Source: Opitutaceae bacterium (GTDB lineage: Bacteria > Verrucomicrobiota > Verrucomicrobiia > Opitutales > Opitutaceae). Taken from it: DNA of 64,000 nt. The stretch lies in contig PLXR01000147.1 in assembly GCA_003151495.1 (NCBI GenBank), positions 1-64,000 on the forward strand, written 5' to 3'. Below the pieces are notes generated by a model. It was given only the letters and a program-made list of their open reading frames with translations. It was not told where the DNA came from and did not search any database. The position numbers were made by a program, and so were the translations under genes. Numbering within the stretch: the stretch's first letter is position 1; every line of letters begins with the position of its first letter. Below, one piece after another: positions 1 through 64,000 of the stretch.

Positions 1-634
1 TCTCAAGGTCGCGCATTTCACCGACCAGGATGATGTCCGGGTCCTGGCGCAGGGCGCGGCGGATGGCCTCGGAGAAGCTCGGCACGTCGACATGCACCTC
101 GCGCTGCGTGACGACGCAGCGCTTGTGGTTGTGGTAGTACTCGATCGGGTCCTCGATCGTGATGATGTGGCCGTCCCGGTTCTCGTTAACGTAGTTGATC
201 ATCGACGCCAGGGTCGTCGACTTGCCCGAGCCCGTGGGGCCGGTCACGAGGATCAGCCCGCGCGGCCGGTAGAGGAGCTCCCTGATCCTGTCGGGCATGC
301 CGATGTCTCGCAGGCCGAACATCCGGTTCGGGATCTGGCGGAGCACCATGCCGTAGTTGCCCTTCGACTTCATGACCGACACGCGGAACCTCGCCTTGTC
401 CATGTACGCGAACCCGAAGTCGGCGCCACCGTTGAGCTTCGTGCTCTGGATGTGCACGTCGGGGGTGATGGAGAGCATCAGCTTCTCGGTGTCGATCGGC
501 TGGAGCGCCGGCCCGTCGATCGGCGTCATGCTGCCCGAGAGCCGCAGCGTCGGGGGCTGTCCCACCTGAAGATGGAGGTCGGAGGCGTTTTGCTCGAAAA
601 CGAGTTCGAGCAGTTCGTTCATCTCGTAGCTCAT
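1..634 (-). CDS. pilT: PilT-type twitching motility ATPase, C-terminus cut by window edge
   Basis: This is the N-terminal 211 codons of a secretion-superfamily ATPase that powers type IV pilus retraction at the inner membrane. It is missing from the ORF track because it runs off the left edge. The translation begins [15 protein letters not shown] and carries 'ASDLHL', a classic PilT/PilB N-terminal signature. The Walker A motif is [13 protein letters not shown] near residue 130. The Asp box is [10 protein letters not shown], and the fragment ends in the Walker B region ([12 protein letters not shown]). The start at 632-634 lies 20 nt after the rho stop, so it probably belongs to a coaE-rho-pilT transcript. 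A second ATG four codons in is an alternative start. PilT versus the paralogue PilU cannot be settled without the C-terminus. Confidence 0.93.
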
Positions 635-654
635 GGTGGACCGTGGAGGGTTGG

Positions 655-2505
655 CTACTGTCGGCTTAGGCTCAGGAGGAATTCAGCGTTGGATTTGGTC
701 TTCTTCAAGCGCTGAATCAACATTTCCATGGACTCGATGGGGCCCAGGCCCTGCATCGCGCGCCTCAGGCCGTAGATCCGCTGGAGCTCCTCGGGGTGGT
801 AGATGAGCTCCTCCTTGCGGGTCCCCGACCGGTCGATGTTGATCGCGGGGAATATCCGGCGCTCGACGAGGCCGCGGTCCAGGTGGAGCTCCATGTTGCC
901 GGTGCCCTTGAACTCCTCGAAGATGATCTCGTCGGCCCTGCTTCCCGTGTCGACGAGCGCCGTCCCGATGATCGTGAGGCTCCCGGCGCCCTCGATGTTG
1001 CGGGCCGCGCCGAAGAACCGCTTGGGCTTCTGGAGCGCGTTCGACTCGAGGCCCCCGGACATGATCTTGCCCGAGCTGGAGGCGAGCGCGTTGTAGGCGC
1101 GGGCCAGGCGCGTGATCGAGTCCAGGAGGATGACGACGTGCTCCCCCTGCTCCACGAGGCGCCGGGCCTTCTCGCCCACCATCTCGGCCGCGTGGACATG
1201 GCTCTCCGGGGCCTCGTCAAAGGTGGACGACACGACCTCCCCCTTGGTGTGGCGCCTGAAGTCGGTGACCTCCTCCGGGCGCTCGTCGACGAGGAGGAGG
1301 ATCAGCTTCGCGAACGGGCTGTTCTCGGAGATCGAGTTGGCGATGTTCTGCAGGAGGATCGTCTTGCCGGTGCGCGGCGGCGCCACGATAAGACCGCGCT
1401 GGCCGAAGCCGATCGGCGTCAGGATGTCGACCGCGCGCATCGAGACATCCTTCTGGATGTCGACGTCCTCGAGCAGGATCCTCTTCAGGGGATAGTACGG
1501 CACGAGCTCCTCGAAGGGCGTGACCTTGGAGATCTCCTCGGGCTCCTTGCCCATCACGCTGTCGATCCGGATCACCGAGGGGCAGCGCTCGCCGTCGCGC
1601 GGCGGCTGGATCAGCACGTCCACCTGGTGGCCGCGCCTCAGGCCGTAGCGCCGGACAAGGCTCTCGGGGAGGTAGGCGTCCTCGGGATAGAGCCTGTAGT
1701 TCACCTTCTCGTGAACGATGAAGAAGCCCTGGTCGGTCTGGTCGACGTAGCCCCTGTCCGCGAGCCCGCGGCGCTCCTCTGTCGCCTTCGCGAAGATCTG
1801 GGGGAGGAGCTGGAGCCTGTTGGGGGCGCCCTCGAACGGGACCTTCAGCTCGCGGGCGAAGGCCACGAGCTCGGCCAGCGTCAGACCGTAGAGGTGGTCG
1901 AGATAGAGCGGCTCTGCCTTGCCCGAGGAGATCTCCTTGGCGAGCGCGTCGAGCGCCGCCACGTCCGCGAAGCGGGCGGGATCGGGCAGGTCCCCGTAGA
2001 CCGGCGGCGGGGCCGGCGGCGGAGGCTGCTGGGGGTAGCGGGGCGCATTGCCCCCCCCTCCGCCCTGGCCTCCGGGCTGCCACTGGCCGCCGCCGTGCCG
2101 GCCGCGCTTGCGCTTGTTGCGTTTCCAGGAATTGCGGTCCTGCCACTCGCGGCCCCCGCCGCCCTGGCCTCCCTGCCCGCCCTGGCGGCCGTCGTTCTGG
2201 CCCCCTTCGCCCTGGCGCTCACTGCCGCCCCCCTGGCCCGAGGGTCCGCCCTGCTCGTCGCCGCCCACGTCGCGGGGGCCGTTGCTCCCGGACGGCTCCG
2301 AGGGGGGCGCCGATGCGGGCTCAGCCTGGGCCTCGGGCCTTCTATCCGGGACAAAAACCTCCTTCTTCGACTCCCCTGCCTCCTCCCTCGCCACGGCAGT
2401 TTCGGCGTCGGCCTTGCGCGCGCGCGGCCGTCCGCGCTTGGCGGGCTTCGCCGCACCCTCATCGGGTGCGGACGTGTCGTCGTCGGTCTTGGGAGGAATG
2501 GACAT
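655..2505 (-). CDS. rho: Transcription termination factor Rho with long low-complexity N-terminal insert
   Basis: Rho is the hexameric RNA-dependent ATPase that terminates transcription. The product has 616 aa against about 420 in E. coli. The extra length is an N-terminal stretch of about 170 residues rich in Gly, Gln, Arg, Ser and Asn (repeated GGQGG units), preceded by an Ala/Glu/Lys-rich segment. The Rho N-domain follows ([14 protein letters not shown]), then the RNA-binding fold ([13 protein letters not shown]), Walker A (APPRTGKT, near 375) and Walker B ([15 protein letters not shown]). The C-terminal [16 protein letters not shown] is typical of Rho. Its ATG lies inside the end of coaE with a 47-nt overlap. 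The 574-aa plus-strand ORF opposite it is a shadow. Confidence 0.97.
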
Positions 2506-3115
2506 CAGGGTTTTCTTTGAAGGGGGCGCCTGCCTTGGCTTGGACGAGGGAGTCCACGATGCGGTCGACCTGGGACTTGAGGAACCCGGTTGAACCGTCG
2601 TTCCATAGGACTAGATCGGACAGCTCGATCTTCCGAGCCAGTGGCAATTGCTTAGATATGCGTTGCTCGGCGAGCGCTCGGTCCAAACCGCGCTGCTCCA
2701 AACGGGCGAGTTGCGAACGCGAATCACACGCTACGCAGAGGGTGAAATCAAACCAATTCTCCATGCCCTTCTCAAAGAGGAGGGGCACTTCCACGAGCCA
2801 GGAAGCGCCCGCTCCCTCGCGAAGCGTCGAGCGCAGGAGGTCAAAATAGATCGGATGCGTAAGTTCCTCAAGCCAAATGCGTTCTGAGTCATCCGAAAAC
2901 ACGATCACCCCCAGAGCGGGCCGGTCGACCTGCCCGTCCGGAAGGAAGACGCCGCCGCCGAAATGCTCCCGGATTGCGGCGGTCACCTTCGGCTGGGGCA
3001 GGACGTGCTCGCGGACGACCAGGTCCGAGTCGACATGGCGGAAGCCCCGCTCGGCAAAAAGCTTCGCCGCCGTCGACTTGCCGCAGCCCAGGGAGCCCGT
3101 GAGTCCTAAGATCAT
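2459..3115 (-). CDS. coaE: Dephospho-CoA kinase
   Basis: CoaE phosphorylates dephospho-CoA at the 3'-ribose hydroxyl, the last step of coenzyme A synthesis in the cytoplasm. The P-loop [13 protein letters not shown] sits at the very N-terminus. The Asp-containing [11 protein letters not shown] follows, then the CoA-domain lid and the late VPLLFEKG motif common in the family. I trimmed the ORF-track start by six codons so that the protein begins MILGLTG, as is usual for CoaE, giving 218 aa. The last 15 codons overlap the start of rho in another frame. The tail ([14 protein letters not shown]) is therefore partly dictated by the rho sequence. The gene body is somewhat less GC-rich than its neighbours. 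Confidence 0.95.
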
Positions 3116-3207
3116 GGCAGGGGCATCCAACACGGAAACGCCTCGGGTTCAACCACCGCCTGATGAATTCCGGTGACAGGAGCGGATCGCGGACCGGGGA
3201 CCCGGAA

Positions 3208-3996
3208 TCAGGTTGGGGCGACGCTTTCCCCCCTGTGCCTCCAGATGAGCGAAGCCAGCCGCTCGACACCCTTCACCTTTGCCGAAAATCCGACGGGATC
3301 GCCCTTGAATCGGAAGAGCCAGCCTAGGGCCAGGCGATCCGCCCAGACGGGAATCGCGGTCTGGCGCCCGGAAAGGAACGCAATCGCTCCCCCGATGCAG
3401 AGGATGGTGGGCCTATATCCCAGGTGCCTGCGGAGGTCCCACCCCAGCCTCTCCTGGACCCCTCCGCTGAGGCAAATCGCCACGCACCCGGGCCGCCTGG
3501 CGCGAATGGCCTCGATCAGGCGCGGGTCCGAGATGGGCCCCTCTCGCGGGTACATGGGCGCCACGTAGGCGTCCTCCCCGCCCACGGCGTAGCCCTGGCT
3601 CCTGATCCACGCGAGGTTGACCTCCGAGTCCTCCATTGAGGGCATCACCCAGAAGGTCTCCCCCTTGCCCCGGAACCGCCCGCTTTCAAAGAGCCCCCGC
3701 AGGAGCCTCAGGCCGGAAATTCTCTGGATCCGCTCGCCCGTGGCGATGAGCCACAAAAGGACCATGAATCCGCTGTCGGTGATGGCCAAGTCCGCACCCT
3801 CGACCGCCTCCCGGTGCGCGGGGTCCTCCTCGAGGCGCACCATGACCGGGGCCGACGGGGCGACGATAAGCCCCCCTGCGTCCACCAGATCGAGAAGGCC
3901 CTCGAGGTCCGCGACATAGAAGTTCACCCCGAGAATCTTCCGGAAGTTGTCCCGCACGCGGCGATACCATAGGAAGACCAAACCCCGATAAAGCAA
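3208..3996 (-). CDS. WecG/TagA/CpsF family glycosyltransferase
   Basis: A GT26-type enzyme of the family that moves an N-acetylmannosamine-type sugar to a lipid-linked acceptor during surface polysaccharide or teichoic-acid-like linkage synthesis. Family hallmarks are visible: the N-terminal KILGVNFYVADLEGLLDLV, the central ADLAITDSGFMV followed by RIQRISGLRLLRGL, and the C-terminal GGAIAFLSGRQTAIPVWADRLALGWLFRF. The usual 'DG' is replaced by 'DSG'. The 262-aa product is soluble but expected to act at the membrane face. The gene lies 92 nt upstream of coaE on the same strand. No other polysaccharide gene flanks it, so its substrate is unknown. The first 10-15 residues may be over-called. Confidence 0.85.
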   Translation of the reverse strand: MLYRGLVFLWYRRVRDNFRKILGVNFYVADLEGLLDLVDAGGLIVAPSAPVMVRLEEDPAHREAVEGADLAITDSGFMVLLWLIATGERIQRISGLRLLRGLFESGRFRGKGETFWVMPSMEDSEVNLAWIRSQGYAVGGEDAYVAPMYPREGPISDPRLIEAIRARRPGCVAICLSGGVQERLGWDLRRHLGYRPTILCIGGAIAFLSGRQTAIPVWADRLALGWLFRFKGDPVGFSAKVKGVERLASLIWRHRGESVAPT

Positions 3997-4059
3997 AATG
4001 GGAGCACTCGCTGCTTGACGATGGGCCCCAAATTTGAAGCTTTCTACGCTCCGCGGTAC

Positions 4060-4134
4060 GCCCTCATCGTCTAGCGGCTAGGACAGCGGGTTCTCAACTC
4101 GTTAACCGGGGTTCGATTCCCCGTGAGGGCGCCA
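4060..4134 (+). tRNA. tRNA-Glu (anticodon CTC)
   Basis: A 75-nt cloverleaf can be drawn. The acceptor GCCCTCA pairs with TGAGGGC, the D-arm reads TCGTCTAGCGGCTAGGA, and the anticodon loop TTCTCAA gives CTC. The T-arm is CCGGGGTTCGATTCCCCG, followed by discriminator G and an encoded CCA. The D-arm sequence is characteristic of glutamate tRNAs. The anticodon stem GCGGG/CTCGT includes two G-T pairs. The gene is oriented against both flanking protein genes. I see no integrase or direct repeat to suggest use as an attachment site. Confidence 0.95.
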
Positions 4135-4147
4135 TCGCCTCCTAAGG

Positions 4148-6358
4148 CTAGGCAGCAACCGGAGCCGCGGCCTTCGGCAGGAACACCCGGAAGGTGCTGC
4201 CCTTCCCCGGGGAGCTCTCGACCTCGATCCAGCCCCCGTGCTGCTTCACGATCCCATGCACGGTCGCAAGCCCGAGTCCCAGGCCCCCGCCCACACCCTT
4301 GGTGGTGAAGAAGGGCTCGAACAGGTGGGCCTTTACCGAGCTGTCCATCCCGCACCCGTTGTCCTGGAAGCTCAGCCGGACGAGGGGCCCCTTCGCATCC
4401 GCGGCATCGGCCGGGGGCGCGACCTCGGTGACCTCGATGATAAGGCATCCTCCCGCGGTCATCGCGTCCCGCGCGTTCGAGCAGAGGCTCAGGATCACCT
4501 GGTCGATCAGGCCCGCGTCCGCCTCCACCCATTGCTCCTGGGAACCGCGCGTCACGTAGAGCTGGATGCCCTCGCCGAGAAGCCTCGCGATCTCCGGCTG
4601 CAGGCGCCCCAGGGATTCCCTTAGGTTAACGGAGCCCTTGCTGAGGTACTGCTGCTGGGCGAACATCACGAGCTTCTTGGTCAGCTCGGCCGTCCGCTTC
4701 GCCTCCTTCTCCAGGGACTGGAGCTCGGCGAGCACATCCGAGGGCAGGTCGCGGTTCTCCTGGAGGAACGTGAGCCGCATCATGCTTGCCATCAGGATGT
4801 TGTTGAAATTGTGGGCGATCCCCCCGACCAGGTGGCCGATGGCCTCGAGCTTCTGGTTCTGCCGCATCTTCTCCTCGAGCGAGACCCGGTCGGTGATGTC
4901 CCGGGAATTGATCACGAGGCCCCCAACCGAGGACTCTCCGAGCAGGTTGCTGCCCACGGTCTCGAAGTGCCTGTAGGTCCCGTCCGCGTGGCGGAGCCTC
5001 CACTGGGTCGACTCCGCGGGCTTCGACGAGGCGAGCACCCGGTCCAGGAACTCGGTCCCGGCCGCGAGGTCGTCGGGATGCACGAGGGAGAGCAGGCGCA
5101 GCCCGGTGATCGCGCCCGGGGCCCTTCCCAGCGCCCCCGAGGAGGCCGGGCTCGCGAAGCGGATGACAAAGCCCGTGTCGACCACCATGATGACATCGGA
5201 GGAGTTGTGGACAAGGGCCTCGAAGCGGGCGCGGCTCTTGCGCTCGATCTCGTGCGTCATCCACCGGGCGCTGTCGCGGATGAAGTACGTCTCCCGCACC
5301 GAGAGGATCACGAAGAGGAGGCCCAGGCTCCAGAAGATCGGGGTGACCGCGGCCTGCGCGAGATGGCCCCTGACCGCGAACAGGACGAGCCAGCCGCTAA
5401 CGACCACGACCGTGATGATCGGCAGCGGGCTCGACGCGGCGGGCTGCGCCGCCTCGGGGCGCGCCAGAGCGTCGGTCCCCATGCGGCCCGCCGAGAGGAA
5501 GAACGCGGCTATCGAGAGCGTGTTGAAGACATTGGTCCAGTTCACCGGCCCCCGGGCGAGGAAACCCTGGACGCTGTCGAGCAGGTACAGGAGGTCGGCC
5601 AGCCAGCTTATGCTGATCGCGACCACGAGGAGCCCGAACGCGCGCCTAGAGGGCAGCGGATTGCGCGTGAGGAGCGCGAAGTTGAGCGCCGTGATCCCCC
5701 CGAAGGTCACCACCGGATAGACGACGTCCATCACGCCCTCGACGCCTGCCGCCGTGGGCAGTGCGGGGGCGACCGCGAAGAACCAGAGCGGAAGCCCCAC
5801 GCCGGCGGCAAAGACGGCCCCGTCTACGGCGAGGCGGCCGGGGCCGATTGAGGTTCTCTCCACCCTGGGCATGCACAGGAGGCCCGCAAGGATCGCGGGA
5901 TACGTGGCGATGAACAGGGCATCGGACAGGTTGAAGGGCGCGTTGCTGTCGGGATAGAGGAACGCGTGCGCCAGGACGAAGAGGCCGCCAAGCCCGTCCA
6001 GGACCATGGCCCAGGTGATCCATTTCAGGCCCGCACGGAACCTGTCCGGGAGGTCCCTGCGCCTGGCCGACCTTCGGAACGCGTCTGCGGCGCCGAAGTA
6101 GAGGACCGTGATGCAGAGGACCCCAAACCGGCGGTTGGAGACGGAGTGCGCGGGCGCGCTCAGGAGCCACGCGATCAGGGCGCCGCACAGGAGGACCCAG
6201 CCGCGGTTTCCCGCCAGGAATGCCCGGCGCAGCGCACCGCCGCCCGGGGAGAGATCATGGGCTTGGGTGTCTATGGGAGAATCCGTCGGGATCGGGACCG
6301 CCCTCGGCCCCGAACGCAGGGACGCCCGAGGTTGGGGCTGCGGGCCCCGGTTGTCCAT
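4148..6358 (-). CDS. Membrane sensor histidine kinase with PAS domain
   Basis: A 736-aa sensor kinase. After a Pro/Arg-rich cytoplasmic tail come about ten hydrophobic segments (residues ~45-375), forming a large multi-pass membrane module. A PAS domain follows (~380-500; SSDVIMVVDTGFVIRFASP). The dimerisation/phosphoacceptor helix is GHLVGGIAHNFNNIL, with His in the 'AHNFNN' context. The HATPase region has an N-box (LSLCSNARDAM), G1 (DNGCGM) and G2 (GLGLGLATVHGIV). It ends with no receiver domain. The gene starts 22 nt after the single-domain response regulator on the same strand, which makes that protein its likely partner. It converges on the tRNA-Glu gene. Confidence 0.92.
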   Translation of the reverse strand: MDNRGPQPQPRASLRSGPRAVPIPTDSPIDTQAHDLSPGGGALRRAFLAGNRGWVLLCGALIAWLLSAPAHSVSNRRFGVLCITVLYFGAADAFRRSARRRDLPDRFRAGLKWITWAMVLDGLGGLFVLAHAFLYPDSNAPFNLSDALFIATYPAILAGLLCMPRVERTSIGPGRLAVDGAVFAAGVGLPLWFFAVAPALPTAAGVEGVMDVVYPVVTFGGITALNFALLTRNPLPSRRAFGLLVVAISISWLADLLYLLDSVQGFLARGPVNWTNVFNTLSIAAFFLSAGRMGTDALARPEAAQPAASSPLPIITVVVVSGWLVLFAVRGHLAQAAVTPIFWSLGLLFVILSVRETYFIRDSARWMTHEIERKSRARFEALVHNSSDVIMVVDTGFVIRFASPASSGALGRAPGAITGLRLLSLVHPDDLAAGTEFLDRVLASSKPAESTQWRLRHADGTYRHFETVGSNLLGESSVGGLVINSRDITDRVSLEEKMRQNQKLEAIGHLVGGIAHNFNNILMASMMRLTFLQENRDLPSDVLAELQSLEKEAKRTAELTKKLVMFAQQQYLSKGSVNLRESLGRLQPEIARLLGEGIQLYVTRGSQEQWVEADAGLIDQVILSLCSNARDAMTAGGCLIIEVTEVAPPADAADAKGPLVRLSFQDNGCGMDSSVKAHLFEPFFTTKGVGGGLGLGLATVHGIVKQHGGWIEVESSPGKGSTFRVFLPKAAAPVAA

Positions 6359-6380
6359 CCCCGGCGAAGGGCGCCAAAGC

Positions 6381-6791
6381 CTAGGCCTCCTTCACGGGCA
6401 GGTCGTCCGTCCTGGTGGCGATTGCGTCAAAGGCCTCCGAAAGCTGCCGGAGCACCTCGGACTTCGGGCCGTACTTGAGCACGTAGGCGCGGGCCCCGAG
6501 CTCCACCGCGCGGTTCACGGTCCTTACGGTGCTCTGGGCAGAGACCACGATGACCGGCATCTTCGGGTGCTCCGCCTGCAGCTTCTCAAGGACGTGCAGC
6601 CCGTCGACCTGAGGGATGTTGAGGTCGAGCAGCACGACATCGGGTCCGCGCGCCTTGGCCTGCTGGATCGCTGTCTCCCCGTCGGGCGCGTCCCACACCG
6701 TGGACACGCCCAGCTGCCTCACGAGGGCGCTCAGCAGCACGACGACGTGCGGCTCGTCGTCCACGATGAGAGCGCTGGTGGGACGTGGCAT
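6381..6791 (-). CDS. Single-domain response regulator (CheY-like receiver)
   Basis: A 136-aa stand-alone receiver domain without an output domain. The acidic pair DD (11-12) begins the metal site, and the phosphoacceptor is Asp56 in VVLLDLNIP. The switch Ser is 84 (VVSAQ) and the conserved Lys is 106. That Lys sits in VLKYGPK rather than the common K-P motif, so the loop after beta5 is unusual. It probably passes phosphate within a relay or acts by protein contact. It lies between trpC (33 nt upstream) and the membrane histidine kinase (22 nt downstream), all on one strand, so cotranscription is likely. Confidence 0.92.
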   Translation of the reverse strand: MPRPTSALIVDDEPHVVVLLSALVRQLGVSTVWDAPDGETAIQQAKARGPDVVLLDLNIPQVDGLHVLEKLQAEHPKMPVIVVSAQSTVRTVNRAVELGARAYVLKYGPKSEVLRQLSEAFDAIATRTDDLPVKEA

Positions 6792-6824
6792 GGCTTGGAG
6801 GATCGCCGGACTCTCGCGCGCTTC

Positions 6825-7754
6825 CTAGGGCGCGGCCAGTTCGCCGACCTTGGTTGCGGTGCCCGCTGGATGCTTGCCCTCATGGGACGGCCTCGCCCGC
6901 TCGATCGCCGCCTGGAGCTTGTCCAGCTCGGCCTCGGTGGCGTAATGCCCCCCCTTCAGGAGAGCCGTCCCTATGAGCGCCGCGTTGAACCCGTACTTTG
7001 CGAGGATCCCGTCGATGTTCGAGGCCGTGACCCCGCTTTCGGCGACCTTGAGGCACTCGGCCGGCAGCCTCGCCGCCAGCCTCCCGTAGAGGTCGAACGT
7101 GGAGAGGTCCACGGTGACGTCCTTCCTGACCTTCCTAGCTATCTGCGACCAGAAGAACCTCTTGTCGCTCCCGAATTTCCGGGAGTTGATCCCGCAAATC
7201 CGCACCGACTCCGGCAGGATCTCCAGTTCCGCCTCGGTGTGGACCTCGCACAGGACGTCCATCCCGAGGCCGACCGCGAGGTCGTGCAGGTCGGCGAACT
7301 CCCTCGGGTCCGTCACCACATTCGTCATGAGGAGGATCGCGTCCGCTCCCACGTGGCGCGAGTAGTAGACCTCGTACTCGCTGAATATGAAGTCCTTCCT
7401 GAGGACCGGCTTCCGGGTCTCGCGGTGGATCAGCCTCAGGAGCTGGGGCGTCCCCCCGAAATAGGCCTGCTGCGTGAGCACGGAGATTGCGCTCACGGCG
7501 GGATGCCTGTCGTAGATCTTGTGCGCCCGGAGCGCGTCGGCCTCGGCGAACGCGGCCATGCGCCCCATGCTGGGCGACCTCTGCTTCACCTCGGCGATGA
7601 TGCTGAAGTCCCGGGAACGCAGGGCCCGCGCGAACCCGCGGGTCGGCCCGGCGTCGCGCATCCTCGTCTTCAGGGACTTGAGCGAGTCCTTCAGCCGCCT
7701 CGCCTCGGACTCGGTCCGGGTCGCGTCAACGATTTCCTTGAAGCTCAGTGCCAT
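6825..7754 (-). CDS. trpC: Indole-3-glycerol-phosphate synthase
   Basis: TrpC closes carboxyphenylamino-deoxyribulose phosphate into indole-3-glycerol phosphate in tryptophan synthesis. The (beta/alpha)8 barrel motifs occur in order: IIAEVKQRSPSMG with the catalytic Lys, SVLTQQAYFGG, VLRKDFIFSEYEVY with the second Lys, a DAILLM strand, CEVHTEAELE, INSRKF in place of the usual INNRNL, and VAESGVT. The 309-aa length exceeds the usual ~260 because of inserts after the sixth strand (GSDKRFFWSQ) and a longer C-terminus. No other trp gene is adjacent; signalling genes lie downstream and a STAS-like gene upstream. The divergent INSRKF and SPSMG segments leave some doubt about exact specificity. Confidence 0.88.
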   Translation of the reverse strand: MALSFKEIVDATRTESEARRLKDSLKSLKTRMRDAGPTRGFARALRSRDFSIIAEVKQRSPSMGRMAAFAEADALRAHKIYDRHPAVSAISVLTQQAYFGGTPQLLRLIHRETRKPVLRKDFIFSEYEVYYSRHVGADAILLMTNVVTDPREFADLHDLAVGLGMDVLCEVHTEAELEILPESVRICGINSRKFGSDKRFFWSQIARKVRKDVTVDLSTFDLYGRLAARLPAECLKVAESGVTASNIDGILAKYGFNAALIGTALLKGGHYATEAELDKLQAAIERARPSHEGKHPAGTATKVGELAAP

Positions 7755-7850
7755 GGCGGTCGCGTGTGAAGTTCTATGGTTTTCCGGGTGCGGTTGCTAT
7801 CGGGACAATCATGACCCGGGGCGCCCGCGAAATCAATGCCGCGGGCTCAC

Positions 7851-8237
7851 TCACCCCTTGAGGGACTTCAAGGCCTCCTCCAGGGAGTCGAAGGTCGCGA
7901 TCGGGACCTTCCCGCGGTAGTGGACGATCGACAGGATGTTGACGCCGATGTCCTTGGCGGGGTCCGGGATCACCCGCACCACGGTGCCCACCTTGCTCGC
8001 CCTGCAGAGGTCCATGATCCGCCCCAGGATGGGGGCGCAGTCCAGCTCCATGAGGTCGAGTTCGCTCATGTCCGCGAGGATCGTGAATCCCGGCTTGAGC
8101 TGGCTGAGGAGGCCCTCGAAGTGGCCGAATGCCTCCCTGAACCGGGGCTCGGTCATGTGGCCCCGGTAATGGGTCCTAAGCAGGTTGCGCGGGGCGTCGA
8201 TTTCGGCCTCGAAGATGGGCTTCGCTTCCATGGGCAT
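7851..8237 (-). CDS. STAS/SpoIIAA-like domain protein
   Basis: A 128-aa soluble alpha/beta protein. The pattern resembles STAS or SpoIIAA-like domains: a short strand (FEAEID...LLRTHYRGH), a helix (FREAFGHFEGLLSQL), a strand ending FTILADMSEL, a helix, and VGTVVRVIPDP. Such domains usually act as regulatory or phosphorylation-responsive modules, or bind lipids. I do not see a clear Ser-containing phosphorylation motif. It lies 9 nt after the pfkB-type kinase gene and before trpC, in a same-strand run that ends in a two-component pair. That context fits a signalling accessory, but the role is unproven. Confidence 0.75.
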   Translation of the reverse strand: MPMEAKPIFEAEIDAPRNLLRTHYRGHMTEPRFREAFGHFEGLLSQLKPGFTILADMSELDLMELDCAPILGRIMDLCRASKVGTVVRVIPDPAKDIGVNILSIVHYRGKVPIATFDSLEEALKSLKG

Positions 8238-8246
8238 GCAGTATCT

Positions 8247-9218
8247 TCACGCGCCTCCCGGGGTCCACAATCCCTTTCGTGCCCGCAGCGCCGCGTAGGA
8301 AGGGCGCCCCTCGGCGAGGGACTCGACCTCGGCAAGCCCCGGCGGGTCGAGCGCCATCGGGAACCGCATGCAGACGGCCGCCGCGGTCGCCGAGGCGAAG
8401 GCCACGATCCCCGCGTCGTCCCTTCCCGAGAGGATCCCATGGATGACCCCCGCGCGGAAGGTGTCCCCGGCGCCGAGGGTGCTTTTGACCTCGACCTTGT
8501 GGGGGGCGAGGCTGCGGATGGCGCCGCTTCCGCGGGCGTACAGTATTTCCGCGGCTCCAAAGGTGAAGATCACCAGGCCCGGTCCCGCCTTGGCGTAGCG
8601 CCCCATGGCCTCGCGGGGGTCCTCGCCAGGGAATTGGCTCCTCAGGTATTCCCCGGAGACGACCGTGGCCGCGGCGCCCCGGTGCAGCGGGCTTCCCGGG
8701 GGGCAGTCGATCGTGACCCACCGCTTGCCCTTCTCCGCGCAGATCTCGGCAACCCGGTCGGACTCGGCGCCGAAGAAGGGATCGACCCCCACGATCTCGG
8801 CCGAGGCGATGGCGACCGGGTCAGGGGCGGACCAGCGTTTGGGCCCGCTGAAATATGCCCCGAATGTCCCGAACACCGTCCGAGTCTTCCCGCCGACCAG
8901 GACGAGGTCGCAGACCCCGTCGAACCCCGGGTCGTAGTGCAGGCCGGAGCAGTCGATACCGCGGGGACCGAGGAACGAGAGCACGCCTTCGCGCGTCTTC
9001 CGGCCGAGGAAAGGCCCTCCCACGCCCACGGCGTGGCCCCAGTGGGCCAGGACAAGCGCCGAGTTGCCAGTCTCCCCACCGGGGACCTGGTGGGTCTCCG
9101 CGATCTCGCGGTAGCTGTCCGCCTCCGGGTATTCGCCGGCCAGCCGGTGGATCGTCGAATGGACGATCATGCCGTAGAGGTAGATGGGGGCCGCTCGGGC
9201 GGCCTTGTCGGATGTCAC
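8247..9218 (-). CDS. PfkB-family carbohydrate or nucleoside kinase
   Basis: A 323-aa ribokinase-fold enzyme that transfers phosphate from ATP to a sugar or nucleoside hydroxyl. The C-terminal PfkB signature is clear: VKSTLGAGDTFRAGVIHG, with GAGD forming the anion hole and catalytic base. The N-terminal substrate region is VPGGETGNSALVLAHWGH. The typical 'DTTGAGD' start is replaced by 'KSTLGAGD'. The predicted start is GTG; a later ATG (MIVHSTIHR) would trim 16 residues. The STAS-like gene follows by 9 nt. Substrate cannot be assigned from sequence alone. Confidence 0.88.
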   Translation of the reverse strand: MTSDKAARAAPIYLYGMIVHSTIHRLAGEYPEADSYREIAETHQVPGGETGNSALVLAHWGHAVGVGGPFLGRKTREGVLSFLGPRGIDCSGLHYDPGFDGVCDLVLVGGKTRTVFGTFGAYFSGPKRWSAPDPVAIASAEIVGVDPFFGAESDRVAEICAEKGKRWVTIDCPPGSPLHRGAAATVVSGEYLRSQFPGEDPREAMGRYAKAGPGLVIFTFGAAEILYARGSGAIRSLAPHKVEVKSTLGAGDTFRAGVIHGILSGRDDAGIVAFASATAAAVCMRFPMALDPPGLAEVESLAEGRPSYAALRARKGLWTPGGA

Positions 9219-9289
9219 GGGAATCGGGGTTGGGAGCCCCCGACGCCTAGCCGCGTTCGGGCCCGGCTACAAGCGCGCCGGCAGCTCCC

Positions 9290-9481
9290 CTACTCGTCGG
9301 CATACCAGAGCCGGGCCTTCGGCCATGCGACGGGATTTGGCGCCGGCACGGCGACCGCGGACGCCTGGGCGCGCCGCCGCGCGGCGCCCGCCTTCCCAAG
9401 GATCGAATAGGCCATATGAAGAGGGATCCCGCGCTGCGCTGATATCGACCTGGCCCGGTCATGGATTGAGGGCCAGATCAT
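9290..9481 (-). CDS. Possible small protein (63 aa) of unknown function
   Basis: A short ORF ending 71 nt before the pfkB-type gene on the same strand. The product begins MIWPSIHDRARSISAQRG, followed by an amphipathic Arg/Ala-rich helix (AAYSILGKAG-like pattern, then ARRRAQA), and ends WYADE. Codon third positions are mostly G or C, like its neighbours, and its reading frame is more protein-like than the overlapping frames. It could be the first gene of the kinase-STAS-trpC run. I recognise no family, and short length makes the call uncertain. Confidence 0.45.
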   Translation of the reverse strand: MIWPSIHDRARSISAQRGIPLHMAYSILGKAGAARRRAQASAVAVPAPNPVAWPKARLWYADE

Positions 9482-9700
9482 CGGAACGAAATTCTCGGTG
9501 GCGTGTGCATTTTGGGCTGCTGCGCTCCAGGCCCCATTCAGGGTCCCCGGCCGTCTCCTACTTGGACACCCATCGGACCAAACTGTGCCCGGTGAAGGGG
9601 ATTTTGGCGCCGCGGTGCTGGCGCCCGTTGGCCAAGGAGCTACGTAATCACCGAGGCGCTAATGGCGTGGCCTGTTGCACCCCGGTTCGGTTGGAGTTAA

Positions 9701-12067
9701 GTCGCTCAAAATAGGACCGATAGACAAGTACGCCCCCTGTGCCATGACGGCGCCGGGGGAGACCCAGCCATCCACCCAATCCAAGCCGCCCTTTCCGATT
9801 CCCTCCGCCTGCGCGACCAGAACCCGCAGGAGGCGCTTCGCATTGTCGAGGAGGTCCGCGCGCAGCTCCGTGCCCCCCAGGTCGGGAACGACGCCGACTC
9901 GGTCAGCCTTTGGCTCGCCGAATGCGCCCTCAACGCTGCCTGGGCGCATGTGCGCCTCGGCCAGTTCGGGGACACCTATCCCGAGGCGGAGGAGGGCCTG
10001 CGCCTTTTCCGCCAGCTCGGCAGGGCGCAGGGCGTCGCAAGCTGCCTCATGGTCAAGGGAATCGCGCTCGGAGAGGAGGGAAGGAACGACGAGTCGGTCG
10101 GCCTTTGCCTCGAGTCGGAGGCCCTCTTCCGAGAGATCGGGGACCAAGTCGGCCGGGCCCGCGCCATCAACGCCAGCGGCATCGCCTACCGGCGCATGGG
10201 CGACTCGGCCCGCGCCATCGGGGCCTACAGCGCGAGCCTTGAGATCGCCCGCGAGAGCGGGGACAGCCCGGGCGAATCCCGCGCGCTCACCAACCTGGGC
10301 TACATCTACCTCTTCGAAAAGAAATACGACAAGGCGATCGAGCACACCCGCCGGACGCTCGAGATGGAGCGCGAGCACGGCAACCTCGCGGGCGAGCTCT
10401 CGAACTGCTGCAACCTGGTCGAGGCCCTGATAGGCGCGGGCCGGCTGGACGAGGCCATTGCGTTCATCTCCGGCTATGACCTGGTGGCGCTCTCCGGGAG
10501 CGGGCTTTACTCCTACCTCCAGCTGAGCGAGAGCGTCGCGAAGGCCTACCTCATGGCGGGGCGCCACGGCGACGCCGACGCGCTCATGTGCACGGCGATC
10601 ACACGGGCCCGCCGTGACGGCAACCTAAGGGAGCTCGGGTCCCTGCTGTGCACCTTCGCACAGATCAAGAGGACCACGCCCGCCGCGGGCGCCGCGCTCG
10701 ACGAGGCCATGGGACACGCGGGGACGAGGGACCGCGACTTCGTCCATGCGATCCACGAGGAATACTGCAGCCTCTGCCGCGACGAGGGACGCTGGGACGA
10801 GGCCTTCAGGCACATGGAGGAGGCCCACCGGATCGCCCTCAGCCTGAACGCGGCGTCCGCCGAGGAGCGCCTCGCCCGCCAGAGGAGCGAGCAGGAGGCT
10901 GCGGTGCACCGGGCCCAGGCCGAGGCGGACGCCCGGCAGCTCCAGATCGAGCGCAAGGTGCTCCAGTCGCAGAAGATCGAGAGCCTCGGCGTCCTGGCCG
11001 GCGGCGTCGCTCACCACTTCAACAACCTCCTGACCTCGATCCTGGGCCACGCCGAGCTTGCGGAGATCAACGCCGACCTGGTCCCGGAGGCCCTCGTCGC
11101 GATCAAGCAGTCCGGGCACAGGGCCGCCGAACTGTGCCGGCAGATCATGATGTACACCGGCCGCTCGGAGCCCCGGTTCTCCGCCGTCGACCTGCCGAGC
11201 CTGGTCGCCGAGTCGATCGGGCTCCTCGGGGTCTCGTTAGAGAAGAACTGCGAGCTCCTCTGCGAGTTCCCCCCCGGGGACCTCCTCGTGTGGGGGGATC
11301 CCGCCCAGCTCCAGCAGATCATCCTCAACCTCGTGAACAACTCCGCCGAGGCCAAGGCGACCCGCGTCCTCTTCAAGGCCCGGATCATCCACGGCCCGTC
11401 GGGGTCGCGCCAGCCCTTCGAGACCCTCGCGAGCAGGGAATACCTGGAAATGTCGGTCGCCGACGACGGGGAGGGCATGACGCCCGAGGTCCGCGCCCGG
11501 ATCTTCGAGCCCTTTTACAGCACCAAGTTTGCGGGCAGGGGCCTCGGGCTGCCCGCCGTCATGGGCCTCCTGCGCGCCCACCAGGGCACGATCGCGGTCG
11601 AGAGCACGCCGGGGAGCGGCACGACGATCCGGGTCTACATCCCGATCGCGCCGGGGGGCGCCGCGGCCCCGGAGGAGCCCGTTCCGGCGGCGGCGCACCT
11701 CGAGCCCGGGGTCGTCTTGGTTGCCGACGACGAGGAAATGGTCCGCCGGGTGCTCGTCCAGTACCTCAAGCGGCGCGGCTGGGAGACCCTCGTGGCGTCC
11801 GACGGGCAGGAGGCCGTTAGGATCCACGCCGAGCACCAGGGCCAGATCGATCTCCTGATCCTTGATCACCTCATGCCCAACCTCTCCGGGCTCGAGGCCG
11901 CGGAGAAGATCCGCGCCCGCGACCCGAAAATCCCCGTCGTCCTCATGAGCGGGTTCACGAACCAGGAGACGGTCGAGAAGTTCAGGTCCCAGGGTTTCGC
12001 GCATTTCCTGAAAAAGCCCTTCCAGCTGCAGGAGCTCCTTCAGATCATCCGGCAGGCCGCGAACTGA
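9701..12067 (+). CDS. TPR-histidine kinase-receiver hybrid; start unresolved
   Basis: A soluble hybrid signalling protein. Tetratricopeptide repeats occupy the first ~400 residues (e.g. AINASGIAYRRMGDSARAI). A coiled-coil linker precedes the phosphoacceptor LGVLAGGVAHHFNNLL. The HATPase domain follows (ILNLVNNSAEA; DDGEGM; GRGLGLPAVMGLL), then a C-terminal receiver (VVLVADDEEMVRR, LLILDHLMP, KKPF). The ORF track starts at GTG 9950, but the same frame stays open and TPR-like back to 9701 (EALRIVEEVRAQL; LWLAECALNAAWAH). No ATG, GTG or TTG occurs in that extension. A nearby ATG at 9744 is in another frame, which suggests a frameshift or a rare start. I give the maximal open frame. No membrane segment is seen, so it probably senses cytosolic signals. 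Confidence 0.88.
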   Translation, partial: VAQNRTDRQVRPLCHDGAGGDPAIHPIQAALSDSLRLRDQNPQEALRIVEEVRAQLRAPQVGNDADSVSLWLAECALNAAWAHVRLGQFGDTYPEAEEGLRLFRQLGRAQGVASCLMVKGIALGEEGRNDESVGLCLESEALFREIGDQVGRARAINASGIAYRRMGDSARAIGAYSASLEIARESGDSPGESRALTNLGYIYLFEKKYDKAIEHTRRTLEMEREHGNLAGELSNCCNLVEALIGAGRLDEAIAFISGYDLVALSGSGLYSYLQLSESVAKAYLMAGRHGDADALMCTAITRARRDGNLRELGSLLCTFAQIKRTTPAAGAALDEAMGHAGTRDRDFVHAIHEEYCSLCRDEGRWDEAFRHMEEAHRIALSLNAASAEERLARQRSEQEAAVHRAQAEADARQLQIERKVLQSQKIESLGVLAGGVAHHFNNLLTSILGHAELAEINADLVPEALVAIKQSGHRAAELCRQIMMYTGRSEPRFSAVDLPSLVAESIGLLGVSLEKNCELLCEFPPGDLLVWGDPAQLQQIILNLVNNSAEAKATRVLFKARIIHGPSGSRQPFETLASREYLEMSVADDGEGMTPEVRARIFEPFYSTKFAGRGLGLPAVMGLLRAHQGTIAVESTPGSGTTIRVYIPIAPGGAAAPEEPVPAAAHLEPGVVLVADDEEMVRRVLVQYLKRRGWETLVASDGQEAVRIHAEHQGQIDLLILDHLMPNLSGLEAAEKIRARDPKIPVVLMSGFTNQETVEKFRSQGFAHFLKKPFQLQELLQIIRQAAN

Positions 12068-12095
12068 CGGTCGCCGCACGGGCGGCGGACCCGCC

Positions 12096-12893
12096 CTACT
12101 TCTCGCCGACCGTGCCGAGGTCCCTGGGCGCCCCCACGTCGACGCGCCCGTCCTGGAGGCGCCTCGCCACGAAACCGTGGCTGTCCTGCCCAAAGAACTG
12201 GGAAGCGTACCGCGTCATCTCGGGAAGCGCCATGTCGAACTGGTTGCGGTGCTCCCGGATGCTGTAGCGCGTCACCCAGAGGACCTTCTTCACCTTGTGC
12301 CTCCACAGGAGCTGGAAGTCGTAGGCCACGAGCCCGACAAAGTACCGGTTCGCCTCGATCTCCTCGACGAGCGAATCGCGGTCGAACCTGAACGCCATGG
12401 ACCTGTTCGGGAAATCAAATCCGAGCATGCGCGCATTGCGGATGTCGTTGAGCTCCGTGATCCCGCCCCCGTAGTGGACGCCGCCCCTGGTCGTCGGGAC
12501 GGAAAACCCCGGGGCCTCGGCCGACCCGGAAGTGGTTCCCCAGTACACGACGATGAGGAGGTTCGTCGTCTTGGGATCGGTCGCGGGCACGTAGTTCTGC
12601 CCTGCCAGCGACCCGGCGAGGGTCCGGCCAATCTGCCCGAATGAGAGATTGTCGATCGTCTCGTCCCTCATCGCGATGTCCCACTGGCCCCCGTTGCCGA
12701 AGGCATAGGTCTCAGGCTGGAAGGAACCGTCGGCCTGCATCGGACGGGTGTAGCCTTCGTAGGTGTGGGACGACACCATTGCGAATCCCCGGGTCGAGGC
12801 CGCGCGGGCGCCGCCGCAGAGAACCTGCAGGAAGCAGGCGGCGAGGAGGAGGCCGTCAAAGGCCCGAAATAGGCGGATAGGCGCGTGCCCCAT
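12096..12893 (-). CDS. Exported protein of unknown function
   Basis: A 265-aa protein that opens with a Sec signal peptide (hydrophobic core LLLAACFLQVLCGGARA). The mature part contains SSHTYEGYTRP, TNLLIVVYWGTT and MAFRFDRDSLVEEIEANRYFVGLVAYDF, none of which matches a family I know. The VVYWGTT strand and the closing RLQDGRVDVG look like a folded periplasmic or outer-membrane-associated domain. It converges on the TPR-kinase hybrid and follows the cytochrome c dehydrogenase gene on the same strand by 50 nt, so the two could share a transcript. Confidence 0.75.
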   Translation of the reverse strand: MGHAPIRLFRAFDGLLLAACFLQVLCGGARAASTRGFAMVSSHTYEGYTRPMQADGSFQPETYAFGNGGQWDIAMRDETIDNLSFGQIGRTLAGSLAGQNYVPATDPKTTNLLIVVYWGTTSGSAEAPGFSVPTTRGGVHYGGGITELNDIRNARMLGFDFPNRSMAFRFDRDSLVEEIEANRYFVGLVAYDFQLLWRHKVKKVLWVTRYSIREHRNQFDMALPEMTRYASQFFGQDSHGFVARRLQDGRVDVGAPRDLGTVGEK

Positions 12894-12943
12894 GCGGCAC
12901 AGGATACGGCCTTCGCCCCACAGGGCAAGGCGATTGCCGGGCC

Positions 12944-14686
12944 CTAGTTGCCGGGGTGCGCGCCCGTGTAGGCGATCCGCCAGATCGTGTCATTCGCGTC
13001 CTCGCTCACCAGGAGGGCGCCGTCGCGGGCGACCGTGACACCGACCGGCCGGCCCCAAACCCGGTGGTTGTCGACCACGAACCCCGTAAGGAAGTCCTGG
13101 TACTCCCCCGTGGGGAGGCCATCCCTGAAGAGGACCCTGATCACCTTGCTCCCGGTGCGGTTGCCCCGGTTCCACGAGCCGTGCTCGGCGGCGAAGATGT
13201 TTCCCCGGTATTCCGCGGGGAACGCCGCGATTCCCGAGGTCGCGGTGTAGAACGCGAGCTCAAGCGACGCCGAGTGCGCCTGGAGGGGAACGTCGGGATC
13301 GATGGTCTTGCCTTCCAGGTCGGGCCTCGCGCCTGCGTGCCTGGGATCCGCGTGGTTGCCCATGTAGTACCAGGGCCATCCGTAGAACCCGCCCTCGCGC
13401 ACATGGGTGATGTAGTCGGGGACCAGGTCGTCCCCGAGGCCGTCGCGCTCGTTGGTCGAGCACCAAAGATTCCCGGTCGAGGGCTCCACGGCGATCCCCA
13501 CCGGGTTCCTGATCCCCATCGCGTAGATCCTGAGCGGACGGCTCCCCTCGGGGTCGGTGACAAGGATGTTGGCCCGGTTGGCCTCGGGACCATAGGCAGC
13601 CCCGACACCGTGCACCGCCTCCCAGACCCTGATCTGCCCGGCCGTCTTCGAGTCCCCCTCGGCCACGTTCGAGCCTGAGCCGACCGAGATGAACAGCCGC
13701 TTCCCATCCGGCGAGACCGCCAGGTCTCTGGTGGTGTGCCCGCCGGTTCCACCGGTCGTCAGCACCGGGACGACCGTCTCGGACGCGCCGCGCGCCTCGA
13801 GGTCCCCGCTCTGGTAGGGGAAGCGCACCACGGAGTTCAGGTTCCCGACATAGATCCACTTTGGCGAGTCGCCGAGCGGATAGAAGGCGATCCCGAAGGG
13901 TCCCTGGAGTCCCGATGCGAAGACCTGGTTCACGGACGGGGCCGAGGCGCCGTCCCCGGACCTCATGACACGGATCCGCCCCGCCTGGGTCTCCGCGATG
14001 AAGACGTCCCCGTTCGGCGCGGTGCGCAGCAGGCGCGGTCCGGAGAGGCCCGAGGCGAAAAGCTTGACCGAGAATCCCTCCGGCACCGAAAGGGCCGCGC
14101 CGGGGGGCCGCTCCACGTTTGTCGGGCCGTTGCCCGCCGAGGGAGTGGAAAACGGGGCCGGCAGGAGCTCGATCCGGACCCGGTGGACCGTCCCTGGCGC
14201 GTCGTTCTGGTAGTCGCCCGCGCTCCTCTGGACGTTCGCGGCGAGCGCGAGGAGCGTCGAGGGGTCCACCTTGGGGAGCGTCGCAAGGTAGGCGATCAGG
14301 TCTGCGCGGTCCCTGTCCGCCGGGACCATGACCACCATGGCCGTCCCCGGGACAAACGCCCCCGGGTTCGTGAGGAATCTGTCCAGATTGGCGGCGTCCC
14401 AAGTCAGGTTCGAGGCCCTGAGCGCCTTGGAGTAGCCGAAGTACGGTATCGAGGCCGCGGGGCGCCCCACGATCCCGCCGATGACGGGCCCCTGCCCCGC
14501 CGTGGCCTGCCTGTCCTCGCCTGTCGCGTGGCACACGGCGCAGTTCGCCTGGAACACGGCCTTGCCCTTCGCGGGATCGCCCGCAGGGGGCGCGTCCGCG
14601 CGCGAGGGCGCCGGAGCGGCGAAGGCCAGGAGGACGATGAATGCGCCCGAGCAAGCGGGCAGGCGGGGGAGGCGTCGGGGGGGCAT
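12944..14686 (-). CDS. Cytochrome c fused to sorbosone/glucose dehydrogenase-like beta-propeller
   Basis: A 580-aa exported redox enzyme. The signal peptide (IVLLAFAAPAPSRA) is followed by a class I cytochrome c domain with CAVCH (near 50) and a later Met in TAMVVMVP. From about residue 190 comes a soluble PQQ-type dehydrogenase propeller (VPEGFSVKLFASGLSGPR; GDVFIAETQAGRI; GGHTTRDLAVSPDGKRLFISVG; GIRNPVGIAVEP; ERDGLGDDLVPDYITHV). By family knowledge it oxidises an aldose or related carbohydrate in the periplasm and passes electrons through its own heme. No PQQ synthesis genes are in the window. Domain fusions of this kind are known, but the substrate is not deducible. Confidence 0.9.
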   Translation of the reverse strand: MPPRRLPRLPACSGAFIVLLAFAAPAPSRADAPPAGDPAKGKAVFQANCAVCHATGEDRQATAGQGPVIGGIVGRPAASIPYFGYSKALRASNLTWDAANLDRFLTNPGAFVPGTAMVVMVPADRDRADLIAYLATLPKVDPSTLLALAANVQRSAGDYQNDAPGTVHRVRIELLPAPFSTPSAGNGPTNVERPPGAALSVPEGFSVKLFASGLSGPRLLRTAPNGDVFIAETQAGRIRVMRSGDGASAPSVNQVFASGLQGPFGIAFYPLGDSPKWIYVGNLNSVVRFPYQSGDLEARGASETVVPVLTTGGTGGHTTRDLAVSPDGKRLFISVGSGSNVAEGDSKTAGQIRVWEAVHGVGAAYGPEANRANILVTDPEGSRPLRIYAMGIRNPVGIAVEPSTGNLWCSTNERDGLGDDLVPDYITHVREGGFYGWPWYYMGNHADPRHAGARPDLEGKTIDPDVPLQAHSASLELAFYTATSGIAAFPAEYRGNIFAAEHGSWNRGNRTGSKVIRVLFRDGLPTGEYQDFLTGFVVDNHRVWGRPVGVTVARDGALLVSEDANDTIWRIAYTGAHPGN

Positions 14687-14787
14687 GCGGAAGGAAACAA
14701 TCGATCCGTATTTCGGAAATCGTCGAATTATTTCTCAGGGGGACGGGGATGGCTCCCTCGATCCTTCGGCTTGGGACAGGCCTGCCT

Positions 14788-14801
14788 GCGGCTTAAGCCG
14801 C
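14788..14801. promoter_or_regulatory. 14-bp perfect palindrome between divergent genes
   Basis: GCGGCTTAAGCCGC is a perfect 14-bp palindrome. It sits 28 nt before the Sel1 protein start and about 100 nt from the cytochrome c dehydrogenase start, between divergent promoters. It could be an operator for a dimeric regulator. No consensus for a named regulator is recognised. Confidence 0.35.
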
Positions 14802-14829
14802 GCGATTTCGTGCCGACAGTGAAACTGGC

Positions 14830-15519
14830 ATGAAATACGCAATGAAGCCCACGATGAACCCGTCCCCTGACCCGCGGAGGTCGGCCGTACTGGGCCTTCG
14901 CATGGCCGTCGCCTTGGTCGTGGCGTGCGGGTTGTCGGGCAGGGTCCTTGGGGGCGAAGCGGCCCCTGACCAGGGTGTGCTCCGCGCCCAGCCCTCCCTT
15001 GGGGAGCTTCGAAAGACCGAGCAGCTGATCGCGGCGGCAAAGGACGGGGACCCGCAGGTCCAGTACATCCTGGGAGTCTGCTACCAGGTGGGTCGCGGCG
15101 TGAGGAAGGACCCCGGCGAGGCGCTCAAATGGTTCGCAAAGGCGGCCGCACAGGGCTTCGCCGATGCGGAGTATGAGCTCGGTTGCTGCTTCAATGGCGA
15201 GGAGGGCTGCGCCAGGGATTCGGCGGAGGCCGTCAGGTGGTGGGGCAGGGCCGCCAATCAGGGCCATGCCGAGGCCCAATATTGCCTGGCACTGAGCTAT
15301 TTTGCGGGGGAAGGCACCGCGAAGAGCCCGGCCGAAGCCGCGAAATGGTGGAGGAAGGCGGCGGAGCAGAACCACCCGGACGCGCAATATTATCTCGGCC
15401 TCTGCTACTCCCTCGGACTCGGGGTTCCCCCAGCCAAGACGCAGGCGATCTTCTGGCTGCGCAAGGCGCTCGCCAGCGGCAATGGGGATGCGTTGGCGCT
15501 GCTTGCGAAGCTCAAGTAG
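14830..15519 (+). CDS. Exported Sel1-like repeat protein
   Basis: A 229-aa protein with an N-terminal hydrophobic export or anchor segment (LRMAVALVVACGLSGRVLGG), then four Sel1-type repeats of 36 residues. These follow the A-x(2)-G-x(2)-AQY-x-LG-x-CY pattern: DPQVQYILGVCYQVGRGV, FADAEYELGCCFNGEEG, HAEAQYCLALSYFAGEG and HPDAQYYLGLCYSLGLGV. Each repeat is joined by A-x-KW(F/W)-x-KAA. Sel1 solenoids mediate protein-protein contacts in the envelope or in signalling. The 361-aa minus-strand ORF across this gene is a shadow. Confidence 0.9.
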   Translation: MKYAMKPTMNPSPDPRRSAVLGLRMAVALVVACGLSGRVLGGEAAPDQGVLRAQPSLGELRKTEQLIAAAKDGDPQVQYILGVCYQVGRGVRKDPGEALKWFAKAAAQGFADAEYELGCCFNGEEGCARDSAEAVRWWGRAANQGHAEAQYCLALSYFAGEGTAKSPAEAAKWWRKAAEQNHPDAQYYLGLCYSLGLGVPPAKTQAIFWLRKALASGNGDALALLAKLK

Positions 15520-15712
15520 CGCGGCGGAGTAGATTACATCCCGCCTTCGGGCGGTTCGGTGCACCATGGCGCCGATGCAGGTGTGGGGCGGGTGCCCCGT
15601 TTTCCGGCAGTCGTTGCCATGGGACCAGGGGAACAGCGGGCGCCCCACGAGCCGTGCGCGGCTCCGCTTACATTTTGCATTCCGTGCGAGATTCCCCATG
15701 GTGGCCGCCGCT

Positions 15713-18112
15713 ATGAAGTACGCGCTTCGCCAGCTGGCCGCGAACCCGGGGTTCACCCTCGTGGCCCTCGTGACGCTGGCGCTCGGGATCGGCGTGAACA
15801 CGACCGCATTCACGGTCCTGAATCGCCTGTTGCTGCAGGCGCTCCCCTACGGCGATCCGGCATCGCTCGTTCAGCTCTGGTCCACCGCTCCCCGCTGGGG
15901 AAACGTCCCGAATTCCCCTGCGGATTACTTCGACGAGCGGGACCAGAACACGGTCTTCACGGACGTGGCGGCCTTTTCGTTGACGTCGGTGAGCTACGCC
16001 GAGATCGGAAAACCCCCAATCCAGGTGGGTGCCCTCTACATGACCGCCAATTTCTTCACGGTCCTCGGAGTGCAACCGCAACTCGGGCGGCTTCCGACAG
16101 ACGACGAGACAAAGCACATGGCGTTCGTCACCCTCATCAGCGACTCTTTCTGGCACTCGCATTTCAACGGCGACCCCAACGTCCTCGGGAAACCCGTGCG
16201 CTTGAACAGCCGCGTGAGCTCGGTCATCGGTGTCATGCCGCCGTCGTTGAATGACCCGGCGCTCTTCAATAGCCGCCCCGCTTTCTTCTATCTCGACCCC
16301 GTGACGCACAGCCGTACCGTCCGGAAGGTCGGCTGGTATTCCGAGGTGGCCAGGCTGAAGCCCGGCGTCTCCATCAAGCAGGCACAGCTCCAGATGGACG
16401 TCATCGCGAAAAGGCTGGAACACGACTACCCGGAGACCAACAAGGACCGGCGCTTCGCGGTCATCCGCTACCCGACGAACCAGCTCGGCGACGACGGAGC
16501 GCAACTCACGTGGATGACCTTTGCCCTGTCGGGCCTCGTGCTCCTTATCGCATGCATCAACCTTGCCAACCTGCAGCTGGTCAGGACGACGCGGCGCAGC
16601 CAGGAGATTGCCATCCGGATGGCGCTTGGATGCTCGAGGTGGCGGCTGATCGGAATGCTGCTCCAGGAGAGCATCATCGTCTCCACTGCGGGGGGAGTGC
16701 TCGGGATCGCGATGGGAGTGTGGAGCAACAGCTTCGTCGTCCATTTCTTCGAAATGGACATGCCCCTCAATTTGCGGGTGATCGCCTTCACCCTTGGAAT
16801 CGCCATGGTCTCGGGCGCGTTCTTCGGCACAGTCCCGGCATGGATGGCCACACGGGAGGACTTCGGGACCTCGCTGAAATCGGGCGGCCGTGGGTCCACC
16901 TCGGACCGCTCGCGGCACTGGCTCCGCCAGTGCCTGGTGGTGATCGAGCTTGCGATGGCCGTGACGCTCCTCGCCGGGGCGGGTTTCTTTGTCAGCGGCA
17001 TCTACCGGCTGACCCATCGGGATCTGGGGTGGAAGCCGGGGCAGCAGCTCATCGGCGACATACAGCTGGACCAGGACAACTTCGGCGGGGACAAGAACCA
17101 TCCCAAGGTCCTCGCGTTCGGGGAGCACGCGCTGGAGGCGCTCAGGGCCCTTCCGGGGGTCGAGGCGGCGGCGATCTCGAGCGGCTCGCCCACCTGGGGC
17201 AACCGAATGCAGCAGTTCAAGGTCGAGGGCCAGCCAGCCCCCGAGAAGGGCCACGAGCCCGAGGCGGGCTACTTCAACGTCAGTCCCGGCTGGTTCAAGG
17301 TGTACGGCATCCGCCTTCTCCAGGGACGGGAATTCCTGGAATCGGACCGATTTGACTCGGAGCAGGTCACGATCGTCAGCGAGTCCATGGCCCGGAAGAA
17401 CTGGCCGGGTGAGTCGCCCATTGGGAAGCGTCTCATGGAACTCGATCCGAGCGGCGAAGGCAAATGGGCGACAGTGGTCGGCGTCATGCAGGATTTCAAA
17501 GGTGGCGCCGAGTTCTACAACCCGAGCATGTCGAACCTCCGGTTCGTCCGCCCCTGGGCCCAGGATACCTGGGGCGGCGTGGTGTTCACCGTGCGGACCG
17601 CGGGAGACCCGGGGATCCTGAAGGAACCTGTCCGGAGGGCGATGGCCCAGCTGCTTCCCGACCTGGCGATTGACTACATGGCAACGACCGCCGAGGACGC
17701 GGCACAGACCTATACCTACTTCAATTTCCTCCGACGCATCCTCGTGCAGATCGCGGTCCTCGGGCTTCTCCTCTCGGCCGTGGGGATCTACGGCGTCGTG
17801 GCCAATCTCGCCTCCGAGAGAACCAAGGAGATCGGAATTCGCATGGCGCTCGGGGCGCAGCCGCGCAACCTCATCTGGCTTTTCGTCAGGAACGGGATCG
17901 TTCTGGCCGGCATCGGCGCGGCGATCGGCCTCTGCCTCTCCTTCATCCTTGTCACGACGCTGTCGCGAATTCTTCCCGCGCTACCGGGCAAGGATCCCGG
18001 CGTCATCGTGTGCGCGGCGCTGCTGCTGGTTGCAGTGGCCCTCTTCGCCTGCTGGTTGCCGGCTCGCCGGACGACCAAGGTCAGCCCCTTGGTGGCCCTG
18101 CGATCGGAGTAG
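15713..18112 (+). CDS. Orphan MacB/FtsX-type ABC transporter permease (duplicated, ADOP-like)
   Basis: A 799-aa permease with two copies of the MacB periplasmic core plus FtsX transmembrane layout, as in the 'duplicated orphan permease' group. TM1 follows MKYALRQLAANPGFTLV. A triplet of helices (LSGLVLLIACINLANL; AMVSGAFFGTVPAW and neighbours) closes the first half. A second core (LVVIELAMAVTLLAGAGFFV onward) ends with AVGIYGVVANLASERTKEIGIRMALG and the final helices. I trimmed the ORF-track start to the ATG of MKYALRQL; MVAAAM five codons earlier is an alternative. No ATPase gene lies next to it. By analogy it may export peptides, lipoproteins or small molecules, but this is inference. Confidence 0.9.
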   Translation: MKYALRQLAANPGFTLVALVTLALGIGVNTTAFTVLNRLLLQALPYGDPASLVQLWSTAPRWGNVPNSPADYFDERDQNTVFTDVAAFSLTSVSYAEIGKPPIQVGALYMTANFFTVLGVQPQLGRLPTDDETKHMAFVTLISDSFWHSHFNGDPNVLGKPVRLNSRVSSVIGVMPPSLNDPALFNSRPAFFYLDPVTHSRTVRKVGWYSEVARLKPGVSIKQAQLQMDVIAKRLEHDYPETNKDRRFAVIRYPTNQLGDDGAQLTWMTFALSGLVLLIACINLANLQLVRTTRRSQEIAIRMALGCSRWRLIGMLLQESIIVSTAGGVLGIAMGVWSNSFVVHFFEMDMPLNLRVIAFTLGIAMVSGAFFGTVPAWMATREDFGTSLKSGGRGSTSDRSRHWLRQCLVVIELAMAVTLLAGAGFFVSGIYRLTHRDLGWKPGQQLIGDIQLDQDNFGGDKNHPKVLAFGEHALEALRALPGVEAAAISSGSPTWGNRMQQFKVEGQPAPEKGHEPEAGYFNVSPGWFKVYGIRLLQGREFLESDRFDSEQVTIVSESMARKNWPGESPIGKRLMELDPSGEGKWATVVGVMQDFKGGAEFYNPSMSNLRFVRPWAQDTWGGVVFTVRTAGDPGILKEPVRRAMAQLLPDLAIDYMATTAEDAAQTYTYFNFLRRILVQIAVLGLLLSAVGIYGVVANLASERTKEIGIRMALGAQPRNLIWLFVRNGIVLAGIGAAIGLCLSFILVTTLSRILPALPGKDPGVIVCAALLLVAVALFACWLPARRTTKVSPLVALRSE

Positions 18113-18132
18113 GCGGGGCAATCTCGCTGGAT

Positions 18133-19746
18133 TCAAAACGCCGAGCCGTCGGCCTTTGTCCCGCAGAGGCACACCTCGAGCCCCAGCTCCTCTGCCAGGG
18201 CCGCCTTGGCATACATGGCCAGGTCGGCGTCGCTGGCGGAAAGGCCGTAGGCAACGTGCACGTGGTTCGCCTTGTGGCGCGCCATCATCTGGTCGCGCGA
18301 GACTCCGTAGGTCACGGCGTGCATGATCGGCCACTGCGGCGTCGTCTCCCGCCAGCGGCGGTCGGTCTCCTGCATCGGGAGGTCGACGACCCTGGCCCGC
18401 CCCAGGTCCATCTTCAGCTTCCCCCCTTGGACGAAGACGCGGCTCCACACGATCTCCCCGGGCTTGGCGATTCCCCGCACGGTGCCCCCCCCTAGCCGGA
18501 AATACACCGAGGGCTGGCGCACCGAGTCCGTGCCCTTGTAGCCGCCCGGGTGGTGGGCGGGGGGCGCGCTCCCCGAGATGAGGAAGACCCACACGAAGTC
18601 GGGGACGGTGCCGCTGCGGTCCAGGTCCCCCCAGCGCAGGTCGTGGAGCGTGTTCTCGGGGGGCTGGCCGAGCGCGCGGTGGACCCGCTGGGTGAGGAGG
18701 CCGTCCAGGCCCGCGCATTCGTCCACCTCGTTGAAGGTCGTCAGGGGCTCCCCCTCGCGGATGACGTCGCCCACGGCGTTCACGACAGGGGGGCGGTCGC
18801 TGTTGTTGAGGATGCCCTCGGCCAGGTCGCTCGCCGGAAGGAGGTCCTTGAGGCCCAGCTGGTACTGGATGCCGATCGCGTCGCAGCCGAACTCGTCGGC
18901 GATCCGAAGCGCGGCGACATAGGTCCGGCACTGCCAGAGGACCTGGCTCTCCGTCAGCTCGGTGGCCTCGTCGGTCCCCAGGTGGAACTTCATCCCGCGC
19001 CCGCGCAGCCAGTCGAAGACCTCTCGCGCCTCGGACTCGCCGACCTGCCGGGCCCCGTAGTAAAGGGCGGACTGCGAAAGCCGCTCCTTGTAGACCCCGG
19101 CCCTGAAAAGGAGCTCGTCGGGGATGATCGCGTTGTACATGCCCATGCACCCCTCGTCGAAGACGCCGAGGATGGCCTTGTTTTTGCGGAGGTCGGCCGC
19201 GAGCCTTCGCGCGACCGCCCTGGCCTTCACGGGCACCTTCGCCCGGCGGAGCGGCTTCACGTGGCTCGCCCGGTGCCTGAGCACCCCCGTCTTGAGCCAT
19301 GTTCCGAGGCCCTTCAGGAAAAACTCGTCCGTGAAGTCCTCGCTCCAGAGCGTCGAGTACTTGACGCCCGCCTTGGCCAGCGAGGCGTTCAGGTTGAGCA
19401 TCCCGACAAGGCCCGGCCATGTGCCGCTCCAGTTGGCCACCGTGAGGATCGGCCCCCTGTGGGAGATGAGCCCGGCGAGCACGTGGTGCGAGTACTGCCA
19501 GACGGCCTCGGCCACGATAAGCGGCTGCTTCGGGTCAATTCCCGCGAACACGTCCATGCCCTCCCGCTGGGACGCGATGAAACCGTGGCGCCTGGCCGCG
19601 CTGAAGGGATGCGCCCTTACAACCCGGTGCCCGAGGCGGGATACGGCCTCTGAGAGCTTCATCTCCATCTCGAGCTGGGCGGGCCAGCAGGTTTCGTTGG
19701 CCGACTGGCGCAGGTCGCCGCTGGCGACAAGGAGGACCGATTTCAT
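18133..19746 (-). CDS. L-fucose/L-arabinose isomerase family protein
   Basis: A 537-aa protein with the fucose/arabinose isomerase-like Rossmann entrance ([51 protein letters not shown]) and later catalytic-domain features ([40 protein letters not shown]). Family members interconvert aldoses and ketoses with a divalent metal. The start was moved from TTG 19761 to ATG 19746 ([10 protein letters not shown]). It lies 55 nt downstream of the sugar-binding protein gene and is the last gene in the minus-strand sugar locus. That context supports sugar catabolism; the particular sugar is not known. Confidence 0.82.
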
Positions 19747-19801
19747 GGGCTTTTGGGGCAATGACCCATGTGTGCCCTACCCCGTTACCGTTCCCCGACC
19801 G

Positions 19802-20752
19802 TCACAACGAGTCACCGCCGCGAGCGACATTATCGGGGGTAAAGACCCGGGACTCAAGCGCTACCTCCTTCGGCACGGACTCCCCGTTCAGTATCCGCAA
19901 GGCGCTGGCGACAGCCTCCTTTCCCCCTGTGGGGTACTCGAAGGAGGCCGCGAGGAGCCTCTGTCTCACGTAGGCCTGCCCCTCCTGGGGCAGGCCGTCG
20001 ATCCCGACGAAGAGGATGTCCCCCTCGCGGCCCGCCGCCTTGGCGGCGAGGTAGGCGCCGTGGGCGCCCGGGTCGTTGTGCGCGTACACGAGGTCGATCT
20101 GCTCGTTGACGGCGAGCGCGGACTCCATCTCCTTGCGCGCCTCGGGCTCGAGCCACTTCATGTCGGCCTCGAAGACGATGTCGACCGGCGCGCCCTTGAT
20201 GGCCTCCCGGAACCCGGCATCCCGGTCCTGGCCCGGCGTGGAGGTCATGAGGCCCTTGAGTTCCACCAGGCGCGCGCGCCCGCCTGCCTTCATCCTAGGG
20301 AGCGCGGCGAGGCGCCTTGCGATCCACTCGCCCGCAGCCCTCCCGATCCTCCGGTTGTCCGCCCCGATGAACTGCGTGTAGTCGCCCCCCAGGACGCGGC
20401 GGTCGAGCACGACCACGGGGATTCCCCGCCTGAACGCCTCGGCGACGGGCGGGGTGAGCGGCGCCGCCTCCTTCGGGGAGACGATCAGGAGGTCGACCTC
20501 GGCGTTCACGAACTCCCCGATCTGCGCGGCCTGCGCGAGGGTGTCGTTCTGGGCGTCCTTGAAGACGACCTCGAGCTCCGGGTGCGCCCGCGCGGCCTTG
20601 AGGATGTCCGCGTTCATCTGGACCCTCCAGGGTTCGCCCAGGTTGCACTGGCTCATCCCGATGATCCACTTGTCGCCGTGCCTTGGCTTGCCGGCAAGGG
20701 CGGTGGCGGCGAGGCAAAGCGTGAGGACGAGGGAGAGGGCGTGTTTTGACAT
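19802..20752 (-). CDS. Periplasmic sugar-binding protein of an ABC importer (YtfQ/RbsB type)
   Basis: A 316-aa type I periplasmic binding protein with a signal peptide (LVLTLCLAATALA). The N-terminal lobe has IIGMSQCNLGEPWRVQMNADI and the hinge region VDLLIVSPKEAAPLTPPV. VVVLDRRVLG and the later VELKGLMTSTPGQDRDAGF resemble YtfQ, the galactofuranose-binding protein. YAHNDPGAHGAYLAAKAAG and GIDGLPQEGQAYV are classic for the family. It delivers a monosaccharide to the permease encoded 18 nt upstream. Given the DUF2961 gene in the same run, a furanose ligand is a reasonable guess. Confidence 0.92.
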   Translation of the reverse strand: MSKHALSLVLTLCLAATALAGKPRHGDKWIIGMSQCNLGEPWRVQMNADILKAARAHPELEVVFKDAQNDTLAQAAQIGEFVNAEVDLLIVSPKEAAPLTPPVAEAFRRGIPVVVLDRRVLGGDYTQFIGADNRRIGRAAGEWIARRLAALPRMKAGGRARLVELKGLMTSTPGQDRDAGFREAIKGAPVDIVFEADMKWLEPEARKEMESALAVNEQIDLVYAHNDPGAHGAYLAAKAAGREGDILFVGIDGLPQEGQAYVRQRLLAASFEYPTGGKEAVASALRILNGESVPKEVALESRVFTPDNVARGGDSL

Positions 20753-20770
20753 GGGGTTTTTGTTTGGGGG

Positions 20771-21745
20771 TCAGGGTTTCCTTCTCTGGAGGAGCACGGC
20801 GGCCACGATGATGGCGCCGGTCAGCATGAGCCGGCTCGCCTCCGGGACGGCGTTGATGCTGAGGATCTTCTCCAGATAGCCGATCGTGATCGCGCCGATC
20901 AGGGTGAGCCCCACCCCGCCCCGCCCCCCAGCGAGGCTCGTGCCGCCGATGACGACGATCGCGATGGCCGTCAGCTCGTAGCCGGTTCCGGCCTCCGGGT
21001 CGCCCTGCTCCTCCTGCGCGGCCTGGCATATTCCCGCCACCGCGGCGAACACCCCGCAGAGCCCGTAGGCGAGGAGCTTCGCCCGCACGACGGGCACCCC
21101 CGAGAGGCGCGCGGCATCCTCGTTGCCCCCTGTCGCGTAGAGGTAGCGGCCGTACCTGAGCCTCGAGAGAACGACCCAAGAGACCAGGACGCATGCGAGG
21201 AAGACGAGCGAGACGGCCGCCACGTTTCCGCCGAGGACCCTTGCGTCGAGGCGCGCGAAGACGGTCGGGAGATCCACGTACGAGAAGCTGCCGTCCGGCT
21301 GCTGGATCACCCGGGATATCTTCTGCCCGCCGGAGAGGGCCTTGGCGAGGCCCCGGGCGAACACCATGAGGGCGAGCGTCGCGATGAAGGGCTGGACCCT
21401 GAGGCGGGAGACGAGCGTGCCCGAGGCGAGGCCGGCCGCCGCGCCCGCGCCCAGGGTCAACGCAACGGCGAGGAAAGCCGGCAGGCCGTGGTGCAGGGTT
21501 GCGGTCGAGAAGATCACGGCCGAGAGCCCGAGCACGCTGCCGACGGCTAGGTCGATCCCGCCCGAGACCACGACCAGCGTCATGCCGCAGGCCAGGATCC
21601 CGTAGACCGACACCTGGCGGAGCATGTCCCTGTGGGTGCTCCAGTGGAAGAAGGCCCCGTGGGCGTTGCAGAGGCACCCGATCGCGAAGACGAGGGCCAG
21701 TGCGAGGAGCGCCCGGACCCAGGGGATCTGGAAGGCGGCCTTCAT
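20771..21745 (-). CDS. Sugar ABC transporter permease (RbsC/YtfT family)
   Basis: A 324-aa BPD_transp_2-type permease with about ten membrane helices. Visible family motifs are GILACGMTLVVVSGGIDLAVGSVLGLS near the N-terminus and ARLSGVPVVRAKLLAYGLCG in the cytoplasmic coupling region. AIAIVVIGGTSLAGGRGGV is near the end. I moved the start 87 codons downstream of the ORF-track start to MKAAFQIPW. That ATG overlaps the ATPase stop codon in an ATGA, typical of coupled transporter genes. It forms the membrane channel with the adjacent binding protein and ATPase. Confidence 0.93.
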   Translation of the reverse strand: MKAAFQIPWVRALLALALVFAIGCLCNAHGAFFHWSTHRDMLRQVSVYGILACGMTLVVVSGGIDLAVGSVLGLSAVIFSTATLHHGLPAFLAVALTLGAGAAAGLASGTLVSRLRVQPFIATLALMVFARGLAKALSGGQKISRVIQQPDGSFSYVDLPTVFARLDARVLGGNVAAVSLVFLACVLVSWVVLSRLRYGRYLYATGGNEDAARLSGVPVVRAKLLAYGLCGVFAAVAGICQAAQEEQGDPEAGTGYELTAIAIVVIGGTSLAGGRGGVGLTLIGAITIGYLEKILSINAVPEASRLMLTGAIIVAAVLLQRRKP

Positions 21746-23280
21746 TGCGATCCCATGGCCGCGGCGAGCACCTTCTCCTGGGTCGCCTCCGCCCGCGTGA
21801 ATTCCGCGGAGACGCTCCCTCGGTGCAGGACAAGGATCCGATCCGACAGGCCGAGGAGCTCGGGAAGCTCGCTCGATATGAGGAGGATCGCCATCCCCTG
21901 CCCTGTCCAGGCCCTCATGAGCGAGTAGATCTCCCTCTTTGCCCCGACGTCGACCCCCCGGGTCGGGTCCTCGAGGAGGAGCACCCTCGGCCCCGTGCAG
22001 AGCCATTTTGCGAGCACCACCTTCTGCTGGTTGCCGCCGGAGAGCGTGCCCACCGGCTGCTCAATGGACGCAAGTCGTATGCCGAGGGCCCCGGCCCAGT
22101 GCCTGGCCCGGCTCCTCTCGATCCCGCGGCGCAGGAGCCCCATCGGGGACACCCCGGGGAGGGACGCGAGGCTCACGTTGGCCCCGACGCTCATCCCGAG
22201 GACGAGGCCCGTGGCCTTCCGGTCCGCGGTCAGGTGGGCGAGCCCCCGCCCGATGGAGTCCCGGGGATTTTTCGGGTGAAAGGGCACCCCGCCCAGCGTC
22301 ACCTCGCCCGTGCAGCAGGCGCCCCGCGACCCGAACAGGCCCTGGAAAAGCTCGGCGGCGCCGGAACCCTGGAGCCCGGCGATGCCGAGGATCTCGCCCG
22401 GCGCCACTCTGAGGCTCACCCCTCCGACGGCGTTGCGCCGGGACGGGTCCGGGTCGCGGACGCCGAGCCCTCGGGTCTCGAGGGCCGGCGCAGCAGTGCC
22501 TCCCGCCCGCCCCTCGCCCGGAGGGGGGAACTGCTCGGACAGGTCCCTGCCGACCATCCACTGGATCAGCCTCCTCTCGGGGCATTCGCCGGCCGGCGCG
22601 GTGCCGACCCACTTCCCGTCCCTGAGGACCGTGATCCGGTCGGCGACCCTGGCGATCTCCTCCATCTTGTGCGTGATGTAGATCACGGCGCACCCCCGGG
22701 CCCTGAGGGCGGCGACCAGGGTAAAGAGCTTGTCCACCTCGGGCCGGTCGAGCGCGCTCGTCGGCTCGTCCATCACGATCACCCTCGCCTCGAAGGCCAG
22801 GGCCTTGGCGATCTCAATCCGGTTCTTGACCGACAGGGAGAAGGCCTCGACGGGGCGCGCCATGTCGGCCTCGGAGAGCTCGAGGTTGAGCTGGCGGCAG
22901 AGTTCGGCCGAGCGGGCGACCTGGGCGGGGCGGTCGAGCCACCATCCCCCGAGGCGACGGGATTCCCTGCCCAGGTGGATGTTGTCGGAGACGCTCATCG
23001 AGTCGACGAGCGAGAGCTCCTGGTGGATGACCGAGATGCCGCTACGCCTCGCGTCGTCGGGAGACGCGGGCCGCAGAGGCTTCCCTTGGAGGGTCATCTC
23101 GCCGTCGAACCCGGGGTGCACTCCCGCCAGTATCTTTATCAGCGTGCTCTTGCCGGCCCCGTTCTCGCCGGCCAGCACGTGGACCTCCCCCGCGAGGACG
23201 TCGAAGGAGACATCGTCAAGGGCCCTGACGCCCCCGAACGACTTCCCGACCCGGGCAAAGCGGAGGAGCGGTTCCGGCAT
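21742..23280 (-). CDS. Sugar ABC transporter ATPase (RbsA/YtfR family, two nucleotide-binding domains)
   Basis: A 512-aa ATPase with two fused nucleotide-binding domains. The first has Walker A GENGAGKST, the family-typical GISVIHQELSLVDSMSV, a signature region (AFSLSVKNRIEIAKAL) and Walker B VIVMDEPTSALD. The second has a degenerate Walker A (IAGLQGSGAAELFQ), the canonical LSGGNQQKVVLAKWL and VLLLEDPTRGVDVGAK. This asymmetry is normal in RbsA/YtfR-type proteins. The start was trimmed to MPEPLLRFARVGKSFGG. The DUF2961 gene lies 28 nt upstream and the permease overlaps the stop by 4 nt. Confidence 0.95.
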   Translation of the reverse strand: MPEPLLRFARVGKSFGGVRALDDVSFDVLAGEVHVLAGENGAGKSTLIKILAGVHPGFDGEMTLQGKPLRPASPDDARRSGISVIHQELSLVDSMSVSDNIHLGRESRRLGGWWLDRPAQVARSAELCRQLNLELSEADMARPVEAFSLSVKNRIEIAKALAFEARVIVMDEPTSALDRPEVDKLFTLVAALRARGCAVIYITHKMEEIARVADRITVLRDGKWVGTAPAGECPERRLIQWMVGRDLSEQFPPPGEGRAGGTAAPALETRGLGVRDPDPSRRNAVGGVSLRVAPGEILGIAGLQGSGAAELFQGLFGSRGACCTGEVTLGGVPFHPKNPRDSIGRGLAHLTADRKATGLVLGMSVGANVSLASLPGVSPMGLLRRGIERSRARHWAGALGIRLASIEQPVGTLSGGNQQKVVLAKWLCTGPRVLLLEDPTRGVDVGAKREIYSLMRAWTGQGMAILLISSELPELLGLSDRILVLHRGSVSAEFTRAEATQEKVLAAAMGSQ

Positions 23281-23308
23281 CGGTGGGTCCTGCCGAACGA
23301 CGTGCGCC

Positions 23309-24550
23309 CTAGGGCGCACGCTCGCCCGCCGGCGCGAGCGCCGGGAGGTCGTGCTGGGGGTGATCGAGGTAGAAGTAGCTTGTCGCCGAGTAGTCGTCGG
23401 ACCGGTAGAAGTTCACCCAGCCCTTCGCAAACCGCTCCTCCTTCAGGTCCGGGGCGGGCACCTCGTCGAGGAGCCTCACGAAGCTGGTCTTTGTCCCGAC
23501 TGAGATGGGCCGGAGCGGGGTTCCCTTCGCGATCAGCGCAACGACGATGTCGCGTTCCCCGCCCCCGATCTCCTGGATCACGGCCCGGAAGTCCTTGTTG
23601 AAGTAGACCGGGTCGGGAACATGGAGCCGGTAGAAGGCGAAGCTTCCCTCCTTGTCATCGGATATCGTGCATCCCTGGTAGGGACCCGAGAACACGCCCT
23701 CCCCGTAGCCGGTGCCGATGTAGTCCTCGGTGCCGGTCCCCACGATCGTCGGGTGCTCGCGGTCCCCGTCCAGGTACATCCTCACCTCCCCCTCGCCGTA
23801 CCAGGTGCGCGGGTAGGCCTCGCTGGTCCTGACCCCCATGTTGACCCCCAGGAAGCGCCCCTTGCCCTCGACCCGGGGGAGGAACTCGAAGTCTTCGCCG
23901 ATCGCGACGGACTTTTGCCGCTTCCAGATGGAGTGGAAGTAGAGCATGTCGCCCGGGACGGCGCCCTTCACGAAGTCGACGTCGAAGAACAGGGCCTCGA
24001 GGTCCGCGCGGCCCTCGTTGGTCACGGTCACCCGCGCCGCCCTCCTGAAGGGCATCGGCGCAAAGCAGTCGAAGGAGCGCCCCTCGGGGCTCGCGAAGAG
24101 GGCGGACTGGAACGCCGTCAGCCGGCCGAGCCCCGCGCAGAAGAAATCACCGAAGGGCACGTCGACCGCAGGCCTCGCGGAGTCCTCCCAGTACATCCTG
24201 AGGCGAAGCGACCGGAGCGAGCCCGGGGAGCGGTCGCTCACGGTGGCCCAGATCCTCCGGATCACGCCGGGGCCCTTCGTGTCGAGGAGCACTTTCGTCT
24301 CCCCCGCCTTCAGCGACTCGAACGCATTCCCCTTCGCGGACTGGTTCGTCCGGCCGCCGTCGCCCTTCGCTCCGTTCAGGTTCTCGAAGCTGCTGACGCG
24401 CGACTGGACGTCCGCGGGCATCCGGTAGAGGTCGTCGGCCTGGGCGCCGGCGCGCGACGTCAGGAGTCCCAGTAGGGCAAGGATCCTCAATCCGCTGCCG
24501 GGGCCGGCGGCATGGGGGATCCAACCCAGGGGTAGCCGCCTTGTTGTCAT
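23309..24550 (-). CDS. Exported DUF2961 (GH172-like) protein
   Basis: A 413-aa secreted protein with a signal peptide (LRILALLGLLTSRAGA). The mature sequence is typical of DUF2961: SSFENLNGAKGDGGRTN, PGVIRRIWATV, VDVPFGDFFCAG, PMPFRRAARVTVTNEG, TIVGTGTEDYIGTGYGEG and the closing SYFYLDHPQHDLPAL. DUF2961 corresponds to glycoside hydrolase family 172, whose studied members act on fructofuranosides or arabinofuranosides. It heads the operon that encodes a YtfQ-like importer and a fucose isomerase-like enzyme, so it probably releases the sugar that the importer takes up. The trimmed start is ATG 24550. Confidence 0.9.
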   Translation of the reverse strand: MTTRRLPLGWIPHAAGPGSGLRILALLGLLTSRAGAQADDLYRMPADVQSRVSSFENLNGAKGDGGRTNQSAKGNAFESLKAGETKVLLDTKGPGVIRRIWATVSDRSPGSLRSLRLRMYWEDSARPAVDVPFGDFFCAGLGRLTAFQSALFASPEGRSFDCFAPMPFRRAARVTVTNEGRADLEALFFDVDFVKGAVPGDMLYFHSIWKRQKSVAIGEDFEFLPRVEGKGRFLGVNMGVRTSEAYPRTWYGEGEVRMYLDGDREHPTIVGTGTEDYIGTGYGEGVFSGPYQGCTISDDKEGSFAFYRLHVPDPVYFNKDFRAVIQEIGGGERDIVVALIAKGTPLRPISVGTKTSFVRLLDEVPAPDLKEERFAKGWVNFYRSDDYSATSYFYLDHPQHDLPALAPAGERAP

Positions 24551-24629
24551 TTCTTCAATCACCCTAGATGTGCCAGAAGGCCCCAATTGGCGGGCCGAGG
24601 CAAGACTTAGGCTGGGTCGCGTAGCCGGG

Positions 24630-24648
24630 CGGTTTTTCGGCTAAACCG
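24630..24648. promoter_or_regulatory. Inverted repeat upstream of the sugar operon
   Basis: CGGTTT and AAACCG face each other across 7 nt, 80 nt upstream of the DUF2961 start and in the divergent gap before the lipoprotein gene. The arrangement fits an operator for a LacI-type or similar dimeric repressor. No regulator gene lies nearby. Confidence 0.35.
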
Positions 24649-24748
24649 ATTCCCCAATGGTCCGATGGACTAGAGACGTCCCGGCTGCCAAAGGCACACG
24701 GGCCAGGGGGGCGTATTCGTGGTTCACAGGCAAAATCCAGAGCACTCG

Positions 24749-25150
24749 ATGCGTCCCAGGAATCCAGCGCGCCCGAGGGCGCCCTGGGCAGTCCTTGCAT
24801 TGCTGCCGTTCCTGCAGGGTTGCACGGCCGTCGCCCCGGCGCCCGCGCCGCCGCCGCCGGCCCACCTGGTCGTCACCAACCTGACGGACTACCGTTGGCA
24901 CATCGTCATCAGCCGCCCGTCCGGCCAGCCCGTGCGGGATTTCGAGGTGAAGGCCCGCGCTTCAAGCGCCGTGGACCTGGACGGGGCCGACTACGTGATC
25001 GACCAGGACGCGGTGGCCGGGAGCGCGGACCCCGAGCTCGCGCGCAGGCTCTCGGTCCACCTGGATCCGGGAGAAGCCTACGGCTGGAGGCTCGCGACGC
25101 TACTCTCCGCCTCCCCGACCGACGCCGGCGCGCAGGAGCCATCGAGATGA
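24749..25150 (+). CDS. Putative lipoprotein of unknown function
   Basis: A 133-aa protein with a signal peptide and lipobox (LLPFLQGC, Cys near 26), then a Pro/Ala linker. The ~90-residue domain reads HLVVTNLTDYRWHIVI, then DFEVKARASSAVDLDGADYVI, and ends in ARRLSVHLDPGEAYGWRLATLL. The strand-rich pattern suggests a small beta-sandwich. I do not recognise a family. The start was moved to the internal ATG that precedes the hydrophobic core. Its stop overlaps the next ATG by ATGA, so production is likely coupled to the 882-aa protein, and the two may act together in the envelope. Confidence 0.75.
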   Translation: MRPRNPARPRAPWAVLALLPFLQGCTAVAPAPAPPPPAHLVVTNLTDYRWHIVISRPSGQPVRDFEVKARASSAVDLDGADYVIDQDAVAGSADPELARRLSVHLDPGEAYGWRLATLLSASPTDAGAQEPSR

Positions 25151-27795
25151 GCAGCGCCTCAACAACCCGCCGCGCCGTGGCTGAGATCGACCTCAGCGGA
25201 AGCCATTCCGGGGGATTCCGGATAGGCAACCGCTCGATCCACGGTTTCTGGCACCTGTTCTCTTCCCATTTCCGCCATGTCCTCGTCGCACCGCAGCGCA
25301 GGCCGGAGAGCGGCGGAGTCGCCTGGGCCTGGAGGGAGGAGGGCGACCCCCGGCCCGTGACTGCAGCGGAGCTCGCCGAGGTGCGCCGCCGCCTGTCGGA
25401 GTCCAGCCGGTCGCTGGGGGGAAGCCTGGGAGTGATCGGAGGGGAGGACGCACCCGCGGGAGGCTCCGCCGCGACGCTCGAGTGCCAGGTGCTCGCCGTC
25501 ATAAACCAGATGGTCGGCCAGCTCGTCTCGCAGAGGGACGCCGCGCTCGCGCGCTTTGTCTGCCGGACCGAGACCGGGATCATGGTGCACAGCTGGGGCT
25601 GCGTGGAGGCGGCCAAGCCCGTGTATCCCGACGGTCGGAACGGAGAAATCAGCGGGACCGTCTTTTCCGCAAACGGACGGCCGCTCGCGGCCGAGGTGAT
25701 CCTGGAAAACCCGACGGGCGTGCGGGTCTCCAGGACCGAATCCCACAAGGAAAGGGGATTCAGGTTCACGGATATCCCCGCGGGATCCTATCGCCTGCGG
25801 GTGGCGGACCGGAGCGACTTTGCCGGTGAGGGCCTCGCCATCACACTGGACCAGGGTGCTTTGAAGCGGTTGGAGCTTCGCGCAGACGGGGCTCCCACGA
25901 ACCCGGGACAGGCAAAGACCCAAGGGGGCCGCGGCGTCCCCCTCGCGGTGGCCCTGTTTCTCATCCTGGGTGCCGGTGCCGCGGCGTGGCTCCTCATTGG
26001 CCCGGCTGACGGGCATGCACCGGGCGGCAGCCCGTCGGGCGGCTGGCGTTCGGCGTCCGGATCGCTGGTGGACAGCGGGGGACACGACAAGGACACCGCG
26101 CACCGAAGCCTGCATTCGAGATTCAAATGGCCGTCGCTTGCCAGAATCTCAAGGGCCTTCAGATCCGCGTTCACGCAGGGAACCCGCTCCCCGGCGGGCA
26201 CGGCAGGGATTGCCGGGGACAACGAACGCCGCGCCGATGGAGCCGAAGCCTCGGCCGACGGACGGGCACTCCCAGCGCCCGGGGAACGTGTCGCAGGTGA
26301 GCCGGCAGACCAGCAGAAGGCGCCGCCGGACAGGGCTCCAGGCGCCAAAAAGGGGGCCAGCGAAAAACCGGATTCCATCGGTCCGGATACCGGCCCGTCG
26401 GAATCGTCCCTAGACCCATCCGCGCCGCCTCCTTCAAAGGAGATCATTCGTGCCGTGCCCATTGAAACGGCGCGGGCGGATGGAATGCAGCCGGACGCAG
26501 CGGCGGCCGCTTCGCCGTCTCTCGGCGCAGCGCCCGAAGCCCTCTCCCAGGCCGCCGATGCCGGCGGAGACGGCGCAGAGGCAACAGGCAGCGTGGCTGC
26601 GGGCGGTTCATCCGACGGCCTGCCCTCTCCGGGCAACGGGACATCCGCTGGGCCGCTGTCCGGAACTGAAGGCGCGGGCGGCGCCAAGCCCGCCGCCCTC
26701 CCATCGCAATCCGTGATTGTTGCAAATCCCGCGGAAGGCGCGGTTGAAAAGGCGCAGTCCGAGATCGAGCCGCTGTCGGCTCTTCCTGACAAACTCGATG
26801 CAAAACAAGATTCCATGCAAGCGACCGCTGCGGCGCAGCCCGGCCCGGAGACTGCAAAAGATGCTCCCCATCAGGAACACAACGAACCTAGGAGGCTGGC
26901 AATTCCCACACCCCATTCGGCCGAAAAGACCGCGCCAAGGGCGGCTCCAGTGGCCACGGCATCACTGCACCCATTGCCACCGACGACCGTTGCCGATCCC
27001 GTCGCCTCCGCGGGAGCGTCGACCCCAGGCCGCGACTTGGACGCGGTCGCAGGGGAGCAAAGAGGTGCGAAGCAGGGGGCGGCCGCCTTGGCCGCTGTCG
27101 CCCCGAGTGCGGAACCTGTCCTATCCGGCCCAAACCGCCCACTCGTGAGGATCGGCCGCCTTCACGCGACGCCCTGGAAAGCCCAGGTCGTACGGGACAT
27201 CATCGTTCCGACCCGTCCTGTCCCCGTTACCGCGGGAGAATCCGTCGCTTCACTGCAGGACGGCCTTCGCAGGGAGCGCCTTGCGCTCATGCCAAGGTCC
27301 TTCGCGCAGCCCAGGGTCAGGTGCGGCCTTGCGTTTGAGTTTTCCCCGGACTCGTCCGGTCCCCCGAAATGGCGAGTCTCCGGAGGATCCGTGCCAGGCT
27401 CAACGGTCGATGGAAACAGGGCCGAGCTTGACCTTCCCCGGCCCGGATCCCTCCGCGACGAGACCTACGTCCTGTGCGGCGGGGACGGGCGCGATATCGC
27501 CCGGGTGTCCTTTGACAGAGCGGGCGAACCCGAGCTCCGCGTCACCCACGGCGCCCGCGCGTGGTACTGGCTCGGCGTCGAGCGTGAACCCTCGGACGGA
27601 CCCTATGAGTGGCAGCTCCTTTCCGGCGGATCCCTTCCCGGCGCCTGGCGCCAGGAAGGTGCGTTGCAGGGCGGCCGCATGCAGCGGTTAGAGGTCCCCC
27701 TGGCCTCCTCGGACGGGATGGGTGAACCGACCCGTGTGGCGCTTGTCGACCCGGCCACGGGGCTCGGGGTCGCATTCGAATTCGCCCTGCGGTGA
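25147..27795 (+). CDS. Large bitopic protein with carboxypeptidase-regulatory-like domain, disordered spacer and duplicated C-terminal repeat
   Basis: An 882-aa protein I do not recognise. Residues 1-160 form an N-terminal region without signal peptide (GGFRIGNRSIHGFWHLF; LECQVLAVINQMVGQLVSQ). Residues ~165-245 match the carboxypeptidase-regulatory-like fold (GEISGTVFSANGRPLAAEV, ending GFRFTDIPAGSYRLRVAD). A single membrane helix follows (~265-285, LAVALFLILGAGAAAWLLIG). About 380 residues of Pro/Ala/Glu/Ser-rich, probably disordered sequence lead to a C-terminal domain (~675-882). That domain holds two related units, PPKWRVSGGSVPG and PYEWQLLSGGSLPG. Lys/Arg before the helix favours N-inside topology, so the C-terminal repeats would be periplasmic, as in TonB-like proteins. 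The ORF-track start at 24820 is too early; the ATGA overlap with the lipoprotein gene marks this start. Confidence 0.8.
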   Translation: MSSASTTRRAVAEIDLSGSHSGGFRIGNRSIHGFWHLFSSHFRHVLVAPQRRPESGGVAWAWREEGDPRPVTAAELAEVRRRLSESSRSLGGSLGVIGGEDAPAGGSAATLECQVLAVINQMVGQLVSQRDAALARFVCRTETGIMVHSWGCVEAAKPVYPDGRNGEISGTVFSANGRPLAAEVILENPTGVRVSRTESHKERGFRFTDIPAGSYRLRVADRSDFAGEGLAITLDQGALKRLELRADGAPTNPGQAKTQGGRGVPLAVALFLILGAGAAAWLLIGPADGHAPGGSPSGGWRSASGSLVDSGGHDKDTAHRSLHSRFKWPSLARISRAFRSAFTQGTRSPAGTAGIAGDNERRADGAEASADGRALPAPGERVAGEPADQQKAPPDRAPGAKKGASEKPDSIGPDTGPSESSLDPSAPPPSKEIIRAVPIETARADGMQPDAAAAASPSLGAAPEALSQAADAGGDGAEATGSVAAGGSSDGLPSPGNGTSAGPLSGTEGAGGAKPAALPSQSVIVANPAEGAVEKAQSEIEPLSALPDKLDAKQDSMQATAAAQPGPETAKDAPHQEHNEPRRLAIPTPHSAEKTAPRAAPVATASLHPLPPTTVADPVASAGASTPGRDLDAVAGEQRGAKQGAAALAAVAPSAEPVLSGPNRPLVRIGRLHATPWKAQVVRDIIVPTRPVPVTAGESVASLQDGLRRERLALMPRSFAQPRVRCGLAFEFSPDSSGPPKWRVSGGSVPGSTVDGNRAELDLPRPGSLRDETYVLCGGDGRDIARVSFDRAGEPELRVTHGARAWYWLGVEREPSDGPYEWQLLSGGSLPGAWRQEGALQGGRMQRLEVPLASSDGMGEPTRVALVDPATGLGVAFEFALR

Positions 27796-27811
27796 GCGCG
27801 CCTGCGCGCCG

Positions 27812-28780
27812 TCAAGTCCTGGACGAAAGCACTCGGCTAAACTCGACCGCGTCAATGTTTCCGCCCGTTAGGACGACGCCCGCGGGCTCGACGGGGCTCG
27901 CCCCGTGATCCTTGATCACCGCGGCGAGCCCGGCGCCCGCAGCCCCCTCGGCAACATTGTGGGTGTCGCTGAAGTACGCCCTCTGCGCCGCCTCGATCTC
28001 GTCGTCCGAAACCTTCACAATGCGCTCCACGCCCTTGAGGATGTGGGAAAGGGCCTCGGTGCTGGGCGTCGAGCACGCCATGCCGTCCGCAATCCGGGTC
28101 GAGGAGGGATGGGTCACGAGCTTGCGCGCGGCGAAAGAGAGGGCGATGGCCGGGGCCCGGTCCGCGGCGACGCCTATAATCTTCGTCGGCAGACCCAGGG
28201 CGTCTCTCGCAGCCATCATGGCGCATATCCCCGTTCCCATTCCGATTGGAACATAGACGCGTGCAAGGCGCGGCGCCTGCTGCAGGAAGGCGAGGGCCGA
28301 GACAGCGTTCCCCAGCACAAGGTCGTGGTGGTAGGAGGGCACCCAGTGTAGGTGCCTGCGCGCGGCGAGCTCCTCGGAGTGGACGAGGGCCGCCTGGAAG
28401 TCGTCGCCGTGCTCGATCAGCTCGGCGCCAAGGGCCCTCATCGCGAGGTTCTTCTCGACGCTGTTGCCATGCGGGACCACGACGGTGGCACTTAGGCCGT
28501 TCAGGCGCGCCGCGAAGGCCACCGCTTGGCCGAAGTTCCCGCGGGTCGCCGCAATGAGCCCGCGGACCCCGGGCTCGCGTGAGAGGACCCGTGCCGCGTA
28601 AACGAGCGCACCTCGAATCTTGAACGCGCCTATCGCGGTGTGGTTCTCGTGCTTCACCCAGAGGGGCCCGCCGACCCGGGCGCTGAGGAGCGGCCACTCA
28701 AACGCAGGCGTCGGCGGGACGACGGAGTCTACTGCCGGGGCGGCGGACTCTATCTCCTTGAGCGAGGGGAGCAGTTTCAT
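27812..28780 (-). CDS. PLP-dependent threonine dehydratase / serine racemase-like enzyme
   Basis: A 322-aa fold-type II PLP enzyme. The cofactor lysine is in AIGAFKIRGAL, the substrate loop is ATRGNFGQAVAFAA, and the phosphate-binding region is VYVPIGMGTGICAM. GVVLTGGNID lies near the C-terminus. Length and lack of an ACT domain match catabolic TdcB-type threonine dehydratases or serine racemases, rather than the longer biosynthetic IlvA. The usual 'SSGNHAQG' loop is 'TRGNFGQA', which suggests a less common subgroup. I trimmed 20 residues so the protein starts MKLLPSLKEIE. It converges on the 882-aa protein gene. Confidence 0.87.
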   Translation of the reverse strand: MKLLPSLKEIESAAPAVDSVVPPTPAFEWPLLSARVGGPLWVKHENHTAIGAFKIRGALVYAARVLSREPGVRGLIAATRGNFGQAVAFAARLNGLSATVVVPHGNSVEKNLAMRALGAELIEHGDDFQAALVHSEELAARRHLHWVPSYHHDLVLGNAVSALAFLQQAPRLARVYVPIGMGTGICAMMAARDALGLPTKIIGVAADRAPAIALSFAARKLVTHPSSTRIADGMACSTPSTEALSHILKGVERIVKVSDDEIEAAQRAYFSDTHNVAEGAAGAGLAAVIKDHGASPVEPAGVVLTGGNIDAVEFSRVLSSRT

Positions 28781-28915
28781 GGGCGGGGGTGCCTGAGGGA
28801 TACATGGTGGCCCGTTTTCGCCTCTCCTGTCAAAGCACACCAGCAGCGTATTCCTTCGGGACGAGTCTGCGACGGCACAAAGGGTAAGCGGCCGACGGAG
28901 AATCCCATTCGCAAA

Positions 28916-29128
28916 TCATCCCAGCAGCTCGCGAAGATGGGTCGCGAGGAACTCGTAGACCACATCCCGAGGGGCAGCGTAGAAGATCTCTATTTTGTCC
29001 TTCCTCTGCCTGAAGACGATTCGGTGTTCTCCTATTCTCAGGCGACCAAACCATTCGTATCCCCTAGAACGCTAGCCGGCCTCCAACCCGAAACGGTACC
29101 CTCTGGACTCCCCGCAATGCGCCTCCAT
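28916..29128 (-). pseudogene. RelE/ParE-type toxin remnant with in-frame stop
   Basis: The minus strand encodes RLRIGEHRIVFRQRKDKIEI followed by FYAAPRDVVYEFL. This matches the C-terminal half of RelE/ParE-family toxins (typically R-x-R-x-G-x-Y/H-R-V-x-(Y/F)). Reading upstream in frame, a TAG at 29072-29074 blocks the ORF. Beyond it, a short segment starting ATG at 29128 (MEAHCGESRGYRFG) does not look like the missing N-terminal helices. The gene therefore seems truncated and broken, and no antitoxin gene is visible on either side. It lies in the gap between threonine dehydratase and the first amidohydrolase, which otherwise holds no gene. Confidence 0.6.
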
Positions 29129-29167
29129 TGTGGATCCGGCGACGCCCCCCTATGGTAGCAATCTAAA

Positions 29168-30229
29168 ATGGATTCCCCCGGCTCCCAAGCGATCGACTGC
29201 GATGTCCACGCGGTGCTTCCCTCGATCGAGGCCCTCCTTCCCTTCCTTCCGGCCTACTGGCGGGAGCAGATAGGGCAGACGGGATTCAAGGGGCCCACGG
29301 GCAGGTGGTATCCTCCTGGGCTCCCGACCTCGGAACGCCCGGGTTTGAGGCCGGCTGACGGATCCCCCGCCGCCTCTCGGGTCGAGCACATCCAGCGTGA
29401 CGTCCTTGGACAGGCCCCCCACCCCTCCCACGCCATCCTCAATTGCGACTGCGCGGTGGAGTCGCTCCACAACCCCGACGCCGCGTCCGCGGTTTCAGGC
29501 GCCCTCAACGAGTGGATCGCTGCGGCGTGGCTCGCCGCCGACGCGCGCCTCCGGGCATCGATTGTCGTCCCCTCGCAGTTTCCCGAGCTCGCGGTCCAGG
29601 AAATCAACCGTAGGGCCGGAAACCCGGGATTCGTGCAGGTGCTCCTTCCCGTGCGCTCGGAGGCCCCCTATGGATCTCGGAACTTCAGGCCCGTGTTCGC
29701 CGCGGCGGCAAGGCACGGCCTGCCGGTCGCCCTCCACTACGGCGGGCTGCCGGGCAATCCGCCGACGCCTGTCGGCTGGCCCTCATTCTACCTGGAGGAA
29801 TACGCAGGGATGACCGGCGTGTTTCAGACGCAGCTGATCAGCATCATCGCCGGCGGTGTGTTCGACGAGCATCCCGGTCTCCGCCTCGTCCTTGCCGAGG
29901 GGGGCTTCGCCTGGCTTCCCGCGATGCTCTGGCGCTTCGACAAGAACTGGAAGGGCCTGCGCCGGGAGATACCCTGGGTGAGGCGTCCACCCTCAGATTA
30001 TGTGCGCGAGCACGTGCGCCTGACGACCGCGCCCGCGGACGCCCCGGAGGACCCCGCGCAGTTCCGCGATGTGGTGGCCCAGCTCGGCAGCGACGCCATG
30101 CTCCTCTACGCCTCGGACTACCCGCACGCGCACGGCGACTCTGCAAGTGACGCAGTCTGGTCGGGGCTTTCCGCGGAACTGAGGGGAAAGATAATGTCAG
30201 CCAACGCCCGGGCACTCTACAAACTCTAG
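29168..30229 (+). CDS. Amidohydrolase_2-family (ACMSD-like) metal-dependent hydrolase or decarboxylase, copy 1
   Basis: A 353-aa TIM-barrel protein of the amidohydrolase_2 group, which includes ACMSD and related aromatic-acid decarboxylases. The N-terminal metal motif reads IDCDVHAVLPS, so the second His of the usual HxH is absent. The barrel continues with FVQVLLPVRSEAPYG, LPVALHYGGLPGNPP (metal His), LRLVLAEGGFAWLPAMLWRFD, and a C-terminal LLYASDYPHAHGD with the catalytic Asp. It is followed 3 nt later by a paralogue and then a Rieske protein, a compact three-gene operon. Substrate unknown; family context suggests a ring-cleavage or hydroxyaromatic intermediate. Confidence 0.87.
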   Translation: MDSPGSQAIDCDVHAVLPSIEALLPFLPAYWREQIGQTGFKGPTGRWYPPGLPTSERPGLRPADGSPAASRVEHIQRDVLGQAPHPSHAILNCDCAVESLHNPDAASAVSGALNEWIAAAWLAADARLRASIVVPSQFPELAVQEINRRAGNPGFVQVLLPVRSEAPYGSRNFRPVFAAAARHGLPVALHYGGLPGNPPTPVGWPSFYLEEYAGMTGVFQTQLISIIAGGVFDEHPGLRLVLAEGGFAWLPAMLWRFDKNWKGLRREIPWVRRPPSDYVREHVRLTTAPADAPEDPAQFRDVVAQLGSDAMLLYASDYPHAHGDSASDAVWSGLSAELRGKIMSANARALYKL

Positions 30230-30232
30230 GTC

Positions 30233-31312
30233 ATGAGCGCAGCCCCAGTGCCCCCAACGCCGGTCCAGGCCCCCATGGTCGACTGCGACATCCACAACCA
30301 CCTGACCGAGGATGCGGTCTCCAAGTACCTCCCGAAGAAATGGCGCGACTACGACCGCCAGTTCGGCCGCCGCATGACCCCGGGGGACTTCTATCCCAAG
30401 GCGACGCCGATGGCGTCGCGCACCGACGCCTGGCCCCCCGGGGGCGGCCCCCCGGGATCCGACCTCGCGTTCCTGCGCAAGCAGCTTCTCGACGCGTGGC
30501 CGATCGAGGTCGGGATCCTCAACACGCTGATCTCGGTCCGGAACCAGTTCAGGGACTACGACGCCGCCCTGGCCACCGCGGCGAACGCCTGCCAGGTCGC
30601 GGAGTGGCTCGCTCCCGAGCCGCGCCTGCGCGCCTCGCTCCTGGTGCCCTATGAGGACGCGGCGCTCGCCGTCGCGGAGATCCGGCGCCACGCGGGCGAC
30701 CGCCGGTTCGTCCAGGTGCTGATTCCCTCCCGGACGAGCGAGCCGCTCGGCCAGCGCAAGTACTGGCCGATCTTTGCCGCCGCCGCCGAGAGCGGGCTGC
30801 CGATCGGGATCCATTTCGGGGGCTGGAGCGGAGGGCACCCGATCTCGGGGGCGGGCTGGCCGACCTACTACCTCGAGTACCACACGGGGATGATCCAGAC
30901 CTTCCAGGCCCACCTGATCAGCCTCGTCTGCGAGGGGGTGTTCGAGGAGTTCCCGGGGCTCAAGATCGTGTTCATCGAGGGCGGGCTCGCCTGGATCGCG
31001 CCCCTCCTCTGGCGGCTGGACCGGAGCTGGCGCCAGCTGAAGGCAGAAAACCCGAACCTCCGCCGGGCGCCAAGCGAGTACGTCCGCGGGCACTTCTGGC
31101 TCACGACCCAGCCGATCGAGGAGCCGCCCGAGCCCAGCCAGTTCGCCGGCATGATCTCGGGCCTGGGGATGGACGACCGGCTCCTGTTCTCCACCGACTA
31201 CCCGCACTGGGATTTTGACAATCCAGACAGCGCGCTGTCCTCGTTCCCCGGGCCGTCCCTGAGGCAGAAGGTGCGCCGGGACAACGCGAGGGCCCTCTAC
31301 CGCCTCGACTGA
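30233..31312 (+). CDS. Amidohydrolase_2-family (ACMSD-like) enzyme, copy 2
   Basis: A 359-aa paralogue of the preceding protein with the same barrel motifs: MVDCDIHNHLTEDAV (complete HxH), FVQVLIPSRTSEPLG, LPIGIHFGGWSGGHP, LKIVFIEGGLAWIAPLLWRLD and LLFSTDYPHWDFD. It keeps both metal-binding histidines, unlike copy 1. A tandem duplication followed by divergence is the simplest explanation. The Rieske gene starts 8 nt downstream. An alternative start at MVDCDIH would remove 14 residues. The pair may form a hetero-oligomer or act on successive intermediates. Confidence 0.88.
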   Translation: MSAAPVPPTPVQAPMVDCDIHNHLTEDAVSKYLPKKWRDYDRQFGRRMTPGDFYPKATPMASRTDAWPPGGGPPGSDLAFLRKQLLDAWPIEVGILNTLISVRNQFRDYDAALATAANACQVAEWLAPEPRLRASLLVPYEDAALAVAEIRRHAGDRRFVQVLIPSRTSEPLGQRKYWPIFAAAAESGLPIGIHFGGWSGGHPISGAGWPTYYLEYHTGMIQTFQAHLISLVCEGVFEEFPGLKIVFIEGGLAWIAPLLWRLDRSWRQLKAENPNLRRAPSEYVRGHFWLTTQPIEEPPEPSQFAGMISGLGMDDRLLFSTDYPHWDFDNPDSALSSFPGPSLRQKVRRDNARALYRLD

Positions 31313-31320
31313 GGAACCGA

Positions 31321-31755
31321 ATGGCGAAGCACATCGTCAGCACGGTGGCGGAAATCCCGCCCGGCACCCGCAAGCTGGTGGAGGTCGCCGGGCGCAGCAT
31401 CGGGGTGTTCAACATCGGCGGGGAGTTCTTCGCCCTGAGAAACCGCTGCCCCCACCAGGGCGCCGCCCTGTGCACGGGCCAGCTCGGGAGCGCCGTCACG
31501 TCCCCGGGCCCTGGCCGCTACGAGGTCGACCGCGCGGGCGAGATCCTGCGCTGTCCCTGGCACGGCTGGGAATACGACGTGAGGACAGGCCAGTCGTGGT
31601 TCGACCCGAAGGGCGTCCGGGTGAAGGCCTACGAGACCGCGGTCGCCCCGGGTTCCGCACTGGTCCCGCCGGCCACGGGGCTGCTACCCGGACCCTACGT
31701 GGCGGAGACCTTTGCTGTTTCGATCGAGGAGGATTACGTCCTGGTTGAGGTGTGA
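31321..31755 (+). CDS. Rieske [2Fe-2S] ferredoxin-like protein
   Basis: A 144-aa protein with a Rieske cluster-binding fold. Ligands are C43/H45 in NRCPHQGAALC and C78/H81 in CPWHGWEYD, with a longer than usual loop between them. It has no catalytic domain, so it is an electron-transfer component rather than an oxygenase alpha subunit. It sits 8 nt after the second amidohydrolase and ends the three-gene plus-strand operon. No oxygenase subunit or reductase is in the window. The partner enzyme is probably encoded elsewhere, unless the amidohydrolases themselves are linked to it. Confidence 0.92.
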   Translation: MAKHIVSTVAEIPPGTRKLVEVAGRSIGVFNIGGEFFALRNRCPHQGAALCTGQLGSAVTSPGPGRYEVDRAGEILRCPWHGWEYDVRTGQSWFDPKGVRVKAYETAVAPGSALVPPATGLLPGPYVAETFAVSIEEDYVLVEV

Positions 31756-31793
31756 GGGGGCGCGGCCGGCAGGGTCCCCCCGGGAGCCGCGCA

Positions 31794-32411
31794 TCAACCC
31801 TGGCGCAGGAACTCGTCCCGGAGCTTCTCCAGTTCGGCGATTCGCGGATCGAGCTGCCTCTTTACGGCAAGCCGGTTGAGCGCCCAGACACCCACGTTTA
31901 CGCCGACCATGAAGAGCAGCATGCCGGCCATGAACCACGGGGCCCTCTGGAGGCTCCCCAGTGGGCTGTGCGCGGTGATGGTCGCCATGACGATCAGGCA
32001 TGCGACAAAGATGGGGGCGATGTACCAGCTCACGATATTCGAGAGCAGCCGGCGCTGGTGGCGCAGCTCCTCAAGATCCGACTCCAGTTTGGCCACTACG
32101 GTGGCCGCGGGGTCGATGAGGCGCCCCCTGGCCCTGAAGCGCTCCCTTATGAAGAACCCGGTCACTCCAAGGCAGAGGCCGACCACGATGACGAACGGCC
32201 AGCCCTGCCGCCCCATGTTCCAGCCCACGAACCCAAACACGGCGGAAACGAACAGGCCCGCGGCGCACTCCGTCACGTCCCGCACGAGGAAGGCCCTCGC
32301 CATCCGGCGGTGGCTGGCCTCGAAGGTCTGCTTGAGCTTCTCGATGTCGGCGCCGCCGCCGATGGGAAGCGGCTGGCGCTTCCAGATGAATTCCCAGTCA
32401 TTCAAGTTCAT
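31794..32411 (-). CDS. Membrane protein translationally coupled to an ECF sigma factor
   Basis: A 205-aa protein with a short charged N-terminus (MNLNDWEFIWKRQPLP) and a predicted coiled-coil stretch. It has two pairs of hydrophobic helices (FVSAVFGFVGWNMG; FVIVVGLCLGVTGFFI; YIAPIFVACLIVMATI; WFMAGMLLFMVGVNVGVWAL) and a coiled tail (DPRIAELEKLRDEFL). Its start overlaps the sigma factor stop by 14 nt, so coupled translation is likely. It lacks a zinc-finger anti-sigma domain. It could regulate or anchor the sigma factor, but that is inferred from position only. Confidence 0.82.
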   Translation of the reverse strand: MNLNDWEFIWKRQPLPIGGGADIEKLKQTFEASHRRMARAFLVRDVTECAAGLFVSAVFGFVGWNMGRQGWPFVIVVGLCLGVTGFFIRERFRARGRLIDPAATVVAKLESDLEELRHQRRLLSNIVSWYIAPIFVACLIVMATITAHSPLGSLQRAPWFMAGMLLFMVGVNVGVWALNRLAVKRQLDPRIAELEKLRDEFLRQG

Positions 32412-32928
32412 GGCGTAGTCCTTTCAGCCTTTCGGCCAGTTTTCCCCGGGCGCGGGTGAGCATGACGCCCACGTGGTTCTCGGTGAGCCCGGTCACCTCT
32501 GAAATCTCCCGGTAGGCGAGCCCGTCAAGCATCAGCAGGACCAGGGCCCGGTCGGATTCCGGCATCGACCGGATCGCCCCGTAAAGCTGCTCGAGCATGT
32601 CCCCCTGGCTCGCGGCCTCGGCGGGGCTCGCGCCGCCCGCCGGGGCCTTTGCCACGTCGGCCTCCGCGTCGATCCTGCGTTCGCGGCGCCCCGTGCCCCT
32701 GTGCCAGCTGAGCGCGGTGTTAAGGCAGACCCTGTAGATCCACGTGGACGCCTTTGCCCGCTCCTGGAATGTCGGCGCCGACATCCAGAGGCGGAGCATC
32801 ATCTCCTGCCTGAGGTCCTCCATGTCCGCCGGATTACGCGCGAATGACCGGGCCACCTTCACGATTATGCCCCCGTGGGCGCCGATCCACGACTCAAACA
32901 GACGGTCGCGGTTGGGATCGGGATGCAT
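32398..32928 (-). CDS. ECF-type RNA polymerase sigma factor
   Basis: A sigma-70 family regulator of about 176 aa. Region 2 (FARNPADMEDLRQEMMLRLWM, then ASTWIYRVCLNTAL) and region 4 (MPESDRALVLLMLDGLAYREI then LTENHVGVMLTRARGKL) are clear, with no regions 1 or 3. The chosen start is the ATG before HPDPNRDRLFESW; MQKAC at 32976 and the ORF-track start are longer alternatives. It overlaps the downstream membrane gene by 14 nt. The gene faces away from the exported unknown at 33121, with an AT-rich inverted repeat in the shared promoter gap, so the two may be co-regulated. Confidence 0.9.
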   Translation of the reverse strand: MHPDPNRDRLFESWIGAHGGIIVKVARSFARNPADMEDLRQEMMLRLWMSAPTFQERAKASTWIYRVCLNTALSWHRGTGRRERRIDAEADVAKAPAGGASPAEAASQGDMLEQLYGAIRSMPESDRALVLLMLDGLAYREISEVTGLTENHVGVMLTRARGKLAERLKGLRHELE

Positions 32929-33047
32929 CAGGGGATTAGATGCCGGAGCCGGCGAATCCTTACACGCTTTTTGCATCCTCGCGGCCCGGAAGCGGAGACG
33001 GCACTGGGGTCCGGTCCCCCGCATACCCCGGGACCGTGGCACAACCG

Positions 33048-33075
33048 GATCTTATATTCACATTATTTTAAGATC
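33048..33075. promoter_or_regulatory. AT-rich inverted repeat in the sigma factor/exported-protein promoter gap
   Basis: GATCTTA and TAAGATC form perfect 7-bp arms around a 14-nt AT-rich spacer, in DNA that is otherwise very GC-rich. A -10-like TTATAT overlaps the left arm. It lies about 120 nt from the sigma factor start and 46 nt from the GTG of the divergent gene. An operator or promoter function is plausible; no regulator is identified. Confidence 0.45.
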
Positions 33076-33120
33076 AAAACGCTGGAAACTCGCCCCTTGC
33101 TGAATACGGTTCCAGTCACA

Positions 33121-33672
33121 GTGGCAACGTGCCCCCCACGATTTGCGCTCGCATTCGCCGCGGTCCTCGCGGCGGGCACCGTGGCTGCGGGTTCAGACGG
33201 GGCACCCGAGGCCTCGGGGGAAATCTCCGCGATGATACGGGCTGGCCTGCCCGTGTTCGAGCCCGGTCCGGACGCCGTGAAGGTCGGTCCGGGGGCGGTG
33301 CAGGAGCGGGCCAGGGTATCCCCGTACGCCGCGCCGGCGCCCGGTGTGGTGCGGATGAGCCCCTATGTGACGCGCGAGAAGAAGGCGCTGACAGACGAGT
33401 CCGTCCTGAGCGAGACGGGCCTTAGCCTCGAGGTGATGGACCGGTACCTGGGCAGCGCGGACAGCTTTGACCGGGGATACCTCAACGTGGTCACGCTCCC
33501 GGAACTCTGGAAGAAGATCCCGATCCTCGGGTCGATCACGGACTTTGCGGGTGTCACGAACGAGGAGCGCGCGATGCGCCAGTACCGGGTCGACAGGAGG
33601 GCGGATATCCTGAGGGAGTTCGCCGATTTCGTGTCGCTCAGTTCCCTGGAGGGCGCGGGTCCTGGCAAGTAG
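33121..33672 (+). CDS. Exported protein of unknown function
   Basis: A 183-aa protein that begins at GTG with a signal peptide (ALAFAAVLAAGTVAAG). A TTG eight codons earlier is an alternative. The mature part contains two short similar segments (ARVSPYAAPAPGVVRMSPYV), a helical stretch (LSETGLSLEVMDRYLGSADS), LPELWKKIPILGSITDF, and an Arg/Glu-rich helix near the end. No family is recognised. It is divergent from the ECF sigma factor gene and shares its promoter gap, which makes it a candidate target of that sigma factor. Confidence 0.68.
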   Translation: MATCPPRFALAFAAVLAAGTVAAGSDGAPEASGEISAMIRAGLPVFEPGPDAVKVGPGAVQERARVSPYAAPAPGVVRMSPYVTREKKALTDESVLSETGLSLEVMDRYLGSADSFDRGYLNVVTLPELWKKIPILGSITDFAGVTNEERAMRQYRVDRRADILREFADFVSLSSLEGAGPGK

Positions 33673-33702
33673 CGGGCCGCCACCCTCCCTTGAATTGAGG
33701 GC

Positions 33703-36153
33703 TTGGCGCGGTGCCGGCGGGCGGTAGGATGCCCCCGCCTGAAAACCCCGGCCATCGCCCTCATTGGATTCGCTGCGGCCGCGCTGGCGGCGCCCGGTCG
33801 AGCGCTTGCCGCCTCGGACAAAGCCCCGCTCGACATGGTCAATTCCGCCTGGCCCTCCGAATGGATCACGTGCCCCGGCGCGGGCGCGCGGAGCCCCGGG
33901 GTCTACCATTTCAGGAAGAGGCTCGAGCTCCGGGAGGCTCCCGTGCATTTCACCCTGCATGTCTCCGCCGACAACCGGTTCGTGCTGTTCGTCAACGGAG
34001 CGCGCGTCGGCGACGGGCCCTCCCGCGGGGACCTGGACCACTGGCGCTACGAGACCTACGACATCGGCAGCCTCCTCAGGGCGGGCGCCAACACGATAGC
34101 CGCGACGGTGTGGAACGCGGGCGCGCTCGCCCCCACCGCGCAGGTGAGCGACCAGACCGGGTTCCTGGTTCAGGGCGAGGGCGAGCTCGAGGCCGTCGCG
34201 GACACCGGGCCGTCGTGGGAGGCCAAGGAGGAGAGGGGCCAGGGATTCCTTCCGATAGACGCGGCGGACGTCCCCAACTACTATGCGGCGAGCCCGGGCG
34301 AGTTTACGGACGGGACCCGGTACGACTGGGACTGGCAGGAGTCCGAGGCGGGCTGGTCCAAGGCCATCACCGTCGGCACGGGCGAGCCCGGCCGGTACCC
34401 GAAGGCGACCCCTGTCGGCACGGGCTCAGGGGTCAACCGCTGGCTCCTCGTCAAGGACACCCTTCCGCAGATGGAGTACACCGACATCCCGATCGGGACG
34501 GTCGTGCGCGTCGAGGGAATGGCGGGGGTCGCGGGGCTGCCCGCAACGGTCCCGGCCCACACCTCGGCAAGGATCCTGATCGACCGCGGCGCCATGGCGA
34601 CGGCGTACCCGGAGCTCACGGTGAGCGGCGGCAGGGGCTCGGCGGTCCGGGTCAGCTATGCCGAGGCGCTCGTGGACTCCAAGGGCCAGAAGGGAAACAG
34701 GAACGAGGTGGCCGGCCGGCGGATGGTCGGCCTTACCGACACGCTCTCGCCCGACGGCGCAAGCGGCCGGAAATGGACGACGCTCTACTGGCGCACGTGG
34801 AGGTACCTCCAGGTCGACGTCCGGACCCAGGACGAGGCGCTCGGACTCGATTCGCTCAAGGCCCATTTCACGGCCTATCCGTTCACGGAGAGGGCCGCCT
34901 TCGAGGCAAGCGACCCGTCCCTAAGGAGGCTCTGGGACATCGGGACGCGCACCGCTCGCCTGAACGCCCACGAGACCTACATGGACTGCCCCTACTGGGA
35001 GCAGCTGCAGTACCTCGGCGACACCCGCATCCAGGCGCTCATCTCCTACGTCGAGTTCGGGGACGACCGGCTCGCCCGCCAGGCGCTCGACGCCTACGAC
35101 GATTCCCGGATCTCCGAGGGCCTCTCCCAGAGCCGCTACCCAAGCTCGATGACCCAGGTCATCCCGACCTTCTCGCTCTACTGGATCGGCATGATCCACG
35201 ACTACTGGCTTTACAGGCCGGACACGGGCTCCCTGCGCGGCTGGGTCGCGCACACCCGGTCCGTCATCGACTGGTACGCGGGCCGCCAGCGCAAGGACGG
35301 ACTCCTCGGCATCATGCCCTGGTGGAACTTCGGGGACTGGACGCGGGACTTCGACTTCGGCGTCCCCCCGCAGGACGCGGACGGGGGCTCCGCGCTCCTC
35401 TCCCTGGACTTCGTCGCCGCCCTGCGCGACGCCGCGGACCTGGAGGCGTACGCGGGAAGCCCCGCCATCGCCGCGGCCGACCGTGCCCGGGCCGCCGCCC
35501 TGGGGGACGCCGTGTGGCGCCTCTGCTGGGACAAGGGGCGCGGGATCCTCGCCGACACCCCGGCGCACGCCCATTTTAGCGAGCAGACGAACGCCATGGG
35601 GGTGCTGACCGACGTCGTCCCGAAGGAGCTCCAGGCCGGGGTCATGCGCTCGGTCCTGGGGCACACCCCGGGGTCCGGCGCGGTTCCCGCGCCCGGGGAG
35701 TTCTCGCCGGCGAGCATCTATTTCAGGTTCTATGTGGCCCGCGCGCTCGACCACGCGGGGCTGTCGGACCAGTACCTGGACACCCTGGGGCCGTGGCGGA
35801 GCATGCTGGAGCTAGGGCTCACCACCTGGGCCGAGACGGCCGAGCCCACGCGCTCCGACGACCACGCGTGGAGCGCCCATCCGAACTTCGACCTTCTTAC
35901 CCTGGTGGCGGGGATCAGGCCGTCCTCGCCGGGATTCCGCACCGTGCTGGTCGCCCCTCACCTGGGTTCATTGACGAAGCTCAGCGCCACCCTGCCCCAC
36001 CCCTACGGGGACATCGTGGTGGATTACCGCCAGGTCCCGGGCGCCTGGGATTTCGACGTCACGCTCCCCCCGGGGCTATCGGGCACCTTCCAATGGTCAG
36101 GCCAGGACTCCCCCCTCTCGGAGGGGCCCAATCACCTCCAGCTCAAACGCTGA
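33703..36153 (+). CDS. Exported alpha-L-rhamnosidase-like protein (GH78 family)
   Basis: An 816-aa secreted hydrolase. The signal peptide is AIALIGFAAAALAAPGRALA. An N-terminal carbohydrate-binding-like beta domain (FTLHVSADNRFVLFVNGARV) and a second beta domain lead to the (alpha/alpha)6 barrel. The active-site region reads YMDCPYWEQLQYLGDTRIQA, a known variant of the GH78 'DCPxRE..GWxGD' motif. SEQTNAMGVLTDVV and TWAETAEPTRSDDHAWSAHP followed by AGIRPSSPGF also match the family. The only in-frame start before the signal peptide is TTG at 33703. Members release terminal L-rhamnose from plant or bacterial glycans. It lies about 9 kb from the sugar-uptake locus and no rhamnose catabolic genes adjoin it. 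Confidence 0.87.
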   Translation: MARCRRAVGCPRLKTPAIALIGFAAAALAAPGRALAASDKAPLDMVNSAWPSEWITCPGAGARSPGVYHFRKRLELREAPVHFTLHVSADNRFVLFVNGARVGDGPSRGDLDHWRYETYDIGSLLRAGANTIAATVWNAGALAPTAQVSDQTGFLVQGEGELEAVADTGPSWEAKEERGQGFLPIDAADVPNYYAASPGEFTDGTRYDWDWQESEAGWSKAITVGTGEPGRYPKATPVGTGSGVNRWLLVKDTLPQMEYTDIPIGTVVRVEGMAGVAGLPATVPAHTSARILIDRGAMATAYPELTVSGGRGSAVRVSYAEALVDSKGQKGNRNEVAGRRMVGLTDTLSPDGASGRKWTTLYWRTWRYLQVDVRTQDEALGLDSLKAHFTAYPFTERAAFEASDPSLRRLWDIGTRTARLNAHETYMDCPYWEQLQYLGDTRIQALISYVEFGDDRLARQALDAYDDSRISEGLSQSRYPSSMTQVIPTFSLYWIGMIHDYWLYRPDTGSLRGWVAHTRSVIDWYAGRQRKDGLLGIMPWWNFGDWTRDFDFGVPPQDADGGSALLSLDFVAALRDAADLEAYAGSPAIAAADRARAAALGDAVWRLCWDKGRGILADTPAHAHFSEQTNAMGVLTDVVPKELQAGVMRSVLGHTPGSGAVPAPGEFSPASIYFRFYVARALDHAGLSDQYLDTLGPWRSMLELGLTTWAETAEPTRSDDHAWSAHPNFDLLTLVAGIRPSSPGFRTVLVAPHLGSLTKLSATLPHPYGDIVVDYRQVPGAWDFDVTLPPGLSGTFQWSGQDSPLSEGPNHLQLKR

Positions 36154-36562
36154 AGATCTCCTCGGGCAGGAAGAAGCGGGCGAGCTCGATCTTGGCGTTC
36201 GCGACGCTGTCGGATGCGTGGACGACGTTCCGCATCATCTCGGTGCCGAAGTCGCCTCGGATCGTTCCCTTTGCGGCCTTGCGGGAGTCGGTGGGACCCA
36301 GGAGGTCGCGCACGCGGCTCACGACCGACTGGCCCTGGAGCGCCATGACGACGACCGGGCGCGAGCTCATGAACTTCTCGATCTCGGGATAGAACGGCAT
36401 TTCCGCGACGTGGGCGTAGTGCTCCCGGAGGATAGCCGGGGTCAGGCGGGTCATCTTGCACGCAACGATCGAAAACCCCGCCTTTTCGAAGCGATCGAGC
36501 ACGTTTCCGACGTGGTGCTTCTCCATGCAGTCAGGCTTAAAGATGATCAGGGTCTTCTCCAT
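36143..36562 (-). CDS. ndk: Nucleoside diphosphate kinase
   Basis: Ndk balances nucleoside triphosphate pools through a phosphohistidine intermediate. At 139 aa it has the usual length. Family motifs are TLIIFKPDCMEK at the N-terminus, ILREHYAHV, GPTDSRKAAKGTIRGDFG and the catalytic NVVHASDS, whose His is phosphorylated. The 3' end overlaps the end of the convergent rhamnosidase gene by 11 nt. It lies 54 nt downstream of the TIGR01777-type epimerase gene and probably shares its transcript. Confidence 0.97.
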   Translation of the reverse strand: MEKTLIIFKPDCMEKHHVGNVLDRFEKAGFSIVACKMTRLTPAILREHYAHVAEMPFYPEIEKFMSSRPVVVMALQGQSVVSRVRDLLGPTDSRKAAKGTIRGDFGTEMMRNVVHASDSVANAKIELARFFLPEEIFSV

Positions 36563-36616
36563 AGGAACGGAAGACCATAGGGAAGCCCCCTGCGATGGAA
36601 AGCATGATTTTGCCCG

Positions 36617-37540
36617 TCAGGCCTCGGCCCTCTCCATGGCAAGAGCCTGATAAAGAGCATCCTCCAGACTCGGGTAGCGGAAGGGGTATCCCGACCTGAG
36701 GAGCTTCAAGGGAACCACGTGGGCGCTCGCAAGGAGCCCCTCGTCGGCGATGCGCCCGAAAAGCAACCTGAGGGCAATCCTTGGGATCGGCATCGGCAAC
36801 TGGTGGCCGTACATCCTGCCGAGCGCCCGCGTGAAGCCGGCGTTCATGACCGCCGTCGGCGACACGACATTGACCGCCCCGGTGAGGTCCGCCTTGCCCA
36901 GGGCGAAGCGTATGGCGCCGACGGCGTCCTCCAGCTCGACCCAGCTCATCCACTGGCGGCCCGTGCCGAGCGCGCAGCCGAGTCCCGCCTTGTAGAACGG
37001 GACGATCCTATGCAGGAGGCCGCCCTGGCCAGAGAGCACGATGCCGAACCTCAGGCACGCGACCCGGGCCCCGGACTCCGCCGCGGTCAGCGCGGCGCCC
37101 TCCCAGTCCCGGCAGAGGTCCGCCAGGAAACCGTTGCCGGGGCCGCTCGACTCGGTGAGCTCCAGGTTGCCCCGGTCGCCGTAGATGCCGGTCGCCGATG
37201 CGCTGATGAATACGCCGGGCCGCCGGGCCGCCGGGTCGCCCGACAAGTCAAATATCTTTGCGAGCGTCTGGGTCGTGTCGATGCGACTGCTGCGGATCTC
37301 ATTGCAGCGCTTGGTCGTCCAGCGCGCGGAGGCCAGGTCGGCCCCGCAGAGGTTGATGATCGCGTCCGCGGAGCGGCAGCTCTCGAGGGGCACCTCCCCG
37401 GCCGCGGGATGCCAGGCCAGCTCGTCCGGCGCCGCCGCGACCCGCCGCACCAGCCGCACGACCTCGTGCCCGTCGGCGCGGAGCGCCGACACGGCCGCGC
37501 CGCCGATCATCCCTGAAGCCCCTGCGATCAGGATCTTCAT
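36617..37540 (-). CDS. TIGR01777/YfcH-type NAD(P)-dependent epimerase
   Basis: A 307-aa extended SDR protein. The Rossmann entrance is MKILIAGASGMIGGAAV. DAIINLCGADLASARWT and VFISASATGIYGDRG (with the Tyr of the catalytic pair) are highly typical of TIGR01777. A DUF1731-like C-terminus follows (RMYGHQLPMPIPRIALRLLFG). I trimmed 21 residues from the ORF-track start. These proteins are widespread but their substrate is largely unknown; some are linked to cell division or nucleotide-sugar metabolism. It lies between the photolyase (66 nt upstream) and ndk. Confidence 0.93.
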   Translation of the reverse strand: MKILIAGASGMIGGAAVSALRADGHEVVRLVRRVAAAPDELAWHPAAGEVPLESCRSADAIINLCGADLASARWTTKRCNEIRSSRIDTTQTLAKIFDLSGDPAARRPGVFISASATGIYGDRGNLELTESSGPGNGFLADLCRDWEGAALTAAESGARVACLRFGIVLSGQGGLLHRIVPFYKAGLGCALGTGRQWMSWVELEDAVGAIRFALGKADLTGAVNVVSPTAVMNAGFTRALGRMYGHQLPMPIPRIALRLLFGRIADEGLLASAHVVPLKLLRSGYPFRYPSLEDALYQALAMERAEA

Positions 37541-37606
37541 GCTGCGCGTCGTGCCCACATATGGCCCATGGATTGATCCCAATTGAGGGACGGAAAAGGG
37601 CAAGCG

Positions 37607-39067
37607 TCATGGATGGGTGTTTCCACGTAGGCTCCTGAAGGCGCCGAGCGCGGCCGCCCGAGCGGCCCCGTGGTCCACGATCGGCCGGGGATAGCCGGTC
37701 CCGAGGCCCACCCCTGCCGAGGCGAGCACGGATTCCGGGGCCTCCCAGGGGGCGTGGAGAAAGCGCGTCGGCAGGGGGCCGAGTTCGGGGACCCACCTGC
37801 GCACGTAGTCGCCCTCGGGATCCCACCGCATACCCTGCTTAACAGGGGCGAAGATCCGGAAATAGGGCGCCGCATCGGCGCCGCAGCCCGCGCTCCACTG
37901 CCAGCCGAGGGTATTGTTCGCCAAGTCGGCATCCACGAGAGTGTTCCAGAACCACCGCGCCCCGTGGATCCACGATATCCTGAGGTGCTTCACGAGGAAC
38001 GAGGCTGCGACCATGCGCACCCGGTTGTGCATCCACCCGCTCTCTTGAAGTTGGCGCATTCCGGCGTCGACGATCGGGTAGCCGGTTCGCCCCTCCTGCC
38101 AGGCCCTGAGCATTGCGTGCCCCTTGTCCTCGGCCCACGGGAATCGGCTGAAGCCCGGCCTGAGCGGAATTGAGGGGGTCGTTGGGAAGTGGAAGAGGAG
38201 GTGGTGCGCGAACTCCCGCCATCCGATCTCGCGCAGGAACGTTGCGGCCTCGGGGTCCCGCGGAAACACACCCGTGTCGGCAGACAGCGCCTTGACGGCG
38301 GCCCAGGCCTGGCGCGGGCCGATTTCCCCGAAATGGAGGTGCGGGGAAAGCAGGGAGGTGCCGTCCCTCCCAGGGCGGTCGCGATCCCGGCCGTAACGCT
38401 TCAGACCTCCCGCGACGAACCGCCGCAACCTCCGGGATGCCCCCTTTTCACCGGGACTCCATCCGCCGGAAGGGATCGGATCCCGGCCGGCCTTGGGAAG
38501 GAGGTCGAGATCGGAGCATTCCAGCGACCGCGGCCACTTCCGGACCCTCGGCCCGAACGCGCCGGCGGGAAGCGCGACCGGGGGAGGAACAGGCAGCTGG
38601 AGGCAATGCCTCCAAAACGGGGTGAAGACCTGGAAGGGCCCTCCCTGCCTGTTCAACACCGCGGGCGGCTCGAAAAGGAGCGCGCTGCAGAAACCCCGCG
38701 CATCGACGCCCCGCCTCTCGAGCGCCGCGTTGACGATCCCTTCCAGCACGGCGGCTCCCGGCTCGTACCGGCGGTTCCAGTAGACCGCCCCCGCCCCCAG
38801 CTCCCGAGCCAGGCCCTCCAGCACGTGCGCGGACGCTCCCCTGGCGACGACCAGGCGCGAGCCCCTCTCGCGGAGCGACGCTTCCAGGGCCACGAGCGAA
38901 TGGTGGAGCCATGCGCGCGACGACGCGCCGGGGGCCCAGGCTCCCTCCCCTTGCGGGTCCCAGATGAAGACCGGCACGACCGGCCCCCCCCGCAGGGCGG
39001 CCGCCGAGAGGGCCGCGTTGTCACGCAGCCGGAGGTCCCGCCTCAGCCAGACAATCGCCGGGGTCAC
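37607..39067 (-). CDS. phr: Deoxyribodipyrimidine photolyase (class I CPD type)
   Basis: A 486-aa light-driven repair enzyme that splits cyclobutane pyrimidine dimers. The N-terminal antenna domain begins AIVWLRRDLRLRDNAAL. The FAD-binding domain shows GWREFAHHLLFHFP, TGYPIVDAGMRQLQESGWMH, NRVRMVAASFLVKHL and NNTLGWQWSAGCGADAAPYF. The Trp residues used for electron transfer are present in this region. Its start overlaps the glgA stop in an ATGA, so the two genes are translationally linked although their functions differ. Confidence 0.96.
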   Translation of the reverse strand: MTPAIVWLRRDLRLRDNAALSAAALRGGPVVPVFIWDPQGEGAWAPGASSRAWLHHSLVALEASLRERGSRLVVARGASAHVLEGLARELGAGAVYWNRRYEPGAAVLEGIVNAALERRGVDARGFCSALLFEPPAVLNRQGGPFQVFTPFWRHCLQLPVPPPVALPAGAFGPRVRKWPRSLECSDLDLLPKAGRDPIPSGGWSPGEKGASRRLRRFVAGGLKRYGRDRDRPGRDGTSLLSPHLHFGEIGPRQAWAAVKALSADTGVFPRDPEAATFLREIGWREFAHHLLFHFPTTPSIPLRPGFSRFPWAEDKGHAMLRAWQEGRTGYPIVDAGMRQLQESGWMHNRVRMVAASFLVKHLRISWIHGARWFWNTLVDADLANNTLGWQWSAGCGADAAPYFRIFAPVKQGMRWDPEGDYVRRWVPELGPLPTRFLHAPWEAPESVLASAGVGLGTGYPRPIVDHGAARAAALGAFRSLRGNTHP

Positions 39068-40506
39068 AGCGCGTCCCGGTAGAGCGCGTCATAGGCCGCA
39101 GCCGCGGTCTTCCAGCTGAAATCGCGCGCCATGCACCGCTGCTGGACCGCGGCGAGGCGCGGCTTGTCGCCGAAGAGCGCCAGGGCGCGCTCAAGCGCGT
39201 CGCGCAGCGAGACGGCGTCCGGCTCGCACATGATTCCGGTTCCTGCCTCCGGATCCTCGTCTGAGTCGCGCACGGTGTCGACCAGGCCGCCCACCCTGCT
39301 CACGACCGGCACGGTCCCGTACACCTGCGAATACATCTGGTTGAGCCCGCAGGGCTCGAAGAGGGACGGCATCAGGAAGAAGTCGCTCCCGGCCTCGATC
39401 AGGTGGCTCATGGACTCGTCGTGCCTCGCGCAGACCGATATCCTCGCCGGCGCCGCGGCCGCGGCCTTTCCCAGCTCCGCCTCCATGCGCCTGTCCCCGG
39501 ACCCGAGGATGACAAACCGGGTGTCCCGCTTCGTGAAGAAATCCGTGTTGGCGAGGACGAGGTCGACGCCCTTCTGCTCGGTGAGGCGGCAGATCATCCC
39601 GTACACCGGTCCCGCGAAGGTCGGATCGAGCCCGCACTGCCTGAGAAGCTCCCTGCGGCAGGTGTTCTTTCCCGCGAGGTCCCTCGCCGAGTAGCGGGCG
39701 GGGATGAGCTTGTCGGTGGAGGGGTTCCACACGTCGGTGTCCACCCCGTTGATGAGTCCCGAGAGGTCGTCGATCCGGGTCTGCACGACCCCCTCGAGCC
39801 CGCACCCGAATTCAGGGGTCTGGATCTCCATGGCGTAGCGTGGACTGACGGTCGTCACGCGGTCCGCGAAGAGGATCCCCGCCTTCAGGAAGTTCACCTG
39901 GCCGTAGTATTCCAGGCCGTCCATGCTGAAGAGCTCGTCGGGCAGGTTGGTCCTCGCGAAGCAGACCGCCGAGAACAGTCCCTGGAAGGCGATGTTGTGG
40001 ATCGTGAACACGGTCTTCATCGCGAGCGTGACCCCGAACCTGCGCTCGGCCTCGCGCAGGAGCAGCGGCAGCAGGGCCGTCTGCCAGTCGTGCGTGTGGA
40101 CGATGTCCGCACCGAGGTCGGCGAGCCGCATGGTCTCCACGACCGCCTTGCAGAAGAAGATGAACCGGTCGGAGTTGTCCTCGTAGTCCCTCTCGCCGTT
40201 GCCGTAGGGGTAGCGCCTGTCGTAGTATTCGTCCCGGCAGACCAGGAACACCGTGAGGTTCTTCCTCGGGGAGAACGTGAGGACGTCGCCCGAGAGGAAC
40301 TGGTCACCCATCTCTATCTTCAGCCGGAACCTCCGCTCGGCGCCGGCGGCGAGCGGATGGGCCAGCGCGTCCCGGTAACCCGGAAGGAAGACCGAGACCT
40401 CGTGGCCCATGTTCACAAACGTCGCCGTCAGGGCCCCCACCGCGTCCGCAAGGCCCCCCGTCTTCATATAGGGGTAAAGCTCACTCGCCGCGTGGACGAT
40501 CTTCAT
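39064..40506 (-). CDS. glgA: Glycogen synthase (GT5)
   Basis: A 480-aa GT5-type glucosyltransferase that extends alpha-1,4-glucan from ADP-glucose. The N-terminal MKIVHAASELYPYMKTGGLADAVG contains the KTGGL nucleotide-sugar site. DIVHTHDWQTALLPLLL, FTIHNIAFQGLF, NFLKAGILFADRVTTVS and PSLFEPCGLNQMYSQVYGT (with the retaining-GT-B Glu) follow. Its length matches bacterial GlgA. It is the first gene of the glgA-phr-epimerase-ndk run. No other glycogen gene is in the window. Confidence 0.97.
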   Translation of the reverse strand: MKIVHAASELYPYMKTGGLADAVGALTATFVNMGHEVSVFLPGYRDALAHPLAAGAERRFRLKIEMGDQFLSGDVLTFSPRKNLTVFLVCRDEYYDRRYPYGNGERDYEDNSDRFIFFCKAVVETMRLADLGADIVHTHDWQTALLPLLLREAERRFGVTLAMKTVFTIHNIAFQGLFSAVCFARTNLPDELFSMDGLEYYGQVNFLKAGILFADRVTTVSPRYAMEIQTPEFGCGLEGVVQTRIDDLSGLINGVDTDVWNPSTDKLIPARYSARDLAGKNTCRRELLRQCGLDPTFAGPVYGMICRLTEQKGVDLVLANTDFFTKRDTRFVILGSGDRRMEAELGKAAAAAPARISVCARHDESMSHLIEAGSDFFLMPSLFEPCGLNQMYSQVYGTVPVVSRVGGLVDTVRDSDEDPEAGTGIMCEPDAVSLRDALERALALFGDKPRLAAVQQRCMARDFSWKTAAAAYDALYRDAL

Positions 40507-40702
40507 GGTGCTTGTTCTGCGGGTTTTGGCTTCCTGGCGGAGATCCCGGCGGCGATGTTGCCGCGGCCGGGGGGACTGAACGTGTCCGTTGGACCAGACT
40601 TGGCGGATATTGGAACGTCAGCCTACCGCGCCGCCGGGCGGGTTGTCGAGACGGAGCGGGAGAAAAAGGAGGGCCCGCCGGCCATGCGACCCGACGAAGC
40701 GC

Positions 40703-43700
40703 CTAGTGCGCTGCGGGGGTGCCGCCCCCACGCGGGGACCGCACGGCGAAAAGGGAGGCTACGAGGAGCAAGAGGCCGGCCGCGGCGACAGCCAGCGAGA
40801 CCCGGAAAAACCGGGGCTCATAGCTGATCCTAACGCGGTAATCCCCCGCCTTCTCGATCACGAGCCCCTGGAAGGCATGGTTCACCCGGATGACCTTCGC
40901 CTCCCTCCCGTTGATCTCGGCGCGGGCGTAGCGCGGCCAAAACACCTCGCAGAGCACGGCAATCCCGGGACCTGGGGCATGGATCGTGAACGCCGTCGTC
41001 CTCTCGGTCAGCGCGTACCCGCTCGCAGGCTCCACGGTGCGTCCCTCCGGGTCCGCCGGCAAGTCCCCCAGCGCATCCTCCGCGGCGTCCCCTGCCTGGA
41101 TCGCGGCGAACGGCCGGCCATCCCCCTTCATCACGAGCCTCACCAGGCCGGCGGGGTCGCGGTACCGGACGACCCGGTCCACGAAGAACGCCCGCGGCCA
41201 GGCCGTCGGGCTCTCATACGTGTCCAGGTCATAGTGCCCGTCAAGGACGAGACCGGAACCGAGCGCGCCGGTCACTGGGTTGTTGAAATAGTACCGCACG
41301 TTCATGAAATCCAGGAACGGCCTGGCCCTGGCGACCGCGTCCCTTTCCAGGTCCAGCCTCCAGTCCCAGAGCCTCGAGATCGGCGCATCCCCGGTGAGCT
41401 CGCGGTAGTAGGGGTTCATGAGCGCGTCGGGCCCCCCGATGCCCTCGAGCCCGTACGCCGCCGACCAGCCCGGGAAGAAGGATCCGTCGATGCCGACTCC
41501 CCGGCCCGGCCCGGCCGCCTGGCCCGCGCGCATGCGCTCCATCGCGGCGGAGGCCGCGTGAAAGTCGGGGCGGGGCCCCGGGTGGAGGGTGTAGTCCTCG
41601 AAGCCGGCCGACGGCGGCTGGAGCCCCTGCCTCCAAAGCAGGAGCCATCCGCAGAGGATGAGCCCGAGGGCCGAGCCGGGCGACAGCCTCCGCGCCGCCA
41701 GGCAACGCCTCGCGATCCACCCCAGCGCCGCCAGCGCGGCGACCAGCGAGACCGCGTAGGCCTTGACAAAACCGCTCGCCCCGAGCGCCTGCCCGGGCTG
41801 CAGCGGGGAAAACACCGGTTCCGAGGCGAAGACCGTGCGCTGGACCGCCTGGCCGAAGGCGACGTAGTGGAACAGGAGCGCGAAGAGGAGCGCGCCCGCG
41901 ATCGCCAGGTCCCCCCTGCCCTCCCGCGTGCCCAGCCGGTCGGCCGCGGCGCAGAATCCGGCGCCGGCCGCGACCGACCAGAGGACGATCAGCGCGCAGG
42001 AGAAGCAGTTGTCGATGTGGGCCACGTTTCGCAGGAAGGGGACCTGAACGATCCATGACGGCGGCACCAGGCCGAACGCCAGCGCCAGCGGCACGAGCGA
42101 GCTCGCCGCGAGGACGATCGCCGTCCTGTTGGCGGACTGCGCGCGCAGTGTCGCCAGGAAGTAGAGCACGCCCGCGAGGACGAGGAAGTTCGCGGACGGG
42201 TTGAACACGAACCCCCCCGGGGTCAGCGGACGGTAGAAGGCCTCGTCGAAGGCCCCGATCAGGAGGGACGGCTGGATCTGGAATGCGCTGGCGGCGTTGT
42301 AGCTCGTGTAGGACAGGCCGAGGGTGGCGAGGAACGTCGTCCAGGCGGGGGCGCTGATCATCGCGAGGAGAACCGCGGACCACGACGCCGCGGCCAGCTT
42401 CCGCAGCCGGACGCCCCAGGGCTCCTGCGCGGCGAGCACGACACACAGGCCAGAGAGGTTCATGGAGAGCAGGAGCATGTAGGCCTCCTTCACGGTCCCG
42501 CTGCACATGAGCGCGAGGTTGGCGGCAACGAGGGCGGCAGCCCAGCGGGCCGCGCCCCTCACGTCCCGGGCCTGCGAGGCCCTGACCCAGCAGTACAGGG
42601 GCCAGGGCGCCAGGCAGAGGCTGAAGTAGGCCGGGTGGTTGAACCTGTAGATGAAGAAGCCGAAGAAGGGCGCCGCGAGGCTGACCAGCGCGGCCGCCGC
42701 GGTGCGGCGCGTGACCGCGAGCACGAGCAGGCCGAGCCCGAGCGCCAGGAGCCATTTCTCGGCCAGGTACTTGAAATCCCAGGCCCATGCGGCGCCGTTC
42801 GCGGCGACTACCAGGAAGTGGACGGGGTCGCCGAACATCGACTGCCCCTGGCCGAGGAGCGGGATGCCCCCGGAGTTGTACCGGTTCCAGAGGGGCCACT
42901 CGCCGTCCCGGAACACCGCGCGGTGCTCGACCATGGAGTACGGGACGTGCTGCCACATGACCGCACCGACATCGGAGCCCTTCACGTCGGTGAGGAACGG
43001 CGACGAGTAGCCGGGAAGGCTTGGCGTCCCGTCGTAGAGGAAGCGCAGGTCCTCTATATTCGCAGCGACGTGGCTCTTGCCGCCCAGTGCGACCGGATAG
43101 GCGCTCAGGACGACGGCGAGGGCCGAAACCGACGCGATCGCCCAGGAGGGCCGGCTCCAGAGCCGCCGAAGCCCCTCCGCCAGCCTCCCCCTGAGGGCCC
43201 CGGCGCTCCCGATCCCCAGAATGGCGGCGGCGAGCAGCAGGAAGACCCCCGCGGCGCGCGGGACCCACTGCCAGGCCAGGGAAGTGAGGCTCGTGAAGAG
43301 CCTGAGGGGCGGACTGAAGCGCAGGATCAGCTGGGGATCGTTTCCGCCGGGGGCGATGTTCACCGCAAGGCCGTCCCCGTCGCGGACCAAGGACTGGATC
43401 TGGTTCTGGGCCCCGAAGTCGTCCAGCCCGACAGGCCGGATCAGGCGCCCTCCCGCCTCGACCATCCTCACGGAGGTGATCACCACCGTCCCGTCCCCGT
43501 CTATCGGGTCGAGGCGAAGGGACGGGTACACGCCTGCGGGCACCGGAAGGCGGTAGGTGGCGGCGCCCCCTCCGGCCGGAACCGCGGCCGAGGACGAGTT
43601 CCTCTCGCTTAAGCCCCCGCCCGAATCCCAGAACACCTGGACCCGGCCCGCCCTCGTCGACTTGAGGCGGACCTCGAGCGCCAGGTCCTTCGCGTCCCTG

Positions 43701-43783
43701 TGCAGGGCGGGCAGGAACGGGAGGGCCACAGCCGCGCTCAGCAGGGCTAAGGCGGCGAGCGCCTGGGCGTTAAGGATTTTCAA
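40703..43783 (-). CDS. Large YfhO-like multi-pass membrane protein
   Basis: A 1026-aa protein with about a dozen membrane helices. After TM1 (LAALALLSAAVALPFLPAL) comes a ~150-residue periplasmic beta domain. A membrane block with the loop PYSMVEHRAVFRDGEWPLWN and NSGGIPLLGQGQSMFGDP follows. That 'G.WPLWN...G.P....Q' pattern is characteristic of YfhO/GT-C-like proteins. A C-terminal soluble domain (residues ~770-990; FMNVRYYFNN, PRAFFVDRVVRYRD, GIAVLCEVFWPRYARAEINGRE) and a last helix complete it. YfhO in Gram-positives is proposed to modify lipoteichoic acid. Here a role in glycan or lipid-linked sugar transfer at the envelope is a guess. Confidence 0.85.
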   Translation of the reverse strand: MKILNAQALAALALLSAAVALPFLPALHRDAKDLALEVRLKSTRAGRVQVFWDSGGGLSERNSSSAAVPAGGGAATYRLPVPAGVYPSLRLDPIDGDGTVVITSVRMVEAGGRLIRPVGLDDFGAQNQIQSLVRDGDGLAVNIAPGGNDPQLILRFSPPLRLFTSLTSLAWQWVPRAAGVFLLLAAAILGIGSAGALRGRLAEGLRRLWSRPSWAIASVSALAVVLSAYPVALGGKSHVAANIEDLRFLYDGTPSLPGYSSPFLTDVKGSDVGAVMWQHVPYSMVEHRAVFRDGEWPLWNRYNSGGIPLLGQGQSMFGDPVHFLVVAANGAAWAWDFKYLAEKWLLALGLGLLVLAVTRRTAAAALVSLAAPFFGFFIYRFNHPAYFSLCLAPWPLYCWVRASQARDVRGAARWAAALVAANLALMCSGTVKEAYMLLLSMNLSGLCVVLAAQEPWGVRLRKLAAASWSAVLLAMISAPAWTTFLATLGLSYTSYNAASAFQIQPSLLIGAFDEAFYRPLTPGGFVFNPSANFLVLAGVLYFLATLRAQSANRTAIVLAASSLVPLALAFGLVPPSWIVQVPFLRNVAHIDNCFSCALIVLWSVAAGAGFCAAADRLGTREGRGDLAIAGALLFALLFHYVAFGQAVQRTVFASEPVFSPLQPGQALGASGFVKAYAVSLVAALAALGWIARRCLAARRLSPGSALGLILCGWLLLWRQGLQPPSAGFEDYTLHPGPRPDFHAASAAMERMRAGQAAGPGRGVGIDGSFFPGWSAAYGLEGIGGPDALMNPYYRELTGDAPISRLWDWRLDLERDAVARARPFLDFMNVRYYFNNPVTGALGSGLVLDGHYDLDTYESPTAWPRAFFVDRVVRYRDPAGLVRLVMKGDGRPFAAIQAGDAAEDALGDLPADPEGRTVEPASGYALTERTTAFTIHAPGPGIAVLCEVFWPRYARAEINGREAKVIRVNHAFQGLVIEKAGDYRVRISYEPRFFRVSLAVAAAGLLLLVASLFAVRSPRGGGTPAAH

Positions 43784-43804
43784 CCCGCCGTAAAATGCAC
43801 CCTT

Positions 43805-44308
43805 GTGCCAGCGCTGTCATTAAAAATGGGATCCCTTCGGGGCGACATGGGCGATTGGTGCGCCGGAATGCGCGATGTTCGCGACCGGGCCCAGGCGGAG
43901 CCGTTCCTCATCCGATGCCTGGGGATCCGCGGCTCCTGCCTCAACCTCGGTGCGATAAGCGCCGCGGCCGTGTTCGATCGAATGGCGGCCGAGATGGAGC
44001 GATATGTCGGCCAGGGCTCGGGCGCCCCGGAACCCTTCACTCCGGCGCTCATCTCGACGCAACTCGATGAGCTGGATCGGGAGCATCGGGGCGAGGTCCA
44101 TGGCCGCGGCATAGGTCCGCGAGGCTGCCTGGTTTCCCCTGGCCCCGCAGGGGCCCCGCTCCCAATCTGCTTAATGCTCTCGCCAATTCGCGCGCAATGG
44201 GGGATGTTGGAGCCGGTTGACTCGCTGTTCGCGGGTCCCGTCAAGAAATGTCAAACAACAAGTCGGGCCGCAGAGGCCCCCAGGCCGATGACACCGTCAG
44301 AGGCGTAA
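43805..44308 (+). CDS. Doubtful ORF filling the gap before rnr
   Basis: The 464-nt gap between the YfhO-like gene and rnr holds a 167-codon plus-strand ORF starting at GTG. A stretch in its middle looks coding, with helices such as AAAVFDRMAAEMERYV and LISTQLDELDREHRGEV and mostly G/C third positions. The last third does not look coding and overlaps the rnr start. I find no ribosome binding site or family match. It may be a decayed gene or chance. A hairpin (CCCCTG-6 nt-CAGGGG, 44136-44153) lies within it. Otherwise the gap holds nothing I can identify. Confidence 0.25.
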   Translation: MPALSLKMGSLRGDMGDWCAGMRDVRDRAQAEPFLIRCLGIRGSCLNLGAISAAAVFDRMAAEMERYVGQGSGAPEPFTPALISTQLDELDREHRGEVHGRGIGPRGCLVSPGPAGAPLPICLMLSPIRAQWGMLEPVDSLFAGPVKKCQTTSRAAEAPRPMTPSEA

Positions 44309-46305
44309 TTCAATTTCGAGCAGGCGGTTCCGCCTTCATCATCGTCGGGGGGAACCGCGACGAGCCGTCGGTCCAGATTGCCCCGGACGACACCGGTGTC
44401 GCCCTCCCGGGCGACTCCGTCGTCGCGCGGATCTACCATGGCGTGGCCGGCAAGAGGCCCGGCGAGCGCGTCGGGCGCGTGACCGAGATCCTCGAGCGCA
44501 ACCGCACCACGATCGTGGGCGACCTAAGGCGCGAGGGGCGCAACTACATCGTCGCCCCGGACGACCCCCGCTTCGTCTACGAGATCGCCGTCCCGGACCC
44601 CACCCGCTCCTCCGTCCGGCCCGTGCCCCACCCGGGCGACAAGGTCGTCGTGAAGCTCGGCGAATGGCGCCGCCGCGAGCAGCCCCTTGTCGGCGAGATC
44701 ACCGACAGGCTTGGCCGGACCCATGAGCCCCGGGCGGAGCTCCTCGGCATCTTCATCAAGCACGGGCTCGAGCCCAACTTCCCGCCGGACGTCGAGCGCG
44801 AGGCGGCCGCCCTCCCCGACCGCGTCCACCCCAGGGATGCGGAGGGGCGCAGGGACTACAGGGATATCCCTGTCTTCACGATCGACCCCGACGACGCAAA
44901 GGACTTTGACGACGCTCTCTCTATAGAGGACCTGGGCCACGGGGACACCCGGGTCGGCATCCACATAGCGGACGTGTCGCACTACGTGAGGCACGGCACC
45001 GCGATCGACCGCGAGGCGCGGACGCGGGGCAACTCGACCTACCTGGTCGGCACGGTCATCCCCATGCTCCCCGAGAAGCTCTCGAACGGCCTGTGCTCGC
45101 TCGTCGAGGCGCAGGACCGGCTGTGCAAGGCGGTCTTCCTCACCTTCGGCCCCGACTTCAGGATCAAGGAGACCGACTACGCGAACACGGTCATCCGCAG
45201 CAGGAAGCGCCTGACCTACAAGCAGGCGTACGCCCTGCTGTTCGAGGACAACCTGGAGAAGATCCGCGCCATGCCGGTCCCGCCGAAGCACCAGACAGGC
45301 TCGACCGGAAGGGCGCTCCGGGAACTCGAGGACTATGAGCTCGAGGACCTGCAGGCCTGGATCAGGCACCTCTGGAGGATCGGCGGCGCGCTTCGCCGCG
45401 AGCGGATGGCCCACGGGAGCCTCGACCTCGACATGCCCGAGACGAAGATCTTCGTCGACCCCCAGGGCTACGCCGACCGGCTGGAGAGGATCGAGCAGGA
45501 CGAGAGCCACCAGTTGATCGAGGAGTTCATGCTGGCCGCCAACGAGGCGGTCGCCCGCCTGACACGCACCCAGAAGCTCCCCTCGCTCTACCGGGTCCAC
45601 GACAATCCCGACGCCGAGAAGCTCAACGACTACCGGCAGTTCGTGGCCACGTTCGGGATCAAGGTCGGCGACCTCTCGCGCAGGGAGGAGGTCGTCAAGC
45701 TCCTCTCAATTCTAAAGACGCACCCCCAGGGCTACACGCTGCGCACCCAGTTCCTGCGAAGCCTGAAGAAGGCCTGCTACAGGGCGACCCCAGACGGGCA
45801 CTTCGGGCTCCACAAGAAGGATTACACGCACTTCACCTCCCCCATTCGCCGGTACTCGGACCTGGTCGTCCACCAGGTCCTCCAGTCCTACCTCACGCGC
45901 AAGGAGGGAGGCGCCGCCCGCCACGACGTCCGCGGGATCACCCAGCTGGCCGAGCACCTGAGCAACACCGAGATCAACTCGACCGAGGCCGAGCGCGAGA
46001 GCGTGAAGATCAAGCTCCTCGAGTTCTTCGAGCGCGAGCTCGCGAAGAAGAAGCGCACGGCGTTCGCGGCGATCATCACCGACGTCCGCCGTCACGGGTT
46101 CTTCATAGAGCTCGTCGAGTCCATGACCTTCGGGTTCGTCTCGGCCGACGCGCTGGGCGACGACTACTACCAGCTCAACCAGGAGGGCAACGCCCTCGTG
46201 GGAAGGCGCAAGCACCACCGGTTCGAGCTGAACGGGCGGCTTGACGTCGTCGTGGACAAGGTGGACCGGTTCAAGCGCGTCATTGATTTCCGGCCCGCCA
46301 GTTGA
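44248..46305 (+). CDS. rnr: Ribonuclease R / RNase II family exoribonuclease
   Basis: A 685-aa 3'-5' exoribonuclease that degrades structured RNA. N-terminal cold-shock-like RNA-binding domains (GVIQFRAGGSAFIIV; VVGDLRREGRNYIV-like) precede the RNB domain. That domain has FTIDPDDAKDFDDALS with the metal-binding Asp cluster, VGIHIADVSHYV, MLPEKLSNGLCSL and HFTSPIRRYSDLVVHQ. A C-terminal S1 domain (AFAAIITDVRRHGFFIELVE) closes the protein. It lacks the long basic tail of E. coli RNase R and is about 130 residues shorter. The DUF5069 gene begins 13 nt after its stop. Confidence 0.95.
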   Translation: MSNNKSGRRGPQADDTVRGVIQFRAGGSAFIIVGGNRDEPSVQIAPDDTGVALPGDSVVARIYHGVAGKRPGERVGRVTEILERNRTTIVGDLRREGRNYIVAPDDPRFVYEIAVPDPTRSSVRPVPHPGDKVVVKLGEWRRREQPLVGEITDRLGRTHEPRAELLGIFIKHGLEPNFPPDVEREAAALPDRVHPRDAEGRRDYRDIPVFTIDPDDAKDFDDALSIEDLGHGDTRVGIHIADVSHYVRHGTAIDREARTRGNSTYLVGTVIPMLPEKLSNGLCSLVEAQDRLCKAVFLTFGPDFRIKETDYANTVIRSRKRLTYKQAYALLFEDNLEKIRAMPVPPKHQTGSTGRALRELEDYELEDLQAWIRHLWRIGGALRRERMAHGSLDLDMPETKIFVDPQGYADRLERIEQDESHQLIEEFMLAANEAVARLTRTQKLPSLYRVHDNPDAEKLNDYRQFVATFGIKVGDLSRREEVVKLLSILKTHPQGYTLRTQFLRSLKKACYRATPDGHFGLHKKDYTHFTSPIRRYSDLVVHQVLQSYLTRKEGGAARHDVRGITQLAEHLSNTEINSTEAERESVKIKLLEFFERELAKKKRTAFAAIITDVRRHGFFIELVESMTFGFVSADALGDDYYQLNQEGNALVGRRKHHRFELNGRLDVVVDKVDRFKRVIDFRPAS

Positions 46306-46318
46306 TTTTTATCCGCCC

Positions 46319-46849
46319 ATGAAACACTACGACTTCCCCACCCATTTCCGGGAGCTCTACGACCGCGCGGTGGCGCTGTACGCCAAGGGCCAGCGCGGCG
46401 CCGAGTCATTCTTCGACAAGGAGCAGACCGCTTGGCTCGCCTCGAACGGCATCACGCCCCAGCACGTCTACGACTACGCCGAGGACGATGTCGGCGGGGG
46501 CGAGCCGGGGTTCGCGCACGCGGTCCTCATCGAGTCGGCGAGGCACAACTTCTTCATGAACGTCCAGCACGGCAAGGCGTCGACCCGGGTGCTCCAGGAG
46601 TCGTCCATGCCCGCGAAGACGGACGCGGTGAAGGGGATCGAGTGGCTGCCGCGCATCATCCCGAAGGCGAAGGCGAAGCTCCGCGGCGAGCTCCCGGCGA
46701 GCCTCATGTACTGCTGCGGCGGCGACCGGCGATTCTTCAAGGCGCACGACATCCTGCCGTCCGAGTTCCTGGGCGTCGTCTGGAGAAACGGGGACAATGA
46801 CGCGGCCACGATCGACTGGGTCGTGGCCAGGAGCGCCGCGGCCAAGTAG
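46319..46849 (+). CDS. DUF5069-type protein
   Basis: A 176-aa cytosolic protein of unknown function. The second half matches DUF5069: a conserved GIEWLPRIIPKAKAKLRGELP, then LMYCCGGDRRFF, DILPSEFLGVVWR and a terminal DWVV. The N-terminal half (FRELYDRAVALYAKGQRGAE) is less familiar. I started it at the ATG (MKHYDFPTHF) 13 nt after rnr rather than the ORF-track start inside rnr. It is probably cotranscribed with rnr and converges on the DNA polymerase gene. DUF5069 is common in Verrucomicrobiota and Planctomycetota. Confidence 0.85.
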   Translation: MKHYDFPTHFRELYDRAVALYAKGQRGAESFFDKEQTAWLASNGITPQHVYDYAEDDVGGGEPGFAHAVLIESARHNFFMNVQHGKASTRVLQESSMPAKTDAVKGIEWLPRIIPKAKAKLRGELPASLMYCCGGDRRFFKAHDILPSEFLGVVWRNGDNDAATIDWVVARSAAAK

Positions 46850-46858
46850 GCCGCGGAA

Positions 46859-49054
46859 CTAGAGGAGCTCGCCCTGGAGGCTGTCGCCGCCCTTGGGAGG
46901 CGGGCTTATTCCGAGGAACCTGCCGTAGCGCTCGATCCAGTCGTCGAGCTTCCCGATGTAATGGTCGGGATCATAGGGCGCGGACACGGGATCGTGGAGC
47001 GCCACGGGCCTCGCACGCTGCCAGTCGTTCGTACGGCCCTTCTGCTTCGGGGTGATGTAGTAGGTCACACGGTCCCCCATCCTCGGCCGCGGCGTCATCT
47101 GGAGCGCCGCCTCGGAGGAGGCCCGGCGCGGCTTCCCGCCGCCCTCGATGAAGCGGAGGTAGGCGTCGGGGTTCATGGAGAGGACCTCTCCCTTGGCGAT
47201 CTCCGAGACCGGGAGCGACCGGTCCCCTATCCTTCGCCTGTAGTCCTCCAGGAGCCCGGCCGGCGAGGTCGCCGTGGCGCCGAGGAGGTAGTGGATCAGG
47301 GAGTCCGTCAGCTTCTTCAGGAAGGGCTCGACGCCCCTCGACCGGAGGGCGCTCCCGCGCAGGATCACCCGTCCCGACTCGTAGAGCGCGTAATTCTTCG
47401 CCTTGTAGCAGAACATCGCGTCGTAGCGCCCATCGAACTCGAGGTCTATCCCGGGGGGCAGGATCGGGACCACAAGGGCAAGGAGGTCCTCCGGCCTGTC
47501 GAAGTGGCGGTCCGAGGAGAGGTAGATCCCGTCGGTGTCGGCCTCGAGGATCTGGCAGCCGTGGCGGCCGAACTCGTCGATCAGCTTCTGGAGGAGCTCC
47601 CGGCCGCGGCGGGTCACCTCGGCGGCGAGGTCGCCGTCCCCGAAGCGGGCCCCGGAGAACCCGAGGTATCCGTAGAAGGAGTTGATGAGGATCTTGGTGG
47701 TCGCCTGGCGCGCCTTGGCCTCCGCCCGCTCGTCCTCAGTGGGCGCCGTCCTTGCGAGCTGCTTGTACCTGAGGCGGTACTCCAGGAGGTGCCGGAGGAG
47801 CGGGATGAACACCCCGAGGGAGTCGTCCGAGGGGTTCCTGCCGATGTTCAGGAGCAGGCTCGGGTAGAGCGACGCCACGTCGAAGTGGAGCACGTGGCGG
47901 AACACCCCCTCGTTGAAGCTTCGCGTGTAGCCCCCGTCGAAGGGCCGGATCTCGGGCGGCTGCGGGCAGGACTCCCTCGCGTGGTAGTACTCCTCGAGGA
48001 AGAGGAGGTCTATCTTCACGGTCGTCCCCCGCAGTGTCGCCTCCTGGAGCGGGATCGGGAAGGCGCGCGCCTGCTCGAAGTACGTCGGCAGGAGGAGGTC
48101 GCCGAGGCCCTCCGTCTCCCTGAGGTCGTCCTCGAGGTAGGCGCAGAAGCGTGAGCGGTCGCTGACGAAGGCCTCCGCGATCCTGCTCCCCTCGATGTAG
48201 GTGCGCTCCCCGCGGTCCTCGTCGGTGATCCCGAAGTGGAGCGCGACCTCCTTGAGCCCGTAGGAATTGAGCTCGCGGGCCGAGATGTCGTTGAGCAGCG
48301 CGAGCAGGTAGGTGTCGATGACGGCCCGGCCCGGCAGGTCGCAGCGCGGGAAGTCGATCCAGCGCTCCGCGACCTTGAGGCGGCTGCTCCGAAAGGTCGC
48401 CCTCTGCCCGAAGCGCCCCCACGCGCAGGGAACCCTGCGCAACCGGCACCGCAGCCTCAGGTAGTCCAGGTCGAACTTGAAGATGTTGTGGCCCTCGATG
48501 ACGTCGGGGTCCCGGGAGGCGAGCTCCTCGTTGAAGGCCTGGAGGAGCCTCTTCTCGGCCGCGTCCGTGTCGTCCTCGAGGAGGAGCAGGCGGTTCACGC
48601 CCCCGGTGCGCATCCCGATAGCAAGCACCCTGTCCGCAGGCCGCTCCGCATTGCTGAAGGCCCCGTCGCCCGAGCCGGTCTCGATGTCGACCTGGCAGCG
48701 CCTGAGCCTGGCGAAGGCCAGGTCGCCAAAGAGCCTCGCGCGGTGCTGGAGGAGGAACTGGCTCTCGAGAGGCCGTATCGCGTCGATCGCCGTCGAGCTC
48801 GAGTCGCGGGCTGCCCTGAGCAACCCCTCAAATGCCTCAAGGCTCGACGCCCTGGCCAGCGTTCCCAGGACCGCGCCGCCCTTGAGCTTTTCGAGCTCGA
48901 TCCCGGGAAGGGGCGCCGCGGAGGGGTTCGCCGAGAGCCAGGCGAACGGCTCGAAGGGCATCTCCCTCTCGACCCTACTCCCGCCCTGGTCCGCAAGGGA
49001 TACCCGCGCCTTCCCCTCGCCGTCTATCCAGACGCCACAGAGCGTGCCGTCCAT
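46859..49054 (-). CDS. Family B DNA polymerase (Pol II-like) with clamp-binding tail
   Basis: A 731-aa family B polymerase. The exonuclease motifs are CQVDIET (Exo I, near 121), EGHNIFKFDLDYL (Exo II) and YLEDDLRETEGL (Exo III). The polymerase motifs are DVASLYPS (A), KILINSFYGYLG (B) and EADTDGIY (C, near 507). All catalytic acids are present, so both activities should work. The final residues SLQGELL include Q-x-x-L-L, the sliding-clamp binding consensus that Pol II carries at its C-terminus. It is a little shorter than E. coli PolB (783 aa). By family it acts in replication restart or damage tolerance. A small membrane gene lies 14 nt upstream. Confidence 0.94.
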   Translation of the reverse strand: MDGTLCGVWIDGEGKARVSLADQGGSRVEREMPFEPFAWLSANPSAAPLPGIELEKLKGGAVLGTLARASSLEAFEGLLRAARDSSSTAIDAIRPLESQFLLQHRARLFGDLAFARLRRCQVDIETGSGDGAFSNAERPADRVLAIGMRTGGVNRLLLLEDDTDAAEKRLLQAFNEELASRDPDVIEGHNIFKFDLDYLRLRCRLRRVPCAWGRFGQRATFRSSRLKVAERWIDFPRCDLPGRAVIDTYLLALLNDISARELNSYGLKEVALHFGITDEDRGERTYIEGSRIAEAFVSDRSRFCAYLEDDLRETEGLGDLLLPTYFEQARAFPIPLQEATLRGTTVKIDLLFLEEYYHARESCPQPPEIRPFDGGYTRSFNEGVFRHVLHFDVASLYPSLLLNIGRNPSDDSLGVFIPLLRHLLEYRLRYKQLARTAPTEDERAEAKARQATTKILINSFYGYLGFSGARFGDGDLAAEVTRRGRELLQKLIDEFGRHGCQILEADTDGIYLSSDRHFDRPEDLLALVVPILPPGIDLEFDGRYDAMFCYKAKNYALYESGRVILRGSALRSRGVEPFLKKLTDSLIHYLLGATATSPAGLLEDYRRRIGDRSLPVSEIAKGEVLSMNPDAYLRFIEGGGKPRRASSEAALQMTPRPRMGDRVTYYITPKQKGRTNDWQRARPVALHDPVSAPYDPDHYIGKLDDWIERYGRFLGISPPPKGGDSLQGELL

Positions 49055-49068
49055 AGCCAGCCGCCCGG

Positions 49069-49410
49069 TCAGAACGGCCGGACGACGGCCATCGCCACCG
49101 CGGTGATCGCGAGGACGAAGGCGACCAGCATGAGCAGGTCGGCCTGCGCGCGGCGCCGGTAGGCAAGGCCCGCCATCGCCGAGAGCCCGAGCCAGCAGAC
49201 GAACTTCACGATCACCCAGCCCGGGAACCCGAGGTGGAGGCGGTGCAGCATGCCGAAGCCCGACACCAGGATCAGGAGTGCGGCGACCCCGGTGATCATG
49301 AGGACCCGCTTGCGGGTCTCGGCCGGCGCCGCGAAGGCGTAGAACGTGTAGCCCATGAGCACGAGGACCGAGCTCACGTGCAATACGAGGTAGGTGTTGA
49401 GGGATATCAA
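49069..49410 (-). CDS. Small four-helix membrane protein
   Basis: A 113-aa integral membrane protein with four predicted helices: YLVLHVSSVLVLMGYTFYAF, MITGVAALLILVSGFGML, WVIVKFVCWLGLSAMAGLAY and LMLVAFVLAITAVAMAVV. The short hydrophilic loops carry Arg/Lys on the predicted cytoplasmic side. No catalytic motif or family is recognised. It lies 14 nt upstream of the DNA polymerase gene on the same strand, but no functional link is evident. Confidence 0.8.
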   Translation of the reverse strand: MISLNTYLVLHVSSVLVLMGYTFYAFAAPAETRKRVLMITGVAALLILVSGFGMLHRLHLGFPGWVIVKFVCWLGLSAMAGLAYRRRAQADLLMLVAFVLAITAVAMAVVRPF

Positions 49411-49652
49411 GTTAGGCTGGTAGGAAAAGGATAGACACCCCGCCTGTGCCGTATGCCCAAAGGCTCAGGACCTTTTCATGTCAAGGTGGGCGCCTCCGTC
49501 ACGTTGTTTGCTTTCCGGTTTACGGCCTAGCAGCTCACGCGGCGGGTTTGGCTCCCGTAATGTTTCCAAGGCAAAGAGCGGTTATTGAAAGCACCTCGAA
49601 CACTGCAGGGTGTCTGTCCTTGAGTCTGGGTGAAGCCGGCCCACCGTCAAGT

Positions 49653-50927
49653 ATGCCCTTGCGCATTCTACTGGCGGCCATCGGCAGCTCCGGCGACGTG
49701 CACCCCGTGATCGACCTTGGCAGGGCGCTGAAAGCCCGGGGGCACCGCGTCACCCTCGCGACGAACGAGCACTTTGCCGCCCAGGTGGGGGCAAACGGGC
49801 TCGACTTCGTCCCGCTCGGCACGGCCGTGGAGGCTGAGACCCTCATGCGGGACCCGAGGCTCTGGCACCCCACCCGGGGATTCCCGGCGATCATCGAGCG
49901 GGCGATAGTGCCGAACATCAGCCGACTCTACCGGATCGTCGAGGCGCACCGGGGCCCCGACTGCGTCGTGGCGGCCACGACGCTATGCCTGGGTGCCCGC
50001 GTGGCCCAGGAGCGGCTCGGGGTTCCGACGGCGACCCTCCACCTCCAGCCGAGCGTCATCCGCAGCCACATCGACAACGGCCGCCTCGGCGGGGTCACCA
50101 TGGGCCCGGGAATGCCGAGGATCGTGAAGCGGGCGCTCTTCTGGGCCATGGACACGTTCTTCGTGGAGCGCCTGATCGGCCCGGGGCTCAACTCATTCCG
50201 TGCGACGCTGGGGCTTGCCCCGGTCCGGGGGATCTTCGGCCCCTACCTCCACTCGCCCCAGCTTGTCCTTTGCCTCTTCCCCGACTGGTTTGCCGCGCCG
50301 CAGGCCGACTGGCCCCCGAACACCCACACGACGGGATTCCTCCTCCATGACGACGGGGGCCTCCCGGAGGCGCACGCCGAGGCGGACCGGTTCCTGGACG
50401 AAGGCCCTGCCCCGCTCCTCGTCACCCCGGGTTCGGCGGCGACGGACCGAGCGAGGTTCTTCCGGAACACCGTGGCGGCATGCGAGGCGAGCGGGCTTCG
50501 CGCCATGCTGGTCACGAACCACCCGGACCAGCTCCCGCCCGACCTGCCGCCGGGAATCAGGGCCTTCCCCTACCTTCCCTTTAGCCGGGTCCTTCCCCGC
50601 TGCGCCGGGATCGTGTACCACGGGGGCGTCGGGACCCTGGCCCAGGCGTTGAGGGCGGGCGTGCCCCAGCTTGTCGTCGCGAACACCTTCGACCAACCCG
50701 ACAATGGGCGCCGGGTCGAACTCATGGGACTGGGGTTCGCCACCACTGCGGGGGCCTACGGCAGGGGACGGGCGATCCGGGAGGTCGCAAGGCTCGTGGG
50801 CTCGGAGGCGATCCGGCGCCGGTGCCGGGAATTTGCCCCGAGGGTGGACGCGGCCGCCGCGGCGGGCCGGGCCTGCTCACTCATCGAGGGACTGGCACCC
50901 GCCGGGCCGGGGTCCAGGGCCGCCTAA
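49653..50927 (+). CDS. GT1-like glycosyltransferase
   Basis: A 424-aa GT-B-fold enzyme. The N-terminal Rossmann domain begins MPLRILLAAIGSSGDVHPVIDLGRALKARGH, typical of the sterol or macrolide glucosyltransferase-like group. The nucleotide-sugar domain ends with FPYLPFSRVLPRCAGIVYHG, then GVGTLAQALRAGVPQLVV and FDQPDNGRRVE. This corresponds to the HHGGxGT..AL..GxP motif, with 'YHGGVGT' here. I trimmed 69 residues from the ORF-track start; that leader (SCQGGRLRHVVCF) does not look coding. By family it attaches a sugar to a lipid or small-molecule acceptor. No natural-product genes adjoin it. Confidence 0.9.
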   Translation: MPLRILLAAIGSSGDVHPVIDLGRALKARGHRVTLATNEHFAAQVGANGLDFVPLGTAVEAETLMRDPRLWHPTRGFPAIIERAIVPNISRLYRIVEAHRGPDCVVAATTLCLGARVAQERLGVPTATLHLQPSVIRSHIDNGRLGGVTMGPGMPRIVKRALFWAMDTFFVERLIGPGLNSFRATLGLAPVRGIFGPYLHSPQLVLCLFPDWFAAPQADWPPNTHTTGFLLHDDGGLPEAHAEADRFLDEGPAPLLVTPGSAATDRARFFRNTVAACEASGLRAMLVTNHPDQLPPDLPPGIRAFPYLPFSRVLPRCAGIVYHGGVGTLAQALRAGVPQLVVANTFDQPDNGRRVELMGLGFATTAGAYGRGRAIREVARLVGSEAIRRRCREFAPRVDAAAAAGRACSLIEGLAPAGPGSRAA

Positions 50928-51021
50928 ACGGTTTGCCCGTCGGCCGCGCCTCCCCCAGCTTTACGGGCCAGGCTCAGGCCCCATCAGCCCCCCCCTCGAT
51001 GAACAAAACCTCCCCGGCCCC

Positions 51022-51567
51022 ATGAGCCTGCCCACCCGAGCGGAGGCAAACGCACTCCTGGAGGAGCACGTCCGCGACGAGTACCAGCGCCACCACGCCC
51101 TCATGGTGGCCACGGCAATGGAGGGATATGCGGGGACCCTCGGAGGAGACCCCCACCTGTGGCACGTGACCGGGCTGCTGCACGACCTGGACTTCGAGGA
51201 GTTCCCGGACCTCCACCCCGCGGAGAGCATCAAGTGGTTCAGGCAGTGGAGCTATCCGGAGGAGCTGATCCATGCGGTTGAGGCCCATGCCTATGGCTAC
51301 CACGGATACACCACCCTGCCGGGCACCCAGCTCGCCGCCGGGCTCCTCGCCTGCGATGAGATCAGCGGAATATTCTACGCCTACCGAAAGCTCAACCCGG
51401 TCCGCTACGGCGAGATGAAGGCCAGCTCAATAAAGAAGAAGCTGAGGGAACCCTCCTTCGCGGCCAAGGTCGACCGCAGTGCGATCCTCCTCGGCTGCGA
51501 GCACTTGGGAGTCCCGATCGACGATCACGTGACGAATTTGATAGGGTTCTTCGCCCCGCTGCCCTGA
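51022..51567 (+). CDS. HD-domain phosphohydrolase
   Basis: A 181-aa HD-superfamily protein. Metal ligands are visible in DEYQRHHALMVA, HVTGLLHDLDFEEFPDLHP (the HD pair), the helix HAVEAHAYGYHGY and ACDEISG. The first ATG in frame after the glycosyltransferase stop gives MSLPTRAEANALLEEH; the ORF-track start inside the previous gene was rejected. Family members hydrolyse phosphate esters of nucleotides or related signals. Substrate unknown. It lies 94 nt after the glycosyltransferase and before a BON-domain gene. Confidence 0.9.
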   Translation: MSLPTRAEANALLEEHVRDEYQRHHALMVATAMEGYAGTLGGDPHLWHVTGLLHDLDFEEFPDLHPAESIKWFRQWSYPEELIHAVEAHAYGYHGYTTLPGTQLAAGLLACDEISGIFYAYRKLNPVRYGEMKASSIKKKLREPSFAAKVDRSAILLGCEHLGVPIDDHVTNLIGFFAPLP

Positions 51568-51627
51568 GCCAGCGGCCGCGATGGAGATTTGCCGAAACGT
51601 AAGGGCGATTTCGCGGTCCAAGATACC

Positions 51628-52077
51628 ATGAAGTACCTGATCATCCTGGTCCTGGGCGTGGCCCTTGGAATCTATGTCGACCGCTACCAGCTGCGCTGGC
51701 CGGAGCTCACGCGGCCCGTTTCGAGCGAGCACGGGGCTGCCGTGAGGGACGGGCTCGACGACAAGCTCCATCAGTGGCGCCTCACCCCTGACGACATCCG
51801 CCAGGACCTGGCCCGCACCGGCCAGGTCGTCAGAAACCAGGCGAGCAACGTCGGCGAGAAGATGTCCGATGCGAGGATCGTCGCGGTGGTGAAGTCCAAG
51901 TACATCCTCGACCGCGACCTGTCCGCGGTTGAGATCCACGTCTCCGCCCACGACGGCCGGGTGGCGCTCGAGGGAACCGTGGACACCCCGGACCTCGTCG
52001 GGCGCGCGGTGGCCCTCGCTCTCGACACGGGCGGCGTCTCGGGCGTCGACTCGAAGCTCGTGATCCCAAAGACCTGA
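51628..52077 (+). CDS. Membrane-anchored BON-domain protein
   Basis: A 149-aa protein with an N-terminal membrane anchor or uncleaved signal (MKYLIILVLGVALGIYVD), a helical spacer, and a BON domain (DARIVAVVKSKYILDRDLS to GGVSGVDSKLVIPK). The core has the conserved Gly in GRVALEGTVDTPD. BON domains bind phospholipids in the periplasm and support envelope integrity. The start was moved to the ATG before the hydrophobic segment. It is 60 nt downstream of the HD-domain gene and converges on the esterase gene. Confidence 0.88.
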   Translation: MKYLIILVLGVALGIYVDRYQLRWPELTRPVSSEHGAAVRDGLDDKLHQWRLTPDDIRQDLARTGQVVRNQASNVGEKMSDARIVAVVKSKYILDRDLSAVEIHVSAHDGRVALEGTVDTPDLVGRAVALALDTGGVSGVDSKLVIPKT

Positions 52078-52098
52078 GGGCCCGGACCCGGGCCCAAG

Positions 52099-53019
52099 TT
52101 AGTGCGCATGCCGGCCCCCGTGTGCCGGATGATCCGCCGTCCCGAGGTATTCTTGGAGAAATTCGAGTATCACCGGGCGCAGGTCCCGGGGAAGGGGCTT
52201 GTCGTCCCAGGAGGTGAAGGTCATCGAGTGACCCACATGTTCCAGCAGGACCAACTCGTGCGGCACTCCCATGGACGCTAGGTCCTCGTCCATGTATATG
52301 GCCTGATGGTACTCGATCAGCGGATCGTCCTTGCCCTGGACAATCAGGACCGGCGGGGCCGTCCGCTTCAGGTGATTCATGGGCTGGAACAGGGCGATCT
52401 GGGCCAGGGCAGGCCGGACTCCCGCCATCCCGAGCGGCAGGGCTTGCAGCTGCTTCCGGACGAGGGGGTACCTCATGGCGTCGTAGCCGCCGTAGAAATC
52501 AACGACTGCGCTCACCGCGCTCGGGACTCCGGGATACGGTCCCGGGGGTTCAAATCCCGCTTCGCCTTCGGTGAACCCGACCATCGAGGCCAGGTAGCCG
52601 CCCCCCGAGCTTCCCCCTATCGCGATTCGCGACGGGTCGATGTGGTATTGGGACGCGTGGGTCCGCAGAAAGCGCACAGCATTCTTGCAGTCGAGGATTG
52701 GAAGCACCCGGAATGGAGTGTCCAGGGTCCAGTCAATGGCGGCGCAGGCGTAGCCCGCCTCCACCAAGACCCGGCATTCCTCGCGGAGATAGTCGCTGTC
52801 CTTCGTGCCCCCGTTGCCGTGGACCCAAACCACGGCGGGTGAAGGTCGGTCGCCCGGCGCCCGCCGCGGAAGGTAGAGATCCAGCTTCTCGGCGCGTGTC
52901 GGCTCCAGGTAGGTCAGGTCCCTCACAACCTCGAATGTCCCCTGAGGTTCCGTCCCGGCCGCGCGCGACAAACCAAGGAGGAGGGCCGAAAAGCCCAGCA
53001 ATCGTGTCGTGATGCGCAT
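52099..53019 (-). CDS. Exported alpha/beta-hydrolase (esterase-like)
   Basis: A 306-aa secreted hydrolase with a signal peptide (LLGFSALLLGLSRAAG). The oxyanion region is VVWVHGNGGT, the nucleophile motif is IGGSSGGGYLA, the Asp is in VQGKDDPLIEY, and the His in LEHVGHSMTF. The fold resembles bacterial feruloyl/acetyl esterases (BD-FAE type) that help plant-polymer breakdown. The C-terminus ends in His-rich HPAHGGRHAH. The start was trimmed by 16 codons to put the signal peptide at the N-terminus. Confidence 0.88.
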   Translation of the reverse strand: MRITTRLLGFSALLLGLSRAAGTEPQGTFEVVRDLTYLEPTRAEKLDLYLPRRAPGDRPSPAVVWVHGNGGTKDSDYLREECRVLVEAGYACAAIDWTLDTPFRVLPILDCKNAVRFLRTHASQYHIDPSRIAIGGSSGGGYLASMVGFTEGEAGFEPPGPYPGVPSAVSAVVDFYGGYDAMRYPLVRKQLQALPLGMAGVRPALAQIALFQPMNHLKRTAPPVLIVQGKDDPLIEYHQAIYMDEDLASMGVPHELVLLEHVGHSMTFTSWDDKPLPRDLRPVILEFLQEYLGTADHPAHGGRHAH

Positions 53020-53131
53020 GGAGTCTTGGCCGGGTCGGTCCAGCACATGACAACCGCGGTTCTCCAATCCGCCATCGCCCCCGCGAAATCGCGGCGCCGG
53101 CCGTCCGACTACAGCCTCTGGACCGGAGAAC

Positions 53132-53719
53132 TCATGACTTCCCGACGTCCTCCGGGTGGACGGGCCAGTAGCCCTCGTGCACCTTGAGGCCCTCGGCCTC
53201 CATGAGCGGCCCGAGGACCTTCATCCCCGGGGCGATGCGGCGGAGAATCTCGTGGCTTGTGAGGGGATCCGGGTCGGCCGGAAGGCCCATCACCTGGATG
53301 AAGGGCGCCTCCGAGACGCCGTAGACCACTCGTCCGATCCCCGAGAAGCAGATCGCCCCGCAGCACATTGCGCAAGGCTCCGTGCTCGTGTACAGGGTGG
53401 ACTTGGCGAACGTCGCCCGGTCGATCTTGGGGCTGAATGCGGAGATCAGCCCCGTCTCGGCGTGCTTCGTGATGTCGCCCGTGGAGTGGACGCAGTTGGA
53501 GAACTCGGCCAGGACCTTTCCGTCCTTCACCAGGAGCGCCCCGAACGGTCCGCCGCCGTGGGTCGTCGCGAATTGGGCGAGCTCATAGGCCCTGGCCATG
53601 TAGACCTTGTCCTCGGCGGTGCATCCGGGATCGTCGGGGGCGCCCGCCGGAAATCCGCCGAATGCAGTCGAGCCAAGAAAAAGGGGCAGCAGGATCCGGC
53701 GAAAAAGCGCAAGGTTCAT
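53132..53719 (-). CDS. Nucleoside/cytosine-deaminase-like protein with a predicted signal peptide
   Basis: A 195-aa zinc deaminase of the guanine/cytidine deaminase superfamily. Zinc ligands and catalytic Glu are in TKHAETG, and the cysteine pair in STEPCAMCCGA. FIQVMGLPADPDPLTS and the late HEGYWP match the guanine deaminase-like group. The N-terminus MNLALFRRILLPLFLGSTAFGG is a good signal peptide, which is unusual because most such enzymes are cytosolic. MGAMNL three codons earlier is an alternative start. The 471-aa ORF in the track reads on into the antisense of the CAP gene and is not real. Confidence 0.85.
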   Translation of the reverse strand: MNLALFRRILLPLFLGSTAFGGFPAGAPDDPGCTAEDKVYMARAYELAQFATTHGGGPFGALLVKDGKVLAEFSNCVHSTGDITKHAETGLISAFSPKIDRATFAKSTLYTSTEPCAMCCGAICFSGIGRVVYGVSEAPFIQVMGLPADPDPLTSHEILRRIAPGMKVLGPLMEAEGLKVHEGYWPVHPEDVGKS

Positions 53720-53830
53720 GGCGCCCATGCCGCAAGAAATATGCCATCCGGGGGACAGGTGGGGGGCGCCGCGTCCCCCGGGGACCACTCCGCCCTCGCA
53801 GTCCCGCGGGCGCCATCCCATCCTGGGGCC

Positions 53831-54493
53831 GTGAGTTCCGCCGCCCAAGGGGCCGCAGCGGCGGTCCGCCGCCGCGCGATCCTGACTGTCGCCCTTCTCG
53901 TCCTCCCCGGATGCGCCCAGGTCAATCAGACCGTCGCCACCTCCCCTGTAGCGCTGGCGGCGGCCATGGAGTCGGAGATGACCGTCCAGGCTTTCGACCA
54001 CGCGGTTCTCGCAAAGGCGATCTTCGAGGAATCCAACCGGGTGCGCTTGGCCCACGGCGTGCGCGCGCTTGCGCCGATCGCGGCGCTGGACGCCGCGGCG
54101 GACGAGCAGGCTGCATACCTGGCGCTCGCGCTCCGATCGGGGCACGACAACCCGCTCCAGCACGAGCGCAATGTCGCCGAGCGCGCCGAGAGCGCGGGGC
54201 TTTACGATTCCCCGTTCGCGGGTGCGAACCCGGCCCGTGCACGACTGGCCGAGAACGCGATCATGATGCCCGCGCGGAGGCCGCCGGGGTCCTCCGAGAG
54301 CGGCTACACTTACCGGACCTATGCCGCATTTCTCGTGGAGGGCTGGATGAATTCCCCCGATCACCGCGCCAGCCTGCTCAATCCCGGCTTTGCCTACCTC
54401 GGGTGCGCGGCCCGACTCGGCCGGGGTTTCGCGGCCGGCGACTACCGGGTGTTCGCGACGCAGGTGTTCTTCCAGCCGCTCTCCGGACCCTGA
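53831..54493 (+). CDS. CAP-domain lipoprotein (SCP/PR-1 superfamily)
   Basis: A 220-aa predicted lipoprotein that begins at GTG. The signal peptide ends in the lipobox LLVLPGC. The CAP domain follows with FEESNRVRLAHGVRALAPIAAL, DNPLQHERNVAERAESAG, NAIMMP and VEGWMNSPDHRASLLNPGFAYLGC, including the conserved His and Glu residues. The closing strand is VFATQVFF. Bacterial CAP proteins are often secreted and poorly understood. The promoter gap with the divergent deaminase gene is only 111 nt, so co-regulation is possible. Confidence 0.85.
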   Translation: MSSAAQGAAAAVRRRAILTVALLVLPGCAQVNQTVATSPVALAAAMESEMTVQAFDHAVLAKAIFEESNRVRLAHGVRALAPIAALDAAADEQAAYLALALRSGHDNPLQHERNVAERAESAGLYDSPFAGANPARARLAENAIMMPARRPPGSSESGYTYRTYAAFLVEGWMNSPDHRASLLNPGFAYLGCAARLGRGFAAGDYRVFATQVFFQPLSGP

Positions 54494-54582
54494 GGGCCGA
54501 CTGCAAACCGATAGATTTTCCCTGCCCCCGCTGATTTGGACTCGCAAGGCATCAGCTTGTCTGGAATGTGGTTACGCATCCG

Positions 54583-56907
54583 ATGCCGGAAGTCCCTTCC
54601 ATCCCGCCGAGCCGTGCCGTCTTCCTCAGCTATGCCCGGGAAGACTCGGAGGCAGCGCGCCGGATCGCCGACGCCCTGAGGGCCTTCGGCCTGGAGGTCT
54701 GGTTTGACCAGGCCGAGCTTCGCGGAGGGGACACCTGGGACCAGAAGATAAAGCGGCAGATCCGCGAGTGCGCGCTGTTCATGCCCCTCATCTCGGCGAC
54801 GACCCAGGAGCGGGGTGAGGGCTACTTCCGGCGCGAGTGGAACCTGGGAGTCGAGCGCACACGCGACATGGCGGCGGGCGTCTCCTTCATCGTGCCGATC
54901 GTCATCGACGAGACCCCGGAGTCCAAGGCACTTGTTCCCGAGGAATTCATGCGCTACCAGTGGACGCGCATGCCGCGCGGCGTGCCCTCCCCCGAGTTCG
55001 TGTCCCACGTGAAGCGGATCCTCGAGGCGCCCCGGACGCCCGCGGTCGAGCGGGACGCCGCGCGCGCACCGGCCCCCCAGGCCCTGGGGCACCCGGCGCC
55101 GCCGCGTCCAAAACGGCGAATTCCCGGATGGACATGGGGCTCCCTCGCGGCGGTCGTCGTGGGTATCGCGGTGGCCGTGTCCGTCGGACGCCGGTCCGAG
55201 CCGGCTCCCCCGCCCGCCGTCGCCGCGGTGACGGCCCCCTCGGCACCGGCCATCAGCGAGAAATCAATAGCGGTCCTGCCCTTCGACAACATGAGCGAGG
55301 AGAAGGATGCGAGCGCCTTCTTCGCCGACGGAGTCCACGAGGACATCCTGACAAACCTCTCGTTCATCCGCGACCTGCATGTCATCTCGCGCACATCGGT
55401 CATGCAGTACCGGGGAACGACAAAGGCCATCGGGCAGATCGCCCGCGAGCTGGGGGTCGCCTACGTGCTTGAGGGCAGCGTGCGCCGTGCGGGCAACAAG
55501 GTCCGGGTGACCGGCCAGCTCATCCGTGCCTCGTCCGACGAGCACGTCTGGGCAAAGGCGTACGACCGGGACATCACGGACGTCTTCGCGATCCAGGCCG
55601 AACTCGCGCAGGCGATCGCCGCGGCCCTCCAGGCCGCGATCTCGCCCGCCGAGAAGTCCCTCCTCGAGGCAAAGCCCACCACGAACACCGCGGCCTACGA
55701 CCTCTACGTCAAGGCGCGCGCCTCGCGCAACTCCGACGGCACCGGGGTTTTCGACGGCACCGTCGAGTCCTGGCTCGTGGACGCGGTCCAGCTCGACCCC
55801 GGCTTTGCCCAGGCCTGGGCCCAGCTCGGCGCCCTTCACGCCTACAAGCACTTCAACGAGCAGGACGCCTCGGATAGCCGGCTGGAGAAGGCGAAGGCAT
55901 CGATCGAGACTGCGGTCCGCCTGGCTCCGAATGATCCCGTGGTGATCGAGATGCAGGGGGACTACTATTACTACGCCCACCGCGACTACGCCCGCGCCGC
56001 CGAGCGGTACGAGCACCTCCTGACACTCAGGCCGAATTCCCCGGAGGCCTTCGGGTCGCTCGGGCTCATCTACCGCCGGCAGGGTCGCTGGGCGGATGCC
56101 GAGGCGAGGTTCCGAAGGGCGCTCGAGCTGGACCCCCACATCGGCCGGTACCGCTCGTCGCTTGCCGAGCAGCTGGCCGCGCTTCACCGCTACGATGACG
56201 CCCAGACCGAGTACCGCCACATGGCGGAAGACAATCCGGAGGTGCTGTTCTGGGGCTACCAGTCGGCGCTCGTGGCGTTCATCGCGCGCGGCTCGACCCG
56301 GGAAGTCGAGGATTTCATTGCCAAAGTGAAGGCGAAGCCGGAGGACGCGCCCAAGGTCCTGGAAATGCGCCTCGAGTGGGCGCGCACCACCGGGAACTTC
56401 GCCGAGGCGATCAGGATCCACGACAGGCAGCCTTTTTTCGAGGGATTTGACCAGCCCCATTGGCAGCAGGACATCGACGCGGCCTGGGACCGCATAGGCA
56501 ATGGAGAGCTGGCCACAGGCCGAGCCCAGATCGAGAAGATGTTGCCGGAGGCAAAGGCCCAGGCGTCCAAGCTTCCCCTTAGCACGACGGTCTGGGCATA
56601 CCTAGGGAGCGTTGAGGCGGCTCTTGGCCACCGAGACGAGGCGCTGGCAGCCGTGCGCAAGCTCGAGGAATTGATGCCCGAGTCCGCCGATGCCATATCG
56701 GGGCCGGAGCAAGGACGCTTCCGCGCGATCATCCTAGCCTGGGCCGGCGACAAGGATAAGGCCATAGAGATGTACTCGAAACTGGTGCGCACGCCCTACG
56801 GCACGAATGTGAATATCGCGCGCAACGCTGCGGATTGGCTCCCAATTCGGGACGATCCCCGCTTCAAGGCGATACTGGACGACCCGAAATCCAACGCGCC
56901 GCTATAG
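54583..56907 (+). CDS. TIR-TM-TolB-like-TPR membrane sensor protein
   Basis: A 774-aa protein. A TIR domain (~10-145) opens with RAVFLSYAREDSEAARRIAD, GLEVWFDQAELRGGDTW and YFRREWNLGVE. After a Pro/Ala linker comes one membrane helix (~183-203, GSLAAVVVGIAVAVSV). A TolB-like/FlgO-like domain (~226-370; IAVLPFDNMSEEKDASAFFADG; YVLEGSVRRAGNKVRVTGQLI) and about eight TPRs (e.g. AFGSLGLIYRRQGRWADAE) follow in the periplasm. The same layout occurs with other signalling N-termini such as cyclase or DNA-binding domains. TIR suggests a protein-interaction or NAD-cleaving role. The track's GTG five codons earlier is an alternative start. Confidence 0.9.
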   Translation: MPEVPSIPPSRAVFLSYAREDSEAARRIADALRAFGLEVWFDQAELRGGDTWDQKIKRQIRECALFMPLISATTQERGEGYFRREWNLGVERTRDMAAGVSFIVPIVIDETPESKALVPEEFMRYQWTRMPRGVPSPEFVSHVKRILEAPRTPAVERDAARAPAPQALGHPAPPRPKRRIPGWTWGSLAAVVVGIAVAVSVGRRSEPAPPPAVAAVTAPSAPAISEKSIAVLPFDNMSEEKDASAFFADGVHEDILTNLSFIRDLHVISRTSVMQYRGTTKAIGQIARELGVAYVLEGSVRRAGNKVRVTGQLIRASSDEHVWAKAYDRDITDVFAIQAELAQAIAAALQAAISPAEKSLLEAKPTTNTAAYDLYVKARASRNSDGTGVFDGTVESWLVDAVQLDPGFAQAWAQLGALHAYKHFNEQDASDSRLEKAKASIETAVRLAPNDPVVIEMQGDYYYYAHRDYARAAERYEHLLTLRPNSPEAFGSLGLIYRRQGRWADAEARFRRALELDPHIGRYRSSLAEQLAALHRYDDAQTEYRHMAEDNPEVLFWGYQSALVAFIARGSTREVEDFIAKVKAKPEDAPKVLEMRLEWARTTGNFAEAIRIHDRQPFFEGFDQPHWQQDIDAAWDRIGNGELATGRAQIEKMLPEAKAQASKLPLSTTVWAYLGSVEAALGHRDEALAAVRKLEELMPESADAISGPEQGRFRAIILAWAGDKDKAIEMYSKLVRTPYGTNVNIARNAADWLPIRDDPRFKAILDDPKSNAPL

Positions 56908-57286
56908 GGAAACCGCGTCTTTGGGGGCGTCTTCGTCGCCGGAAATGGGAACTATATTACCCATACCCGGGAATTCAATGACACGGTTGGCGATTTCTTG
57001 GCAGAGTTTAGTACCTAGTCGTCGATCGTTTACCAACAGCCTCCTGGCGACTGAAGGCGAATTCCCGGTGGCTTCTCCCGCATTGCGGCGATCCATACGC
57101 ATTAACCCTACCGCCTCGCGCCCGCCCGATGCAGGCGGGCCGCGAACTCCATGGGTACGCCGCTGGCCCCCACGGTTTTATGCAGGATTTCGGCCATGAA
57201 TGCTCCCGCCTATAAATAGCTATATAGCGACCAACATAGACGCGGCGTGGTTCGCTATTGCCGAGGTCTGGGGATAGGTTGCCGGA
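56908..57286. other. Intergenic region, lower GC, with hairpin and promoter-like AT tract
   Basis: This 379-nt gap separates the TIR protein from the PAS hybrid kinase and is visibly less GC-rich than its surroundings. It contains a perfect 7-bp stem-loop (GCCCGCC-7 nt-GGCGGGC, 57120-57140), which could end the TIR transcript although no T-run follows. TATAAATAGCTATATAG (57211-57227) could hold the -10 of the kinase promoter. Short ORFs on the minus strand here have poor codon use and are not called. Confidence 0.5.
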
Positions 57287-59839
57287 TTGAACCAGGAGTA
57301 TCAAACCACGGCGCCTCGTAATGCGCTGATCGCGAGCAGGGCGATAGCCATAGGCATCTTCGTGCTTGCCGTTGTTGTGCTCGCAGACTGGGGATCAGGG
57401 ACCCCCCTTCACAGGATTTCGGTGATGCCGAGTCATGTCGCGATGAACGCGAATACCGCTGTGGGATTGGCACTGGCCTCCATCGCGCTGTGCCTGCTGA
57501 CCCTGCCCGCAACACGCGCATGGAGAAACCGACTCGCGCTAGGCTGCTCGCTCCTTGTGGCCGCTCTTGGAACTGCGACGCTCGCAGAGTATCTCCTGAG
57601 GACGGACCTTGGCATCGACAACCTGCTGGGCATCGGGCCAAGCGTGGAGTTCAACACGACCACCCCTGGGCGGACGGCCCCGGAGACCGCGCTCAACCTT
57701 GCGCTCATCGGGATCGCTCTCTGCGGCATGCGGCGGCCGCGCTTCCTGCTTGGCTCCCAGAGCCTAACCGTCCTGGTCGCGATGCTGGGCCTCTTCAATA
57801 TTGTGGGATTCGTCTATGGCGCGGTCGCGTTCTACAAGCTCGATCACAAGTCGTCGATCGGGATCTCCACCGCCATGGCATTCGTGGTCCTGGGAGCGGG
57901 CATGCTGCTGGCTCGGCCCGAGAATGGCCTAATTCGGTCGATCACCAGCAGGCTGCCAGGGGGCGTGGTAATGCGGCGGATGCTGCTGGCCGCGCTCATC
58001 CTTCCCCTGGCGCTCGGCTGGCTCGAGCTGGTCGGCGAGCGCGAGGGCCTCTACAGTCACGCCCACGGCTCGGGGATCACCGGGGTTATCGGAAGTCTCG
58101 CGCTGGTAATCATCATCTGGAGGACTGCGAGGATCCTCGACAGGACCGGACGGGGCACACAGCAGCTCCAATCGGACCTGCGCGCCTCCAACGAGCTCCT
58201 GAAGCAGAGCGTCCGCGAGCGCACGGTGCTGCTCGCAACCGCCAATCGATCGTTGAACCGGGGCATCACGGAACGCGATAGGCTCGAGGCGCTTCTTCAC
58301 CTGCAGGCATCCGCGCTGGAGTCCGCGGCCAATTCCATAGTCATCTATGATCGGACCGGGGTGATCGAATGGGTCAATCCTGCTTACAGCACCCTCACCG
58401 GTTACAACGCCTCGGAGGCTTTGGGATGCAACCCGCGCGACTCGAAGATTTCCGGCCAGCACGACGAGTCGTTCGACAAGACCATGTGGACGACGGTACT
58501 GTCCGGCAAAGTCTGGCGCGGGGAGGTCGTCAACAAGCGGAAGGACGGTTCGATCTTCACTGTGCACCAGACGGTCACCCCTGTTCGGGATAAGCACGAC
58601 GCCATCAGCCACTTCATCTCCATCGAGGAGGACATAACCGAGAAGAGGAAGCTGGAGGAGGTGGCCCTCAGAACCCAGCGCATCCGGAACCTCGGCATGC
58701 TCGCAGCTGGAATCGCGCATGACTTCAACAATGCGCTTTCACCGATCCTGATGGCTGCCCCCCTCCTGCGTCCTCAGGTCTCCTCTCCAGGAGGCCAGCA
58801 CATGCTCGACATCGTTGAGCATTGCTCGGAAAGGGGCGCCGCCCTCGTCCGCCAGATGCTTTCATTCGCACGCGGCTCGCTTGACCAAAAGGTGCAGGTT
58901 CGACTGTCCACCGTGCTTGAGGAGGTGATCGACTTGGCCAAGACGACATTCCCGAGGTCGATCCGGATTGCGTCCCGGGTCGCCGACGACTTGTTGCCCA
59001 TGCTGGGCGACCCGACCCAGATCAACCAAGTCTTCATGAACCTGGTGATAAACGCGCGCGATGCGATCACCGTCGACGGAGAGATTTCGATAACGGCGGA
59101 GAACTGCGTCGTCGATGACGCCCTTGCTTCCCGGATCCCGGATGCGAAGACGGGCCAGTACCTGGCGATCAGGGTGCGGGACAACGGATCCGGAATACCC
59201 CCGGAGATCCTCGCCAGCATATGGGAGCCGTTCTTCACGACAAAAAGTGAAGGCAGGGGGACTGGCCTCGGCCTCTCCACGGTGCGCGGGATCGTGCGCC
59301 AACACGAGGGCTTCCTGTCGGTGGAGACCGTGTCGGGCAACGCGGCCGACCATGGCACGGCGTTCACCGTCTATTTCCCGGCGTCAGCCGTCTCCGCTCC
59401 AAGCGAGAGGCCCTTGTCCGGCGGTGAACCGGAGCGTCGGGGTGCAGGCGAGCTCATCCTGGTCGTGGATGACGACGATTCGGTCCTTGAGGTCGTTGGC
59501 AAGGTCCTGACCCGCCAAGGCTACAGGGTCGTCTCGGGCGCCGACGGCGCCGAGGCGATTTCCGTTTTCGCGGCGCGCAGCCAGGAGGTGAGCCTTTTGA
59601 TCACCGACAGCGATATGCCCATCGTCGGTGGCAAGGCGCTGATAGGCGCTTTGCGCAGGATAAGCCCTGACCTTCCAGTCATCATCATGAGCGGTGCGGA
59701 GGGCAGGCACCGCGACATCCAGGGAATCCTGTCTGTGTCCTACCTGGCCAAGCCGTTTACAGCGTCGACGCTGCTGGCGATCGTGGGCCGCACACTCGAC
59801 GCAGCCCGGTCTAAGGTCCCGTGGCTTGTGGAAACCTAG
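57287..59839 (+). CDS. Membrane hybrid histidine kinase with PAS and receiver domains
   Basis: An 850-aa sensor kinase with about eight N-terminal membrane helices (ALIASRAIAIGIFVLAVVVLA to GVIGSLALVIIIWRTA). A coiled coil, a PAS/PAC domain (SAANSIVIYDRTGVIEWVNP; SHFISIEEDITEKR), a phosphoacceptor helix (LGMLAAGIAHDFNNAL) and HATPase (FMNLVINARDAI; DNGSGI; GTGLGLSTVRGIV) follow. The C-terminal receiver has LVVDDDDSVLEV, LLITDSDMPIVGG and AKPF. The start is TTG, which keeps the first helix whole; later ATGs would remove it. The gene converges on a small membrane gene. No cognate output protein is adjacent. Confidence 0.92.
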   Translation: MNQEYQTTAPRNALIASRAIAIGIFVLAVVVLADWGSGTPLHRISVMPSHVAMNANTAVGLALASIALCLLTLPATRAWRNRLALGCSLLVAALGTATLAEYLLRTDLGIDNLLGIGPSVEFNTTTPGRTAPETALNLALIGIALCGMRRPRFLLGSQSLTVLVAMLGLFNIVGFVYGAVAFYKLDHKSSIGISTAMAFVVLGAGMLLARPENGLIRSITSRLPGGVVMRRMLLAALILPLALGWLELVGEREGLYSHAHGSGITGVIGSLALVIIIWRTARILDRTGRGTQQLQSDLRASNELLKQSVRERTVLLATANRSLNRGITERDRLEALLHLQASALESAANSIVIYDRTGVIEWVNPAYSTLTGYNASEALGCNPRDSKISGQHDESFDKTMWTTVLSGKVWRGEVVNKRKDGSIFTVHQTVTPVRDKHDAISHFISIEEDITEKRKLEEVALRTQRIRNLGMLAAGIAHDFNNALSPILMAAPLLRPQVSSPGGQHMLDIVEHCSERGAALVRQMLSFARGSLDQKVQVRLSTVLEEVIDLAKTTFPRSIRIASRVADDLLPMLGDPTQINQVFMNLVINARDAITVDGEISITAENCVVDDALASRIPDAKTGQYLAIRVRDNGSGIPPEILASIWEPFFTTKSEGRGTGLGLSTVRGIVRQHEGFLSVETVSGNAADHGTAFTVYFPASAVSAPSERPLSGGEPERRGAGELILVVDDDDSVLEVVGKVLTRQGYRVVSGADGAEAISVFAARSQEVSLLITDSDMPIVGGKALIGALRRISPDLPVIIMSGAEGRHRDIQGILSVSYLAKPFTASTLLAIVGRTLDAARSKVPWLVET

Positions 59840-59861
59840 GCCGCCTCGGCCGGCGACGGCG

Positions 59862-60056
59862 CTACTTCACAACCGGCATCTTGATGTCGCCACCGCTCGA
59901 AATGATGCCGAATATGTTCAGTAGCCAGAGGACCACGGCTATCACGACCACGATGTTGATGATCGACTTGATCGTCGACTGCATCGGGATGTTGTTGATC
60001 AGCCAAAGGAGCACTCCGACTATGATGAGCGTTATGACTACGGTTAGGAGCGGCAT
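59862..60056 (-). CDS. Small two-helix membrane protein (Thivi_2564-like)
   Basis: A 64-aa protein with two hydrophobic helices (LLTVVITLIIVGVLLWLIN; INIVVVIAVVLWLLNIFG) joined by a short NNIPMQSTIKS loop. The pattern of 'IINIVVVIAVVLWLLN..G' is typical of a widespread small membrane protein family of unknown function (Thivi_2564 type). The ORF-track start is 21 residues too early. It converges on the hybrid kinase gene with a 22-nt gap. Confidence 0.82.
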   Translation of the reverse strand: MPLLTVVITLIIVGVLLWLINNIPMQSTIKSIINIVVVIAVVLWLLNIFGIISSGGDIKMPVVK

Positions 60057-60193
60057 GGGATTCTGGCGGGTTACGTGGGAGCTTATCCCAGACGCACTGT
60101 AGCCGAAGGCGCCCGCCACGGGAATGGGGTGTTACCCGAATTCCATTCCGGTACAGCGCCCGCTGCGCCCGTCGGACGAAGGGCGGCTGCCGC

Positions 60194-60655
60194 CTAGGAT
60201 CCAATGATGCTCGAATCCAGATGCTGGATGATGAGCTCCTGGACGGTCGCAAGGAAGAGGTAGCACATGAAGGCCTTCCTAACCGGCTCCTCCAGCCCGG
60301 ACATGTCGACATCGCCGGTCTCGAGCTCCTCATCGCTCAGCGCTTTCAGGCGACGTTCGCGAAGCTGCAGGCGAAACGCGGTGCAGGCGCGAACGATCGG
60401 CTCGGCGTTCTTCTCGTCGAACGCCACGACGCCCTCGGTGAAGAACTGCGCGTCGAAAAGGGACAGGAGCGAGCGCTGGTCCTGGTTCTGGCCCTCCAGC
60501 AGCTCGCCGATCCAGGCGCCGCGGAAGTCCTGATCCAGGTCGTGGAGGGCCTGCGGGGCCGCGAGGGACTTGCTCAGCTCCGAGGAGAGCTCACGGATCA
60601 CGTCCAGGAGCGGAGCCACCACGGGGAGGCTCAGCTTTACCTCAACGCGCTTCAT
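60194..60655 (-). CDS. ClpS-coupled protein, DUF2017-like by context
   Basis: A 153-aa mostly helical soluble protein (LDVIRELSSELSKSLAA; ACTAFRLQLRERRLKALSD; KAFMCYLFLATVQELIIQHLD). Its start overlaps clpS by 14 nt, so the two are translationally coupled. In Actinobacteria, clpS is commonly followed by a DUF2017 gene of similar size and helical make-up. I call it DUF2017-like on that basis; direct sequence identity cannot be confirmed here. Function unknown, perhaps in adaptor-mediated proteolysis. Confidence 0.8.
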   Translation of the reverse strand: MKRVEVKLSLPVVAPLLDVIRELSSELSKSLAAPQALHDLDQDFRGAWIGELLEGQNQDQRSLLSLFDAQFFTEGVVAFDEKNAEPIVRACTAFRLQLRERRLKALSDEELETGDVDMSGLEEPVRKAFMCYLFLATVQELIIQHLDSSIIGS

Positions 60656-60941
60656 CGGGCTCCAGGACCGCGGTCAGGTGCCACTGCTGCAGGGCGAAGA
60701 CGTGCGCCTCCGCCGTCTCGCGCAGGCCAGTCCATACGACCGAGCGGCCCAGCTCGTGCACCTCAAGCATGTGCTTCCTAGCCCGCGTCTCGTCAAATCC
60801 GAGGACCTTCTTGAAGACCATGACGACGTACGACATCAGATTCACGGGATCGTTCAGGACGACCACCCGCCAGGAATCCTCCACCTGCAGCTCCGTCGAA
60901 GCCCGGGTCTCAGTGCGAGTGTGGGAACGCGACTCAGGCAC
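60642..60941 (-). CDS. clpS: ATP-dependent Clp protease adaptor ClpS (actinobacterial-type sequence)
   Basis: A 99-aa adaptor that hands N-degron substrates to a ClpA/ClpC-type unfoldase. The core reads WRVVVLNDPVNLMSYVVMVFKKVLG, then KHMLEVHELGRSVVWTG and AEAHVFALQQWHLTAVLEPD. 'NDPVNLMSYV' and the Leu/Trp-rich end resemble actinobacterial ClpS more than E. coli ClpS ('NDDYTPMEFV'). The start is GTG. It lies 26 nt downstream of proS on the same strand and overlaps the DUF2017-like gene. No clpA or clpC is in the window. Confidence 0.93.
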   Translation of the reverse strand: MPESRSHTRTETRASTELQVEDSWRVVVLNDPVNLMSYVVMVFKKVLGFDETRARKHMLEVHELGRSVVWTGLRETAEAHVFALQQWHLTAVLEPDEAR

Positions 60942-60967
60942 GAAGGGGGGGACGGAAGGGTCCCTGC

Positions 60968-62725
60968 TCAGGCTTTCTCCCTGACGACCGCTTCCACGGT
61001 GGCTTCCGATTCATTGAGCGCGATCTTGAGCGATTCCTTGGCGCCACGCCACTTCAATTCGACGACTCCTTCCTTGATCCCCCGGCCCCCCACCGTGATC
61101 CGCAGGGGGATGCCGATCAGGTCGGCGTCCTTGAACTTGACCCCGGGCCTCTCGGCCCGGTCGTCGACCAGCACGTCCGCGCCGCCACGGCCGGCCGCCG
61201 CGGCCAGCCTTGCGGCGATGAGCGTGGCCTCCGTGTCCTGGGGATCCAGGAGGCACACGAGGACCTGGAAGGGCGCGATGGCCCACGGCCAGATGATCCC
61301 GTCCGCGTCGTGGCTCTGCTCGATCACGGCCTGCAGCGTGCGGCTGATCCCGATGCCGTAGCACCCCATGATGAAGAGATGGCGCTCCTTCTTGTCGTCG
61401 GTGTACCCGGCGTCGATCCGCTCCGAGTACTTTGTGCCAAGCTTGAAGATGTGGCCGACCTCGATCCCCCTCTTGACCATAAGGGGCCTGCCGCCCAGGG
61501 GGTCGGGCTCGCCCGCCTTCACACGGCGGAAGTCCCCGAACTTCGTGACCTCGAGGTCGCGCGCGACGTTCACGTTTCGGATGTGGAACCCGTCCCGGTT
61601 GGCGCCGGTGGTCCCGTTGCCGACGAGCCGTATGGCGTGGTCGGCGAAGATCCCTGCGAGCTTCGGAAGGTCCCTGATCGTCCCCCTCACTGTTCCCAGG
61701 CTCCCGGGCTTCGCCCCCATGACGGGCTCGATCTCCTCCGGTGTCGCGGGCCTGACGAGGTTGAACCCGAGCGAGCCGAGCTTCGCCTCCTCGAGCTCGT
61801 CGCATCCGCGGAGCACCACGGCGAACGGACGGCCGTCGCCCATCATCACGAGGGTCTTGAACTGGCCGTCGGCCGGCACGCCGTACGGAGGCGCCTCGAG
61901 TGCCGCGATCGTGACGATGCCCGGGGTCGGGAATTCCTCAAGCGCGCCCAGGGGCGCCGTGTCGGCGAGTCCCTCGGGGACAAGGGCGCTCCGCGCCTTC
62001 TCCCGGTTCGCAGCGTAGCCGCTCTCCTCGTTGTAGTAGAGGTCGTTGTCGCCCACATCGGCGGGCACCATGAACTCGTGGGAGAAACTCCCCCCCATGA
62101 CGCCCGTGTCGGCCTCCACCGAGATCGCCTGCGTTCCTATCCGCTTGAAGAACGCCTCGTAGGCGCCCTTCATCGCCAGGTAGCTGCGGACGGCGCCCTC
62201 GTCGTCGGCGTCGAAGGAATAGGCGTCCATCATCACGAACTCCCTCGCCCTCATCAGGCCGTAGCGCGGGCGGATCTCATTGCGGAACTTGGTCCCGATC
62301 TGGAAGAAGCTCTTGGGCAGGTCCCGGTAGCTCGTGATCTCCGACTTGATCAGCGGCGTGATGACCTCCTCGTGCGTGGGCCCCAGGACGAATTCGGGCT
62401 CCCTGGGCCCCCGCTTGCCGTCGCCCGCGCTGTCGGCCCTGAACATTATCTCGCGGACCGGTCCCCAGCGCGGGCCGTCGGCCCATAACTCGGCCGGGTG
62501 GATGTGCGGCATCGACAGCTCTATGGCCCCCGCGCGCTCCATCTCCTCGCGGCAGATGCGGGAGATCTTCTGCATCACGCGGTGCCCCAGCGGAAGGTAG
62601 GTGTAGAGGCCGCCGCCCAGCTTGCGGACGAGCCCGGCCCGAATCAGCAGCCGGTGCGACGCGATCTCCGCATCGGACGGACTTTCCTTCAGCGTGGGTA
62701 TAAAGTAGCGCGACCAGAATTTCAT
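60968..62725 (-). CDS. proS: Prolyl-tRNA synthetase (bacterial type with editing insert)
   Basis: A 585-aa class II synthetase that charges tRNA-Pro. The N-terminus MKFWSRYFIPTLKESPSDAE leads to motif 1 and motif 2 (FVLGPTHEEVITPL; FRNEIRPRYGLMRAREFVMMDAYSFD). The INS editing domain follows (about 240-390; EEFPTPGIVTI, ALEAPPYGVPADGQFKTLV). Motif 3 is FIMGCYGIGISRTLQAV, then the anticodon-binding domain. The start was moved 26 codons to MKFWSRYF. The leader between it and the divergent gene contains two inverted repeats, listed separately. clpS follows 26 nt downstream. Confidence 0.97.
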   Translation of the reverse strand: MKFWSRYFIPTLKESPSDAEIASHRLLIRAGLVRKLGGGLYTYLPLGHRVMQKISRICREEMERAGAIELSMPHIHPAELWADGPRWGPVREIMFRADSAGDGKRGPREPEFVLGPTHEEVITPLIKSEITSYRDLPKSFFQIGTKFRNEIRPRYGLMRAREFVMMDAYSFDADDEGAVRSYLAMKGAYEAFFKRIGTQAISVEADTGVMGGSFSHEFMVPADVGDNDLYYNEESGYAANREKARSALVPEGLADTAPLGALEEFPTPGIVTIAALEAPPYGVPADGQFKTLVMMGDGRPFAVVLRGCDELEEAKLGSLGFNLVRPATPEEIEPVMGAKPGSLGTVRGTIRDLPKLAGIFADHAIRLVGNGTTGANRDGFHIRNVNVARDLEVTKFGDFRRVKAGEPDPLGGRPLMVKRGIEVGHIFKLGTKYSERIDAGYTDDKKERHLFIMGCYGIGISRTLQAVIEQSHDADGIIWPWAIAPFQVLVCLLDPQDTEATLIAARLAAAAGRGGADVLVDDRAERPGVKFKDADLIGIPLRITVGGRGIKEGVVELKWRGAKESLKIALNESEATVEAVVREKA

Positions 62726-62758
62726 TAGGGCCAGACAGCCAAGAAAGGAGGGGCCCGA

Positions 62759-62788
62759 TTGGCAACACGCGAAAACGTTTGTTGCCAA
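62759..62788. promoter_or_regulatory. Inverted repeat in the proS/unknown divergent gap
   Basis: TTGGCAACA and TGTTGCCAA are perfect 9-bp arms around a 12-nt spacer, 34 nt from the proS start and 33 nt from the divergent ATG. It could be an operator serving both promoters, or a stem-loop in the proS leader RNA. A second pair of arms, GGGCC and GGCCC, on the proS side lies between it and the proS start codon. Confidence 0.5.
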
Positions 62789-62824
62789 CTGCCCGCCGCG
62801 CAATTGGCCTACCTGACCCTATGA
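62759..62824 (+). CDS. Possible 21-codon leader peptide upstream of the 203-aa unknown
   Basis: A TTG at 62759 follows a perfect extended ribosome-binding sequence (AGAAAGGAGG) at 7-nt spacing. The frame encodes MATRENVCCQLPAAQLAYLTL and stops at TGA 62822-62824, which overlaps the ATG of the next gene in an ATGA. The arrangement looks like a leader peptide coupled to the main gene. It could instead be chance; the peptide has no known match. Confidence 0.4.
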   Translation: MATRENVCCQLPAAQLAYLTL

Positions 62825-63432
62825 CAGCCGCCCGAAAGGACCGCAAACCGTGGCCGATGAGGTGGATCGTCGTCGCCATCCTGGTGTTCATCCCGGTCTA
62901 CACCTACCTCACCCTGCACTTCCGCCGGCCCGGGCCCGCCTTCCGGCCCTACCAGGACATGCGCGACAGGGCCGACGTGATCCGGCTCCTGAAGGCCGGC
63001 TATCACCGCGTGTCGATAGACGCCAGCCGGCCCGCCGAGGCGATCCCCCCCACTGGGCTGGCGACGGTGCCCGCGCCGGGCGGCCTGCCCGAGGAGCTGA
63101 GGAAGACGCTGATCGAGACTCCCCTCCTGCCCCTCGAGATCAACTCGGTGTCGGCAGCGCCGACGGCCGTGTCGGGGATCGACTACCCGATAGGCCTCAC
63201 CTACACGATCCCGGACAACAAACGGCAGCTGTCGGGCGCCCATCTCTACGAGCGCGAGGGTGACATCGTGATCGTCGCCGACTTCGAGCGCCTGGACGCG
63301 GGACTTCTCGCCCGCACCCGCGACGGGGAGGCCCTCCTCGAGGTCCCACCGGGCAGCCTGAAGCCCGGCAAGTACCGTGTGCTTCTGGTCGGCGAGCGGG
63401 CCTCGCGCTCTTGGAACCTCACGGTGAAGTAA
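62821..63432 (+). CDS. Membrane-anchored or exported protein of unknown function
   Basis: A 203-aa protein with a basic N-terminus and one membrane helix (MRWIVVAILVFIPVYTYLTL). The rest is probably periplasmic: YQDMRDRADVIRLLKAGYHRV, a Pro-rich linker, and a beta-rich half (VSGIDYPIGLTYTIPDNKRQL; LLEVPPGSLKPGKYRVLLVG). The last part looks like an immunoglobulin-like or CarboxypepD-like strand set. No family is recognised. It is divergent from proS and may be coupled to the short leader ORF. A TTG at 62779 in frame is an alternative start. Confidence 0.75.
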   Translation: MTAARKDRKPWPMRWIVVAILVFIPVYTYLTLHFRRPGPAFRPYQDMRDRADVIRLLKAGYHRVSIDASRPAEAIPPTGLATVPAPGGLPEELRKTLIETPLLPLEINSVSAAPTAVSGIDYPIGLTYTIPDNKRQLSGAHLYEREGDIVIVADFERLDAGLLARTRDGEALLEVPPGSLKPGKYRVLLVGERASRSWNLTVK

Positions 63433-63731
63433 GCCGGCCACCGAGTGCCCGGAGGCGCGGTCCCGAGGTGTAGGGAATTCGGGGTTATCGGTCCCATTTT
63501 CGGGACGGACGCGTCTCGCTATTGGTCAGGATCCGGCGCAATTGCGTGCGCCCGGGATTTTCTAGTGCCTGATGATCAGGTACAAGCATACTCGCTTCGG
63601 CATGGCATGCTTTGTGCCAAATGAGGGGATGGTGCACAGCCTCGCTCATCCCCGCCTGCAAGCAGACCCCCTCGGCGCGCCCCGCAGGTTCGCCGGCCTT
63701 CATTTCGCGGAATCCTGACCCAAGTTTCGCC
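63433..63731. other. Intergenic region before the second orphan permease
   Basis: This 299-nt gap holds two short hairpins, GTCCC-6 nt-GGGAC near 63496 and CCTGA-3 nt-TCAGG near 63568, neither followed by a T-run. I see no gene on either strand. The promoter of the permease gene is probably here, but I cannot place it. Confidence 0.4.
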
Positions 63732-64000
63732 ATGCTCATCGAATCCTTCCTTCAAGACCTCCGTGTCGGGCTGCGGATGCTCGTGTCCAAGCCCGCCTTC
63801 AGCCTCGTCGCGGCGGCGTCCCTGGCGCTCGGCATCGGGCTGGTCGCCACGCAGTTCAGCCTGATAGACGGCGTGCTGCTTCGCGGGCTGCCGATCGCCG
63901 GCGCCGAGCGCCTGATGCACATTGCGCACGCCGACCCGCAGCAGGGCGGATCGGGCCCCTGGCAGGCGGTTCCCTACCGCGACTTCCTCGCGCTGAGGGA
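63732..64000 (+). CDS. Orphan MacB/FtsX-type ABC permease, N-terminus only (cut by window edge)
   Basis: The first 89 codons of a second permease of the ADOP-like group. MLIESFLQDLRVGLRMLVSK leads into TM1 (SLVAAASLALGIGLVATQFS). This resembles the start of the permease at 15.7 kb (SLALGIG versus TLALGIG). The following LIDGVLLRGLPIAGAERL matches the MacB periplasmic core entrance. The track missed it because it has no stop within the window. No ATPase gene lies upstream. Confidence 0.88.
   Translation, partial: MLIESFLQDLRVGLRMLVSKPAFSLVAAASLALGIGLVATQFSLIDGVLLRGLPIAGAERLMHIAHADPQQGGSGPWQAVPYRDFLALR

Follow-up and report, generated by a model that had tools for sequence, protein, structure and literature searches.

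Few trans-envelope links are known outside Proteobacteria, and the envelopes of Verrucomicrobiota have been little studied. Among the described systems that invite comparison with the locus reported here, the enterobacterial RcsF-IgaA pair is an envelope stress relay through which the state of the envelope is signalled inward (PMC5978795, PMC7418988). The force transducers TonB and TolA are defined by a helix at the protein start with an SHLS motor-binding motif, a long periplasmic linker and a C-terminal globular domain, and the Ton motors need not adjoin (PMC12204202). The type VI secretion protein TssJ, a lipoprotein of the outer membrane, folds as a transthyretin-like beta sandwich and binds a protein of the inner membrane (PMC3213119).

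Here we describe a pair of overlapping genes found in a window of 64,000 nucleotides, by which we mean the whole stretch of DNA that was analysed (positions 1 to 64,000 of contig PLXR01000147.1 from an Opitutaceae bacterium).

Results

A conserved gene pair in Opitutaceae

The window belongs to a metagenome-assembled genome (G000; 4.1 Mb, 80% complete), which is a draft, as are most assemblies of its relatives. The first-pass annotation, made from the letters alone, had recognised two genes overlapping in an ATGA. Both open reading frames are indeed present, and the start of the large gene overlaps the stop of the lipoprotein gene by 4 nt (ATGA):

24749..25150, + strand, open reading frame of a small lipoprotein, 133 aa
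25147..27795, + strand, open reading frame of a large, predicted inner-membrane protein, 882 aa, with homologues in 39 Opitutaceae genomes

The pair is flanked by a DUF2961 gene upstream and a gene for a PLP-dependent enzyme downstream, each on the opposite strand, and a promoter scan found nothing. Elsewhere in the window, 46862-49054 (- strand) encodes a family B DNA polymerase of the bacterial Pol II kind (Pfam DNA_pol_B, DNA_pol_B_exo1), and a 1026-aa open frame at 40706-43783 (- strand), which has no Pfam match, is either a gene or a shadow frame of high-GC DNA. Two adjoining + strand frames (29168-30229 and 30233-31312), the first encoding an Amidohydro_2 enzyme, have similar translations and are thus apparently a tandem duplicate pair.

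In an initial search of 57 relatives, each of the two genes was found in four genomes, identical for both (G000, G004, G019 and G028). With an N-domain profile (alignment A1) the large protein was detected in 39 of 252 Opitutaceae genomes, distributed over 12 of 49 genera, and a lipoprotein search of 252 genomes of the family matched 36, some weakly. When the loci were read, each of the 39 genomes matched by the N-domain profile had the lipoprotein gene directly 5' of the large gene, and in about 24 the start codon stands at the identical 4-nt overlap. In G135 the lipoprotein gene is divided between two contigs, and the contig of the large gene holds only its 3' end. The conserved pairing of the genes, for which a synteny survey had been proposed, is thus borne out, and the co-occurrence elsewhere on which the idea of a new system had been made to depend is found in every genome with the large protein.

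Profile searches were extended to phylum samples of 388 genomes for the N-domain, 289 for the lipoprotein and 289 for the C-domain, and gave no convincing match outside Opitutaceae in these samples. N-domain profile matches in G540 (DUF1553-type, E 1.2e-4) and G416 were discarded as marginal, short and belonging to different proteins, as were lipoprotein matches in G005, G195, G198, G204 and G205, which are short, cover mostly the N-terminal part and lie within long reading frames. A tblastn search of the N-domain against plasmids returned no match, nor did a scan of a contig collection with the full large protein; the same kind of scan with alignment A4 yielded 9 loci. Around the pair no other neighbouring gene is conserved, save within one genus, so that the module consists of two genes. 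The two genes form a genuine module that is undescribed and lineage-specific, restricted to Opitutaceae among the genomes searched.

The N-domains of the members are 20-59% identical to that of the 882-aa protein, which indicates that both frames have been preserved across a long divergence. Pairwise distances among members correlate across lipoprotein, N-domain and C-domain (r 0.72-0.80), as expected for co-inheritance; the correlation reflects shared ancestry and does not prove contact. In a tree of N- plus C-domain the rows cluster by genus with the minimum possible number of changes (11), a pattern compatible with descent that was mainly vertical, with numerous losses.

Architecture of the large protein

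The large protein had initially been read as a domain followed by one helix, a disordered stretch of about 380 residues and a domain at the C-terminus, with structure prediction suggested as a check. This layout is matched by the relatives and by an AlphaFold2 model based on an alignment of 33 sequences:

25168..25596, + strand, N-terminal domain, residues 8-150, predicted cytosolic (26-member alignment, AlphaFold2)
25636..25881, + strand, carboxypeptidase-regulatory-like domain (CRD), residues 164-245 (Pfam match, AlphaFold2)
25936..25995, + strand, predicted single transmembrane helix, residues 264-283 (AlphaFold2, member sequences)
26002..27132, + strand, disordered Ala/Pro/Ser/Gly-rich linker, residues 286-662 (AlphaFold2, member sequences)
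27145..27789, + strand, C-terminal beta domain, residues 667-881, with two beta units centred on W742 and W822 (alignment, AlphaFold2)

Confident domains are predicted for residues 8-150 (mixed alpha/beta), 164-245 (beta sandwich) and 667-881 (beta, with one short helical part), and pLDDT is below 50 for most of residues 286-662. Residues W35, P49, W60, W62, R80, S149 and W150 of the N-domain are invariant in the 26-member alignment. Conservation is highest in the N-domain, whose mean column identity is 40%; the value is 33% in the lipoprotein and 30% in the C-domain. This ranking would suit a constant cytosolic partner.

The CRD gives a clear though sub-threshold match to Pfam PF13620 over residues 168-237 (E 1.8e-6), at 28.6 bits against a gathering score of 32.3. 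Across the family 15 of 33 members match PF13620 at E<=1 (best 7e-8), and about half of the members do not contain the domain, the helix there following the N-domain closely; its presence and absence amount to 4 state changes on the tree of N- plus C-domain. Judged by this distribution, the CRD is a dispensable part of the large protein. It shares its side of the helix with the N-terminus and is therefore predicted to be cytosolic, which is unusual for such a fold. Of the cytoplasmic-side CRD that had been claimed, a probable domain of this kind and its predicted side hold for the window protein, and its place as a regular component of the family does not.

The large protein has no signal peptide. 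At the helix, the mean K+R count of 32 members is 3.9 on the N side versus 2.5 on the C side, positive charge favouring the N side in 22 members and the opposite side in 7. The missing signal peptide and this positive-inside bias modestly support a cytosolic N-terminus. The helix starts about 175-320 residues from the N-terminus in the members. The linker (Ala 19%, Pro 13%, Ser 11%, Gly 11%) is a long disordered stretch in every full-length member, and its length is unconserved, ranging from about 216 to 621 residues in relatives. Foldseek was run on the whole large protein, so that the domains were mixed in one search and a likeness of the N- or C-domain to a solved fold was possibly missed; the matches obtained, to PDB antibody chains and herpesvirus glycoproteins, were rejected as low-quality alignments with a large rmsd or over disordered parts.

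Two Trp-centred units in the C-domain

The first-pass annotation had pointed out duplicated W-x-SGGS-PG stretches, each with a preceding segment, and all four elements were located in the 882-aa protein: LAFEFSPDSSG (728-738) precedes PPKWRVSGGSVPG (739-751), and LGVEREPSDG (809-818) precedes PYEWQLLSGGSLPG (819-832). The two beta units of the window protein align with a score that beats 999 of 1000 shuffles. Family-wide, of 11,781 diagonals the one that pairs W742 with W822 scores highest (5.3 sd); with the Trp columns masked it is no longer first and still falls within the top 1% (ranks 76/11,781 and 26/8,911). Alignment of the two unit profiles with hhalign gave no significant similarity. 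At either unit's position no relative carries SGGS, and SGGS-PG is doubled only in the window protein.

Because the units align and SGGS is unconserved, a weak ancient duplication is plausible and the striking motif is specific to the window protein. Accepting the repeat in this reduced form, we regard a weak, ancient duplication of a beta unit with a conserved Trp as moderately supported, so that two related Trp-centred units remain of the original claim, and the likeness of the SGGS-PG loops, which the family does not conserve, reads as chance or as a recent event.

The lipoprotein

The small protein combines the following elements:

within 24749..25150, + strand, signal peptide with lipobox LQGC (Cys25), then a 7-stranded beta sandwich, residues 38-115 (alignment, AlphaFold2)

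The lipobox Cys occurs in 29 of 30 aligned members, in agreement with the first reading of the small gene as a lipoprotein gene, and N44, W50, Y111, W113, L115 and T117 are invariant in the 30-member alignment. In the AlphaFold2 model the 7-stranded sandwich has a pLDDT of 95-98 across most of the domain and is separated from Cys25 by only ~12 residues. The best Foldseek neighbour is 6hif_Y (E 4.8e-5), a small chain from the hydrazine dehydrogenase complex of Kuenenia; CnaB-type domains were also found, and the fold resembles small transthyretin/CnaB-like domains.

Residue +2 after the Cys is Ala, Ser, Thr, Gly, Gln or Met and never Asp (29 members). In E. coli, Asp at +2 is the inner-membrane signal of the Lol system; under this rule, which is not established for Verrucomicrobiota, the residues found point to the outer membrane. 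The probable location of the lipoprotein is the periplasm-facing side of the outer membrane. One partner protein (G129, L059 6525-6950) has a hydrophobic N-terminus and no lipobox Cys, which suggests that the anchor of the partner is replaceable and that the partner is not necessarily in the outer membrane everywhere.

Comparison with described families

The N-domain, the C-domain and the lipoprotein have no convincing match to a described family in Pfam or NCBIfam, libraries whose silence leaves a description elsewhere possible, and a limited literature search found no description of the pair. The layout had been said to belong to no described system, which accords with these searches, also for the C-terminal region, on whose identity with a known domain the idea of novelty had been made to hinge. 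PHROGs and PADLOC gave nothing useful, and no Pfam or NCBIfam match to RcsF or IgaA was obtained among the members in alignments A3 and A5. A relation to the SrfA family (NF040486) was considered and dropped: one member matched at NCBIfam E 0.9, none of 241 genomes exceeded the curated cut-off, and the match in G159 (profile 189-290) sits in the helix/linker region. A presumed likeness of the N-domain to SrfA N-termini is not claimed here. SrfB (PF07520) had no match in the pair's own genome, and the control search was empty as well.

Discussion

In the model that we infer, and to which we assign a probability of about 50%, the pair bridges the inner and outer membranes through binding of the C-domain to the lipoprotein and, as a relay, informs the cytosolic domain of the condition of the outer envelope. 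The large protein would reside in the inner membrane with its N-domain in the cytosol, and its flexible tether of ~380 residues, long enough to cross the periplasm, would carry the C-terminal beta domain there. The outer-membrane lipoprotein would present its beta sandwich as a docking domain, and its binding by the C-domain would form the bridge, over which the outer-envelope state may reach the conserved cytosolic domain by a relay or scaffold that is not motor-driven. Two observations lead us to prefer a relay or scaffold to a motor-driven transducer: conservation peaks in the cytosolic domain, and force-transducer features are absent. The relay step itself is conjecture, as no cytosolic partner gene is linked to the pair.

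The TonB-like spanning shape noted in the first-pass annotation would instead suggest a helix coupled to an ExbBD/TolQR-type motor, with the C-domain pulling on the lipoprotein or an outer-membrane protein. The outline stands, as helix, long periplasmic linker and C-terminal globular domain follow in the order of TonB/TolA and an outer-membrane lipoprotein partner is reminiscent of Pal, but the particulars do not: a large domain precedes the helix, which lies at 264-283 and not at the protein start, SHLS is found in the helix of 0/32 members, no TonB_C or TolA match was obtained among 33 members at E<=1, the predicted C-domain being made of two beta units, and no conserved motor genes were seen near the pair. 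A force transducer is therefore decidedly unlikely. The division of labour also resembles that of TssJ-TssM, which offers the closest analogy for docking. A secretion membrane complex of this type is, however, strongly disfavoured and very improbable since the rest of the machine is absent: the sheath protein VipB (PF05943) was found in only 2 of the 39 pair-bearing genomes and not in the other 37, there were no Pfam matches to type VI secretion families, and no conserved secretion genes adjoin the pair.

A static tether or scaffold, serving to fix the geometry of the envelope or to place a cytosolic complex, with no signalling, would account for a linker whose length varies freely while both end domains are retained, and the patchy presence of the pair suggests an accessory role; a passive role leaves the best-conserved domain, the cytosolic one, unexplained, and we consider it unlikely. 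It is also conceivable, and in our judgement unlikely, that the lipoprotein remains in the periplasm or on the inner membrane, where it would assist the C-domain as an accessory subunit or in folding, and that nothing then spans the envelope. A small chain of an enzyme complex as closest structure, the short gap between Cys25 and the beta domain and the one member without a lipobox Cys speak for such a subunit, but the long disordered linker of all full-length members would then lack an explanation, and the +2 Asp expected of an inner-membrane lipoprotein is absent in 29 members.

As a two-gene unit that is co-inherited in 39 genomes with no further conserved neighbours, the pair provides an unusually simple test case for the study of how the inner membrane communicates with the outer one, and brings three protein domain families that have no described function. 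Among known systems, TonB and TolA differ from it by the all-beta, two-unit C-domain and the large N-terminal domain before the helix found here, and TssJ-TssM shows no detected sequence relation to the pair. The CRD (164-245) appears to be of the kind of the CarboxypepD_reg/CnaB-type beta sandwiches, and the lipoprotein has a similar fold; the sequence match is confined to the CRD, the part that appears dispensable. The closest working analogy is RcsF-IgaA, in which RcsF is an outer-membrane lipoprotein and IgaA an inner-membrane protein with cytosolic and periplasmic domains. In contrast to that relay, the Opitutaceae pair has one helix, a long disordered tether, a two-gene unit and no linked phosphorelay, and we tentatively raise the possibility that it represents an unrelated, Opitutaceae-specific trans-envelope coupling, one that would link the outer membrane to a cytosolic domain of an undescribed family by way of a beta-sandwich lipoprotein and a beta domain on a tether.
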